Source: a virus
IMG/VR virus record: IMGVR_UViG_3300046777_000307
Span: 1 to 37,107 of that record
Strand: one strand, 5' to 3'
DNA: 37,107 nucleotides
Position 1 is the first letter of the stretch. Every line of letters starts with the position of its first letter. The notes below the pieces were generated by a model that ran no database searches, was not told the origin of the DNA, and was given only the letters and a program-made list of their open reading frames with translations. This document shows positions 1 to 37,107 of this stretch, in pieces. Both the position numbers and the translations under genes were made by a program.

Positions 1-758
1 GGTCTGTAATCAAAGCTAGTAGCGGTAGAGCCTACTTCGAGTTGAACTCCTGTGATGTAGAAGGTTGCTCCGTTTGTATTTGACCAATCAATTTGATTAG
101 ATGTAGCTACAATATTAGTTGATTGCCAAGAATTTGCAGTTCCTTCTCTACTAGAACCAGATCCGAGACAAACCAGAAATATTATCCCACTGCCTGTTGT
201 TGAATTCCATGTGCCATCAGTGCATCCGGGAATAGTTATTGTTTTTGTTTCAAAAGTGTTAGCACTATTAACAGTAAACTCTGAAACAAAAGACCTACTT
301 CCATCAAAATTTCTTAAAGATAAACAGTATGTACCAGTAAGGCTAGAGCGAACACGAAACGAAGCAGTTACGGATTGTGCATTAGCGGTTCCCCATCCTA
401 AATCTGCTATGTTATAACCTTCTATATTTTGCTGAGGACCAAGAAATTGTGTTCCACTAGCAGAAGCAGCAGTTGTAACTGTGCATAAAGTTGAATAAGT
501 AAAACCCGCTGGAGCAGTGCTTGATTGTTGTACAGAATAAACAGCCGATGACCCATTATTTCTCATGTTAAATCTATCAAGGCAATAAGTATCTGAACTA
601 ACATTAACACTAGCACCAGCATTACGCTGGTCAATCTGCATCGCACCGTTGATAATACGGTTCTTAAACTGTGTAACTGGCACAAGATACTCAGAAGTAT
701 CTGCACCGCCATAAGTAGGGGTTGTTATTCCGTTTGTGCCGTCTAGCGTGATAGGCAT
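1..758 (-). CDS. Tail fibre / receptor-binding-type protein, 3' end cut by window
   Basis: An open frame starts at ATG 758 and runs off the left edge (252 codons seen). The N-terminus (MPITLDGTNGITTPTYGG...) and the later VQLEVGS...FDYR segment are typical of phage tail-fibre or appendage proteins, in which YGTELALCQRYY-like residues usually follow FDYRP. It is rich in Ser, Thr, Asn and Gly, as expected for a beta-structured adhesin. The start shares one base with the upstream stop (TAATG) and has a GAGGTGA ribosome site. It is the last gene seen in the fibre cluster. The role in host binding is inferred from family and position. Confidence 0.8.
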   Translation of the reverse strand, partial: MPITLDGTNGITTPTYGGADTSEYLVPVTQFKNRIINGAMQIDQRNAGASVNVSSDTYCLDRFNMRNNGSSAVYSVQQSSTAPAGFTYSTLCTVTTAASASGTQFLGPQQNIEGYNIADLGWGTANAQSVTASFRVRSSLTGTYCLSLRNFDGSRSFVSEFTVNSANTFETKTITIPGCTDGTWNSTTGSGIIFLVCLGSGSSREGTANSWQSTNIVATSNQIDWSNTNGATFYITGVQLEVGSTATSFDYR

Positions 759-982
759 TATTTCACCTCTATTTGTTTTAACTCATCAAGCGTAGTTGCT
801 TGGTCAGCTAACTTTGTAATATCTCTTAGTCGCTGCTTCTCAACTACGATAGCTGTAGTATCTGCACCAGTCTCTAAAGCTCTCTGGAATGCTACATCTT
901 GTTCTTGTAATAATGGCTGTCTTTCAGCACGAAGACGATCTTTAGTAATTGCTTTGGCTTTATCAATGTTAATTACAATCAT
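758..982 (-). CDS. Small tail-fibre-cluster protein, possible fibre chaperone
   Basis: A 74-residue charged, mainly helical protein beginning MIVINIDKAKAI. ATG 982 is chosen because it forms an ATGA overlap with the preceding gene's stop; an upstream in-frame start would add five residues. Short helical proteins of this sort with an N-terminal hydrophobic strand and DKAKAI-like motif sit among phage tail-fibre genes and are often taken for assembly factors. That function is inference from position only. Confidence 0.7.
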   Translation of the reverse strand: MIVINIDKAKAITKDRLRAERQPLLQEQDVAFQRALETGADTTAIVVEKQRLRDITKLADQATTLDELKQIEVK

Positions 983-1176
983 TCTTGGTACTCCCACGCA
1001 TCTCTAAAGGTACGATCAGAAGGAATCTCTGACACATCTACAATCTTGTATGGCTTACCAGCAGGTACATCTTTAGCAGCTAATTCTTCAATAGTGTGTG
1101 TCTCTAGATACTCAGGTGTTGGTATCAAGATAGATACACCGCCTTCATCGTTAGGAAATATAATTCGTTGATTCAT
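979..1176 (-). CDS. Small conserved tail-region protein
   Basis: A 65-residue protein with the pattern RIIFPNDEGGVSILIP...PYKIVDVSEIPSDRTFRDAW. I recognise this pattern from many podovirus and siphovirus tail-fibre clusters, but it has no firm function. It has no membrane segment. It lies between a fibre gene and the next small helical gene and overlaps the latter by four bases (ATGA), so the two are probably translationally coupled. It may be a fibre assembly factor or a small virion part. Confidence 0.75.
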   Translation of the reverse strand: MNQRIIFPNDEGGVSILIPTPEYLETHTIEELAAKDVPAGKPYKIVDVSEIPSDRTFRDAWEYQE

Positions 1177-1188
1177 TGTTTCTCCTGA

Positions 1189-1911
1189 TTAGCGGAATAC
1201 TGAAAGGCTGATATTGGCAGTATCTATAGTATTAGCCCCTCCGTCATTTCTTATGATAAAACGGATAGACGATGTTTGAAAAGCTGATGGACTATTTGTT
1301 CCATTATTGTTCATGCGTACACATACATAAGAATAATGGGATGATGTGTCTCCGCTGGAAGAACCAGTCACAGAATAATTGGCATCTGTTAGAGCATTAG
1401 TAAAATTAACTGTGTAATCTCCAACACCGTTATCAGTGATTGAACTCACATTACCAGAACTACGAATAGCTACAGTACCAGTACCGTTGAAGTTCACCCA
1501 TGCACGACAGCCGTATGCAGTAGCGACTGAGCCGTAACCTGAGTTCATTTGTAAATCACCACCAGAGGTAATACGCATCTGCTCTGTACCAGCTTGACCA
1601 AAAGCGGTTGCACTACTTATCATTGAAATATAGGCACTATTTGCTACATTATCAGAAAATTGAAGTGTTGATGCGTAGCCAGAACCATTACTTTCAATTC
1701 GTGCTGCAATGTTCCCACCAACAGATGTGCTTGTTCCAGATGTTCTTACAGTTAGTGGTTGAGAAGGACTACTAGTACCAATACCAACACGCTGTGATGT
1801 ATCAATCGTTACAGCAGTCGTTCCGTTATTGGTTTGTAGCTGTAATGAGCCTGAGTTATCAGCAGTCTGAACTAACCCTGTGCTAGTAGTTGCATTAATG
1901 ATACTTGGCAT
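1189..1911 (-). CDS. Tail fibre / appendage protein
   Basis: A 240-residue, Ser/Thr/Asn/Gly-rich protein. The N-terminal segment SLQLQTNNGTTAVTIDTSQ followed by VGIGTSSPSQPL is a common phage appendage motif (a repeated beta strand joining distal fibre domains). The C-terminal 120 residues look like a beta-sandwich, with alternating hydrophobic strands ending in ISLSVFR. The start overlaps the neighbouring stop by one base. It probably forms part of a trimeric tail fibre; which subunit binds the host cannot be told. Confidence 0.75.
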   Translation of the reverse strand: MPSIINATTSTGLVQTADNSGSLQLQTNNGTTAVTIDTSQRVGIGTSSPSQPLTVRTSGTSTSVGGNIAARIESNGSGYASTLQFSDNVANSAYISMISSATAFGQAGTEQMRITSGGDLQMNSGYGSVATAYGCRAWVNFNGTGTVAIRSSGNVSSITDNGVGDYTVNFTNALTDANYSVTGSSSGDTSSHYSYVCVRMNNNGTNSPSAFQTSSIRFIIRNDGGANTIDTANISLSVFR

Positions 1912-2186
1912 TATACAGTTCCTTTAGGATACTTAGCTTTGACTGCTAAACAGTCAGCAATGTATTTATCAATCTGTGCTTGGTCGTTCTTTACTACACC
2001 ATCAATGTAATCGGTGATAGGTGGATATTCTGCGGCTCTTGCATACTTGTAAGCATCAGGATCTTTCCATGCGTTTACTGCGGATAAATCAATCTCGACC
2101 TTGTTGCCGTCTTTGTCAAATGCACCAGCAGTATCATCAACAGTAACGACTTGTGGATACAATGTGTAAATAGCTTTATGATTCAT
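1911..2186 (-). CDS. Small fibre-cluster protein (XkdW-like C-terminal pattern)
   Basis: A 91-residue protein. The C-terminal half (PPITDYIDGVVKNDQAQIDKYIADC...) resembles the conserved segment of XkdW-like phage tail proteins found beside fibre genes. The N-terminal half has alternating strands. It shares ATGA with the upstream gene and one base with the downstream fibre gene, so all are probably translated from one message. A role in fibre assembly or attachment is plausible but unproved. Confidence 0.7.
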   Translation of the reverse strand: MNHKAIYTLYPQVVTVDDTAGAFDKDGNKVEIDLSAVNAWKDPDAYKYARAAEYPPITDYIDGVVKNDQAQIDKYIADCLAVKAKYPKGTV

Positions 2187-2818
2187 GCTGCTATCTCTAT
2201 TAAAGTTAAAGTAGATGGAACACTTTGATTATAAGCACCACCATCGTTATAAGATCCTCCTACTATTCCTGTACCTCCGCTTTCTACTGCCATTTGAACT
2301 TTATAAGTTGTTGATGAAGTTGTTGAAGGACTATCTAAGAAACTTCCTCCAAAGAATGTAGAATAGTTAGGTGTATTGTATATCGCTGTAAAACTTGCTC
2401 TAGTTGACGAACCTCTTGAATCTCCTAATGAAATAGCAGTTGATCCTCTGACAAACTGACCAAAAATAGCGTAATTGCTTCCTGAATTTGCATGAGTTCC
2501 ATAAGCTGTAAAAATACATAATATTTTACTAGATGAACTTGTTGGAGTTATTGTAGCAGACATTCCAGTAATATCAACAAAAGAACTTGAGGTTGTGGTA
2601 AATGTATTTGTCTTAGTTGTGCTAACTACTTGTAATACAGAACCAGTTGGCAGCTGTGAACGAGTAACAGAACCAGTTAATTGACTTGTTGCAATACTTG
2701 ATGCGGAAGTTAAAATAGTTCCCGATGTGGCTGGCAAGTTCAACACAGTAGAGCCAGCAACGGCTGGTTCTTGTAGTGTGATACTTCCTGAAGTAGATCC
2801 TTGTAGTACAAGACTCAT
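2183..2818 (-). CDS. Tail fibre / adhesin-like protein
   Basis: A 211-residue Ser/Thr-rich protein. ATG 2818 is chosen over an in-frame GTG at 2830 because AAGGTGG lies about eight bases before the ATG, which forms ATGA with the previous stop. The N-terminal segment (MSLVLQGSTSGSITLQEPAVAGS) and LNLPATSGTILT are repeatedly seen in phage fibre proteins as a short attachment module. The remainder looks like a jelly-roll-type beta domain (alternating hydrophobic strands to the end, TLTLIEIAA). It is probably one of several exchangeable distal tail parts. Confidence 0.75.
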   Translation of the reverse strand: MSLVLQGSTSGSITLQEPAVAGSTVLNLPATSGTILTSASSIATSQLTGSVTRSQLPTGSVLQVVSTTKTNTFTTTSSSFVDITGMSATITPTSSSSKILCIFTAYGTHANSGSNYAIFGQFVRGSTAISLGDSRGSSTRASFTAIYNTPNYSTFFGGSFLDSPSTTSSTTYKVQMAVESGGTGIVGGSYNDGGAYNQSVPSTLTLIEIAA

Positions 2819-4281
2819 AGTATCACCCACCTTACTCCAGCGTTAACTGTTACTGAATAACCAGAACTAATAGTAATAGCTCCTACGGACATACCGTTAT
2901 AAGTCATTGTAATATTCTCACTGATTGTTGAAGCATTATATGCAATTGCTTTTACTGCAGCAGTACCAAAGTATTGACCACCAGCAACCGTAGCAGTAGA
3001 TACTGCAGTAATTAAACCTTTACCGTTAACTGTAATTACAGGAATAGAACTAGAACCACCGAATGATCCAGTGTTGCTGTTTACTGTAGCAAGTGTTGCA
3101 TTTGTAATTGAAGTGCCAGTATTACCTGACATTGTAAGATCACCGCCAGTGACGGAGATAGATCCTGAAACAGTAGCCCAAGAAGTGTTTGTTCCATCGG
3201 TTGTTAAATACTTACCTGAGTTACTGCTTTGAGACGGAACTAAAGCATTAAATGCAGCATTGGCTGTCGTCTGACCAGTACCGCCATTAGCGATTGGTAG
3301 AGTACCTGTGATGTCAGCAGTATTGATCTCAATCGCATCCCACGAAGTATTCGTACCGTCAGTCTTTAGATACTTCCCTGCATTACCTGTTTGCGAAGGA
3401 GTATAACTTGCAGCTAGTGTAGCAGAAGCTGCAGCAGCAGTGGCAGAGTTAGCAGCAGAGGTAGCACTATTGGCAGCATTCGTAGCTGATGTCGATGCAG
3501 CACTGGCTGAATTACTTGCGTTAGTTGCACTTGTTGATGCACTAGAAGCAGAATTAGAAGCACTCGTAGCAGAGTTCGCTGCATTGGTTGCTGATGTGCT
3601 TGCTGCGGATGCACTCGATGCAGCGTTAGAAGCTGAGGTGCTGGCAGCAGAGGCTGACGATGCAGCGTTACTTGCAGATGTTGATGCAGCACTGGCACTA
3701 GCAGCAGCGTTAGTTTCTGCTGTTTCTGCATTGGTCTCTGCAGTCTCTGCATTAGTCTCTGCTAGTTCAGCAGCAGTCTGTGCAGTTTGTGCTGCAGTCG
3801 CAGCGTTTGATGCAGTCGTTGCTGACGACGCAGCAGCAGTGGCAGAGTTAGCAGCATTCGTCGCTGAAGTAGACGCATTAGATGCTGAGGTACTAGCAGC
3901 ACTAGCAGAAGAAGCAGCATTACTTGCTGAAGTTGATGCAGCAGAAGCACTATTACTTGCATTCGTAGCAGAGGTGCTTGCGTTAGATGCAGATGTAGAA
4001 GCTGCAGAAGCAGAGCTTGCAGCATTTGTAGCAGCAGTCTCAGCGTTAGTCTCTGCAGTCTCTGCGTTTGTTTCGGCTGTTTCTGCATTAGTCTCAGCAG
4101 TTTCAGCGTTGGTCTCTGCTAGTTCTGCTGCAGTCTTAGCTGCCTCTGCAGCAGCTTGAGCAACCTCAGCAGCTACCTGTGCAGCGATCGCAGCGTCCTT
4201 GGCTGCTAATGCGAGTAATACTTCACTTGCTGCATCATTAACAGCATCTCCCGAACCACCGGGACCACGATAAATTGCCAA
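2815..4281 (-). CDS. Long tail fibre protein with heptad repeat shaft
   Basis: 488 residues. The start is TTG 4281: it follows AAGGAG by eight bases and gives MAIYRGPGGSGDAVND, the usual N-terminus of this fibre family. Residues about 20-292 are a continuous seven-residue pattern, first ETAETNA units and then SASAAST/SATNAAN units, like the repeated shaft of lambda Stf (Phage_fiber-type repeat). Residues 294-488 carry two GKYL.TDGTNTSW copies and an ANGGTGQTT motif typical of fibre heads, then a beta-rich tip. It is the first gene after the capsid terminator and heads the fibre operon. It probably links tail and distal fibre as a trimer. Confidence 0.85.
   Translation of the reverse strand: MAIYRGPGGSGDAVNDAASEVLLALAAKDAAIAAQVAAEVAQAAAEAAKTAAELAETNAETAETNAETAETNAETAETNAETAATNAASSASAASTSASNASTSATNASNSASAASTSASNAASSASAASTSASNASTSATNAANSATAAASSATTASNAATAAQTAQTAAELAETNAETAETNAETAETNAAASASAASTSASNAASSASAASTSASNAASSASAASTSATNAANSATSASNSASSASTSATNASNSASAASTSATNAANSATSAANSATAAAASATLAASYTPSQTGNAGKYLKTDGTNTSWDAIEINTADITGTLPIANGGTGQTTANAAFNALVPSQSSNSGKYLTTDGTNTSWATVSGSISVTGGDLTMSGNTGTSITNATLATVNSNTGSFGGSSSIPVITVNGKGLITAVSTATVAGGQYFGTAAVKAIAYNASTISENITMTYNGMSVGAITISSGYSVTVNAGVRWVIL
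3410..4225. repeat. Degenerate 21-bp repeats coding the fibre shaft
   Basis: Within the long fibre gene, DNA rich in gcagc/gctgc and tctgc units repeats with a 21-base period that encodes the Ala/Ser/Thr/Asn heptads. The bias leaves all frames open: a 239-codon frame on the plus strand and two on the minus strand are by-products, not genes. Such tracts can shorten or lengthen by slipped recombination, so fibre length may vary among relatives. Confidence 0.85.
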
Positions 4282-4324
4282 GATCTATCTCCTTATTTGT
4301 TTAAATACACTCATTGAATGCACT

Positions 4325-4356
4325 TAAACAAAACTCCCCAGCCGAAGCCGGAGAGT
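4325..4356 (-). terminator. Rho-independent terminator after major capsid gene
   Basis: On the minus strand a 10-bp stem (two G-T pairs; arms 4347-4356 and 4333-4342) closes a TTCG tetraloop and is followed by TTTTGTTT. It lies 14 bases past the capsid stop codon and before the fibre operon. This would end the capsid message while letting some polymerase read into the fibres, a common way to keep capsid output above tail output. Confidence 0.85.
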
Positions 4357-4369
4357 CTTGATAGCCTAA

Positions 4370-5326
4370 TTAGGCGTTTACAGCGAGAACGAAGCCGGTC
4401 TCTGGACGAACCGTCTTAACACCGAAGAGGGTGTCAGCAGTGTACAGAGTCGACAAGTACTCTTGCTTGTACTGAGTCTGTGAACGAACACCGACTTGCT
4501 CAGCAAGAACCATCGTATCGGTATGAGCCAAGATAGCTGCTTTGATGTCGCCACCAACGCTGTTGTTAGCGTCAGTTTCGATAACAGGGCAGTTGCTGGT
4601 TACATAGATGTCGATACCGTAGAGAGTACCGATTTGACCGTTTTGAACACCACGACCATCAACGAAGTCAGAGCTGTTATAACGATCTACACCCATGATA
4701 GCTGCACGGAGTGATGGAGGAATTGCGAAGAAACGACCATCCATTGGAGTGTCAGCATCGTCCATCAACTTGATCAAGGCACGGAAGCCAGCGTCAGTGA
4801 ATACATCGGCTGCAACAACGGTGTCTTCTGCATAAGCAGTTAAACCGGTAGATACATCGATGTAATAGCTGGTGCTGTGGGTCCAGTCGGAACCGTCACC
4901 GTTACCAAAGGACTTACCTAAAGCAAACAAGGTGTCGTCAACTTTCTTAGCCAAAGCGTAACCAGCGTCATCCGTGTAGAAACGACGGAGTGAAGCCAAA
5001 GCCTGAACTTCGACGATGTCCTCGATGAAACGAGAATACTCGAAGTGCTGGTCGATCGAGACTAATACTTCGGTCTCGGTGTCAGCTTGGATGGTAACTG
5101 CGGTGTTAGCTGCTTTAGCAGTAGCTACGCCACGAGTTGGCTTAGGAATATGAAGAGTATCGCCCTTCTTGCCACGCATAGACATCTTGTTAACCAAGTT
5201 AGCCAATACGAGGTTCTTCTTGTATGCAGCTACTACTTCGTCACTCCAAATCTCTGGAATAAACTTGTCTGCATTTGTCTTGTTGACGATAGATGAACTA
5301 CCACCGGGATATGCTGCTGTTGCCAT
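4370..5326 (-). CDS. Major capsid protein
   Basis: 318 residues. It follows the scaffold gene directly and is followed by a strong terminator, the usual place of the coat gene. The sequence begins MATAAYPGGSSSIVNKTNADKF, followed by IPEIWSDEVV and ANLVNKMSMRGKKGDTLHIPKP. This N-arm and strand arrangement is shared by many podovirus and siphovirus coat proteins, which take the HK97 fold. Late motifs include GTLYGIDIYVTSNCP and the C-terminal LFGVKTVRPETGFVL. It should self-assemble on the scaffold into the icosahedral shell. Codons are more C-ending than in neighbours, consistent with high expression. Confidence 0.9.
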   Translation of the reverse strand: MATAAYPGGSSSIVNKTNADKFIPEIWSDEVVAAYKKNLVLANLVNKMSMRGKKGDTLHIPKPTRGVATAKAANTAVTIQADTETEVLVSIDQHFEYSRFIEDIVEVQALASLRRFYTDDAGYALAKKVDDTLFALGKSFGNGDGSDWTHSTSYYIDVSTGLTAYAEDTVVAADVFTDAGFRALIKLMDDADTPMDGRFFAIPPSLRAAIMGVDRYNSSDFVDGRGVQNGQIGTLYGIDIYVTSNCPVIETDANNSVGGDIKAAILAHTDTMVLAEQVGVRSQTQYKQEYLSTLYTADTLFGVKTVRPETGFVLAVNA

Positions 5327-5351
5327 TTTATAAATCTCCTAGATTAATAAG

Positions 5352-6164
5352 TTACTTTACTCGCCCTTCAGCGTATGCGGCTAGGATTTCGTCCTGTAAT
5401 GCCATATAACGATCTGGGTCCGTCATTTTCAATTTGATAAGGTCAGTTCTGCGATAAATCTTTCTACTGCTTTCGCCTGTACCACCGGTATCTACTGCTG
5501 CAGCTCTTAATGCAGTTTCTTGAGCTTTAGCCTGTGTTTCCGCTGCTTGGGTCTTCTTTTCGGTTGCTTGAACACCTTTAATAGCCTTGTAGGTACTAAG
5601 TAGTTCATCAGCCGCTGGGAAGTCAAATTCAGCGTCAGCTTTGGTAAACAAATCCACACGAATTGGGCTTGCTTTGACCCACTCATGAAAATCAGCGTTT
5701 TGCGCTATGTCCATGAAGTCCGGATGCTTTGACTGCAACTTCTGGGCAGTCTGCATTCTCTTGAGTTCGAGTGCTGCTTGTTTAGCTTCAAGTACTGCTG
5801 GGTGCTGCTCTACAGTTCGTGCTACCGCTTGCTTTGGATCAGCAAAGAAATCTTCTTCTTGAACTGTTTCAGCTGGCTTCGCCTGTTGCTTCGATTCGAG
5901 TTGTTGCTTGAGTAACTGATCTGCTAGACTACGCACCTCATGTACTTCTTGAGCTTGTCGTCCAATGAGCTTTTCAGCCTCTTGGTGCATCTTAACGATG
6001 TCTTCTATTGACTTGCCCTTATACTTCTCAGGAATGACTTCCTGTGGTGCTGGTTCCGGAGTCTCTTGTGCCTGTGGTGGCTCTTGAGGTTGTTCCGCTG
6101 GTTGGTCTATCTGATCGAAGGTTTCTTCTTGCAGTTCGTCTTGTTCAACAAAGTTTGCAGCCAT
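5352..6164 (-). CDS. Capsid scaffolding protein
   Basis: 270 residues, very rich in Glu, Gln, Ala and Lys. It has an acidic Pro/Gln N-terminus (residues 1-45), a GKSIEDIVKMHQEAEKLIGR segment, long helices, and a basic C-terminus (residues 235-270) ending MALQDEILAAYAEGRVK. A disordered acidic N-terminus plus a basic C-terminal helix, immediately upstream of the coat gene, fits T7 gp9-like scaffolds whose C-terminal helix contacts coat. It should be removed on DNA packaging. Assignment rests on position and composition rather than sequence identity. Confidence 0.8.
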   Translation of the reverse strand: MAANFVEQDELQEETFDQIDQPAEQPQEPPQAQETPEPAPQEVIPEKYKGKSIEDIVKMHQEAEKLIGRQAQEVHEVRSLADQLLKQQLESKQQAKPAETVQEEDFFADPKQAVARTVEQHPAVLEAKQAALELKRMQTAQKLQSKHPDFMDIAQNADFHEWVKASPIRVDLFTKADAEFDFPAADELLSTYKAIKGVQATEKKTQAAETQAKAQETALRAAAVDTGGTGESSRKIYRRTDLIKLKMTDPDRYMALQDEILAAYAEGRVK

Positions 6165-6233
6165 ATATTGCTCCTGTCACAAAGTGATTGTAGGATTTAT
6201 AAAATAACAAAGGTCCAGAATGGGTTGTCTTCG

Positions 6234-6467
6234 TCACGAATTGAGCTTACGCTCTAGAAGGCGTTTCTCTTCACGCTGTCTAGCCCACCTTGCTGTCGCC
6301 TGCGGATGATCGCCGGAGATAGGGTCAAGACTAATACGGGGTGCAGAGATCTGCCGATGTGCGTCTTTACCGCACAACTCACAAGATACTGTGGCTACCT
6401 CATAACTAACCAAGCGTTCTTGTAAGTGGTCCTCTTCACAGAGGAATTCAAATATCCTACGAGGCAT
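6234..6467 (-). CDS. FmdB-like small zinc-ribbon protein
   Basis: 77 residues. The start MPRRIFEFLCEEDH, then CELCG about 20 residues later, resembles FmdB-type zinc ribbons (one early Cys plus a CxxC), although the first Cys pair is incomplete (FLCEEDH). The C-terminal half is highly charged (RWARQREEKRLLERKL). It overlaps the upstream gene by 11 bases. Phages of this type often carry such a protein just before the scaffold; its job is unknown. Confidence 0.65.
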   Translation of the reverse strand: MPRRIFEFLCEEDHLQERLVSYEVATVSCELCGKDAHRQISAPRISLDPISGDHPQATARWARQREEKRLLERKLNS

Positions 6468-6717
6468 CCTGAGCGTCTCCCGACGAGTCTTTCTGCAATG
6501 CTTCGTAAGCTGTTTCTGAGCTTTCCTTTAGAGTTAGCACCCACTGAAGGATGTCTAATTGTCCTTTACGAAAGAACAGATCAATTTCGTTCTGGATTGG
6601 AGCAACTTTATTGACCGCATCGAATATTCCTTGAACATCCTCGGTAAATTGCTTCCATCCCTCCGTTGACATCATGTCCCAACGGTTCTCATAATACTTT
6701 TGAAGTTGTTTGTCCAC
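6457..6717 (-). CDS. Conserved small protein upstream of scaffold
   Basis: An 86-residue helical protein starting at GTG 6717, with AAGGAG six bases upstream. It is the first gene of the transcript from the promoter at 6768-6796. It contains a run WDMMSTEGWKQFTEDVQGIFDAV and then FFRKGQLDILQWVLTLKES, which I have seen in podovirus structural blocks without a known role. There is no membrane segment. It could be a head-assembly or decoration factor. Confidence 0.75.
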   Translation of the reverse strand: MDKQLQKYYENRWDMMSTEGWKQFTEDVQGIFDAVNKVAPIQNEIDLFFRKGQLDILQWVLTLKESSETAYEALQKDSSGDAQDAS

Positions 6718-6741
6718 AGTTTTCTCCTTAAATGGGAACTG

Positions 6742-6759
6742 TGTTGCATAATTACAACA
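6742..6759. promoter_or_regulatory. 18-bp dyad at promoter start (operator candidate)
   Basis: TGTTGC-ATAATT-ACAACA on the plus strand, one base short of the perfect form found twice in the divergent control region (11466, 11602). It begins within two bases of the predicted start site of the promoter at 6768-6796, the classical place for a repressor. In RNA it could also form a 5' hairpin (GTGTTG...CAACAC) protecting the message. Confidence 0.55.
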
Positions 6760-6767
6760 CTACGCCG

Positions 6768-6796
6768 ATATTACCACAAAATTACTTATTTGTCAA
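6768..6796 (-). promoter_or_regulatory. Sigma70-type promoter for capsid genes
   Basis: Minus strand: TTGACA (6796-6791), a 17-bp spacer, then TAATAT (6773-6768). The -35 box contains the TGA stop codon of the portal gene. The start site should be near 6761, giving a leader of about 44 bases with a good ribosome site before GTG 6717. It lets scaffold and coat be made above terminase and portal levels. Confidence 0.85.
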
Positions 6797-8793
6797 GCAC
6801 TTTTTGATTGTTTTTGCAACATTTGTAACGATGCAATACGCTCGTTGCTGCGAATATCCTCTTCTTTGAGGGCTAATTCAGCGATTTTTGCTCTACGCTC
6901 GAACTCTCCGTCGGTATTAGCACCACGAATGTTCTGCGATAGCCCTGAAATCACCTTCGCTTGGGTCTCTTGAGGCATTAACTGAGCCTCTATAATGTCT
7001 TTCTGAGCCGAAGCGTTGTTTCTGACAGCCTCAGACTGCGTCTTAGCTACTTGAGCCTCTGCAGCAGCGATTTGGAGCTGCGTATTAGCCTGTTGTAGCT
7101 GTTGTTGCTCTGGGTTAGGCTGCATCATCTGCTCTAATTGTGTGATCATCTCAGCACGATTTGGTAAGCTAGACGAGGCAATGATGCCTTTGAGGATCAT
7201 CGGCAGCACTGGAGTGTCAGGACCGAGGGTCTGTAAGAGGGCAATCAACTGCTGTTGCTCGTACTCACGGGCAATAATACCCAAAGTAGCCATCGGAATG
7301 AACTTGTAATCCGCTGCTGGATAACGCTCAGGGTCAAACTGCATAAAGCGATAGGCAGCCTTACGAATCAGAGGTACTAAGAAGTCCTCTTGGAAGTTCG
7401 TCAGTGTCCGCTTGTACTTCTTGATGATGCCAGCAATTGACATCGAGAACTGTGCAGCACCGTCACGGGTAAACTGTGTTGGCTGACCGGAAGCATCAAC
7501 CGTTCCAGTCGCTTGTAGCAACATACGCTCAAAGTTTTGGCTGATCGCCAAGTTACCTTGATCAGTTGTACCGAACTTGAATGGGAACAGAATCTCTGCT
7601 GGGTTGCCATTGGTGAGGATTGCTTTGCCGGGCTTGACTTCAAACTTAGCACCACGAGGTAGGCGGGTTGCGTCCATGGCAATCATCGGCGAGGTTGTGA
7701 GGGCTAGGCTGTCTAAGTGGCTACGCAACTGAGCGTCGATACCCTTTTGCATATTGTATGCCTTCTCGACAGTGCCACGACCCCAGAAACGGTTAGGTAC
7801 GGTATCATCCTGATATGCTACGACAGGACGATCCTTCATCATGTATGGGGTTTTCTCCGCCTTAAGAAGGGTTGATCCATTCGCAATAACAACAATCGCC
7901 TCGACGAGGTCGCTATACTTATCCGCAGTGCTATCCTCCGGAAAAAGATCGACAACTTCTTCACCTTCTTCATTCTCCAATTGTTCAATGTATTCACGAG
8001 GTACTAAGCCGTAATACTTCATGAGAAGTACTTTGTCGTCCTTAAACTGTACATCTTCCTGTGTTGGCTCAAGATCATCGTCTTGACCGTAGGGCTGGAT
8101 GTCTACTTTACGATAGATACCCTTTTCGATACCCGATACTACCTGATGGATGGAAACATAAGACTCAATCGCTACACCCATCGCATCTTCGATGCTGACT
8201 GCATTAGGGTCAATCAAGAAGTTCTTAGGATTGATTGGGTTTAGCTTAACGCAGGTGTATTCCTTTTCCATCACACCGTAGGCAGCAGTACCATCTGCCA
8301 TCGGCATGGTCTGAGGATACATCTCAGTCTTCTTCGAGACTGTCAACTCACCGATACCAGTACCGTAGATCTCAGCCATCAACTCGATTTGAGTAATGGC
8401 TTTACGGATGTTTTCCTTCTCTAGGTCTTCTTTGAGTTGGAGTTTAAGGAGTTCAACATCGATAAGTTGTTGGTCCACCAAGTCATCACGGATGTCAAAC
8501 CATTCACCATTTCCGAATATTGCTTCGCAAATTTCTGCGTGTCTTGTTTCCACAGCCTGTTGAGTCGCTGGGGAGATAATACGGCTGCGCTCAGATTCTC
8601 TAGTACGGTCTTCTGCAGCCCACTTACCTCTGAATATCCGTTCATACTCTTTCCAATCCTCTAAGTAGTTGGTGTCCCGATGGTCACGCCAACGGTCACA
8701 GTGTGAAACGACAAACTCGACAATCTCTTTGTCGGACTCAGTTTCTTGTACGAATTCGTTTTGTCCTAATTCGTCTTTGGTAAATTCTGCCAT
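6793..8793 (-). CDS. Portal protein
   Basis: 666 residues, between the T7 portal (about 536) and P22 portal (about 725) in length. It lies downstream of large terminase and upstream of scaffold and coat. It contains RSRIISPATQQAVETRHAEICEAIFGNGEWF near the N-terminus and VPNRFWGRGTVEKAYNMQKGIDAQLR mid-way, patterns typical of podovirus head-tail connectors. The C-terminal 120 residues are a Gln/Ala/Glu-rich helical tail, as expected for the portal barrel or crown. Twelve copies should form the DNA entry vertex and dock the terminase. Confidence 0.88.
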   Translation of the reverse strand: MAEFTKDELGQNEFVQETESDKEIVEFVVSHCDRWRDHRDTNYLEDWKEYERIFRGKWAAEDRTRESERSRIISPATQQAVETRHAEICEAIFGNGEWFDIRDDLVDQQLIDVELLKLQLKEDLEKENIRKAITQIELMAEIYGTGIGELTVSKKTEMYPQTMPMADGTAAYGVMEKEYTCVKLNPINPKNFLIDPNAVSIEDAMGVAIESYVSIHQVVSGIEKGIYRKVDIQPYGQDDDLEPTQEDVQFKDDKVLLMKYYGLVPREYIEQLENEEGEEVVDLFPEDSTADKYSDLVEAIVVIANGSTLLKAEKTPYMMKDRPVVAYQDDTVPNRFWGRGTVEKAYNMQKGIDAQLRSHLDSLALTTSPMIAMDATRLPRGAKFEVKPGKAILTNGNPAEILFPFKFGTTDQGNLAISQNFERMLLQATGTVDASGQPTQFTRDGAAQFSMSIAGIIKKYKRTLTNFQEDFLVPLIRKAAYRFMQFDPERYPAADYKFIPMATLGIIAREYEQQQLIALLQTLGPDTPVLPMILKGIIASSSLPNRAEMITQLEQMMQPNPEQQQLQQANTQLQIAAAEAQVAKTQSEAVRNNASAQKDIIEAQLMPQETQAKVISGLSQNIRGANTDGEFERRAKIAELALKEEDIRSNERIASLQMLQKQSKSA

Positions 8794-8802
8794 GGTTTTC
8801 CT

Positions 8803-9321
8803 TTAAAAAGGTTTGGTATAACGAGCCATAATGTTGTACACACTTTGTGGCATTTGTCCGGATTTAGGAATTAGATTGCCTTGTATATCTAAATTACCCC
8901 CGAATAAACCAGTCCTGTAACCTGCTTCATACATTGTTGGGGTTTCAATATAGCGCCCATCCGGTAATTGAATATAAGTCTTCCCAGCTCCAGCACGGAA
9001 TTGACCTATATTAGTATCTACCTGAGGAACTGCTTTTACATTCACAGCTCCTCGGTTCATAATTCCTTGTTCAGGTAAAAACTGTCCAGAATTAGCAAAC
9101 GGAACAGCCTGTGCTACAGTTCCTAATAAACTAGTTAAAATACTTGGATTAGCTGCTACTTCTCTTTGTAGTACATTTAAAAAACCAGAACCGTATTGAT
9201 TTAATCCTTTATTTACAAAATCAGCACCAAATAATTCGCTATAAAACTTCTGCTTTTGTAATAAATCATTTGCTGTCAGTTGTGAATCTGAAACAGTATA
9301 GTTTTGTTCTTTATCAGCCAT
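8803..9321 (-). CDS. Unknown virion-region protein between TerL and portal
   Basis: 172 residues from ATG 9321 (GTGGA seven bases upstream; a GTG at 9333 would add four residues and overlap the terminase). There is no membrane segment or known motif. An N-terminal helical part is followed by a Gly/Pro/Gln-rich C-terminal half with PDGRYIETPTMYEAGYRTGLFGG. Base composition is more A/T-rich than in the flanking terminase and portal, which suggests later acquisition. A minor head protein is possible from position alone. Confidence 0.75.
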   Translation of the reverse strand: MADKEQNYTVSDSQLTANDLLQKQKFYSELFGADFVNKGLNQYGSGFLNVLQREVAANPSILTSLLGTVAQAVPFANSGQFLPEQGIMNRGAVNVKAVPQVDTNIGQFRAGAGKTYIQLPDGRYIETPTMYEAGYRTGLFGGNLDIQGNLIPKSGQMPQSVYNIMARYTKPF

Positions 9322-9322
9322 A

Positions 9323-10582
9323 TTAGTATCCACTTACAACATCGAGAGCTTCGTAGTCATCATCCTCATAATCCTGCTGATAGTGAGCTACGGCGAGCTG
9401 GTCAACATAAGCTAATGCGTCAACTAAGTCATCATGCACATTAGCGGTTGGGAAGAGGAGCATTTGATCTACTAACTCTCTCCAATCTTCATCTTCGTTT
9501 AGGGTAATACGACCGTGTTCCATACGACCCTGTAAAGCCCAAGCGATACGCTCAGTCTTCTTTTTATTCCCGTGCGTCAAATCGGTAATGTGAAAGTACA
9601 CATTGTATTTACGCATCATGTCATTGAGGTAGGGCAATACTGCGTTCTTTAGCGCTCCTCGTTCAATCCCTACCGAAGTAGGTTGGTATTCCTGTACGGC
9701 TCTGAGAATCTTCCCAGCAGTCTCTTTAATGTCCCACCTGCCATGGATAATCTTCTCTACGAACCAGTCGCCAGTATCTTCTACTTTTACAATCGCTATA
9801 GCGGATTCGTCGAGCTTCTTCTTTCCTGCACCCGCATTTTTAGCAACTTCCTCAAAACCTGCGAGATCGATGGCGATAACATAATCGCCGTACTGCGGAG
9901 CTTCTCCGTACTTAATCCATTCTTCCTTGAAAATCTCCTGCCCGGCATTATCAAAGGATGCTTCATATTCCTGCTTGAACGCAAAGGAAGAGAGCGTCTT
10001 GCGTGCAGCCTCAACCTCTTTCGGATCAATCGTCTCATTGTCTTTCGTGGTGAAGTGCCATGCTTTCCATTCTTCGTCTTCGCCGCTAACGCCGAGGCTA
10101 TACATATCGTAGAACCAGTTACGACCTGACGGAGTGGAGATAAACATTGCATCTCCTTTTTTATCCGACAGGGAAGCACGAACAATCTTCTCCCAAGTCT
10201 CCTGCTTAATAAACGCACACTCGTCTAAGACTGCGTAGTACAAACTGAGACCACGCAGGGTGTCACTGTTGTCAGCGCCACGAACATGAATCTTACGACC
10301 GTTCACCAGCGTAATGTCTAGGTTGTTGATGTGAGCAGACTTAATCACTGGTCTGCCGATCTCCAACAAGCTGTCCCAGATAATCTGTCTGGACTGTCCT
10401 AGCGTTGGTGAGACATACAACACTGCCGAGCCTTCAGGAGCCTCCAAAGCCTTGATGATCAGCATCATCGTTGCTAGACGGCTCTTACCGCATCGCCGCC
10501 CGGCTGCTATCACTTTAAAGCGGGTCTTGTCCTTAAAGACCTCCTGCTGCCACTTCAGTAGCTGAAAGTTAAGACTCGTCAT
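9323..10582 (-). CDS. terL: Terminase large subunit
   Basis: 419 residues; ATG 10582 has GAGGA upstream and overlaps the small subunit by 14 bases. The N-terminal ATPase has Walker A GRRCGKS (residues 28-34, Lys33), Walker B YAVLDE (Asp120, Glu121) and the coupling motif STPSGRNWF near residue 149. The C-terminal RNase H-like nuclease has AIDLAG (Asp239), SVGIERG, and HDD at 383-385. It is the packaging motor that pumps DNA through the portal and cuts it. The arrangement is complete with no missing catalytic residue that I can see. Confidence 0.95.
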   Translation of the reverse strand: MTSLNFQLLKWQQEVFKDKTRFKVIAAGRRCGKSRLATMMLIIKALEAPEGSAVLYVSPTLGQSRQIIWDSLLEIGRPVIKSAHINNLDITLVNGRKIHVRGADNSDTLRGLSLYYAVLDECAFIKQETWEKIVRASLSDKKGDAMFISTPSGRNWFYDMYSLGVSGEDEEWKAWHFTTKDNETIDPKEVEAARKTLSSFAFKQEYEASFDNAGQEIFKEEWIKYGEAPQYGDYVIAIDLAGFEEVAKNAGAGKKKLDESAIAIVKVEDTGDWFVEKIIHGRWDIKETAGKILRAVQEYQPTSVGIERGALKNAVLPYLNDMMRKYNVYFHITDLTHGNKKKTERIAWALQGRMEHGRITLNEDEDWRELVDQMLLFPTANVHDDLVDALAYVDQLAVAHYQQDYEDDDYEALDVVSGY

Positions 10583-10997
10583 CAGAGTCCTCAATCATAT
10601 CGACAACACCAGCGTCTACTGTAGGGCTAGACAAGCCAGTGATGTTAATGCTAATCTGCGGTGTCGAGCCACTGTTCTTTGCAGCGTCAAATACCGACAG
10701 CGGTAGAATACGATCGACACACAACTTCAGTGCTGCCATGTTATCCTTATCGTCAGGGTTCAATGCCTTGGCAATAAGGGTCTCAATAATCTTGTCACCG
10801 GAGGTTCCCAGCAGCCTCGCTTTGAACTCATTGATTCTGGCTGCGTCTCCGGCAGGTCTTCCGACCTTACCTCTGTTACCTTTTTTCTTAGCCTCGATGT
10901 CCTTCTTCAGAGGACGACCTACTTTACGACGGACTAACTTTGGTCTTTCTTTTTTAACTTCGACAACCGAAGTGTTTATATCGACAGAATCAGACAT
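10569..10997 (-). CDS. terS: Terminase small subunit
   Basis: 142 residues immediately before terL. The first 50 residues are strongly basic and hold two AT-hook-like GRP motifs (RRKVGRPLKK near 24 and GKVGRPAG near 45). The centre is helical (GDKIIETLIAKALNPDDKDN and MAALKLCVDRILPLS), and the C-terminus is acidic (IEDSDDES). It should recognise the phage DNA packaging site and regulate the motor. The neighbouring A/T-rich control region is a plausible binding target. Identification rests on order and the central helical motif. Confidence 0.82.
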   Translation of the reverse strand: MSDSVDINTSVVEVKKERPKLVRRKVGRPLKKDIEAKKKGNRGKVGRPAGDAARINEFKARLLGTSGDKIIETLIAKALNPDDKDNMAALKLCVDRILPLSVFDAAKNSGSTPQISINITGLSSPTVDAGVVDMIEDSDDES

Positions 10998-11149
10998 TGT
11001 CTTTTATCCTTAATGGAAGACTTGTTTAAGGGTAAAGCCTACTATATAGTGCTTTTACTCTATTGACTTGTATTCTATAGTAGCTTCTATATAGGAAGAA
11101 TTACTATATGAATTATCATCTCTGACGAAACACCCTAACGAATCATCAC

Positions 11150-11169
11150 AGTTCTATATAGTGCGAACT
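11150..11169. promoter_or_regulatory. Dyad overlapping terminase promoter start
   Basis: AGTTC-N10-GAACT spans the -10 box and predicted start site of the minus-strand promoter at 11167-11195. It is short and could arise by chance, but the position suits an operator. Confidence 0.3.
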
Positions 11170-11195
11170 ATATCATACTTTTAATGATTTGTCAA
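11167..11195 (-). promoter_or_regulatory. Sigma70-type promoter for packaging operon
   Basis: Minus strand: TTGACA (11195-11190), a 17-bp spacer ending TATGA, then TATAGT (11172-11167). The TG one base before the -10 box gives an extended -10. The start site is near 11160 and the leader to the small terminase start is about 160 bases. It shares CTTGACAAA with the other two minus-strand promoters. Confidence 0.88.
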
Positions 11196-11465
11196 GTACT
11201 TTGTTAACTTTCTTTACTCTGCAGACCAGCAGGGCTGTGCGGGACTCCGTAGGCTATATGGTCTCCGCTACCTCTGCTTCGCAGACCACTCCGTGTGCGC
11301 CGATTCTGCTATCGAGTCTGTCCCTTTTCTGTCTACTCTGTCACCAATTATTATTGTTAATACAATCAAGCACTTACATTGCAGTGCAATATAGTCTATT
11401 TTTACTATTTTGTATGCTATAGAGGCTCCGACAACATCACACATCACCGCATACCCCTCCCCCGG

Positions 11466-11483
11466 TGTTGTTTTTATACAACA
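11466..11483. promoter_or_regulatory. 18-bp perfect dyad, copy 1
   Basis: TGTTGT-TTTTAT-ACAACA: perfect 6-bp arms and an A/T spacer of six. The same arms and spacing recur at 11602 and, with one change, at 6742. It is a likely protein-binding site. Confidence 0.55.
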
Positions 11484-11490
11484 ATATCGA

Positions 11491-11524
11491 TGACGGCGAA
11501 TATACGCTATGACGAATATACGCT
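11491..11524. repeat. Direct repeat pair ATGACG...AATATACGCT
   Basis: CGAATATACGCT occurs at 11497-11508 and 11513-11524, each preceded by ATGACG, 16 bases apart; the first copy has three extra bases. The second ATGACG could act as a -35 box for TATAGT at 11533, so the pair may be an activator or initiator-binding site. Confidence 0.5.
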
Positions 11525-11601
11525 TACAGCTATATAGTTAAAAACTATTAAGACTGTGAAGGCGATAGCGGGAATGTATGAGGCGATGAAGCACCCTAAA
11601 G

Positions 11602-11619
11602 TGTTGTTTATTTACAACA
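11602..11619. promoter_or_regulatory. 18-bp perfect dyad, copy 2
   Basis: TGTTGT-TTATTT-ACAACA, identical arms and spacing to the copy at 11466, 136 bases away. It lies about 150 bases before the first early gene. Confidence 0.55.
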
Positions 11620-11772
11620 GTCTAGGTCAATAGAGTTAGGCTATCAAGACTCAATACCTATTAATAAATACAATGAAAACATAGGGTTTCTACCTATTCC
11701 AATAGAGACAAAATAGGATCATAATAGAATCATAGTAGTGATTGATTAACAGTAGATAAGAAAGGAAATACC

Positions 11773-11934
11773 ATGAATTATTCAGTCTTCCTAGTCATTT
11801 GTGCCATAGCTAACTTAGTCATTGGATCATCATTGATCATAATGTTTCAAAGTAATGTGGGGTTTGCAGGTCTTCTAGTCAGTTCGATCTGCATGGGTGT
11901 AGTATTTATTAAAGATGTTGTAAACAAACTTTAA
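11773..11934 (+). CDS. Small two-helix membrane protein, first early gene
   Basis: 53 residues with two hydrophobic stretches (about 4-25 and 29-47) and a short basic tail, so probably two inner-membrane helices. AAAGGA lies upstream of ATG 11773. It is the first gene after the control region. No family recognised; early phage membrane peptides often target host envelope functions, but nothing here shows that. Confidence 0.65.
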   Translation: MNYSVFLVICAIANLVIGSSLIIMFQSNVGFAGLLVSSICMGVVFIKDVVNKL

Positions 11935-11961
11935 TCAACAGTAGAACAGGAGAATAGAACC

Positions 11962-12198
11962 ATGAAAGCAACAGTAGAACAAGTAAAAGCACAACAGTCT
12001 AAAATGACTATCAGCGAAGACGATGTTTGCACTTGCTGTGGAAAACCACTAAAACAAGCTGGTGCGGCTTGGCTTGAATTGAGTTTCATCACGAATAAAT
12101 ACTATATTGATAATGTTGTGCCGCAACAGGAAAGCCAAGGTTATTTTCCATTTGGATTGACCTGTGCTAAAAAGATCGCATTAGCAGTTTACAATTAA
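11962..12198 (+). CDS. Small zinc-binding early protein
   Basis: 78 residues. A CTCCGKPL knuckle lies at about residue 27 and a single later Cys in GLTCAKKIA near the end, so metal binding is likely but the second CxxC is incomplete. The GCK/CGKPL form resembles phage and bacterial treble-clef-type proteins. ACAGGAG precedes the start. Function unknown. Confidence 0.7.
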   Translation: MKATVEQVKAQQSKMTISEDDVCTCCGKPLKQAGAAWLELSFITNKYYIDNVVPQQESQGYFPFGLTCAKKIALAVYN

Positions 12199-12276
12199 CT
12201 AAGGGTTTGTCCCTATTGCTGATGATCGGTGATAGGGCTAAACTGTAAACACTATCAACAAAGAAAGGGTTTAATT

Positions 12277-12495
12277 ATGACTTACATATCAGATAACATC
12301 ATCAATAACGCAATCGATTTGATCATCAATACTAGGGATTTTTGTGGCGATGAGAAACAAGCCATTAAAGATTTCTGTGCCGATGAAAAGATCAGCGATT
12401 GGAAAAAGGTTTATCGTATCGCTAACTTTAGGGCTAATCATCAGTGGAATGAATTTAAGAAACAAGCGGGAGTAAATCCAAAGTATTGTTTCTAA
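12277..12495 (+). CDS. Hypothetical early protein
   Basis: 72 residues from ATG 12277, chosen because AAGAAAGGG lies before it; an upstream in-frame ATG at 12229 has no such site. It is helical and mixed in charge, with two Cys in DFCGDEKQ and DFCADEKI repeats about 15 residues apart and Trp residues near the C-terminus. Not recognised. Confidence 0.65.
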   Translation: MTYISDNIINNAIDLIINTRDFCGDEKQAIKDFCADEKISDWKKVYRIANFRANHQWNEFKKQAGVNPKYCF

Positions 12496-12554
12496 CTTGC
12501 AGTAAATGTAAACTTAACAGGCAGTATCTTAACTTTAGACAGGAGTATTAAATT

Positions 12555-12800
12555 ATGAAGATCAAACCAATAGCGTCAAATATGACTGAATTAACCTTAG
12601 CCAATGGCGACAGGGTTTTATTTAGCTACGCAACACCGGTTGCATTGTTTACACAAGATGAGTTTGTGCAAACCCGCAAGAAATGGTCTAAGACTACAAC
12701 AAAGCATATCAACAAATGGTTTTCGTTGTCTGGATGGTTATTAGCTACAAATCGTTATGAGGATCAAGAATATTTCGATAACTTAGTGAAAGGGGTTTAA
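12555..12800 (+). CDS. Hypothetical early protein
   Basis: 81 residues, preceded by ACAGGAG. The N-terminal half looks like a small beta sheet (LTLANGDRVLFSYATPVA), and the C-terminal half is basic and helical (TRKKWSKTTTKHINKW). Proteins with this ANGDRVLFSY...PVA pattern occur in other phage early regions; no function is known to me. Confidence 0.68.
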   Translation: MKIKPIASNMTELTLANGDRVLFSYATPVALFTQDEFVQTRKKWSKTTTKHINKWFSLSGWLLATNRYEDQEYFDNLVKGV

Positions 12801-12802
12801 TC

Positions 12803-13132
12803 ATGTCTAATAAATACAACGGATGGACTAATTACGAAACATGGAACGCTAATTTATGGATTGATAACGATTGGCGTATGTCTGAACAAATAGCGATGAT
12901 TACGGCTGATTATTTCGGATCGTATGAAGATTTAGACACGATCACCGGCTTAGTAGCTGAGCGCATTAACGATATGTTTCTTGATATGATGCCGGATATT
13001 GAGCCGGGGTTTTATAGCGATGTTATGAGCGCATCTTTTCGTGAGGTAAACTTTCATGAGATCGCTAGATATTATGTTGAAGTAGAGGCGGAACAACAGG
13101 AAGACGACAAACAGGAAAGCGAGGCAGAGTAA
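12803..13132 (+). CDS. Conserved phage protein (NYETWN family)
   Basis: 109 residues. The N-terminal NKYNGWTNYETWNANLWIDND motif marks a widespread small phage and plasmid family (I believe the DUF7249-type family). The C-terminus is very acidic. Its function is unknown. The stop shares one base with the next start (TAATG). Confidence 0.8.
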   Translation: MSNKYNGWTNYETWNANLWIDNDWRMSEQIAMITADYFGSYEDLDTITGLVAERINDMFLDMMPDIEPGFYSDVMSASFREVNFHEIARYYVEVEAEQQEDDKQESEAE

Positions 13133-13221
13133 TGAAAAATTACCATATGGTCATTATTGGTATTTTATTGTTCATCTTTGCCCAAATTATGTGGCATTTG
13201 ACTGCGATAGGTGTAGTATGA
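13132..13221 (+). CDS. One-helix membrane peptide, 29 residues
   Basis: MKNYHMVIIGILLFIFAQIMWH... is a short charged start followed by a single hydrophobic helix. It is linked upstream by TAATG and downstream by ATGA overlaps, which supports real translation. Unknown role. Confidence 0.5.
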   Translation: MKNYHMVIIGILLFIFAQIMWHLTAIGVV

Positions 13222-13397
13222 TTACATTTAAACCGTATATCTTTAAGGATTTAGACCCGAATTCAGAAACATTCAACCAATGGAGTATTCGTTGGAGTGA
13301 AACGATGAGTTTAGATGGCTATCCTACATATAAAGACGCTTTAGACGATTTATATATTAAAGTTACAAACAAGGCAATTAGAGAGGGGGCTGTATGA
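13218..13397 (+). CDS. Hypothetical early protein
   Basis: 59 residues. ATG 13218 forms ATGA with the previous stop; a start 27 bases upstream would overlap it more. The sequence is soluble and mixed (ITFKPYIFKDLDPNSETFNQW). Not recognised. Confidence 0.6.
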   Translation: MITFKPYIFKDLDPNSETFNQWSIRWSETMSLDGYPTYKDALDDLYIKVTNKAIREGAV

Positions 13398-13528
13398 CTA
13401 ACTATTTATTCAAAGTATTTGACGATCACGGCAACATAATCTATACAGGTTGCGAGGGTGGATTAGCCTTAAAGTTTGAGATGATGGGCTATATTGTTCA
13501 ACGATTCTATGATGAGGTGGAATTATGA
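13394..13528 (+). CDS. Hypothetical early protein, 44 residues
   Basis: Begins MTNYLFKVFDDHGNIIYTG, a likely beta hairpin followed by a helix. AGAGGGGG lies before ATG 13394, and ATGA overlaps join it to both neighbours. Not recognised. Confidence 0.55.
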   Translation: MTNYLFKVFDDHGNIIYTGCEGGLALKFEMMGYIVQRFYDEVEL

Positions 13529-13710
13529 TTACTAGAGATGAGATGATTAACAAACTAACTTTTGCTATGTTTGACTCAATGGAAAACGATGCGGAATACC
13601 GATTAGAGATTTGCCGATATGGTCATAAGGGTTTTGAGGACTATACAGACGAAGAACTAATTAGGGAATACAGGGATTATCTTGATGATGATGAAAGCGA
13701 GGAATCATGA
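13525..13710 (+). CDS. Small acidic early protein
   Basis: 61 residues, strongly acidic towards the C-terminus (YTDEELIREYRDYLDDDESEES). GATGAGGTGG precedes the start. The TDEEL.REY pattern suggests a helix-turn of a protein-interaction kind. Acidic early phage proteins sometimes mimic DNA, but this one is too short to claim that. Confidence 0.6.
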   Translation: MITRDEMINKLTFAMFDSMENDAEYRLEICRYGHKGFEDYTDEELIREYRDYLDDDESEES

Positions 13711-13871
13711 CTAGATCAGAATTACAGTATGAGATTTGGAAGGATCTCGGCTATCTTGAGGGTAAAACTGACCCGAAGTATCAGCACCACTTATGGCGCT
13801 TATCTGATAGCGAACTTTTTAATCTTTGGCTAAACATTCACAATGCACGGGAGGCTTACAAACATGAGTAA
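13707..13871 (+). CDS. Hypothetical early protein, 54 residues
   Basis: Helical, with EIWKDLGYLEG and LWRLSDSELFNLWLNIHNAREAY. It is joined to the upstream gene by ATGA and overlaps the next gene by eight bases. Not recognised. Confidence 0.55.
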   Translation: MTRSELQYEIWKDLGYLEGKTDPKYQHHLWRLSDSELFNLWLNIHNAREAYKHE

Positions 13872-14031
13872 ACTTTATGAAGTTAAAGTATGGATTACAG
13901 TAGAGGCAGAAAACAAAACAGAGGTTTTCGAGAAGTTAGACGAAGTTTTAGGCTATGCTATCAGGCAACGAAGTGATTTTGAGAGTTTCGGTATAGACGA
14001 TTTAATTGACCTTGGAGAGGAGGTTTTATAA
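13864..14031 (+). CDS. Hypothetical early protein, 55 residues
   Basis: ATG 13864 is favoured by GGGAGG about ten bases upstream over an in-frame ATG at 13843. A strand-helix pattern (KLYEVKVWITVEAENKTEVFEKLDEVL) resembles the small beta-alpha proteins common in phage early regions. Unknown function. Confidence 0.6.
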   Translation: MSKLYEVKVWITVEAENKTEVFEKLDEVLGYAIRQRSDFESFGIDDLIDLGEEVL

Positions 14032-14175
14032 ATGGATAAATCAGAAAAGATAGAGGCGATTGTCAATCGTTTACTTAATGAAATGGATCTAGACGCTTTA
14101 CAACAATTCTATATCGATATGAAAACATTCGAGTTAGAAGACTTAGACGACGATCAATTAGACGCTTACTTATGA
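14032..14175 (+). CDS. Small acidic helical protein, 47 residues
   Basis: Starts directly after the previous stop with GGAGAGGAGG upstream. Rich in Asp and Glu, ending DLDDDQLDAYL. Not recognised. Confidence 0.55.
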   Translation: MDKSEKIEAIVNRLLNEMDLDALQQFYIDMKTFELEDLDDDQLDAYL

Positions 14176-14189
14176 AAGGATTTACAAAA

Positions 14190-14351
14190 ATGGACAAGTT
14201 TGATTATTACTTCGAGTTTCACCAAATGCGCTTAGACGATCCTGTATTCAGGGAACAATATGACGCTCATGAGTTCGATATTTGGTATGCTGACTTTTAT
14301 ATGATGTTGGAACAGGAACAGGAAAGGATTAACAGTTATGAAAACCACTAA
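14190..14351 (+). CDS. Small acidic early protein, 53 residues
   Basis: ATG 14190 is favoured by AAAGGA upstream; an in-frame ATG at 14172 overlapping the previous stop would add six residues but lacks a ribosome site. Rich in aromatic and acidic residues (FDYYFEFHQMRLDD, FDIWYADFYMMLEQE). Not recognised. Confidence 0.55.
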   Translation: MDKFDYYFEFHQMRLDDPVFREQYDAHEFDIWYADFYMMLEQEQERINSYENH

Positions 14352-14526
14352 CTTATTCACTGATTTAGAAATAGCCTATATGCTTGATGTGTTAGAACGC
14401 TTAACACAAAGTGCCGATGGCTATATCGATGATGGTAGTTGGTTAGAACCATTAACCGATGACATTAAAAATGCTAAACAGCTACTAAAAAGTTGTAAAC
14501 GATTACAAGGAAAGGCACTAGCATGA
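14338..14526 (+). CDS. Hypothetical early protein, 62 residues
   Basis: Helical. AGGAAAGGA lies before ATG 14338, and it overlaps the previous gene by 14 bases and the next by ATGA. It contains LFTDLEIAYMLDVLERL. Not recognised. Confidence 0.6.
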   Translation: MKTTNLFTDLEIAYMLDVLERLTQSADGYIDDGSWLEPLTDDIKNAKQLLKSCKRLQGKALA

Positions 14527-14672
14527 AAGCTAAAGTATTGATTATATTAGGTTTATTGTCGCTGATGACTAGCGCTTATGCCTGTCGTAGCGTAATTATA
14601 GACACGCCTAACGGATCAACGGTATGTTTTATCTGTTCTGATGGCAAATACATTAACTGCGAGAAACTATGA
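14523..14672 (+). CDS. Secreted small cysteine protein
   Basis: 49 residues with a clear signal peptide: MKAK, then LIILGLLSLMTSAYA and Cys21. The AYA-C junction could be cut by signal peptidase I, or less likely treated as a lipobox. The mature part has four Cys (CRS, VCFICSD, NCEKL), probably disulphide-linked in the periplasm. Similar short Cys-rich secreted proteins occur in many phages with unknown roles. It is not nested in another frame, so it is not a typical Rz1. Confidence 0.65.
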   Translation: MKAKVLIILGLLSLMTSAYACRSVIIDTPNGSTVCFICSDGKYINCEKL

Positions 14673-14770
14673 AAACAATCTATTGGTGGTTCTGTTTTTA
14701 CCTGATTATGGCTTATGTTGTCTATCACTTAGCCGGTGTAATGCTATGCTATGCTTGGGAATACCTCTAA
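14669..14770 (+). CDS. One-helix membrane peptide, 33 residues
   Basis: Aromatic-rich hydrophobic peptide (MKTIYWWFCFYLIMAYVVYHL...), joined by ATGA to the secreted Cys protein. It is probably a single inner-membrane helix. The pairing with the exported protein upstream suggests a shared envelope role. Confidence 0.5.
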   Translation: MKTIYWWFCFYLIMAYVVYHLAGVMLCYAWEYL

Positions 14771-14861
14771 AACGCATTTAAACGGCTTTAGAGACGATTT
14801 CAGGGACTAGGTAAGGGGTAGGTATATCCTACTATGTTTTAATCGAATTGAGGAGGTTTTA

Positions 14862-15089
14862 ATGCACTGCACAATATGTGATAAATTATTGAATGATTAC
14901 GAATCCACTCGTAAGACCTTAGACGGCAATTATTTGGATATGTGCCAAGATTGCTACACCGGACTCGATGTATTGATTCCGACAATAGACCGTAAAGACC
15001 TATTACACGAAGCTGATATGCCGTCAATGGATCAGATATTTAACGATTACGAGGACTATACAGACTATACAGACAATGATGATCTATGA
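14862..15089 (+). CDS. Small zinc-ribbon early protein
   Basis: 75 residues: CTIC at 3-6 and CQDC around residue 28-31 make a CxxC...CxxC zinc knuckle, and the C-terminus is very acidic (FNDYEDYTDYTDNDDL). GAGGAGG precedes ATG 14862. The 90 bases before it hold a weak dyad GTAGG-TATAT-CCTAC but no clear promoter. It may bind RNA polymerase or nucleic acid, as small phage zinc proteins can, but no evidence fixes this. Confidence 0.7.
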   Translation: MHCTICDKLLNDYESTRKTLDGNYLDMCQDCYTGLDVLIPTIDRKDLLHEADMPSMDQIFNDYEDYTDYTDNDDL

Positions 15090-15176
15090 TGTAGCTACTA
15101 CATAGTAATAATTCTTATGTTATATACATAGTAAAAGCTACGATATAGTTATCTATATAGATGAGGGTATCACAGA

Positions 15177-15254
15177 ATGATTTGTTTGTCAATAGAATAT
15201 GTTGTTTTTATGTCGTTGTTTTTATTAGTGATGTATGATATTGTCGAGGAATAG
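15177..15254 (+). CDS. Possible 25-residue membrane peptide
   Basis: MICLSIEYVVFMSLFLLVMY followed by DIVEE, with GAGGG upstream. One hydrophobic helix. The gene is tiny and could be chance; it fits the style of neighbouring membrane peptides. The preceding A/T-rich stretch 15090-15176 has several TATA-like words but no clear promoter. Confidence 0.35.
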   Translation: MICLSIEYVVFMSLFLLVMYDIVEE

Positions 15255-15262
15255 GAGGATTT

Positions 15263-15436
15263 ATGTCGGAATTAAATAAATGTAATGTTTGCTCTTATGA
15301 GTTCTCATTAGAAGACGAAGGAGGCATACAAGGCTATTTTGGTATCCTTGATGTATCATTCTGTCCGACTTGTTTGTGTTGTATGCAAGATATGTGCGAT
15401 CAATTACAGGAGGGCTTAGACGATGATGTCGCATAA
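15263..15436 (+). CDS. Small CxxC zinc-ribbon protein
   Basis: 57 residues: CNVC at 7-10 and CPTC at 34-37, followed by CC, make a complete zinc ribbon. The region between is acidic and the C-terminus acidic (GLDDDVA). GGAGGA precedes the start. It is the third small Cys-pair protein of this block. Confidence 0.65.
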   Translation: MSELNKCNVCSYEFSLEDEGGIQGYFGILDVSFCPTCLCCMQDMCDQLQEGLDDDVA

Positions 15437-15590
15437 CGAAGAAGCAAGGTATCACTTCATATTGATGGATATGGTTGATTTAATCGGGGATTACGGCTAC
15501 AATACCGTTATGGCGGATCTCGAAGTCGCTATCGCTGATAAGGTCAATCGATTGGTTAGTCGTGCCGTAATGGAGGATCAAGATGAATAA
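15423..15590 (+). CDS. Hypothetical early protein, 55 residues
   Basis: Helical and acidic. GGAGGG lies eight bases before ATG 15423, inside the end of the previous gene. It contains FILMDMVDLIGDYGYNTVM and a helix ending DKVNRLVSRAV. It overlaps the next start by eight bases. Not recognised. Confidence 0.6.
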   Translation: MMSHNEEARYHFILMDMVDLIGDYGYNTVMADLEVAIADKVNRLVSRAVMEDQDE

Positions 15591-15891
15591 TAAATGGACT
15601 AAAGAAAATTTTGAAATTTACGACGCACAAAATCCTGCTATTTGGGAAATGTTTAAGAAGTTTTCTTTGCAAGTAGCATCTAAAAGAAAATACTTTTCAG
15701 CTAAATGTGTATTTCATCGGATTCGGTGGGAAACTGCTATTGGCACTGATGGCGATTATAAAATCGATGATGGCTGGATTAGTCATTACGCTAGAAAGTT
15801 CGCAAAAGAGTATCCAGAACATAAAGAATTATTTCAATTTAGATTGCGTAAAAACAGTTATCATAAATTAGGCGAGGACTCTTATGACTAA
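15583..15891 (+). CDS. Conserved phage protein, 102 residues
   Basis: It contains AIWEMFKKFSLQV, then YFSAKCVFHRIRWETAIGTDGDYKIDDGWISHYAR...YPEHKELFQFR. I recognise this pattern from many phage and prophage genes (RIRW plus Y-AR-F...YPE), always without known function. It is basic in the centre and probably globular alpha/beta. It overlaps its neighbours. Confidence 0.75.
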   Translation: MNNKWTKENFEIYDAQNPAIWEMFKKFSLQVASKRKYFSAKCVFHRIRWETAIGTDGDYKIDDGWISHYARKFAKEYPEHKELFQFRLRKNSYHKLGEDSYD

Positions 15892-16072
15892 AGAACACTA
15901 TGAGAATAAAGCTGATTATCTTGATACGAGAGAACTAGAGTTTCTTATGAGGATAAGAAAATATGAACAAGTGCTACAATCCATCGCTAATGAACAAGTC
16001 GAGTTAAGCCATGACAAAATCAAATGGCAATGTGAGGATCATATTCGATGGGCTAAGGAGGCTCTAAAATGA
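15884..16072 (+). CDS. Hypothetical early protein, 62 residues
   Basis: Helical charged protein; GAGG lies before ATG 15884, which overlaps the previous stop by eight bases. It contains TRELEFLMRIRKYEQVLQSI, a probable short coiled coil. Not recognised. Confidence 0.6.
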   Translation: MTKEHYENKADYLDTRELEFLMRIRKYEQVLQSIANEQVELSHDKIKWQCEDHIRWAKEALK

Positions 16073-16248
16073 AGCTACGCTATGAGGTCAGAGATGAGCA
16101 TAACGAGATTGTGCGGTGCTTTGCTACAAAGCAAGAGGCAGAGGCGCATAAGAAGTTAGACCCGTCGTTTTGGGTGAAGTTTAATAAAGTGCCTAAACGG
16201 AATCTATTTCGTGAGGCATATGAGAGGCTTGGATCATGTCTATTTTGA
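16069..16248 (+). CDS. Hypothetical early protein, 59 residues
   Basis: Basic alpha/beta protein beginning MKLRYEVRDEHNEIVRCF; AAGGAGG lies upstream and ATGA joins it to the previous gene. The strand-turn-strand start followed by a Lys-rich helix (TKQEAEAHKKL) is common among small phage proteins. Not recognised. Confidence 0.58.
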   Translation: MKLRYEVRDEHNEIVRCFATKQEAEAHKKLDPSFWVKFNKVPKRNLFREAYERLGSCLF

Positions 16249-16466
16249 TTCGTGGTTTTATCATTTCAGCGTTTGCTTTTGGTGTGTTAGTGGGCTATAT
16301 TGCCGGTCGTATGGAATGGGCGCATGAGGACTGTTATGACGCTACCGACAAGTATCAGCTCTACGAGGCTTGGCTAAGTGTTAAGAACGGCACTTACCGT
16401 TGTTTTTGGATTGAAAAGGAGTATCCTTGGAGGGTTCGTGTTCAAGGTGTAATTGATGTAAGGTAG
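16236..16466 (+). CDS. Single-pass membrane protein, 76 residues
   Basis: Residues 3-25 (ILIRGFIISAFAFGVLVGYIAG) form one transmembrane helix; the rest is soluble with two Cys and several Trp (YRCFWIEKEYPWRV). It overlaps the previous gene by 13 bases. An inner-membrane protein of unknown role. Confidence 0.62.
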   Translation: MSILIRGFIISAFAFGVLVGYIAGRMEWAHEDCYDATDKYQLYEAWLSVKNGTYRCFWIEKEYPWRVRVQGVIDVR

Positions 16467-16521
16467 CTTTAATACCTATAAGTTATATTAAACTAAACTT
16501 TAATAACCTAGGAGTTATAAT
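16467..16521. repeat. Near-duplicate 23/24-bp segment before a gene
   Basis: 16467-16489 and 16498-16521 are near copies (CTTTAATA...CCTA...AGTTATA), 31 bases apart. The second copy carries the TAGGAG ribosome site of the next gene; the first has TATAAG there instead. Confidence 0.5.
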
Positions 16522-16773
16522 ATGGATTACTATGATGTGAGTTGTGAGTTGGACAAGATCAGTGCTAAGATCGAGTGTTTTAGTGAGATGATTGCGGCAT
16601 TAGGAGAGGCAGAAACCGATACCCGATATAGCGGCACTTATTGGTTTATCTACGACACTGCAAAGCAGTATGTAAGCGAATTAGAAACGCTATCCGGTAA
16701 GGCGATGCAAAACCACATGGTTATTCAGGAAGAACAATTCAAGCAAGAAACAAGGAAAGGGAAGAAGAAATGA
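16522..16773 (+). CDS. Hypothetical early protein, 83 residues
   Basis: Helical charged protein (DYYDVSCELDKISAKIECF, then YWFIYDTAKQYVSELETLSG) with a Lys-rich C-terminus. TAGGAG lies seven bases before ATG 16522. It probably forms a helical bundle. ATGA links it to the next coiled-coil gene. Confidence 0.65.
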   Translation: MDYYDVSCELDKISAKIECFSEMIAALGEAETDTRYSGTYWFIYDTAKQYVSELETLSGKAMQNHMVIQEEQFKQETRKGKKK

Positions 16774-16919
16774 CATTATTGCAACTACCACGAGTAATCG
16801 AAGCCGTTAATGAACTCGGCAAAGAGATTGAAGCATTGAAAGCCAAGGTTCAGGCACTTGAGCAACAAATCGAGATGGCTAAGACCGTAAAAGAAACTGT
16901 AAAGGAGAAGAAGAAATGA
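16770..16919 (+). CDS. Short coiled-coil protein, 49 residues
   Basis: An almost continuous coiled coil: VIEAVNELGKEIEALKAKV followed by QALEQQIEMAKTV, then a Lys-rich tail. ATGA overlaps connect both sides. Likely a dimeric helper protein; no function shown. Confidence 0.58.
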   Translation: MTLLQLPRVIEAVNELGKEIEALKAKVQALEQQIEMAKTVKETVKEKKK

Positions 16920-17080
16920 GCATTCAAGGACACTTAGCTGGAATCATTGAGGCTAACCGTATTAGCGGTGTAACAAGCTATGGCGGCTATCAGTATCGAG
17001 ATGTGCCGGACAATAGACCGAATCCATTATTTGAAAAGATGAAGGAAGAAGCCAAGAATGCTAACGAAGCCAAGAAGTAA
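16916..17080 (+). CDS. Hypothetical protein before primase-helicase
   Basis: 54 residues with a Gly/Tyr-rich centre (TSYGGYQYRDVPDNRPNPLF) and a Lys/Glu C-terminal helix. It overlaps the primase-helicase start by 23 bases, which implies coupled translation. Not recognised. Confidence 0.6.
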   Translation: MSIQGHLAGIIEANRISGVTSYGGYQYRDVPDNRPNPLFEKMKEEAKNANEAKK

Positions 17081-18656
17081 ATTCATTAAGCATATCGCCT
17101 GTGATCGATGCGGTTCGTCCGATGGAAACTCACTCTATGACGATGGACACACCTATTGCCATGTATGCGAAACCTATGTAGATGATGCGGGTGATGTCTC
17201 TACTAAACGAGAAACCAAACCAATGAACAAGGACTTAGAATTCTATGACAATGCTACTGCTAGTGCTATCAGTGATCGTAATATTCATTCGCCTGTTTGC
17301 CTGAAATACGGTGTCAAGCAAGATCCGAATAAGCATTACTATCCTTACTTTGACAATGATGGAGTATTGACGGCGGTTAAGACTCGATTGGTGTCAAGCA
17401 AGTCATTCTCGATTGCCGGAGACTTTAGCAATACGATGCTATTCGGGCAACAATGCTTTCCTAAAGGTGGTCGCTATTTGACGATCTGTGAAGGCGAACT
17501 CGATGCGATGTCAGCATTCCAGATGATGGGTGCGAAGTATCCTGTCGTATCGATCCGTAACGGCGCATCGGCAGCTCTCAAGGACTGCAAGGCGCAGTAT
17601 GAATATATTGACAGTTTCGAGAATATCGTATTGTGTTTTGATTCTGACGAAGCCGGACAGAAGGCTAGTCAGTCCATCGCTGAGTTGTTCGGCGGCAAAG
17701 TTAAGATGATGAAGATGCGAACCGGACTCAAGGATGCCTCTGATTATCTTAAACTCAAAGCCGACAAAGAGTTCTTGGATGACTGGTGGAGGGCTGAGAA
17801 CTATGTGCCTGATGGCATCATTCAAGGCGCTACGCTTTGGGAAGTTGTATCGAAGCCGATTGACAAGGCTGAATGCGATTATCCGTATGAGGCGCTAAAC
17901 AAGCTCACCTATGGCATTCGTAAAGGAGAACTCGTTATGATCACCGCCGGATCGGGACTAGGTAAGTCGCAGTTCTTGCGTGAAATCGTATGGCATATTG
18001 TCAATAAAACTGAAGACAATATCGGCATGATGTTCTTGGAAGAAGGAGTTCGTAAGACGGCTAGGTCGCTGATGTCGTTAGCGGCGAACAAGCCTATTCA
18101 TTTACCTGATATAGAAGTTACTGAAGAGGAGTTAAAAGATGCCTTTGATCGAACACTTGGTACTAACCGCCTTTATCTTTTTGATCATTTTGGAAGTAGC
18201 ACTCTTGACAACATTGTTAATCGTGTCCGTTATATGGCTAAAGGATTGGGATGTGGCTATGTATTCTTGGATCATATTAGTATTATTGTCAGCGGCGGTG
18301 ATGTGGGCGATGAACGAAAAGCTCTTGACGCTATTATGACAAGGCTACGGATGCTGGTTCAGGAAACAGGAATCAGTCTCATTTGCGTATCGCACTTAAA
18401 GCGTCCGGAAAGCAAAGGACACGAGGAAGGCGCAGTAACATCATTGGCTCAGTTGCGAGGCTCAGGCTCGATTGCCCAGCTATCGGACATCGTGATCGGA
18501 CTAGAGCGTAACGGTCAAGCGTTAGATCCTGTTGAGAGAAACACTACTCATGTTAGGGTTTTAAAGAATCGCTTTAGTGGCTACACTGGCGGTGCTGGTG
18601 AATTGCTTTACAATCCATCAACCGGAAGAATGTTAGAAATTAAGGACAGTATATGA
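17058..18656 (+). CDS. T7 gp4-like DNA primase-helicase
   Basis: 532 residues (T7 gp4 is 566). The zinc-binding domain CDRC...CHVC (15-18 and 34-37) has the same spacing as T7. The TOPRIM primase domain shows ICEGELDAMSAF and LCFDSDEAG. The RecA-like helicase has Walker A AGSGLGKS near residue 299, Walker B GYVFLDHISII, and the C-terminal RVLKNRFSGYTG. It unwinds the fork and lays primers for the polymerase gene downstream. Met56 just after the zinc domain could start a short form like T7 gp4B, but has no clear ribosome site. The stop overlaps the next gene by ATGA. Confidence 0.95.
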   Translation: MLTKPRSKFIKHIACDRCGSSDGNSLYDDGHTYCHVCETYVDDAGDVSTKRETKPMNKDLEFYDNATASAISDRNIHSPVCLKYGVKQDPNKHYYPYFDNDGVLTAVKTRLVSSKSFSIAGDFSNTMLFGQQCFPKGGRYLTICEGELDAMSAFQMMGAKYPVVSIRNGASAALKDCKAQYEYIDSFENIVLCFDSDEAGQKASQSIAELFGGKVKMMKMRTGLKDASDYLKLKADKEFLDDWWRAENYVPDGIIQGATLWEVVSKPIDKAECDYPYEALNKLTYGIRKGELVMITAGSGLGKSQFLREIVWHIVNKTEDNIGMMFLEEGVRKTARSLMSLAANKPIHLPDIEVTEEELKDAFDRTLGTNRLYLFDHFGSSTLDNIVNRVRYMAKGLGCGYVFLDHISIIVSGGDVGDERKALDAIMTRLRMLVQETGISLICVSHLKRPESKGHEEGAVTSLAQLRGSGSIAQLSDIVIGLERNGQALDPVERNTTHVRVLKNRFSGYTGGAGELLYNPSTGRMLEIKDSI

Positions 18657-18976
18657 ATGACGATTTATTATCAAAAGCCCTGAAGTATGCTAAGAACGAT
18701 GACTATCATGTTACACGCAAGATCATCACCGATTTGTGTAATGAGATTGAGCGTCTTCGTGAGCTAAATAAAGATGTGTTTAGCAGGATTCAGGATAATA
18801 AAGAAATGTTTAATAACGCTGAACGCTATCTTTGGTTACGGAACTCAGCATGGGATGTGCCGCCAAATGCCTATGCACCGATTGTCGTGCTTAGCGATAA
18901 CAAGATGACTACTTGGGAATGGCTTGACGGCACTGCGCTTGATTTAACAATTGACAAATGGCGTAACGATGCTTAG
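18653..18976 (+). CDS. Conserved phage protein, 107 residues
   Basis: The N-terminal 55 residues are helical; then comes ERYLWLRNSAWDVPPNAYAPIVV...TWEWLDGTALDLTIDKW. The RYLWLRN...LDG-ALD-AID pattern recurs in small proteins of many proteobacterial phages, with no known function. It is coupled to the primase-helicase by ATGA. Confidence 0.72.
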   Translation: MNDDLLSKALKYAKNDDYHVTRKIITDLCNEIERLRELNKDVFSRIQDNKEMFNNAERYLWLRNSAWDVPPNAYAPIVVLSDNKMTTWEWLDGTALDLTIDKWRNDA

Positions 18977-19202
18977 TTTAAAGTGGATTGCAACCTATCT
19001 TTGCCTAGCCGGTATTGCCTTGACCAGCTACAATATCTACCCGATGAACATTGTTCTAAGTGCTATTGGGAGTGCGATGTGGGCTTGGGCAGGATGGAAG
19101 CAGCGAGATAATCCACTATTGATTGTTGAAGCCGTAGCAGTTTTCTTTTATGTATCTGGACTTATTACATGGATGACACAACACAGAGAGTATTTAAGTT
19201 AG
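18969..19202 (+). CDS. Small three-helix membrane protein
   Basis: 77 residues from ATG 18969 (a TTG at 18951 is possible). Three hydrophobic segments, about 5-24, 27-45 and 50-70, with SYNIYPMNI and WAGWKQRDNP loops. The pattern recalls small PnuC-like or DUF6552-type membrane proteins, but I am not sure of the family. It lies between replication genes, which is unusual for a membrane protein. Confidence 0.6.
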   Translation: MLSLKWIATYLCLAGIALTSYNIYPMNIVLSAIGSAMWAWAGWKQRDNPLLIVEAVAVFFYVSGLITWMTQHREYLS

Positions 19203-19507
19203 CACAGGAGTGTATTGAGGAACTGAAGAAGAAAGTCGAATACATACAGTTATTAGAACAATATATTGAGGAGTTAGAAAGTGGTGTGGAAGTGTCCGCC
19301 GTTAAACCTGTTCAATTGGAACAACCTTTGGAAATGGAGAAATCAGATGACAACATGGACGACAGAAGACCGAGTGCAGTGCGTCGAAGAAATGCAAAAG
19401 GAGATCAAGGATCTTCAGGATCGACTGATTCAATCAGAGACGAATTTGACAATAGCGATGGCGGAGATACAGGCACTACGGCATCAACTGATAACCTTGA
19501 CAAATAG
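19169..19507 (+). CDS. Coiled-coil protein with low-complexity overlapped tail
   Basis: 112 residues. Residues 8-40 form a strong coiled coil (AQECIEELKKKVEYIQLLEQ onward). From about residue 60 the sequence turns to Asp, Ser, Gly and Arg low complexity, exactly where a second gene starts in the +1 frame (19347). The tail may be an unselected by-product of the other gene, or this may be the zero-frame part of a frameshift pair. It overlaps the membrane protein gene by 34 bases. Confidence 0.6.
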   Translation: MDDTTQRVFKLAQECIEELKKKVEYIQLLEQYIEELESGVEVSAVKPVQLEQPLEMEKSDDNMDDRRPSAVRRRNAKGDQGSSGSTDSIRDEFDNSDGGDTGTTASTDNLDK

Positions 19508-19517
19508 CCAACATTAG
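19347..19517 (+). CDS. Coiled-coil protein nested in the +1 frame
   Basis: 56 residues from ATG 19347 (TGGAG about eight bases before). It begins MTTWTTEDRVQCVEEM and continues as a regular coiled coil (KEIKDLQDRLIQSETNLTIAM). All but the last ten bases lie within the preceding gene in another frame. An in-frame ATG at 19281 gives an unlikely Trp-rich extension. The regular heptads make this the better-supported reading of the segment. Confidence 0.6.
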   Translation: MTTWTTEDRVQCVEEMQKEIKDLQDRLIQSETNLTIAMAEIQALRHQLITLTNSQH

Positions 19518-19525
19518 TATACAGT
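19497..19525 (+). promoter_or_regulatory. Sigma70-type promoter for DNA polymerase
   Basis: TTGACA (19497-19502), a 17-bp spacer, TACAGT (19520-19525). The -35 box ends a coding frame (its TAG lies three bases on). The start site is predicted at about 19531-19533, that is, on the polymerase ATG itself, which has no ribosome site. Confidence 0.7.
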
Positions 19526-19531
19526 CATTAT

Positions 19532-21190
19532 ATGCGCTTATTATTGGACATCGAAACCACATTAGATCATAGCAAGATTTGGTGCGTTGTTACTAAGAAT
19601 TTAGACACAAACGAGGTGCGAGTATGGAAAGAAGCAAAAGACTTGTCGGAGTATATAAAGGCAGCGAATTTGATAGTGGCTCACAATGGGATCGCATTCG
19701 ATTTCTACTTGCTGAACAAGTTATGGCAATGTCAGATTACATTGAAGAAAGTCGAAGATACATTAGTTCTAAGCCGATTACTAAATCCAAGCCTAGAAGG
19801 TGGACACAGCTTGGCGAATTTAGGAAATATATTAGGGATTAATAAATCTGAGTTCACCGATTTTGATTTAGCTGAGCAGTCACTAGACGACATGATCGCC
19901 TATTGCGTTCAGGATGTGGAAGTGTTGCATAGGATTTATAATTATTTAAAGAGTGAATTAAAGCGTCAGGAGTTTTCATTAACATCACAGGAGTTAGAAC
20001 ATGAAATACAAGCAATCATCGCAGTTCAAGAACGAAACGGTTTCAAATTCGATGAATCGTCTGCTATGCGATTACTGGCTGAACTTAAAACTAAGCTGGA
20101 TGCTATTACGGTTGAAATGCAAAGGATTTTTCCTCCCAAGATCACTTCTGGTCGCACCCACAAAACAACCGGAAAAGCCCTCAAAGACATCGTCGAAGAG
20201 TTCAACCCCGGTAGCCGCAAGCAAATCGCAGAAAGGCTCATCGAAAAAGGCTGGAAGCCGGAAAAGTTCACCGAGAAAGGCAGCGTCATCGTCGACGAAA
20301 CCACGCTCGAAGGACTCGACTTCCCCGAAGCGAAAGCAATCGCCGAATACTTGATGCTGCAAAAGCGTATTGCACAGATCGAAAGCTGGATGGATGCAAT
20401 GCAGTCTGACGGTCGTGTGCATGGCAAAGTAATCACGAATGGCGCAGTAACAGGACGCATGACGCACCACAGCCCCAACATGGCACAAGTCCCTAATGCC
20501 AGTGCGGTTTATGGTCCTGACTGCCGTAATCTTTGGATAGTTGAGAAAGGATGTAAGTTAGTTGGCATCGATGCAAGCGGTTTAGAGCTTCGTATGCTGG
20601 CACACTACATGAATGATAATGAATATACGAATGAAGTTGTGGAAGGCGATATACACACAGCCAACCAAAAAGCAGCGGGATTGGAAACGAGGAACCAAGC
20701 TAAGACTTTTATCTACGCCTTTCTCTATGGCGCAGGAGCTGCCAAGATCGGGAAGATTGTTGGAGGCTCACCGAAAGAAGGACAAAAGCTCATTGATAAT
20801 TTTCTGCGAAACACACCGAAACTTCAAAGACTCAGAGATCGTGTTTCTAAAGCGGTGGCTTCGAGGGGATGCCTTCAAGGTATCGACGGACGCAAGCTAC
20901 TCATTCGCTCGGAGCATTCGGCGCTCAACACGCTACTGCAGGGCGCAGGTGCGATAGTAATGAAGAAAGCGTTGGTTTTATTACACAAAGACTTGACAAA
21001 ACGGAAAATACCGTTTAAATTCGTAGCTAATGTTCACGATGAGTGGCAGTTAGAAGTTCCTGAGCAGTATGCAGATGAAGTTGGTCAATCAGGTGTTCGT
21101 GCAATTACGAATGCAGGATTGGAATTTAAAATGAACTGTCCCTTAACGGGCGAATACAAGGTAGGTAATACATGGAAAGAGACACACTAG
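19532..21190 (+). CDS. DNA polymerase A, compact T7 gp5-like, with 3'-5' exonuclease
   Basis: 552 residues against 704 in T7. Exonuclease: DIE (Asp6, Glu8), HNGIAFD (Asp57), YCVQD (Asp128). Polymerase: GRMTHHSPNMAQVPN, motif A GIDASGLELR (Asp347), motif B RNQAKTFIYAFLYGAG (Lys391, Tyr395), motif C VHDE (Asp503, Glu504). Tyr395 matches T7 Tyr526, the residue that admits dideoxynucleotides. Length and spacing leave little room for the T7 thioredoxin-binding loop. ATG 19532 has no Shine-Dalgarno sequence; a promoter places the transcript start on it. Bases about 20110-20500 are markedly GC-rich. It replicates the phage genome with the primase-helicase. Confidence 0.95.
   Translation: MRLLLDIETTLDHSKIWCVVTKNLDTNEVRVWKEAKDLSEYIKAANLIVAHNGIAFDFYLLNKLWQCQITLKKVEDTLVLSRLLNPSLEGGHSLANLGNILGINKSEFTDFDLAEQSLDDMIAYCVQDVEVLHRIYNYLKSELKRQEFSLTSQELEHEIQAIIAVQERNGFKFDESSAMRLLAELKTKLDAITVEMQRIFPPKITSGRTHKTTGKALKDIVEEFNPGSRKQIAERLIEKGWKPEKFTEKGSVIVDETTLEGLDFPEAKAIAEYLMLQKRIAQIESWMDAMQSDGRVHGKVITNGAVTGRMTHHSPNMAQVPNASAVYGPDCRNLWIVEKGCKLVGIDASGLELRMLAHYMNDNEYTNEVVEGDIHTANQKAAGLETRNQAKTFIYAFLYGAGAAKIGKIVGGSPKEGQKLIDNFLRNTPKLQRLRDRVSKAVASRGCLQGIDGRKLLIRSEHSALNTLLQGAGAIVMKKALVLLHKDLTKRKIPFKFVANVHDEWQLEVPEQYADEVGQSGVRAITNAGLEFKMNCPLTGEYKVGNTWKETH
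20993..21021 (+). promoter_or_regulatory. Possible internal promoter before SSB-like gene
   Basis: TTGACA (20993-20998), a 17-bp spacer, TAAATT (21016-21021), inside the polymerase gene. The spacer contains the dyad AACGG-AAAATA-CCGTT (21000-21015). It could raise output of the SSB-like protein 400 bases downstream. As it lies in coding DNA it may be chance. Confidence 0.3.
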
Positions 21191-21378
21191 AGAATAACGA
21201 AAAGGAAATCGAAGGTCAGGTGTTGATTGTCTTGTATACCGACCGCACATTTTCTATCGGTACTTCCGTTGATTTAGAAACAACCCTTGACTGCTTAGTT
21301 GCAGCAGCTAATGGGATTGTGGATGAAACAATGAATGGTATCGATGAAATGAAGTCTTTCTCCGGAAAGATGCACTAA
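21172..21378 (+). CDS. Hypothetical protein after DNA polymerase
   Basis: 68 residues, acidic, starting inside the polymerase C-terminus (19-base overlap). A strand pair (GQVLIVLYTDRTFSIGT) is followed by a helix (LETTLDCLVAAANGIVDE). Not recognised; position suggests a replication accessory. Confidence 0.62.
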   Translation: MERDTLENNEKEIEGQVLIVLYTDRTFSIGTSVDLETTLDCLVAAANGIVDETMNGIDEMKSFSGKMH

Positions 21379-21416
21379 GCAGTATTGACTAACCGCAGTA
21401 TAACAAAGGAGTATTT

Positions 21417-21833
21417 ATGGCAAATTTAGAAAAGCCAATTAAGTTTGAAGCAGAAGTCCAGTGGGCTTTCTTTAATAAGAAGTCCGAGATGTCTGGCAAG
21501 TATCAAGTAGACTTGACTAACCTTAGCGAAGGTGCTGTAAAAGCACTGCAAGACGCTGGCTTAGAGCCACGCCAAAGGGAAGACAAGCCTGAGAAGGGCT
21601 GGTTCATTACTGCCAAAAGCAATTATGAAATCAAGCCAATTGACAACAGTGGCACAGAAATCACCGATGCTGTTGGAAACGGCTCACGAGCAATTGCTTT
21701 AATCAAGCCGTATGAGTGGAGTTGGAAGAACAAGAAAGGTGTTTCTCCGTCTCTCGTCAAGATCATCATCACTGATCTCAAGGTTTATAACCCTGACTCA
21801 GCTGTTGAAGAAGAGGACGAGATTCCACTATGA
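21417..21833 (+). CDS. Probable single-stranded DNA-binding protein
   Basis: 138 residues. The body is beta-rich with conserved aromatic residues (VQWAFFNKKSEMSGKYQVDL, GWFITAKSNYEIKPID, PYEWSWKNKKGVSPSL) and LVKIIITDLKVYNP as a last strand. The C-terminus is acidic (SAVEEEDEIPL), like the tails of T7 gp2.5 and bacterial SSB that contact partner proteins. Placement between polymerase and 5'-3' exonuclease supports an OB-fold SSB. AAAGGAG precedes the ATG. There is no direct identity to a named SSB, so function is inferred. Confidence 0.65.
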   Translation: MANLEKPIKFEAEVQWAFFNKKSEMSGKYQVDLTNLSEGAVKALQDAGLEPRQREDKPEKGWFITAKSNYEIKPIDNSGTEITDAVGNGSRAIALIKPYEWSWKNKKGVSPSLVKIIITDLKVYNPDSAVEEEDEIPL

Positions 21834-22507
21834 AAGCCTTAGTCGATGCTGACATTCTCGTATACCGATTCGGGTTTGCATCCGAAGGAGATCCAGCAGA
21901 ATTTGCGTTAGCCCGTCTATCCGAATTCTTGGACAATCTTCAGGCGATGGACGGCATCGACGAGGTGTGGGGCTATCTTACAGGATCCAAAAATTTCAGA
22001 AATGAGATTGCTAAGACGGCTCCATACAAAGGCAATCGTGTCATGACAAAACCGTATCACTATCAGTTGTTACGGGAATACATGGAACGAGCTTGGGGAT
22101 TTGAAGTAATAGATGGCATGGAAGCAGATGACGCTATAGGCATCGAAGCCTATCGGCACGAGCCGGATGAGACAATCATTGTCAGTATTGACAAAGACCT
22201 CAACATGATTCGTGGTCATCACTACAATTTTGTGAAAGAAGAGAAATACTTCGTCACCGAGGAAGAGGCGATCCGTAACTTCTATCTTCAGATCCTGACA
22301 GGAGATAAAGTGGATAACATTATTGGGCTTGATGGGATTGGTCCTGTCAAGTCCAAGAAGTTATTGAAGGATTGCACTACAGAATTAGAGATGTATGAAG
22401 CCGTATTAAAAGCGTATGATGGCGATGAAGCCAGAGTACTTGAGAATGCTCGTTTATTATGGATTTTAAGAGAGGAGAAGCAAGTATGGCAGCCGCCAGT
22501 AAAGTGA
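21830..22507 (+). CDS. 5'-3' exonuclease (FEN/PIN family)
   Basis: 225 residues. The PIN-like N-terminus LVDADILVYR has the first metal Asp residues. Next are KNFRNEIAKTAPYKGNR (arch and lysine region), then EADDAIG and VSIDKDLNMI (acidic metal cluster). The helix-hairpin-helix segment GDKVDNIIGLDGIGPVKSKK binds the duplex. It matches phage T5/T7 gp6-type flap exonucleases that remove RNA primers and degrade host DNA. It overlaps the SSB-like gene by ATGA. Confidence 0.9.
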   Translation: MKALVDADILVYRFGFASEGDPAEFALARLSEFLDNLQAMDGIDEVWGYLTGSKNFRNEIAKTAPYKGNRVMTKPYHYQLLREYMERAWGFEVIDGMEADDAIGIEAYRHEPDETIIVSIDKDLNMIRGHHYNFVKEEKYFVTEEEAIRNFYLQILTGDKVDNIIGLDGIGPVKSKKLLKDCTTELEMYEAVLKAYDGDEARVLENARLLWILREEKQVWQPPVK

Positions 22508-22914
22508 AGTTACAGGATTGTCCGGTTATAAAGATTACATGGATTGATGCTCAAGCCGATGCCGGCTGGGATGAGCCAAAGGTTGACATCGCTCATTGTG
22601 TCACCGTAGGCTTTCTCGTAGGAGAGACAGACGATGCAATCTGCGTTGCTGGGACAGTATCGGATCACGAGTGCAACAATCGCATCAGTATTCCGAAGTC
22701 GTGGATATTAACGCAACAGTTAGAGGAAACAAAAGATGAAGCCGCAGTCAGCAAAGGCAAAGGGAAGAAACCTACAAAAGTGGGTCGTGGAGCAGCTACA
22801 AAAAAGATTCCAGCAACTACGCCACGGAGACCTCGTAAGCACATCAATGGGAGCCGGCGGGGAAGATATAAAGCTAAGTCCAGCGGCAAGAGATTGTATT
22901 CCTTATCAGTTTGA
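22486..22914 (+). CDS. Conserved phage protein with basic overlapped extension
   Basis: 142 residues. ATG 22486 is preferred (GAGGAG upstream; 22-base overlap with the exonuclease). Residues 12-78 (VIKITWIDAQADAGWDE...CVTVGFLVGETDDAICVAGT...NNRISIPKSWI) match a widespread phage family of unknown role, probably a small beta barrel. Homologues I recall end near here. This one continues about 60 more residues, very rich in Lys, Arg, Thr and Pro, while the same DNA encodes the next nuclease in the +1 frame. Confidence 0.7.
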   Translation: MAAASKVKLQDCPVIKITWIDAQADAGWDEPKVDIAHCVTVGFLVGETDDAICVAGTVSDHECNNRISIPKSWILTQQLEETKDEAAVSKGKGKKPTKVGRGAATKKIPATTPRRPRKHINGSRRGRYKAKSSGKRLYSLSV

Positions 22915-23071
22915 GTGTAAGAGTCTTGCCAAAGTAGCAGTTTATAATTATTATGAACAAGCAAAAACGCACGGCAATCATGAACCGATTGCTGTCGTTA
23001 AGCAAAATGGCAAGAAACCTTTAGTTGTTGTAGATGCAGAAGTATTTTTTGATTTAATAGCGAGGAAATAA
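22736..23071 (+). CDS. PD-(D/E)XK endonuclease, resolvase-like
   Basis: 111 residues. KAKGRNLQKWVVEQL helix, then VSTSMGAGGEDIKLS with Asp44 and YQFECKS with Glu60-x-Lys62 give the PD-(D/E)XK core; a later YYEQAKTHGNHEPIAVVKQN helps form the active site. This is the compact fold of phage Holliday-junction and T7 gp3-like endonucleases. GAGGA precedes ATG 22736. The first 179 bases overlap the previous gene in another frame. It should resolve branches before packaging or take part in host DNA breakdown. Confidence 0.85.
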   Translation: MKPQSAKAKGRNLQKWVVEQLQKRFQQLRHGDLVSTSMGAGGEDIKLSPAARDCIPYQFECKSLAKVAVYNYYEQAKTHGNHEPIAVVKQNGKKPLVVVDAEVFFDLIARK

Positions 23072-23256
23072 TGAAGATATTAGAAATGAAAGAGCGAAAG
23101 GATGGCGGCGCTGATCTTCAGATCGACATGAGTGAAGAAGAGCGTTGCTTCATGATTGAGTACGGATTTAATGCAATGTTACGCAAGACCATTGATCAAT
23201 TCAATGATCAGTTTAAAACCAAGAAAGGAACTAAAAGTGCTACAAGTAAAGATTGA
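23071..23256 (+). CDS. Hypothetical protein, 61 residues
   Basis: TAATG overlap with the nuclease. It contains MKILEMKERKDGGADLQIDM, then EERCFMIEYGFNAMLRKTID and a Lys-rich tail. This strand-helix pattern with a Y(G)-N-L---I motif is common in small phage proteins near replication genes. Function unknown. Confidence 0.65.
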   Translation: MKILEMKERKDGGADLQIDMSEEERCFMIEYGFNAMLRKTIDQFNDQFKTKKGTKSATSKD

Positions 23257-23530
23257 GATATTCGACAACGAAGATCATATCATGCGTAGTCGTGAATTTA
23301 GCGAAGAACCAGCATGGATGGATATTGTTTTAATGTGTGCTGATGTTGTGTCGTCTAGATACGGTTATAACATTGTTGATCGTGTTAAGTTTATTGGTGA
23401 CAACACAACTATTTATGATCGTGCTGATGGTCATATGATTCCTGCAGCAGCTTGGGCTGATTTCTTAAATCAAGATTACATACAGCCTGAGTTTGACTTC
23501 AACAAACAAGACGATGAGGAATGGTCATGA
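23237..23530 (+). CDS. Hypothetical protein, 97 residues, GTG start
   Basis: GTG 23237 is chosen because AAAGGA lies seven bases upstream and the resulting N-terminus (MLQVKIEIFDNEDHIMRS) is a clean strand; a further open stretch runs upstream to a TTG at 23156. Acidic C-terminus (FNKQDDEEWS). Not recognised. It overlaps the preceding gene by 20 bases. Confidence 0.6.
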   Translation: MLQVKIEIFDNEDHIMRSREFSEEPAWMDIVLMCADVVSSRYGYNIVDRVKFIGDNTTIYDRADGHMIPAAAWADFLNQDYIQPEFDFNKQDDEEWS

Positions 23531-23643
23531 TCACAATCACTGATTGGAAAGTCATTGGCGATAACACTAACTTCACAGTTCTCGGTATTGACTTAGAACA
23601 TAAAGTCTATTACTGGAAAGAAGGTAAGTGGAATCCGCTATGA
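23527..23643 (+). CDS. Hypothetical protein, 38 residues
   Basis: ITDWKVIGDNTNFTVLGIDL then VYYWKEGKWNPL looks like a small three-strand sheet. ATGA overlaps on both sides support it. Not recognised. Confidence 0.5.
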   Translation: MITITDWKVIGDNTNFTVLGIDLEHKVYYWKEGKWNPL

Positions 23644-24377
23644 AGATACTCTTACTAGACATCGAGTCCAGCCCTAACACTGCTCATGTGTGGGGCTTGT
23701 GGCAACAGAATGTCAGCATCAATCAGTTGATGGAGTCTTCCTATGTTTTATGTTATGCAGCTAAATGGTACGGCGAGAAAGAAGTGATGTTTGATTCCGT
23801 ACATAAATCAAGACCTAAAACAATGCTGAAAGGAATACATGGGCTTCTCAACGATGCAGACGCTGTTGTTCACTATAATGGTACTAAGTTCGATATTCCT
23901 ACTCTTAACAAGGAATTCTTACTACATAGTTTTAATCCACCATCGCCTTATAAACAGATTGACCTATTGCGTGTTGTTCGCAGCAACTTTAGGTTTCCTA
24001 GCAATAAGCTGGACTATGTAGCGCAGCGATTGAACCTTGGTAAGAAGCACGAACATGAGGGTCATGAGCTTTGGGTTAAATGTATGAACGGAGATAAAGA
24101 TGCGTGGAAACGGATGGAGAAGTATAATATTCAGGATGTTGTCTTACTTGAGAATCTCTATAGCCATTTGCTTCCTTGGATTAAGTCTCATCCTAATCAC
24201 AATCTCTTTTCTGACGGTCATGTTTGCCCTAACTGTAGCTCATCTAGCCTACAAAGGCGGGGGACTGCAATCTCGGCTACCGGAACCTATCAGCGTTATC
24301 AGTGCCGTAGTTGCGGAACTTGGTCGCAGTCTACAAAATCTATCAAATCGTCTGTAGAGGTGAAGCAATGCAATTAA
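23640..24377 (+). CDS. YprB-like RNase H-fold 3'-5' exonuclease with Zn ribbon
   Basis: 245 residues from ATG 23640. The DEDD exonuclease motifs are LLDIES (Asp7, Glu9), HYNGTKFD (Asp85) and YNIQDV (Asp166), as in the YprB-type RNase_H_2 family. A C-terminal zinc ribbon CPNC...CRSC (196-199 and 222-225) with YQRYQCRSCGTWS resembles transposase-type ribbons that bind DNA. It is a second DEDD exonuclease besides the polymerase domain, so it may act on host nucleic acid or in repair. It overlaps the next gene by ten bases. Confidence 0.85.
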   Translation: MKILLLDIESSPNTAHVWGLWQQNVSINQLMESSYVLCYAAKWYGEKEVMFDSVHKSRPKTMLKGIHGLLNDADAVVHYNGTKFDIPTLNKEFLLHSFNPPSPYKQIDLLRVVRSNFRFPSNKLDYVAQRLNLGKKHEHEGHELWVKCMNGDKDAWKRMEKYNIQDVVLLENLYSHLLPWIKSHPNHNLFSDGHVCPNCSSSSLQRRGTAISATGTYQRYQCRSCGTWSQSTKSIKSSVEVKQCN

Positions 24378-24634
24378 AAGACTATATAGACCGCATAAAC
24401 GACTCTGTAAGCCCCGATCGTAAGCAGGTTGGAGGGGACCATTACCAAGTGGCAGAAATCCAGCCTTGGGACATTATGATGGCTTACGGGCTAGATCCTT
24501 GGAGTGCCAATGTGATTAAGTACACACTTCGCTTTCCGTACAAGAGTGGCGTACAAGATCTTGAAAAGGCTAAACATTATATAGAATTTCTTATTACGAA
24601 CTATGAAGCTATTGACAAAAAGTACTATTCATGA
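24368..24634 (+). CDS. DUF3310 protein, T7 gp1.7-type nucleotide kinase
   Basis: 88 residues from ATG 24368 (GAGGTGA upstream). It contains KQVGGDHYQ, IQPWDIMMAYGLD, NVIKYTLRFPYKSG and DLEKAKHYIEF, the full signature of DUF3310. T7 gp1.7, a nucleoside-monophosphate kinase, belongs to this group as I recall. Placed just before the ribonucleotide reductase, a role in making dNTPs is reasonable. Confidence 0.85.
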   Translation: MQLKDYIDRINDSVSPDRKQVGGDHYQVAEIQPWDIMMAYGLDPWSANVIKYTLRFPYKSGVQDLEKAKHYIEFLITNYEAIDKKYYS

Positions 24635-24640
24635 TACAGT
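24612..24640 (+). promoter_or_regulatory. Sigma70-type promoter for reductase module
   Basis: TTGACA (24612-24617), a 17-bp spacer, TACAGT (24635-24640) with TGA before it (extended -10). Same -35, spacer length and -10 as the polymerase promoter. The start site near 24647 leaves only about six bases before ATG 24653. Confidence 0.6.
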
Positions 24641-24652
24641 TGAAGGTTCCCC

Positions 24653-24808
24653 ATGGCGTTAACATTGAATGACATCAAAGATCGATTAAAGCAAATCGAT
24701 GAGATTGACTTACTCGAATTACTTGAAATAAACTCTGAAGACATCGTGGAGAGATTTACAGATTTAATTGAAGATAATTTTGATAAACTGGAGAAAGAAG
24801 TCGAATGA
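24653..24808 (+). CDS. Conserved small acidic protein
   Basis: 51 residues: ALTLNDIKDRLKQIDEIDLLELLEI and a second helix IVERFTDLIEDNF with an acidic end. This DI--RL--ID---LLE-L-I...IV-RF-D-IE pattern is frequent in phage replication regions, without known role. GAAGG precedes the ATG, and ATGA couples it to the reductase. Confidence 0.7.
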   Translation: MALTLNDIKDRLKQIDEIDLLELLEINSEDIVERFTDLIEDNFDKLEKEVE

Positions 24809-26709
24809 CATATAACACACCTTTTAGCACTGTAGGCTATATAACATACAAAAGAACCTATGCACGACGGCTCAATGAAGCAGATCCAAAGTCTGCAACA
24901 GAAGAGTTTACCGATACAGTAGAAAGGGTAATTAAAGCCGCTAACGATCAGTTAGGTTGTGGCTTTGACGCTGATGAGCAAGAGCGTTTACGGAAGTACT
25001 TGATGGAGTTAAAAGGCACTGTTGCCGGACGATTCCTGTGGCAAATGGGGACAGAGACAGTTGGTCGTCTAGGTTTAGCTAGTCTACAAAACTGTGCATT
25101 TACTGTCATTGATCAACCAGTCCGTCCGTTCACATGGGCGATGGACTTGCTAATGCTCGGCTCAGGTGTTGGCTATAACATTCAGAGGCAATATGTTGAT
25201 AAACTTCCTCCGGTCAACGCTAACTTTAGCGCTCCTACTCGTGTTAATACCGCTGATGCTGATTTTATCGTTCCTGACTCCCGTGAAGGATGGGTCAAGC
25301 TCCTCGGTAAAACGCTCAAAGCGGCGTTTCTAGCCGATTCTAATCCTACATTTAGCTACAGCACTGTACTCGTGCGTGGTCGTGGTGCGCCTATCAAGGG
25401 ATTCGGTGGAACGGCATCAGGTCCCGAAGATCTCTGCGACGGTATTGCTAAGATTAGTAACATTCTTGAGAAACGAGCAGGTAAGAAACTGCGTCCAATT
25501 GACTGCCTTGACATTATGAACATCATTGGTGCGATTGTCGTGGCTGGTAATGTACGCCGTTCTGCTCAGATTGCGATTGGAGACCCTGACGATGTTGAGT
25601 ATCTACTTGCTAAGCGCTGGGACATGGGGAATATTCCTTCTTGGAGAGCTATGTCTAATAATTCTGTTGTTTGCAGCGATATTAAAGACCTACACGAGTA
25701 CTTCTGGGACGGATACGAAGGCAAAGGAGAGCCATACGGTCTTATCAATCTTAAACTTTCCCGTAAGATTGGTCGTCTTGGTGAGACTGATTATCCTGAT
25801 CCTGATGTTATGGGTTACAATCCATGCGCTGAGCAGTCTTTGGCTGCTTATGAAACTTGTTGTTTAGCAGAAGTATATCTGCCTAACATCGAGAGCAAAG
25901 AGCAATTATTGGATGTATGTAAGTTGCTCTATCGCATCAACAAGCATAGCCTAGCCTTGCCTTGCCACTTGAAAGAGACTGAGGACATCGTGCATAAGAA
26001 TATGCGGATGGGTATTGGAGTAACTGGAGTATTACAGGCTACTGACGAGCAGCGTAGTTGGCTCAGCGATACCTATCGTCGTCTGCGTGAGTTCGACTTT
26101 AAGTATAGCCATCAGCATGGTTTCCCTGAGTCTGTCAAGCTGACAACAGTTAAGCCTAGTGGTACTTTGTCGCTCTTGCCCGGTGTAACTTCAGGATGTC
26201 ATCCAGCATACTCACAATATATGATTCGTCGTATTCGCATCGCTGCAGATCATCCGTTGGTGCAAGTATGCCGTGAGCATGGCTATCCTGTCGAGTATCA
26301 GCGTAACTTCGATGGCTCTGAAGATCACAGCACAATGGTCGTATCATTCCCATTCTGCTATCCTGCAGGGACAAAGATTGCTGCTGAAATGACAGCGATT
26401 GATCAGTTGGAAGTGGTGAAGTGGTTACAGGCTAACTGGTCTGACAACAGTGTGTCATGCACCGTCTATTATCGTAAGGAAGAGTTGCCTGAGATTAAGA
26501 AGTATTTGGCTAAGAACTACAAGAACAATCACAAGTCCTTGTCATTCTTGCTACACAATGAGCATGGCTTTCACCAAGCTCCTTTGGAGGAAATCACGAA
26601 AGAGCAGTATGACGAACTCGTGGCTTCTACACGATTAATCACACACATTGATGAAGCTGCTTTTGATGGTGGCGACGAATGTGCCAGCGGAGCTTGCCCA
26701 GTAAAATGA
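24805..26709 (+). CDS. Class II (adenosylcobalamin) ribonucleotide reductase
   Basis: 634 residues. It has TVAGRFLWQMGTE, LQNCAF (Cys97), MLGSGVGYNI, NVRRSAQIAIGD, the radical-site motif NPCAEQ (Cys341, Glu343), TVKPSGTLSLLPGVTSG and a C-terminal redox pair CASGACPVK (Cys626, Cys631). This is the monomeric B12-dependent type (as in Lactobacillus leichmannii), needing no second subunit or activase. It converts ribonucleoside phosphates to deoxy forms for phage DNA synthesis. No intein or frameshift. I see no cobalamin riboswitch upstream; a promoter lies at 24612. Confidence 0.95.
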   Translation: MTYNTPFSTVGYITYKRTYARRLNEADPKSATEEFTDTVERVIKAANDQLGCGFDADEQERLRKYLMELKGTVAGRFLWQMGTETVGRLGLASLQNCAFTVIDQPVRPFTWAMDLLMLGSGVGYNIQRQYVDKLPPVNANFSAPTRVNTADADFIVPDSREGWVKLLGKTLKAAFLADSNPTFSYSTVLVRGRGAPIKGFGGTASGPEDLCDGIAKISNILEKRAGKKLRPIDCLDIMNIIGAIVVAGNVRRSAQIAIGDPDDVEYLLAKRWDMGNIPSWRAMSNNSVVCSDIKDLHEYFWDGYEGKGEPYGLINLKLSRKIGRLGETDYPDPDVMGYNPCAEQSLAAYETCCLAEVYLPNIESKEQLLDVCKLLYRINKHSLALPCHLKETEDIVHKNMRMGIGVTGVLQATDEQRSWLSDTYRRLREFDFKYSHQHGFPESVKLTTVKPSGTLSLLPGVTSGCHPAYSQYMIRRIRIAADHPLVQVCREHGYPVEYQRNFDGSEDHSTMVVSFPFCYPAGTKIAAEMTAIDQLEVVKWLQANWSDNSVSCTVYYRKEELPEIKKYLAKNYKNNHKSLSFLLHNEHGFHQAPLEEITKEQYDELVASTRLITHIDEAAFDGGDECASGACPVK

Positions 26710-26840
26710 TAATAGACTTTCACCTAATCACTGGCTTTAGCATTGGTTTTGAGTATGTTCCCGACTTCGATGACGAGTCACACTTAGCTATCGACTTGGG
26801 AATCCTCAGAATTCTGTTCAGCGTCCCTCACGGGAACTGA
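26706..26840 (+). CDS. Small conserved protein after reductase
   Basis: 44 residues: MIIDFHLITGFSIGFEYVPD and LAIDLGILRILFSVPHGN. The LDLGI-RI-F pattern recurs in tiny genes of other phages. ATGA overlap with the reductase stop. It is the last plus-strand gene before the terminator. Function unknown. Confidence 0.65.
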   Translation: MIIDFHLITGFSIGFEYVPDFDDESHLAIDLGILRILFSVPHGN

Positions 26841-26889
26841 GGCAGCAGGTTCGCCTAATACCCAATGAATCATCGTTGCTCCTATTTAG

Positions 26890-26913
26890 CCCCGCTTCGG
26901 CGGGGTTCTTTTT
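26890..26913 (+). terminator. Rho-independent terminator of the plus-strand operon
   Basis: CCCCGC-TTCG-GCGGGG (26890-26905) followed by TTCTTTTT. It separates the convergent plus and minus transcripts. In the minus direction the hairpin lies just past the lysozyme stop but lacks a T tract, so it may only protect that 3' end. Confidence 0.92.
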
Positions 26914-27388
26914 ATGATAAAAACATAGCCCTTTCGTCATTACGACGATTGACTAATCCTTTTAATACTTTACCGCCGCCGATTGTATACTTGAGAAACT
27001 CTTCCGCAGCGCCTTCCATGTCGCCACGCAGAACCTTCTGACGGAGGGTGCTTCGCTGTAGTGTTCCCAAGCCAACATTAAAGCTAAAGCTAACAAGAGC
27101 ATCGAACTGACCTTGAGTGAGCTTAACGGGACAGTAGCGTTCAACACCTCGTTCAAAAGTAGCAAGGTCTTTTCTAAGAATGTCATCTACTTCCTCCATC
27201 GATATCTTACGGTTCCATCCGTCAGGAATCGGTAGCGATTTACGCTCCGCAAGCGGGACTCTAGCGTGAGTCGGATCGATTACATGACCGACACCAATCG
27301 TCCACAACAAAGCGGGACACTGGTACGGGGTTGTTCTTACCCCTTCGTGATGCTTTATAACCTTTATTGACTTGTCGCTAACATTCAT
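26912..27388 (-). CDS. Endolysin, GH24 lysozyme with E-C-T triad
   Basis: 158 residues. HHEGVRTTPYQCPALLWTIGVGH gives Glu15, Cys24, Thr30: the E-8aa-(D/C)-5aa-T triad, with Cys in place of the Asp of T4 lysozyme (a known natural variant). Later LTQGQFDALVSFSFNVG and RRNDERAMFLS are typical of GH24. An insertion after GVGHV (about 36-60) lengthens the loop before the next helix. There is no signal or SAR segment, so export depends on the holin next door. It cleaves peptidoglycan at the end of infection. ATGA overlap with the holin gene. Confidence 0.92.
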   Translation of the reverse strand: MNVSDKSIKVIKHHEGVRTTPYQCPALLWTIGVGHVIDPTHARVPLAERKSLPIPDGWNRKISMEEVDDILRKDLATFERGVERYCPVKLTQGQFDALVSFSFNVGLGTLQRSTLRQKVLRGDMEGAAEEFLKYTIGGGKVLKGLVNRRNDERAMFLS

Positions 27389-27870
27389 TTCTTAGCAAAT
27401 GCTTGAGTGCCGAACCAGAAGGCAATGATTGATGCAAGGATCTGCATCTCGTCAGCGTCGAACACCATCGGTATGGCTTCAGCGAATGCTGCTCCAGTAG
27501 ACCATGCCCACCAAATAGACGCAATATCTACTACGATTAGTAAGAACACAAACAAATAAGTAACCATTGGTCGGACAGAAGCACGCAGATTGATAATCCA
27601 CTGCGAAGCGCCTTTGCCGATCTCGATGTCGTGAGCATACATAGCCTGACGCTCTTGTGCTTGTGTCTCCATCTGTACTTGCTCGGTCTTGATCTCTTCA
27701 ATCCTAGCTTGTGCAGCGTAGCCACGCTCTAGCATCTGTAGTTCACGCTCCATCTGCATACGAGCTAGTTCTAGTTCATGGGACTTATCTGACTTGTCTT
27801 GAAAGAAGTCTAGTAATTTAGGTAGTCCACCCATGAGGAAGGACAATGCGGTAGATATTAATGTAAACAT
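27385..27870 (-). CDS. Holin, 3TM (GTA-type) family
   Basis: 161 residues: an amphipathic N-terminus (FTLISTALSFLMGGLPKLLD), a long charged coiled coil (28-85), then RASVRPMVTYLFVFLLIVV as a transmembrane helix (about 100-122) and a second one at about 142-158 ending FWFGTQAFAKK. The RP--TY motif and layout match the GTA_holin_3TM family. It should open the inner membrane for the adjacent lysozyme. I find no spanin genes nearby. Confidence 0.8.
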   Translation of the reverse strand: MFTLISTALSFLMGGLPKLLDFFQDKSDKSHELELARMQMERELQMLERGYAAQARIEEIKTEQVQMETQAQERQAMYAHDIEIGKGASQWIINLRASVRPMVTYLFVFLLIVVDIASIWWAWSTGAAFAEAIPMVFDADEMQILASIIAFWFGTQAFAKK

Positions 27871-27873
27871 TAT

Positions 27874-28326
27874 TTACCCTTTATGACCCCAAGTAAGGTA
27901 GTAAGCAATGACTGCAGCCAAAGCATAGCACATAAATAATGCTCGACGGCTCTTTGCCAGATCTTCTTTAAACTCTCTATTAAGTTCAGCATCTTGTTTC
28001 TCTATCTTTTGTTTAATGGATTCGACTTCATTCCAGCGTTTAGCACCATGCTTCTTAATGAAATCAGCTTTGACTTTAGCTTCTTCGATACGGATGGTTT
28101 CTTGGCGTTGCCATTCCATCATGGCTCGTTTGAAATACTGCTCTTTTAAGACCTGTGATTCTCGTAGTTGTCGTTTACGGTCTAAGTCTTTCTGTTGTGC
28201 TGCTGATGCTGCTTCTTTTTGTACATCTGTAATGCTTTTTGTAATAGACTGACTAGCCTGACGGCTTGCGTCCATACTGCTTGTTACTGACTTTGCTCCT
28301 TCGATAAACCCAAATTGGTCGGACAT
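27874..28326 (-). CDS. Tail-anchored coiled-coil protein
   Basis: 150 residues. Residues 20-125 are charged helical and coiled coil; a single hydrophobic helix near the C-terminus (ALFMCYALAAVIAYYLTW) ends the protein. It lies between the holin and the large ejection-type proteins. It could be an ejected membrane-tunnel part or a lysis accessory such as an atypical spanin; it lacks a lipoprotein signal. Confidence 0.7.
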   Translation of the reverse strand: MSDQFGFIEGAKSVTSSMDASRQASQSITKSITDVQKEAASAAQQKDLDRKRQLRESQVLKEQYFKRAMMEWQRQETIRIEEAKVKADFIKKHGAKRWNEVESIKQKIEKQDAELNREFKEDLAKSRRALFMCYALAAVIAYYLTWGHKG

Positions 28327-28371
28327 ATCATCATAATCTTTAGTTACATAAGCTAATTGTTAATGGATCGA

Positions 28372-30342
28372 TTATTGATTTAAATAATCTAAGAAGTTAG
28401 TTTGTGGCTGCTGAGGGGCTGTTTGAGGAGCTGCTTGAGGTTGCTCAGTTCCGGCTGCTCTTTGAACTAATGAATTTACTTCATTAATATATTCATTATC
28501 AATAATACCGGATTCATTCAGCAAATCAGCAATCTTAGTCGACAAAGCTCCAGCCAGTTTAGGATTGGCTTGTACTTGTCCTAGTTTAATAAGAGCATCT
28601 TGTGATTTCTTATTAGTCATTGCTTTGGCGATAAACTTAGGAGTAAAGAACAATACTCCAGCAGTTGTAATTGCTTCAGGTAGATTCTCACCGAGTTTAT
28701 CTTTTACATCGTTAGGCAGTAATAAATATCCTCCACCGACAGCAGCGGCTTGACCGATAACTCTAGTTCCCTCTAAAGATAGCCGGTTACGAACAACTTG
28801 AGACACTAAACCTTCGTCTAAGCCATACTTTGCAGCGCCTAGCACATTAGTTAAGAACTCTTTCTCGCCAGCACCGCTAAATAGCGCATTAAAGCCATCA
28901 CGGAATTGTTTGTTAGATTCGAGAGTCTGCTGCAGCTTTAATACATTCTCAGGAGAAGACATTACTTGGTCAATAAAGCCAAATTTTAAGCCATTGACAA
29001 TATCTTGACGCTTATATTTATCAACCTGAGCTACAGCTTTATTAATATCTCTAAAGCGTGACGGTGTATTAGGATCAAATAAATACTTACCAATAGCTTC
29101 CGGATCTAACTCAAGAGCCTTGTTAATCGTATTATTATAAAGACCATCCATGCCTTCTTTATAACTTTGTTTGGTTAAATTATACTCTTGAACAAGGTTA
29201 GGATTCTTCGCTTTAATAGAAGTAAATGCGTTATCCATTGCCTTTTCAATCTGCTGCTCAAATCTAGAGTATTCTCTGGATAATGTTGTCGGAACATTAC
29301 CGGGCTTAACTGCATCTTTTGCCGATGAACCAAAGCCTGATCTTAACTCATGAGCAGATCCAAAGTCTAAAACATCATCTTGAGCAAGAATATCTTCTAA
29401 GACTTTACGACGATCTTCTACTCCTCTGAACTTAATCTGAGCAAGTCGGTCATATTCTTTCTGGGCTTCTGCTTTAATTGGAGCCATGTTAACAAACACA
29501 CCCGTGTCTTGTGTTAGTTTGTCGTAGAACGGACGGTGTACTTTCTTAAACTCTTGTCGTGCTACATCTAATGCACCTTTAAAAGTATCACCAAGAGCAG
29601 TTTGTGTCGGGTCTCCTTGGCGTAAAGCAGCACGGAATTCATCCGATACATCTAAATTGCTTTTAAACTGCTCAACACCTAGCTGAATGGCTTCTTTTAC
29701 TTTCTTCTCCTGCGCTCTAAAGGCAGGTGCGCCAGTACCGCCACGAACAACTTCTTCTACACCAATACTGAAGTCGCTTCCAGTTAGCTGTCCTCGGCTC
29801 AAAGTAGCGCCTCGCTGTGACAAGAAACGCTGTGCTGCTTCTCTAGCTGCTTCTGGGCTTTTATCTTTTAAGAACGGAACTACTTGCGCTAAAGTATCTT
29901 TACCGATCTTAATTGTTTTACCAGCGACACTAAATACTAAATTACCACCAACATCAAAAATAGCATTTGATATTAACTCTTCAGCAACACGACCAGAAGG
30001 AACAGGCTGTCCTGTAAATAATGTTTCAGCACCTAATCCTACCGAAGTACCTGCAGTGGAGCCAACTAACGAAGGACCAAACATCTGAGCAGCCTTACCA
30101 AACATTCCAGTCTGCTGTCCTGTTGCTCCTAAGCGCAAAATCGGTCCGACATAGGGAAGACCTTGTCCTGCTACACCGAGCATAGTCCCAACTACTCCGC
30201 CAATAGCCGGAAGAGGGCTAGTCTCTACTGGAGCAACGCCTCCGCCTTCAGTAGCCTCATATCGAACTTCTCCTGCAGCGCCCGGCTCTAGAACGCTTTT
30301 AGGTTCTTTCTCTTCACCACGGATATATTCTAAAAATCCCAT
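28372..30342 (-). CDS. Large internal virion / ejection-type protein
   Basis: 656 residues. The N-terminal 120 residues are Gly/Ala-rich and weakly hydrophobic (IGGVVGTMLGVAGQGLPYVG), followed by long helical stretches to residue 500, a second hydrophobic patch (AAAVGGGYLLLP), and a Gln/Pro-rich C-terminus. Large helical proteins with Gly/Ala hydrophobic patches after the tail genes are typical of podovirus proteins ejected with DNA (T7 gp14-16 or P22 gp7/16/20 analogues). I see no lysozyme or transglycosylase motif. The start shares one base with the upstream stop. Confidence 0.7.
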   Translation of the reverse strand: MGFLEYIRGEEKEPKSVLEPGAAGEVRYEATEGGGVAPVETSPLPAIGGVVGTMLGVAGQGLPYVGPILRLGATGQQTGMFGKAAQMFGPSLVGSTAGTSVGLGAETLFTGQPVPSGRVAEELISNAIFDVGGNLVFSVAGKTIKIGKDTLAQVVPFLKDKSPEAAREAAQRFLSQRGATLSRGQLTGSDFSIGVEEVVRGGTGAPAFRAQEKKVKEAIQLGVEQFKSNLDVSDEFRAALRQGDPTQTALGDTFKGALDVARQEFKKVHRPFYDKLTQDTGVFVNMAPIKAEAQKEYDRLAQIKFRGVEDRRKVLEDILAQDDVLDFGSAHELRSGFGSSAKDAVKPGNVPTTLSREYSRFEQQIEKAMDNAFTSIKAKNPNLVQEYNLTKQSYKEGMDGLYNNTINKALELDPEAIGKYLFDPNTPSRFRDINKAVAQVDKYKRQDIVNGLKFGFIDQVMSSPENVLKLQQTLESNKQFRDGFNALFSGAGEKEFLTNVLGAAKYGLDEGLVSQVVRNRLSLEGTRVIGQAAAVGGGYLLLPNDVKDKLGENLPEAITTAGVLFFTPKFIAKAMTNKKSQDALIKLGQVQANPKLAGALSTKIADLLNESGIIDNEYINEVNSLVQRAAGTEQPQAAPQTAPQQPQTNFLDYLNQ

Positions 30343-31466
30343 TATAGTGCCTCGACTTTTAACTCTTCTGCTATTTTACGAGCTTCTGCTTTTTCAGTGT
30401 CAGTTAATTTTCCATCCCGTTGGAATTTGTTCTGAAGTTCAACTAAACGGGTAGCTCTGTTTCGTGCCATGTTCGGATTAAATCCAACAATACTACCTTT
30501 GTTTTCTTTACGATACTTTTCACCAGCTTCATAAGTAATCTCAGAAGCCCTTAGATCTCGTTTAATCTGGTTTAACAGACGCTGAATGGTCTGTGCTTCT
30601 TGTTGAATATTTGGTTTAGTCTTGATTAATTGATCAAGTTCTTTTACCGCTAATGAGCCGGGCAAAAGTTTAGCTAGAGGAAGAACTAGCTGGGCGCTTA
30701 GAGCATCAAGAACTTCAGTGTTAGATGCTTTTTCACTACCGCCAAGAGCTTTAGACAAACCAAGCTGGAAATTAGCAAACTTCCCTGTAAAGGAATTTCC
30801 TAGCACACTTTCCATTGTTCTAATGTTAGCTGACAATTGAGATGCTTCGCCGTAAGCTGCTCCTGCTTTAGCCCATTGTTCGCCTTGATCTTCTGCTTCT
30901 TTCTTTGTAAATGCCTTTTCAAATATAGAACCTAAATCAGTTTTAACTTCAACTTTGGTTCCTTTTGGCTCACCTTCAGCGGCAATAGCTTTACGATAAG
31001 CAATAACTCTAGGATCTGATTCAGTTGCACCTGATGCAATTAAATCATCAAGTTCTGTAATTAGTTTGCCTAAACCTGAAGTAGGTATTCTTGTTTCTCT
31101 TAGTGCTTTTGTGGTTTTAGCGCTTGTTAAACTTAAATCAGCAGCCCGTTGTGTAGCCTGAGCCGCAACATCAGGAGCAAATGGTGATACTGCTTGAGCG
31201 AATTGACGAAGTCCTTCAGGCGTTGTCATATCAAACTGAGCCGACAACTCACGCACCTTTGTAGCCTTTTGTAGTTGTTCATCTCCACCAAGGAAGCCAG
31301 TAATATCACGACCTAGTCCTGCAGCGCCTCTAGCAATAGCAAATTGCGCTTTTTGCATTGGGTCTAGTTGAGCAAACTTATATGCCGTATTAATATCAGT
31401 AAGTTCACGCTGCTGTTGAATAGCAGCAGGATCAAGACCGAATAAGTTGTTTACGATTTCTGCCAT
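30342..31466 (-). CDS. Internal virion / ejection-type protein
   Basis: 374 residues, mainly helical, Ala/Gln/Lys-rich. Starts MAEIVNNLFGLDPAAIQQQRE and continues FAQLDPMQKAQFAIARGAAGLGRDI, a pattern found in podovirus structural proteins following the nozzle and fibre genes. It includes LGKLITELDDLIASGATESD and a charged C-terminal third. It probably forms part of the ejected core. TAATG overlap with the next gene implies co-translation. Confidence 0.7.
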   Translation of the reverse strand: MAEIVNNLFGLDPAAIQQQRELTDINTAYKFAQLDPMQKAQFAIARGAAGLGRDITGFLGGDEQLQKATKVRELSAQFDMTTPEGLRQFAQAVSPFAPDVAAQATQRAADLSLTSAKTTKALRETRIPTSGLGKLITELDDLIASGATESDPRVIAYRKAIAAEGEPKGTKVEVKTDLGSIFEKAFTKKEAEDQGEQWAKAGAAYGEASQLSANIRTMESVLGNSFTGKFANFQLGLSKALGGSEKASNTEVLDALSAQLVLPLAKLLPGSLAVKELDQLIKTKPNIQQEAQTIQRLLNQIKRDLRASEITYEAGEKYRKENKGSIVGFNPNMARNRATRLVELQNKFQRDGKLTDTEKAEARKIAEELKVEAL

Positions 31467-31475
31467 GTTTCTTCC

Positions 31476-32492
31476 TTAGCTAATGTAGGGACTTTCCCAA
31501 GATTCAAAACCAGTTGAGGATGTAGGTACTCGACCGCCTCCGAATAATCCACCATATTGATTAGGATTACTGAATAAACCGCCTCCTCCGCTAATGGTAG
31601 GTCCTAAACTACTTAGGAACGAACCCATTGGGCTGTAGCCTTGGTATTGGGCATACGACCTTGCAGCAGCTTCTTGTGGCTGTAGATACAACTGACCTGC
31701 CTGAGCGCCGATACCGGACTCTAAACGAGCTAAGTCTTGGCTCAATTGGAATGGCTGTTGTCCCATACGCTCTGTAGTACCAGCGAGTGCAAGTTGTGTC
31801 TCTAGCGGCAAGAATGAAGTACTAAACAACGAAGGAATGTTAGCAGCTAAACGACTACCAGCACCGTATAGTTCTCCACCAAACTGAATCTGTTGGCGAG
31901 CTTCTTGTTCTGCTTGTGCAGCAATCTCTTGGTCTTGTTTAGCAATAGCATTGAAATAGGCTTGTAGAGCTGGGTTGGCAGGAGCAGTGCCAGTACCAGT
32001 CTGTACGCCTAAACCGCCTGTGCCTCGTGCAAAGTTGCGTGCTTGTAATCCAGCAAATTGAGCTTCTCTCGATGGAGCCAAGAGAGCCTGACGCTGACTC
32101 ATGAAGCGTGAAGCAACATCTTGTGGAGTTTGACCTAGATAGCTTTGACCAAGGTTGAATAGCGACGATACACCGCCGTAAAGAGGCTCTGTAGTCTGCT
32201 GTAACCGAGTCGGATCATAAGATACAGCACCGCCTAGTAGACGATCCTGTATAGACTGTAGGCGAGGATCTAGCGTGTATCCAGCACTAGTTAGTCGTCC
32301 ATCAGGACCTAACTGAAACTGTGATTGACCAAAGCCAGTTCTAATCCCAACTGGATTAAACCGAGCCATTCCAGAGGCTCGATCAGCAGCGGCTCTTAGC
32401 GCTTCTGCTTGCCCTTTAGCGGCATCTGCTGCTTTCCCACCGGAGATTAGCCCTCCAACAGTGCCGACAATATTTCCTACTACTGAACCCAT
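31476..32492 (-). CDS. Internal virion / ejection-type protein
   Basis: 338 residues. The N-terminal Gly-rich hydrophobic helix VVGNIVGTVGGLISGGKAAD is followed by Ala/Gln-rich helices. Then come MARFNPVGIRTGFGQSQFQL, SRFMSQRQALLAPSREAQF and FARGTGGLGVQTGTG, and a Gly-rich C-terminus. The motif set (RQALL-PSRE-Q-A-LQ-R-FARGTGGL) is common in podovirus internal proteins. It likely enters the cell envelope during DNA ejection. GGAG lies eight bases before ATG 32492. Confidence 0.72.
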   Translation of the reverse strand: MGSVVGNIVGTVGGLISGGKAADAAKGQAEALRAAADRASGMARFNPVGIRTGFGQSQFQLGPDGRLTSAGYTLDPRLQSIQDRLLGGAVSYDPTRLQQTTEPLYGGVSSLFNLGQSYLGQTPQDVASRFMSQRQALLAPSREAQFAGLQARNFARGTGGLGVQTGTGTAPANPALQAYFNAIAKQDQEIAAQAEQEARQQIQFGGELYGAGSRLAANIPSLFSTSFLPLETQLALAGTTERMGQQPFQLSQDLARLESGIGAQAGQLYLQPQEAAARSYAQYQGYSPMGSFLSSLGPTISGGGGLFSNPNQYGGLFGGGRVPTSSTGFESWESPYIS

Positions 32493-32493
32493 T

Positions 32494-32784
32494 TTAGTCG
32501 CTCCAATAATAAATGTAGACTATGTTACCTTTTAAACTAACTTCTTCTGAAAACAGTTTAAAACCTAACGCTGCAATAAACTTCATATAACCGGATGTCT
32601 CAACTTCTTTGCAGCAAAACAGTGGACCACCGTGTAACTCTGTAAATGCTTTCCAATCCTTCTTTAATGCTTTAAACACTGTAGGACTCCAGTTATACAC
32701 ATCGCAGTGCATGAACGGGAGACCTTGGAAATCTTCAATATAGAACTTATAATCCGGTCTAATAATGACTGGAATCTTAATCAT
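32494..32784 (-). CDS. Conserved small protein, GNAT-like pattern
   Basis: 96 residues: FYIEDFQGLPFMHCDVYNWS, then FKALKKDWKAFTELHGGPLF, then KFIAALGFKLF near the end. The order (beta strands, a Lys-rich helix, a C-terminal KFI--LGF) resembles the core of small GNAT-fold proteins found beside phage tail genes, but the acetyl-CoA loop is not clear, so it may be inactive. It shares one base with the upstream fibre stop. Confidence 0.65.
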   Translation of the reverse strand: MIKIPVIIRPDYKFYIEDFQGLPFMHCDVYNWSPTVFKALKKDWKAFTELHGGPLFCCKEVETSGYMKFIAALGFKLFSEEVSLKGNIVYIYYWSD

Positions 32785-33479
32785 CAGGTTTTCATGATAA
32801 ATGCCAGCGCATAGTACGGAGGCAAGTTAGCATTTGTACCGCTAGAACCAGATGAGTCTATAGTTGTAGCTACCGTAATTCCAGTTGTAGCAGTAGATGT
32901 AGTAGTTGACCCATTTTGCCATGCTCCGTGAATCTGGCTTCCTAATGTTCCGTTATATGCAATTAAACCTACAGTATGAGTATGTCCCGGATCTGTAACA
33001 GCAGATGTTGCTGTATGTGTATGGCTTACAGTAATAGCATCCTTAGAACCGCCTGTTTGTGTATTACTTCCAGTTACTGTCGAATATGCAACACCAGCAG
33101 AATCGCTATGAGCACCAATAACAAATTTATTACGCAGATCAGGAGTGCTATTAGATCCATTACACAATACCCAGCCAGTAGGAATCGTAGCGATTGTACC
33201 GGACCACATCATAATCATACCGGATGTAAAAGCTGCTGATAAAGCAGTCTGTACAAAAGCTGTAGTAGCTACTTGGGTTGTATTTGTTCCAGCAGATGCA
33301 GTAGGTGCTGTAGGTGTTCCAGTCAATGCAGGACTATTTAAATCAGCCTTTGATGAGATAGCTGAAGCAATAGCTGTATATTCAGTATCTAGCTCCGTTC
33401 CTTTAATAATCTTACCCGAATTACCGGAAGGTAAGCTATCCTTAGCAGTGAAGTTCGTTGCCTTTACATAATTCGCCAT
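32784..33479 (-). CDS. Tail fibre with phage tail-collar domain
   Basis: 231 residues. Residues about 45-85 contain SPALTGTPTAPTASAGTNTT and QVATTAFVQTAL, a standard fibre shaft motif. Next comes a tail-collar domain (IPTGWVLCNGSNSTPDLRNK then FVIGAHSDSAG), SHTHT and GHTHT histidine motifs that bind metal in such fibres, and the end LPPYYALAFIMKT. It should be a trimeric adhesin near the tail tip. It is separate from the left-arm fibre cluster. Confidence 0.88.
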   Translation of the reverse strand: MANYVKATNFTAKDSLPSGNSGKIIKGTELDTEYTAIASAISSKADLNSPALTGTPTAPTASAGTNTTQVATTAFVQTALSAAFTSGMIMMWSGTIATIPTGWVLCNGSNSTPDLRNKFVIGAHSDSAGVAYSTVTGSNTQTGGSKDAITVSHTHTATSAVTDPGHTHTVGLIAYNGTLGSQIHGAWQNGSTTTSTATTGITVATTIDSSGSSGTNANLPPYYALAFIMKT

Positions 33480-33488
33480 GTTATATCC

Positions 33489-35114
33489 TTAGACTAAAGT
33501 CTTTCCTCGTTTAATTCCGACATCGATCTTTTGTATCGACAATGGATTACCATTAATATCGGCTTCTAAGCCTAGTTGCATTACAGTTCCTTGTCCGCCA
33601 GCATTGACGGAGAAACGATCTAAAACAATACCAGATGAGTATTCAGCAATGTTATACTCACCGATGTTATATTCATACACAACTGCAGTTTCTAAATTGT
33701 ATGTTGTAGCTTGGTAGCCTTCGGTATAATCAAAGCCCCACTTAATAGCGACTGACTGATTTGTACCACCAATCAATACCCAACCAATCTTCTTTAATAG
33801 CTTTAATGCTGTTGCAGCATCAAAGTCAAAGTAGTTTGTATAATACTGTAGACGATAAGAAGCAGTATTATCGCTATGTCCAAAGTACTTACCAATGTAA
33901 CCCGGTTTACCAATTAACAGATTACGATCTTGTGTCGTAGCAAATGCTTTAGGTTCAATATTATCCCAAATCGTTACACGAGCAGCGCCGTCTTGTAACG
34001 CAGCACGAGTATCAAAGCAATATACAAACTTACTTGTTGGCAGCGTCAATAAATAGAAAGCATCACGCTCAAAGTAGATACTCTTAATCTTTGTTAGGTC
34101 TGTTTCAGAAGATACAGCCGACATTAACTCATCACGAACATTCTTCGACACATCCCGCATCGGTAATGACTTTTCTTGAATCACACGCTGTAGACTACGC
34201 ACACCAGCATCCGACAAGAAGAATACATCCGTGCCTAAACTTTGTACCGAATCACGAGCAATACAACCAACATTAGTTAATACTTCTACTAAAGTCAATG
34301 CAGCGGTGTCTAACGGATTAGAATAGATTGCTGTGTTCTTCTTACCGAAGAATATAATATATCCGTTGTGTGCTGCGGCAGCGACTACAGGATCGCCGTT
34401 AGGTAATACTTCATCTAAGTTTAAGAAACCAGCAGAGCCGTTCTTAAAGTCAGTTCCATCTAATAAGTCACTGAAATAGACAGTCTGGGTATCGCCTGAG
34501 ATCCCGCCACACCAAATCCTACCGTAAGCGGAGATGACCCAGCTCGGCATGAATGTAGAGGTTGTGTGATTGGCTGGCAGTTTAGCTGCGTCGCCGACCC
34601 GCTGAAAACCATAAGTGCCGCTATCATGAGCATCAAAAGCACCGCCAGATACAGGCAGCTCATGCCACACTAACATAGGATGACTAGCTTGTGCTAAATA
34701 GACATGAGGCTGAAAGTCATTCACATCGCCGTATGACAAAGCTGCGCCTTGCCAATTATTAGCCGTAATGGTGTAAGTAGCGTCTCCGCTATTAGTAGCA
34801 TTACGAACTGTCTTAGTAGTCATCGTAGTCGATCCTACGAATAACTTATTGTTACCAGCACTTAGTACTTCTGTACCTCCGCCGGTCACTACTTCAAATA
34901 GAAACTCGACTGGATTAGCAGCGCCTAAGTCTGTGTTCACTGTCGTGTTCACAGGAGTCCATCCACGCCTTGCTCCAATACGACCGTATCTATCAATTAC
35001 GCAGTTCTGTGCCTTTAGAGCAAACCCTGACGACAGGGTAATACTAGACTCTTGTAGGTTAAGACCGTAAAAGCCCGGTGCTGCGATTGAGGCTGTTTGT
35101 AGTTGACTAGCCAT
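33489..35114 (-). CDS. Tail nozzle / stabilisation-type tail protein
   Basis: 541 residues, almost all beta. The N-terminus AAPGFYGLNLQESSITLSSG with FALKAQNCVIDRYGRIGARR, and the central segment FFGKKNTAIYSNPLDTAALT with GCIARDSVQSLGTDVFFLSD and AGVRSLQR, match podovirus tail proteins of the P22 gp10 / T7 gp12 nozzle kind (beta-propeller). It follows directly after the gp11-like adaptor, the order of T7. It should extend the tail tube below the portal-adaptor ring. Confidence 0.82.
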   Translation of the reverse strand: MASQLQTASIAAPGFYGLNLQESSITLSSGFALKAQNCVIDRYGRIGARRGWTPVNTTVNTDLGAANPVEFLFEVVTGGGTEVLSAGNNKLFVGSTTMTTKTVRNATNSGDATYTITANNWQGAALSYGDVNDFQPHVYLAQASHPMLVWHELPVSGGAFDAHDSGTYGFQRVGDAAKLPANHTTSTFMPSWVISAYGRIWCGGISGDTQTVYFSDLLDGTDFKNGSAGFLNLDEVLPNGDPVVAAAAHNGYIIFFGKKNTAIYSNPLDTAALTLVEVLTNVGCIARDSVQSLGTDVFFLSDAGVRSLQRVIQEKSLPMRDVSKNVRDELMSAVSSETDLTKIKSIYFERDAFYLLTLPTSKFVYCFDTRAALQDGAARVTIWDNIEPKAFATTQDRNLLIGKPGYIGKYFGHSDNTASYRLQYYTNYFDFDAATALKLLKKIGWVLIGGTNQSVAIKWGFDYTEGYQATTYNLETAVVYEYNIGEYNIAEYSSGIVLDRFSVNAGGQGTVMQLGLEADINGNPLSIQKIDVGIKRGKTLV

Positions 35115-35771
35115 TTAGACCCAGTTCCACTGAGATTCTTCAATATAACGATTCGATTCTAACGAGATTGCATCAGCAAGACTCTGACGATATAACGCAT
35201 AAGTCTCACCGGACTGTACACCGCCGTCTTCGCCACGCTCTGCTTGCGCTCTAGCCAATGCACCTAAGATGACAGGCTCATGAGGGACTAGCAGAATATC
35301 AGCGTTAGCGACTAACGGCTCTTGTGGTTTAATCACATTGAAGCGAATATTGTAAGCACCGTTAGGAATAGGGAACAAGTCTACCTGTGTATCACCGTTA
35401 CTATCTGTACCGTTAAAGTTATAATACTTAGGACTGCCCTTCTGAGGTGTAGTCAACAGAAACTGCTGATCCATCCAGATAGTTGAGACATTCTCAATAA
35501 AGAAGTTATCGGTATCGTTCAAGACATCGATAACACGAAAGCGCTGTCCTGAGCCAACTAAGACATAGTTAAATACATCAGCCGTAGTTGTAGCCGACAA
35601 GGTCTCTGACAATGAATTCCAGTTGTAAGCATCTTCTACTTGGCGCTTAGAGTCATTGACATACTTAGAAATGAGCTTAACATAAGCGGTATCCGAGACG
35701 GAAGAAGCCTCCGGCTCACGAAGGCGTACTAACACATCATTGACGAGTTGGATATAATTATACGAAGCCAT
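35115..35771 (-). CDS. Tail adaptor, T7 gp11-like (tail tubular protein A)
   Basis: 218 residues: YNYIQLVNDVLVRLREPEAS, YVNDSKRQVEDAYNWNSL, then beta-rich middle and a helical C-terminus (LGALARAQAERGEDGG...). This matches the gp11-type head-tail adaptor of T7-like phages, which sits between portal and nozzle. A sigma70-type promoter lies directly upstream; its predicted start falls on this ATG, while an AGGA ribosome site lies inside the -10 box. So it may be read both from long transcripts and as a leaderless one. Confidence 0.88.
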   Translation of the reverse strand: MASYNYIQLVNDVLVRLREPEASSVSDTAYVKLISKYVNDSKRQVEDAYNWNSLSETLSATTTADVFNYVLVGSGQRFRVIDVLNDTDNFFIENVSTIWMDQQFLLTTPQKGSPKYYNFNGTDSNGDTQVDLFPIPNGAYNIRFNVIKPQEPLVANADILLVPHEPVILGALARAQAERGEDGGVQSGETYALYRQSLADAISLESNRYIEESQWNWV

Positions 35772-35776
35772 GCGTT

Positions 35777-35805
35777 ATCCTATCATAAATTGACTATTTT
35801 GTCAA
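35777..35805 (-). promoter_or_regulatory. Sigma70-type promoter for tail genes
   Basis: Minus strand: TTGACA (35805-35800), a 17-bp spacer ending TTATGA (extended -10 TG), TAGGAT (35782-35777). Only five bases separate the -10 box from ATG 35771. Shares CTTGACAAA with the promoters at 6796 and 11195. Confidence 0.8.
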
Positions 35806-35813
35806 GTAAAATC

Positions 35814-36059
35814 TTAACAATCCCATTTCTTTAGAGCCAAGGCTTTGCGGGTTGGACGACCTTTTTCGTCCTTCATCGGTCCTTTAACGCCACTCATCCG
35901 GGCGCAGAAGCTCTTGCGTCGTTTAGCCGCTTTAGGGGACTTTGCAGCCTCTTTAGCCGAAACTGGAGGTTTGAGGTTAGCTCCCTCAGTTCGCTTGAAA
36001 TAAGCCCTTCCTTTGGCGTTTAAACCGCCTTCAGGGTTCTGATATACCTTCTTAACCAT
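35814..36059 (-). CDS. DUF6321-type small basic protein
   Basis: 81 residues, strongly basic: GGLNAKGRAYF, GANLKPPVSAKEAAKSPKAA, KRRKSFCARMSGVKGPM and RPTRKALALKKWDC. I recognise the GLN-KGR...LKPP...KSFCARM pattern as a widespread phage virion-region family (DUF6321, as I recall). It probably binds DNA or the head-tail joint. It overlaps the upstream start by one base. Confidence 0.8.
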   Translation of the reverse strand: MVKKVYQNPEGGLNAKGRAYFKRTEGANLKPPVSAKEAAKSPKAAKRRKSFCARMSGVKGPMKDEKGRPTRKALALKKWDC

Positions 36060-36244
36060 TAGATCCTCTGTAAATTAACTTCTAGGCAGGTATAGGCTGT
36101 GTCTAAGCCCTCTTTCTTGGCATATTGATTCCACTCACGGACAGCCTTTTGACACTGCTCAATCTTATCGAAAGTGTTATTAATCTTAAAGAAGTAACAG
36201 TCACTGTTGACGCAGAAGAATAACACTCCGATAAAGAAACTCAT
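36059..36244 (-). CDS. Small secreted or membrane Cys protein
   Basis: 61 residues: MSFFIGVLFFCVNSDCYFF, then QCQKAVREWNQYAKKEGLDT and TCLEV. The hydrophobic N-terminus may be a signal or anchor; four Cys at spaced positions suggest disulphides. Similar genes occur in many podoviruses near DUF6496/DUF6321 genes. Function unknown. Confidence 0.68.
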   Translation of the reverse strand: MSFFIGVLFFCVNSDCYFFKINNTFDKIEQCQKAVREWNQYAKKEGLDTAYTCLEVNLQRI

Positions 36245-36399
36245 TATTTGCTTTTCTTAGCTGTCTTAGCAGCGTCTCTAAAGTCCTTAGCCGATGGAGC
36301 GCCTTTAGTGCCGGGCTTTCTCATCTTTTCGCCAGAGCCAGCCTTGATCCTACGGCGTTTAGCGGCGATATTGGCATACAATCCGGGTTTAGTAGCCAC
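36244..36399 (-). CDS. Small basic conserved protein, GTG start
   Basis: 51 residues from GTG 36399 with GGGAG upstream: (M)ATKPGLYANIAAKRRRIKAG, GSGEKMRKPGTKGAPSAKDF, then AAKTAKKSK. This ATKPGLYANI-AK---I-AGSGE-MRKPG-KGAP pattern is a well-known tiny phage gene, usually with ATG. It is highly basic and likely binds DNA or is packaged. It overlaps its neighbour by 11 bases and shares one base with the next start. Confidence 0.8.
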   Translation of the reverse strand: MATKPGLYANIAAKRRRIKAGSGEKMRKPGTKGAPSAKDFRDAAKTAKKSK

Positions 36400-36571
36400 G
36401 CTTAGCTCCCATCTTCTTCATTGGTTTAGACTTGCCAGCCACCGATAAAGCCACTGCAACCGCCTGACGACGGGAAGTAACCTTCTTAGGAGACTTACCG
36501 ATGTTGAGTTCACCAGCTTTGTATTCACGCATTACTTTACTAATCTTTTTCTCTGCTTTAGTCTTTTTCAT
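36389..36571 (-). CDS. DUF6496-type small basic protein
   Basis: 60 residues: KKISKVMREYKAGELNIGKS, VTSRRQAVAVALSVAGKSK, ending KKMGAKRGY. The KVM-EYK-G-L--G...V-SR-QA-AIALS-AG motif defines the DUF6496 family of phage and bacterial small proteins. It is one of three adjacent basic genes, possibly DNA-binding virion parts. TAAGGAG precedes the ATG. Confidence 0.82.
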   Translation of the reverse strand: MKKTKAEKKISKVMREYKAGELNIGKSPKKVTSRRQAVAVALSVAGKSKPMKKMGAKRGY

Positions 36572-36580
36572 AGTTACTCC

Positions 36581-36931
36581 TTAGTTAAACTGTTGTACGG
36601 TGCTGCGTTGTTCTAACTCGACAGTGACAATACAAGTTGTTGTCGAGCCTGTCTCTGACTGTACTCTGATCTCATCGCCTTCGTCTAATACCACATAAGC
36701 TGTTCCGTCTATCCTTAGAAAATTCTTAGCTGTTATAGCGTATTCAGAAAGTACTTCAATTTCAGTATTTTCACTAGCATCGTACCACCAGCAGGAGAAC
36801 CACTTAGAAGATGTACTGTGATTCGTAGCAAACAATAAACTCCACTTAGCTATGTTCCTTGTTGGTACAGTAAACATAGTAGTCTTAGTATTAGCTACTA
36901 AGTCTTTTCCTACAGAATGTGGTCTACTCAT
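36581..36931 (-). CDS. Conserved virion-region protein, 116 residues
   Basis: Beta-rich: TKTTMFTVPTRNIAKWSLLF, WFSCWWYDASENTEIEV, then FLRIDGTAYVVLDEGDEIRV. The TT-FTVPT...W-LLF--N...IDG---V-L--GDEI-V pattern occurs in small structural proteins of many phages, probably part of a beta-sandwich tail or decoration protein. ATG 36931 overlaps the upstream stop by ATGA. Confidence 0.72.
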   Translation of the reverse strand: MSRPHSVGKDLVANTKTTMFTVPTRNIAKWSLLFATNHSTSSKWFSCWWYDASENTEIEVLSEYAITAKNFLRIDGTAYVVLDEGDEIRVQSETGSTTTCIVTVELEQRSTVQQFN

Positions 36932-37107
36932 TTCTTAAATACCAAGTCAGCAATCCAAGTTACAAAACCACCAAAGACTGAGGCAGCTCCCATGATAGCC
37001 CACAAAGATCCTTTAGATCTCTCAGCCATTGCTACGAGTTTCTTGATGTCGTACTCCATCGTACTTACTTTAGATTCTAAGTTCTCTACTGCTTGTACGA
37101 GTTTACC
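36928..37107 (-). CDS. Coiled-coil plus TM protein, holin-like, 5' end cut
   Basis: 59 codons are seen, open to the right edge. LVQAVENLESKVSTMEYDIK is a coiled coil, then SKGSLWAIMGAASVFGGFVT with WIADLVFKK forms one membrane helix and a basic end. Such short coiled-coil-TM proteins (XhlA-like) are often holin partners or antiholins, though this one lies far from the lysozyme. The start codon is outside the window. Confidence 0.65.
   Translation of the reverse strand, partial: GKLVQAVENLESKVSTMEYDIKKLVAMAERSKGSLWAIMGAASVFGGFVTWIADLVFKK

Follow-up and report, generated by a model that had tools for sequence, protein, structure and literature searches.

A putative leaderless mRNA for a replicative DNA polymerase, with a host-type promoter held six nucleotides from the start codon, in a group of uncultured phages

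The sequences analyzed here are best explained by a host sigma70-type promoter directing an mRNA that begins at the A of the AUG of a phage replicative DNA polymerase, which would then be translated without a leader; we regard this explanation as highly probable, and a leaderless polymerase mRNA as well supported by sequence. The DNA under study is a stretch of 37,107 nt (hereafter, the window) of the IMG/VR virus record IMGVR_UViG_3300046777_000307, in which the polymerase gene occupies positions 19532 to 21190 on the plus strand. Its 552-aa product has the two features by which family A membership was judged, a polymerase A domain (PF00476, E = 1.9e-55) and an N-terminal 3'-5' exonuclease (PF01612, E = 5.6e-7), and matches phrog_17 (E = 5.4e-151). 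The protein begins MRLLLDIE, with the catalytic DxE of the exonuclease starting at residue 6, and its frame is closed upstream by a TAG at 19505-19507, with no alternative ATG, GTG, or TTG start in between; the ATG at 19532-19534 was therefore accepted as correct.

The preliminary description of this DNA had placed a TACAGT box ending 6 nt in front of this ATG, and the complete promoter was found on the plus strand of the window, with TTGACA as its -35 box. The -35 box lies at 19497-19502, the -10 box at 19520-19525 after a 17-nt spacer, and the 6-nt stretch, here CATTAT, at 19526-19531. Judged from this geometry only, transcription is predicted to start at A19532, 7 nt past the -10 box and the first letter of the start codon; the alternative, A19530, would give a 2-nt leader. 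The same description had noted the absence of a Shine-Dalgarno (SD) sequence, in contrast to nearly all neighboring genes. Indeed, the anti-SD pairing before the polymerase ATG, at +0.6 kcal/mol, is the weakest in the window, where the median over 65 gene starts is -6.0 and nearly all other genes keep SD sites. The final codons of a small coiled-coil-like ORF of 56 aa (19347-19517, plus strand) contain the -35 box; this ORF stops 14 nt short of the polymerase ATG and has no family match in Pfam-type and phrog profile searches. An overlapping plus-strand ORF of 112 aa in another frame (19169-19507) stops 24 nt before the ATG. Farther upstream on the same strand are genes for a DUF6552 protein (18951-19202; PF20189, E = 9.7e-9) and a primase/helicase (17058-18656; phrog_239, E = 2.6e-186).

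Promoter statistics confined to the window proved uninformative: it contains 48 promoter-like sites scoring at least 9/12, compared to 46.2 in shuffled sequences, which is not above chance, and the polymerase promoter is one of its six best sites (at least 10/12). Since the match in the window is indistinguishable from chance, we compared relatives. Six IMG/VR scans with different polymerases yielded ~290 loci, in which start codons were picked from the DIE motif, blind to promoters. Scores came from a simple sigma70 weight matrix combining the -10 box, the -35 box (at 16 to 18 nt), and the TGn element, read 5 to 7 nt before the start; its frequencies reflect general knowledge of E. coli promoters, and the sigma70 consensus is assumed and may not be that of the host. 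The first 80 loci were inspected by eye before the score was fixed, and only the held-out set described below is free of that influence.

At a score threshold of 6.9, with the -10 box ending 5 to 7 nt before the ATG, the promoter was present in 101 of 281 relatives, at exactly 6 nt in 94 of them. Its frequency followed polymerase similarity: when the polymerase was at least 75% identical to that of the window, the -10 box lay exactly 6 nt before the ATG in 31/31 loci, while a promoter at 5 to 7 nt was found in 55/103 loci at 60 to 75% identity, 15/107 at 55 to 60%, and 0/40 below 55%. Other ORF starts in these loci, 766 in both sets together, included none of this type. The promoter-to-ATG distance, which the preliminary description had proposed to follow in related phages, is thus conserved. 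That description also held that relatives retaining the polymerase ATG without the promoter would count against a leaderless mRNA; such loci are absent at 75% identity and above, but they do occur outside that group, where the promoter is often replaced by an SD sequence, a stop/start overlap, or a promoter with a leader.

Among the 56 distinct upstream contexts of the first set, 14 scored at least 7 at 5 to 7 nt, ten of them at exactly 6 nt; in the same loci, this score was reached by none of 549 ATGs at other ORF starts and by 0.56% of 8,624 ATGs. Sites scoring at least 8 were found in 13 contexts at 6 and 7 nt, and none were found 10 to 29 nt before the ATG (53 contexts). When contexts were defined strictly, 13 of 61 were of the leaderless type versus 0.34 expected from Markov resampling, which gave a maximum of 2 in 300 rounds. 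A held-out set, fetched later and restricted to contexts unlike those of the first set, contained 3 positives in 25, all at 6 nt and all among the seven new contexts whose polymerase was at least 60% identical; its controls gave 0/217 ORF starts and 24/3,828 ATGs. All 15 leaderless-type contexts of the first set start with ATG. SD strength also differed between leaderless-type and other contexts (P = 0.0002), a difference that is partly built in and is not our main evidence because the -10 box occupies the SD region.

Three main promoter types were distinguished among the leaderless-type loci. The window type (8 loci) reads TTGACA-17-TA[CT]AGT; its -35 box is unchanged in all eight, its -10 box is TATAGT in L301 and L302, and the following 6 nt are constant in length and variable in letters, with four different discriminators (CATTAT, TTAATC, TTCTAT, and TTATAT). 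The FkbM-gene type (27 loci) is mostly TTGACA-18-TAAGAT, and the TG(n)TATAAT type (32 loci) has 17 discriminators, 6 nt long in 29 loci and 7 nt long in 3. The feature that is kept is the spacing rather than the sequence. In the FkbM context, the boxes fall inside codons (FVD...VR-stop), and protein constraint explains part of the conservation of this type. At least eight different upstream genes precede the leaderless-type promoter, including unrelated genes encoding an FkbM methyltransferase, a DUF6552-like protein, a primase/helicase, small membrane proteins, and several unknowns. A primase/helicase stands directly before the promoter in L102 and L132, and a DUF6552-like protein, its similarity judged by eye, directly precedes the polymerase in L019 and L025.

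The replacement of upstream DNA was assessed in pairs of loci in which the first 600 nt of the polymerase gene are at least 80% identical and the upstream sequences are unrelated. Both members carried a leaderless-type promoter in 158 of 245 such pairs, which are not independent of one another. In L306 and L308, the first 600 nt of the gene are 99% identical, and in L217 and L218, 98%; upstream DNA is unrelated within each pair, where a promoter of the FkbM type is set against a non-homologous one of the window type, in that order, and both lie at 6 nt. L048 and L122 share 97% identity over the 36 nt before the ATG, beyond which identity is only 36% and 29%. Near-twins can also differ in start type. 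L028 has an AAGGA SD sequence, while its near-twin L024 has a promoter with the -10 box 5 nt before the ATG. A group of 24 loci (L119, L127, L043, and relatives), near-twins of leaderless-type loci, has an upstream ORF overlapping the polymerase gene by 17 nt and, at a distance of 32 nt upstream, a promoter-like TGATAAAAT, a leadered alternative. In a further group of 14 loci, that of L274, 9 nt separate the end of a -10-like TAAAAT from the polymerase ATG; the resulting leader would be 2 to 4 nt long, and this geometry is a possible intermediate. On a polymerase tree of 75 rows, the trait must have changed 12 times or more, and well supported branches force 10 of these changes. We lean toward the view that leaderless initiation has been directly selected for the replicative polymerase in a phage group without an RNA polymerase of its own, upstream cassettes being exchanged up to the ATG and non-homologous DNA repeatedly bringing, or re-evolving, a host promoter at exactly 6 nt.

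Conservation, tight position, and repetition in the held-out set argue that the promoter match is not due to chance. A fortuitous match in AT-rich DNA, or one forced by upstream codons, would fit the window counts, in which promoter-like sites are as numerous as in shuffles, and the overlap of the FkbM-type boxes with codons; indeed, a -10 box arising as a by-product of upstream codons is possible for that type, but not for the other types as a group. Against this stand the excess of strict contexts over expectation, the narrow position, the held-out replication, the non-homologous replacements, and the presence of the boxes in all seven window-type relatives of the window. Chance is largely refuted for the group, and we find this explanation hardly credible.

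Explanations that accept the promoter and dispute its consequence deserve more weight. The promoter could serve mainly the downstream replication genes, with the polymerase translated by coupling from a longer polycistronic mRNA. The upstream genes are co-directional and close, separated by a 14-nt gap in the window and joined to the polymerase by an ATGA stop/start overlap in L009, L019, L084, and L101, and the downstream genes have good SD sites; yet nothing would fix a promoter meant for downstream genes at precisely 6 nt before the polymerase ATG across contexts that are unrelated. We consider this quite improbable as the main explanation; in the several contexts with an ATGA overlap, coupled translation from longer mRNAs may contribute to polymerase synthesis as well. 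It is rather unlikely, in our estimation, that transcripts carry an ultra-short leader of 2 to 4 nt, so that initiation is neither truly leaderless nor SD led. A19530 is a possible start site, and both the 14-locus group and the 5- to 11-nt geometry of a tail gene (see below) would suit such a leader, but the common spacing of 6 places the preferred seventh base on the A of the ATG, mostly after T or C.

Leaderless geometry is not widespread in these genomes. In a scan covering the window and ten relatives (~694 genes), this geometry turned up at the polymerase of 9 genomes out of 11, at one tail gene in four genomes, and at three other ORFs; one of these three, a 155-aa ORF of G005, has a likelier start at an SD-led ATG lying a few codons further on. 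In the window, only the polymerase and the tail gene scored. The tail gene (35115-35771, minus strand) has a near-leaderless promoter within 35771-35805, with TTGACA at 35805-35800, 17 nt, and TAGGAT at 35782-35777, 5 nt before the ATG. The same boxes are present in most of the close relatives among 80 loci, and the spacing is 5 to 6 nt in close relatives and 9 to 11 nt or more in distant ones. Its -10 box overlaps AGGA, and the gene may also be SD led. Two other promoter-like sites in the window were recorded. On the plus strand, the box pair of the polymerase promoter, TTGACA-17-TACAGT, recurs with a TG before the -10 box (24612-24640) upstream of a small gene (24653-24808), itself followed by a class II ribonucleotide reductase; the predicted leader is only ~6 nt. 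On the minus strand, TTGACA-17-TATAGT with a preceding TG (11195-11167), the best promoter-like site of the scanned region, points to the leftward terminase and structural genes, with a leader of ~160 nt.

Neither the window nor any of ten near-complete relatives, in records that may be incomplete, yielded a single-subunit RNA polymerase (PF00940); the same search detected it in 3/3 isolates, HTVC109P, CRP-804, and LUZ100. Since no T7-type RNA polymerase was found, the polymerase gene is presumably transcribed by that of the host. These three isolates are similar to the window phage in their family A polymerase (43 to 45% identity) and its neighbors but differ in encoding a T7-type RNA polymerase and in lacking such a promoter at the polymerase start, where CRP-804 has an SD sequence and HTVC109P a stop/start overlap. 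None of the five isolates examined could serve as an example of the same start. A search of GTDB genomes for the host found no relative above 48% identity, and capsid, terminase, and ribonucleotide reductase pointed to different hosts.

On the leaderless reading that we prefer, host RNA polymerase, recruited to a sigma70-type promoter ending 6 nt before the ATG, would start at, or within 2 nt of, its A, and the 5'-AUG would be translated presumably via the 70S/initiator-tRNA/IF2 route. Downstream genes on the same mRNA would use their own SD sites. Such an arrangement could allow the polymerase to be expressed whatever gene stands upstream, and would probably keep its level modest. The low-level expression route raised in the preliminary description is plausible by analogy with Rhodobacter sphaeroides acuR, a leaderless message translated at a low level (PMC3017554), whereas nothing in the present analysis lends support to the stress-resistant route raised alongside it. 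Along with lambda cI, made from PRM, and Tn1721 tetR, acuR is one of the single leaderless messages known; all have +1 on the A of the AUG, lack an SD sequence, and sit beside SD-led genes, as is predicted here, but they encode regulators, whereas the gene in the window encodes a replicative polymerase amid a co-directional gene run. As published by Zheng et al. 2011 (PMC3160421), leaderless genes in bacteria are marked by a TANNNT signal ~12 bp ahead of the start. The window polymerase shares the features of this TA-led class, with a -10-like TANNNT box (TACAGT at -12 to -7), no SD sequence, and an ATG start; in contrast to TA-led genes, which are numerous in each host genome, only one or two genes per phage have the arrangement here, and it is kept through replacement of the upstream gene. 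In the Thermus phage phiYS40, which produces leaderless messages, IF2 goes up and IF3 goes down (PMC3594737); of such a wider program we saw no sign in the window, where most genes have SD sites.

In the open-access literature, we found no report of a conserved leaderless gene for a replicative or phage DNA polymerase. Outside a few bacterial phyla, leaderless mRNAs are usually viewed as rare exceptions, often encoding regulators. In the present case, what appears to rely on such a message is a core enzyme of replication, in uncultured phages that form a widespread group, and the start type varies among close relatives whose polymerases are almost identical. Pairs such as L306/L308, L024/L028, and L048/L127 allow the effect of a leaderless start on expression level, timing, and independence from neighboring genes to be asked. 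If true, these findings would represent a conserved leaderless gene for a replicative polymerase and a natural experiment in which nearly identical proteins switch between starts that are leaderless, leadered, or SD led.
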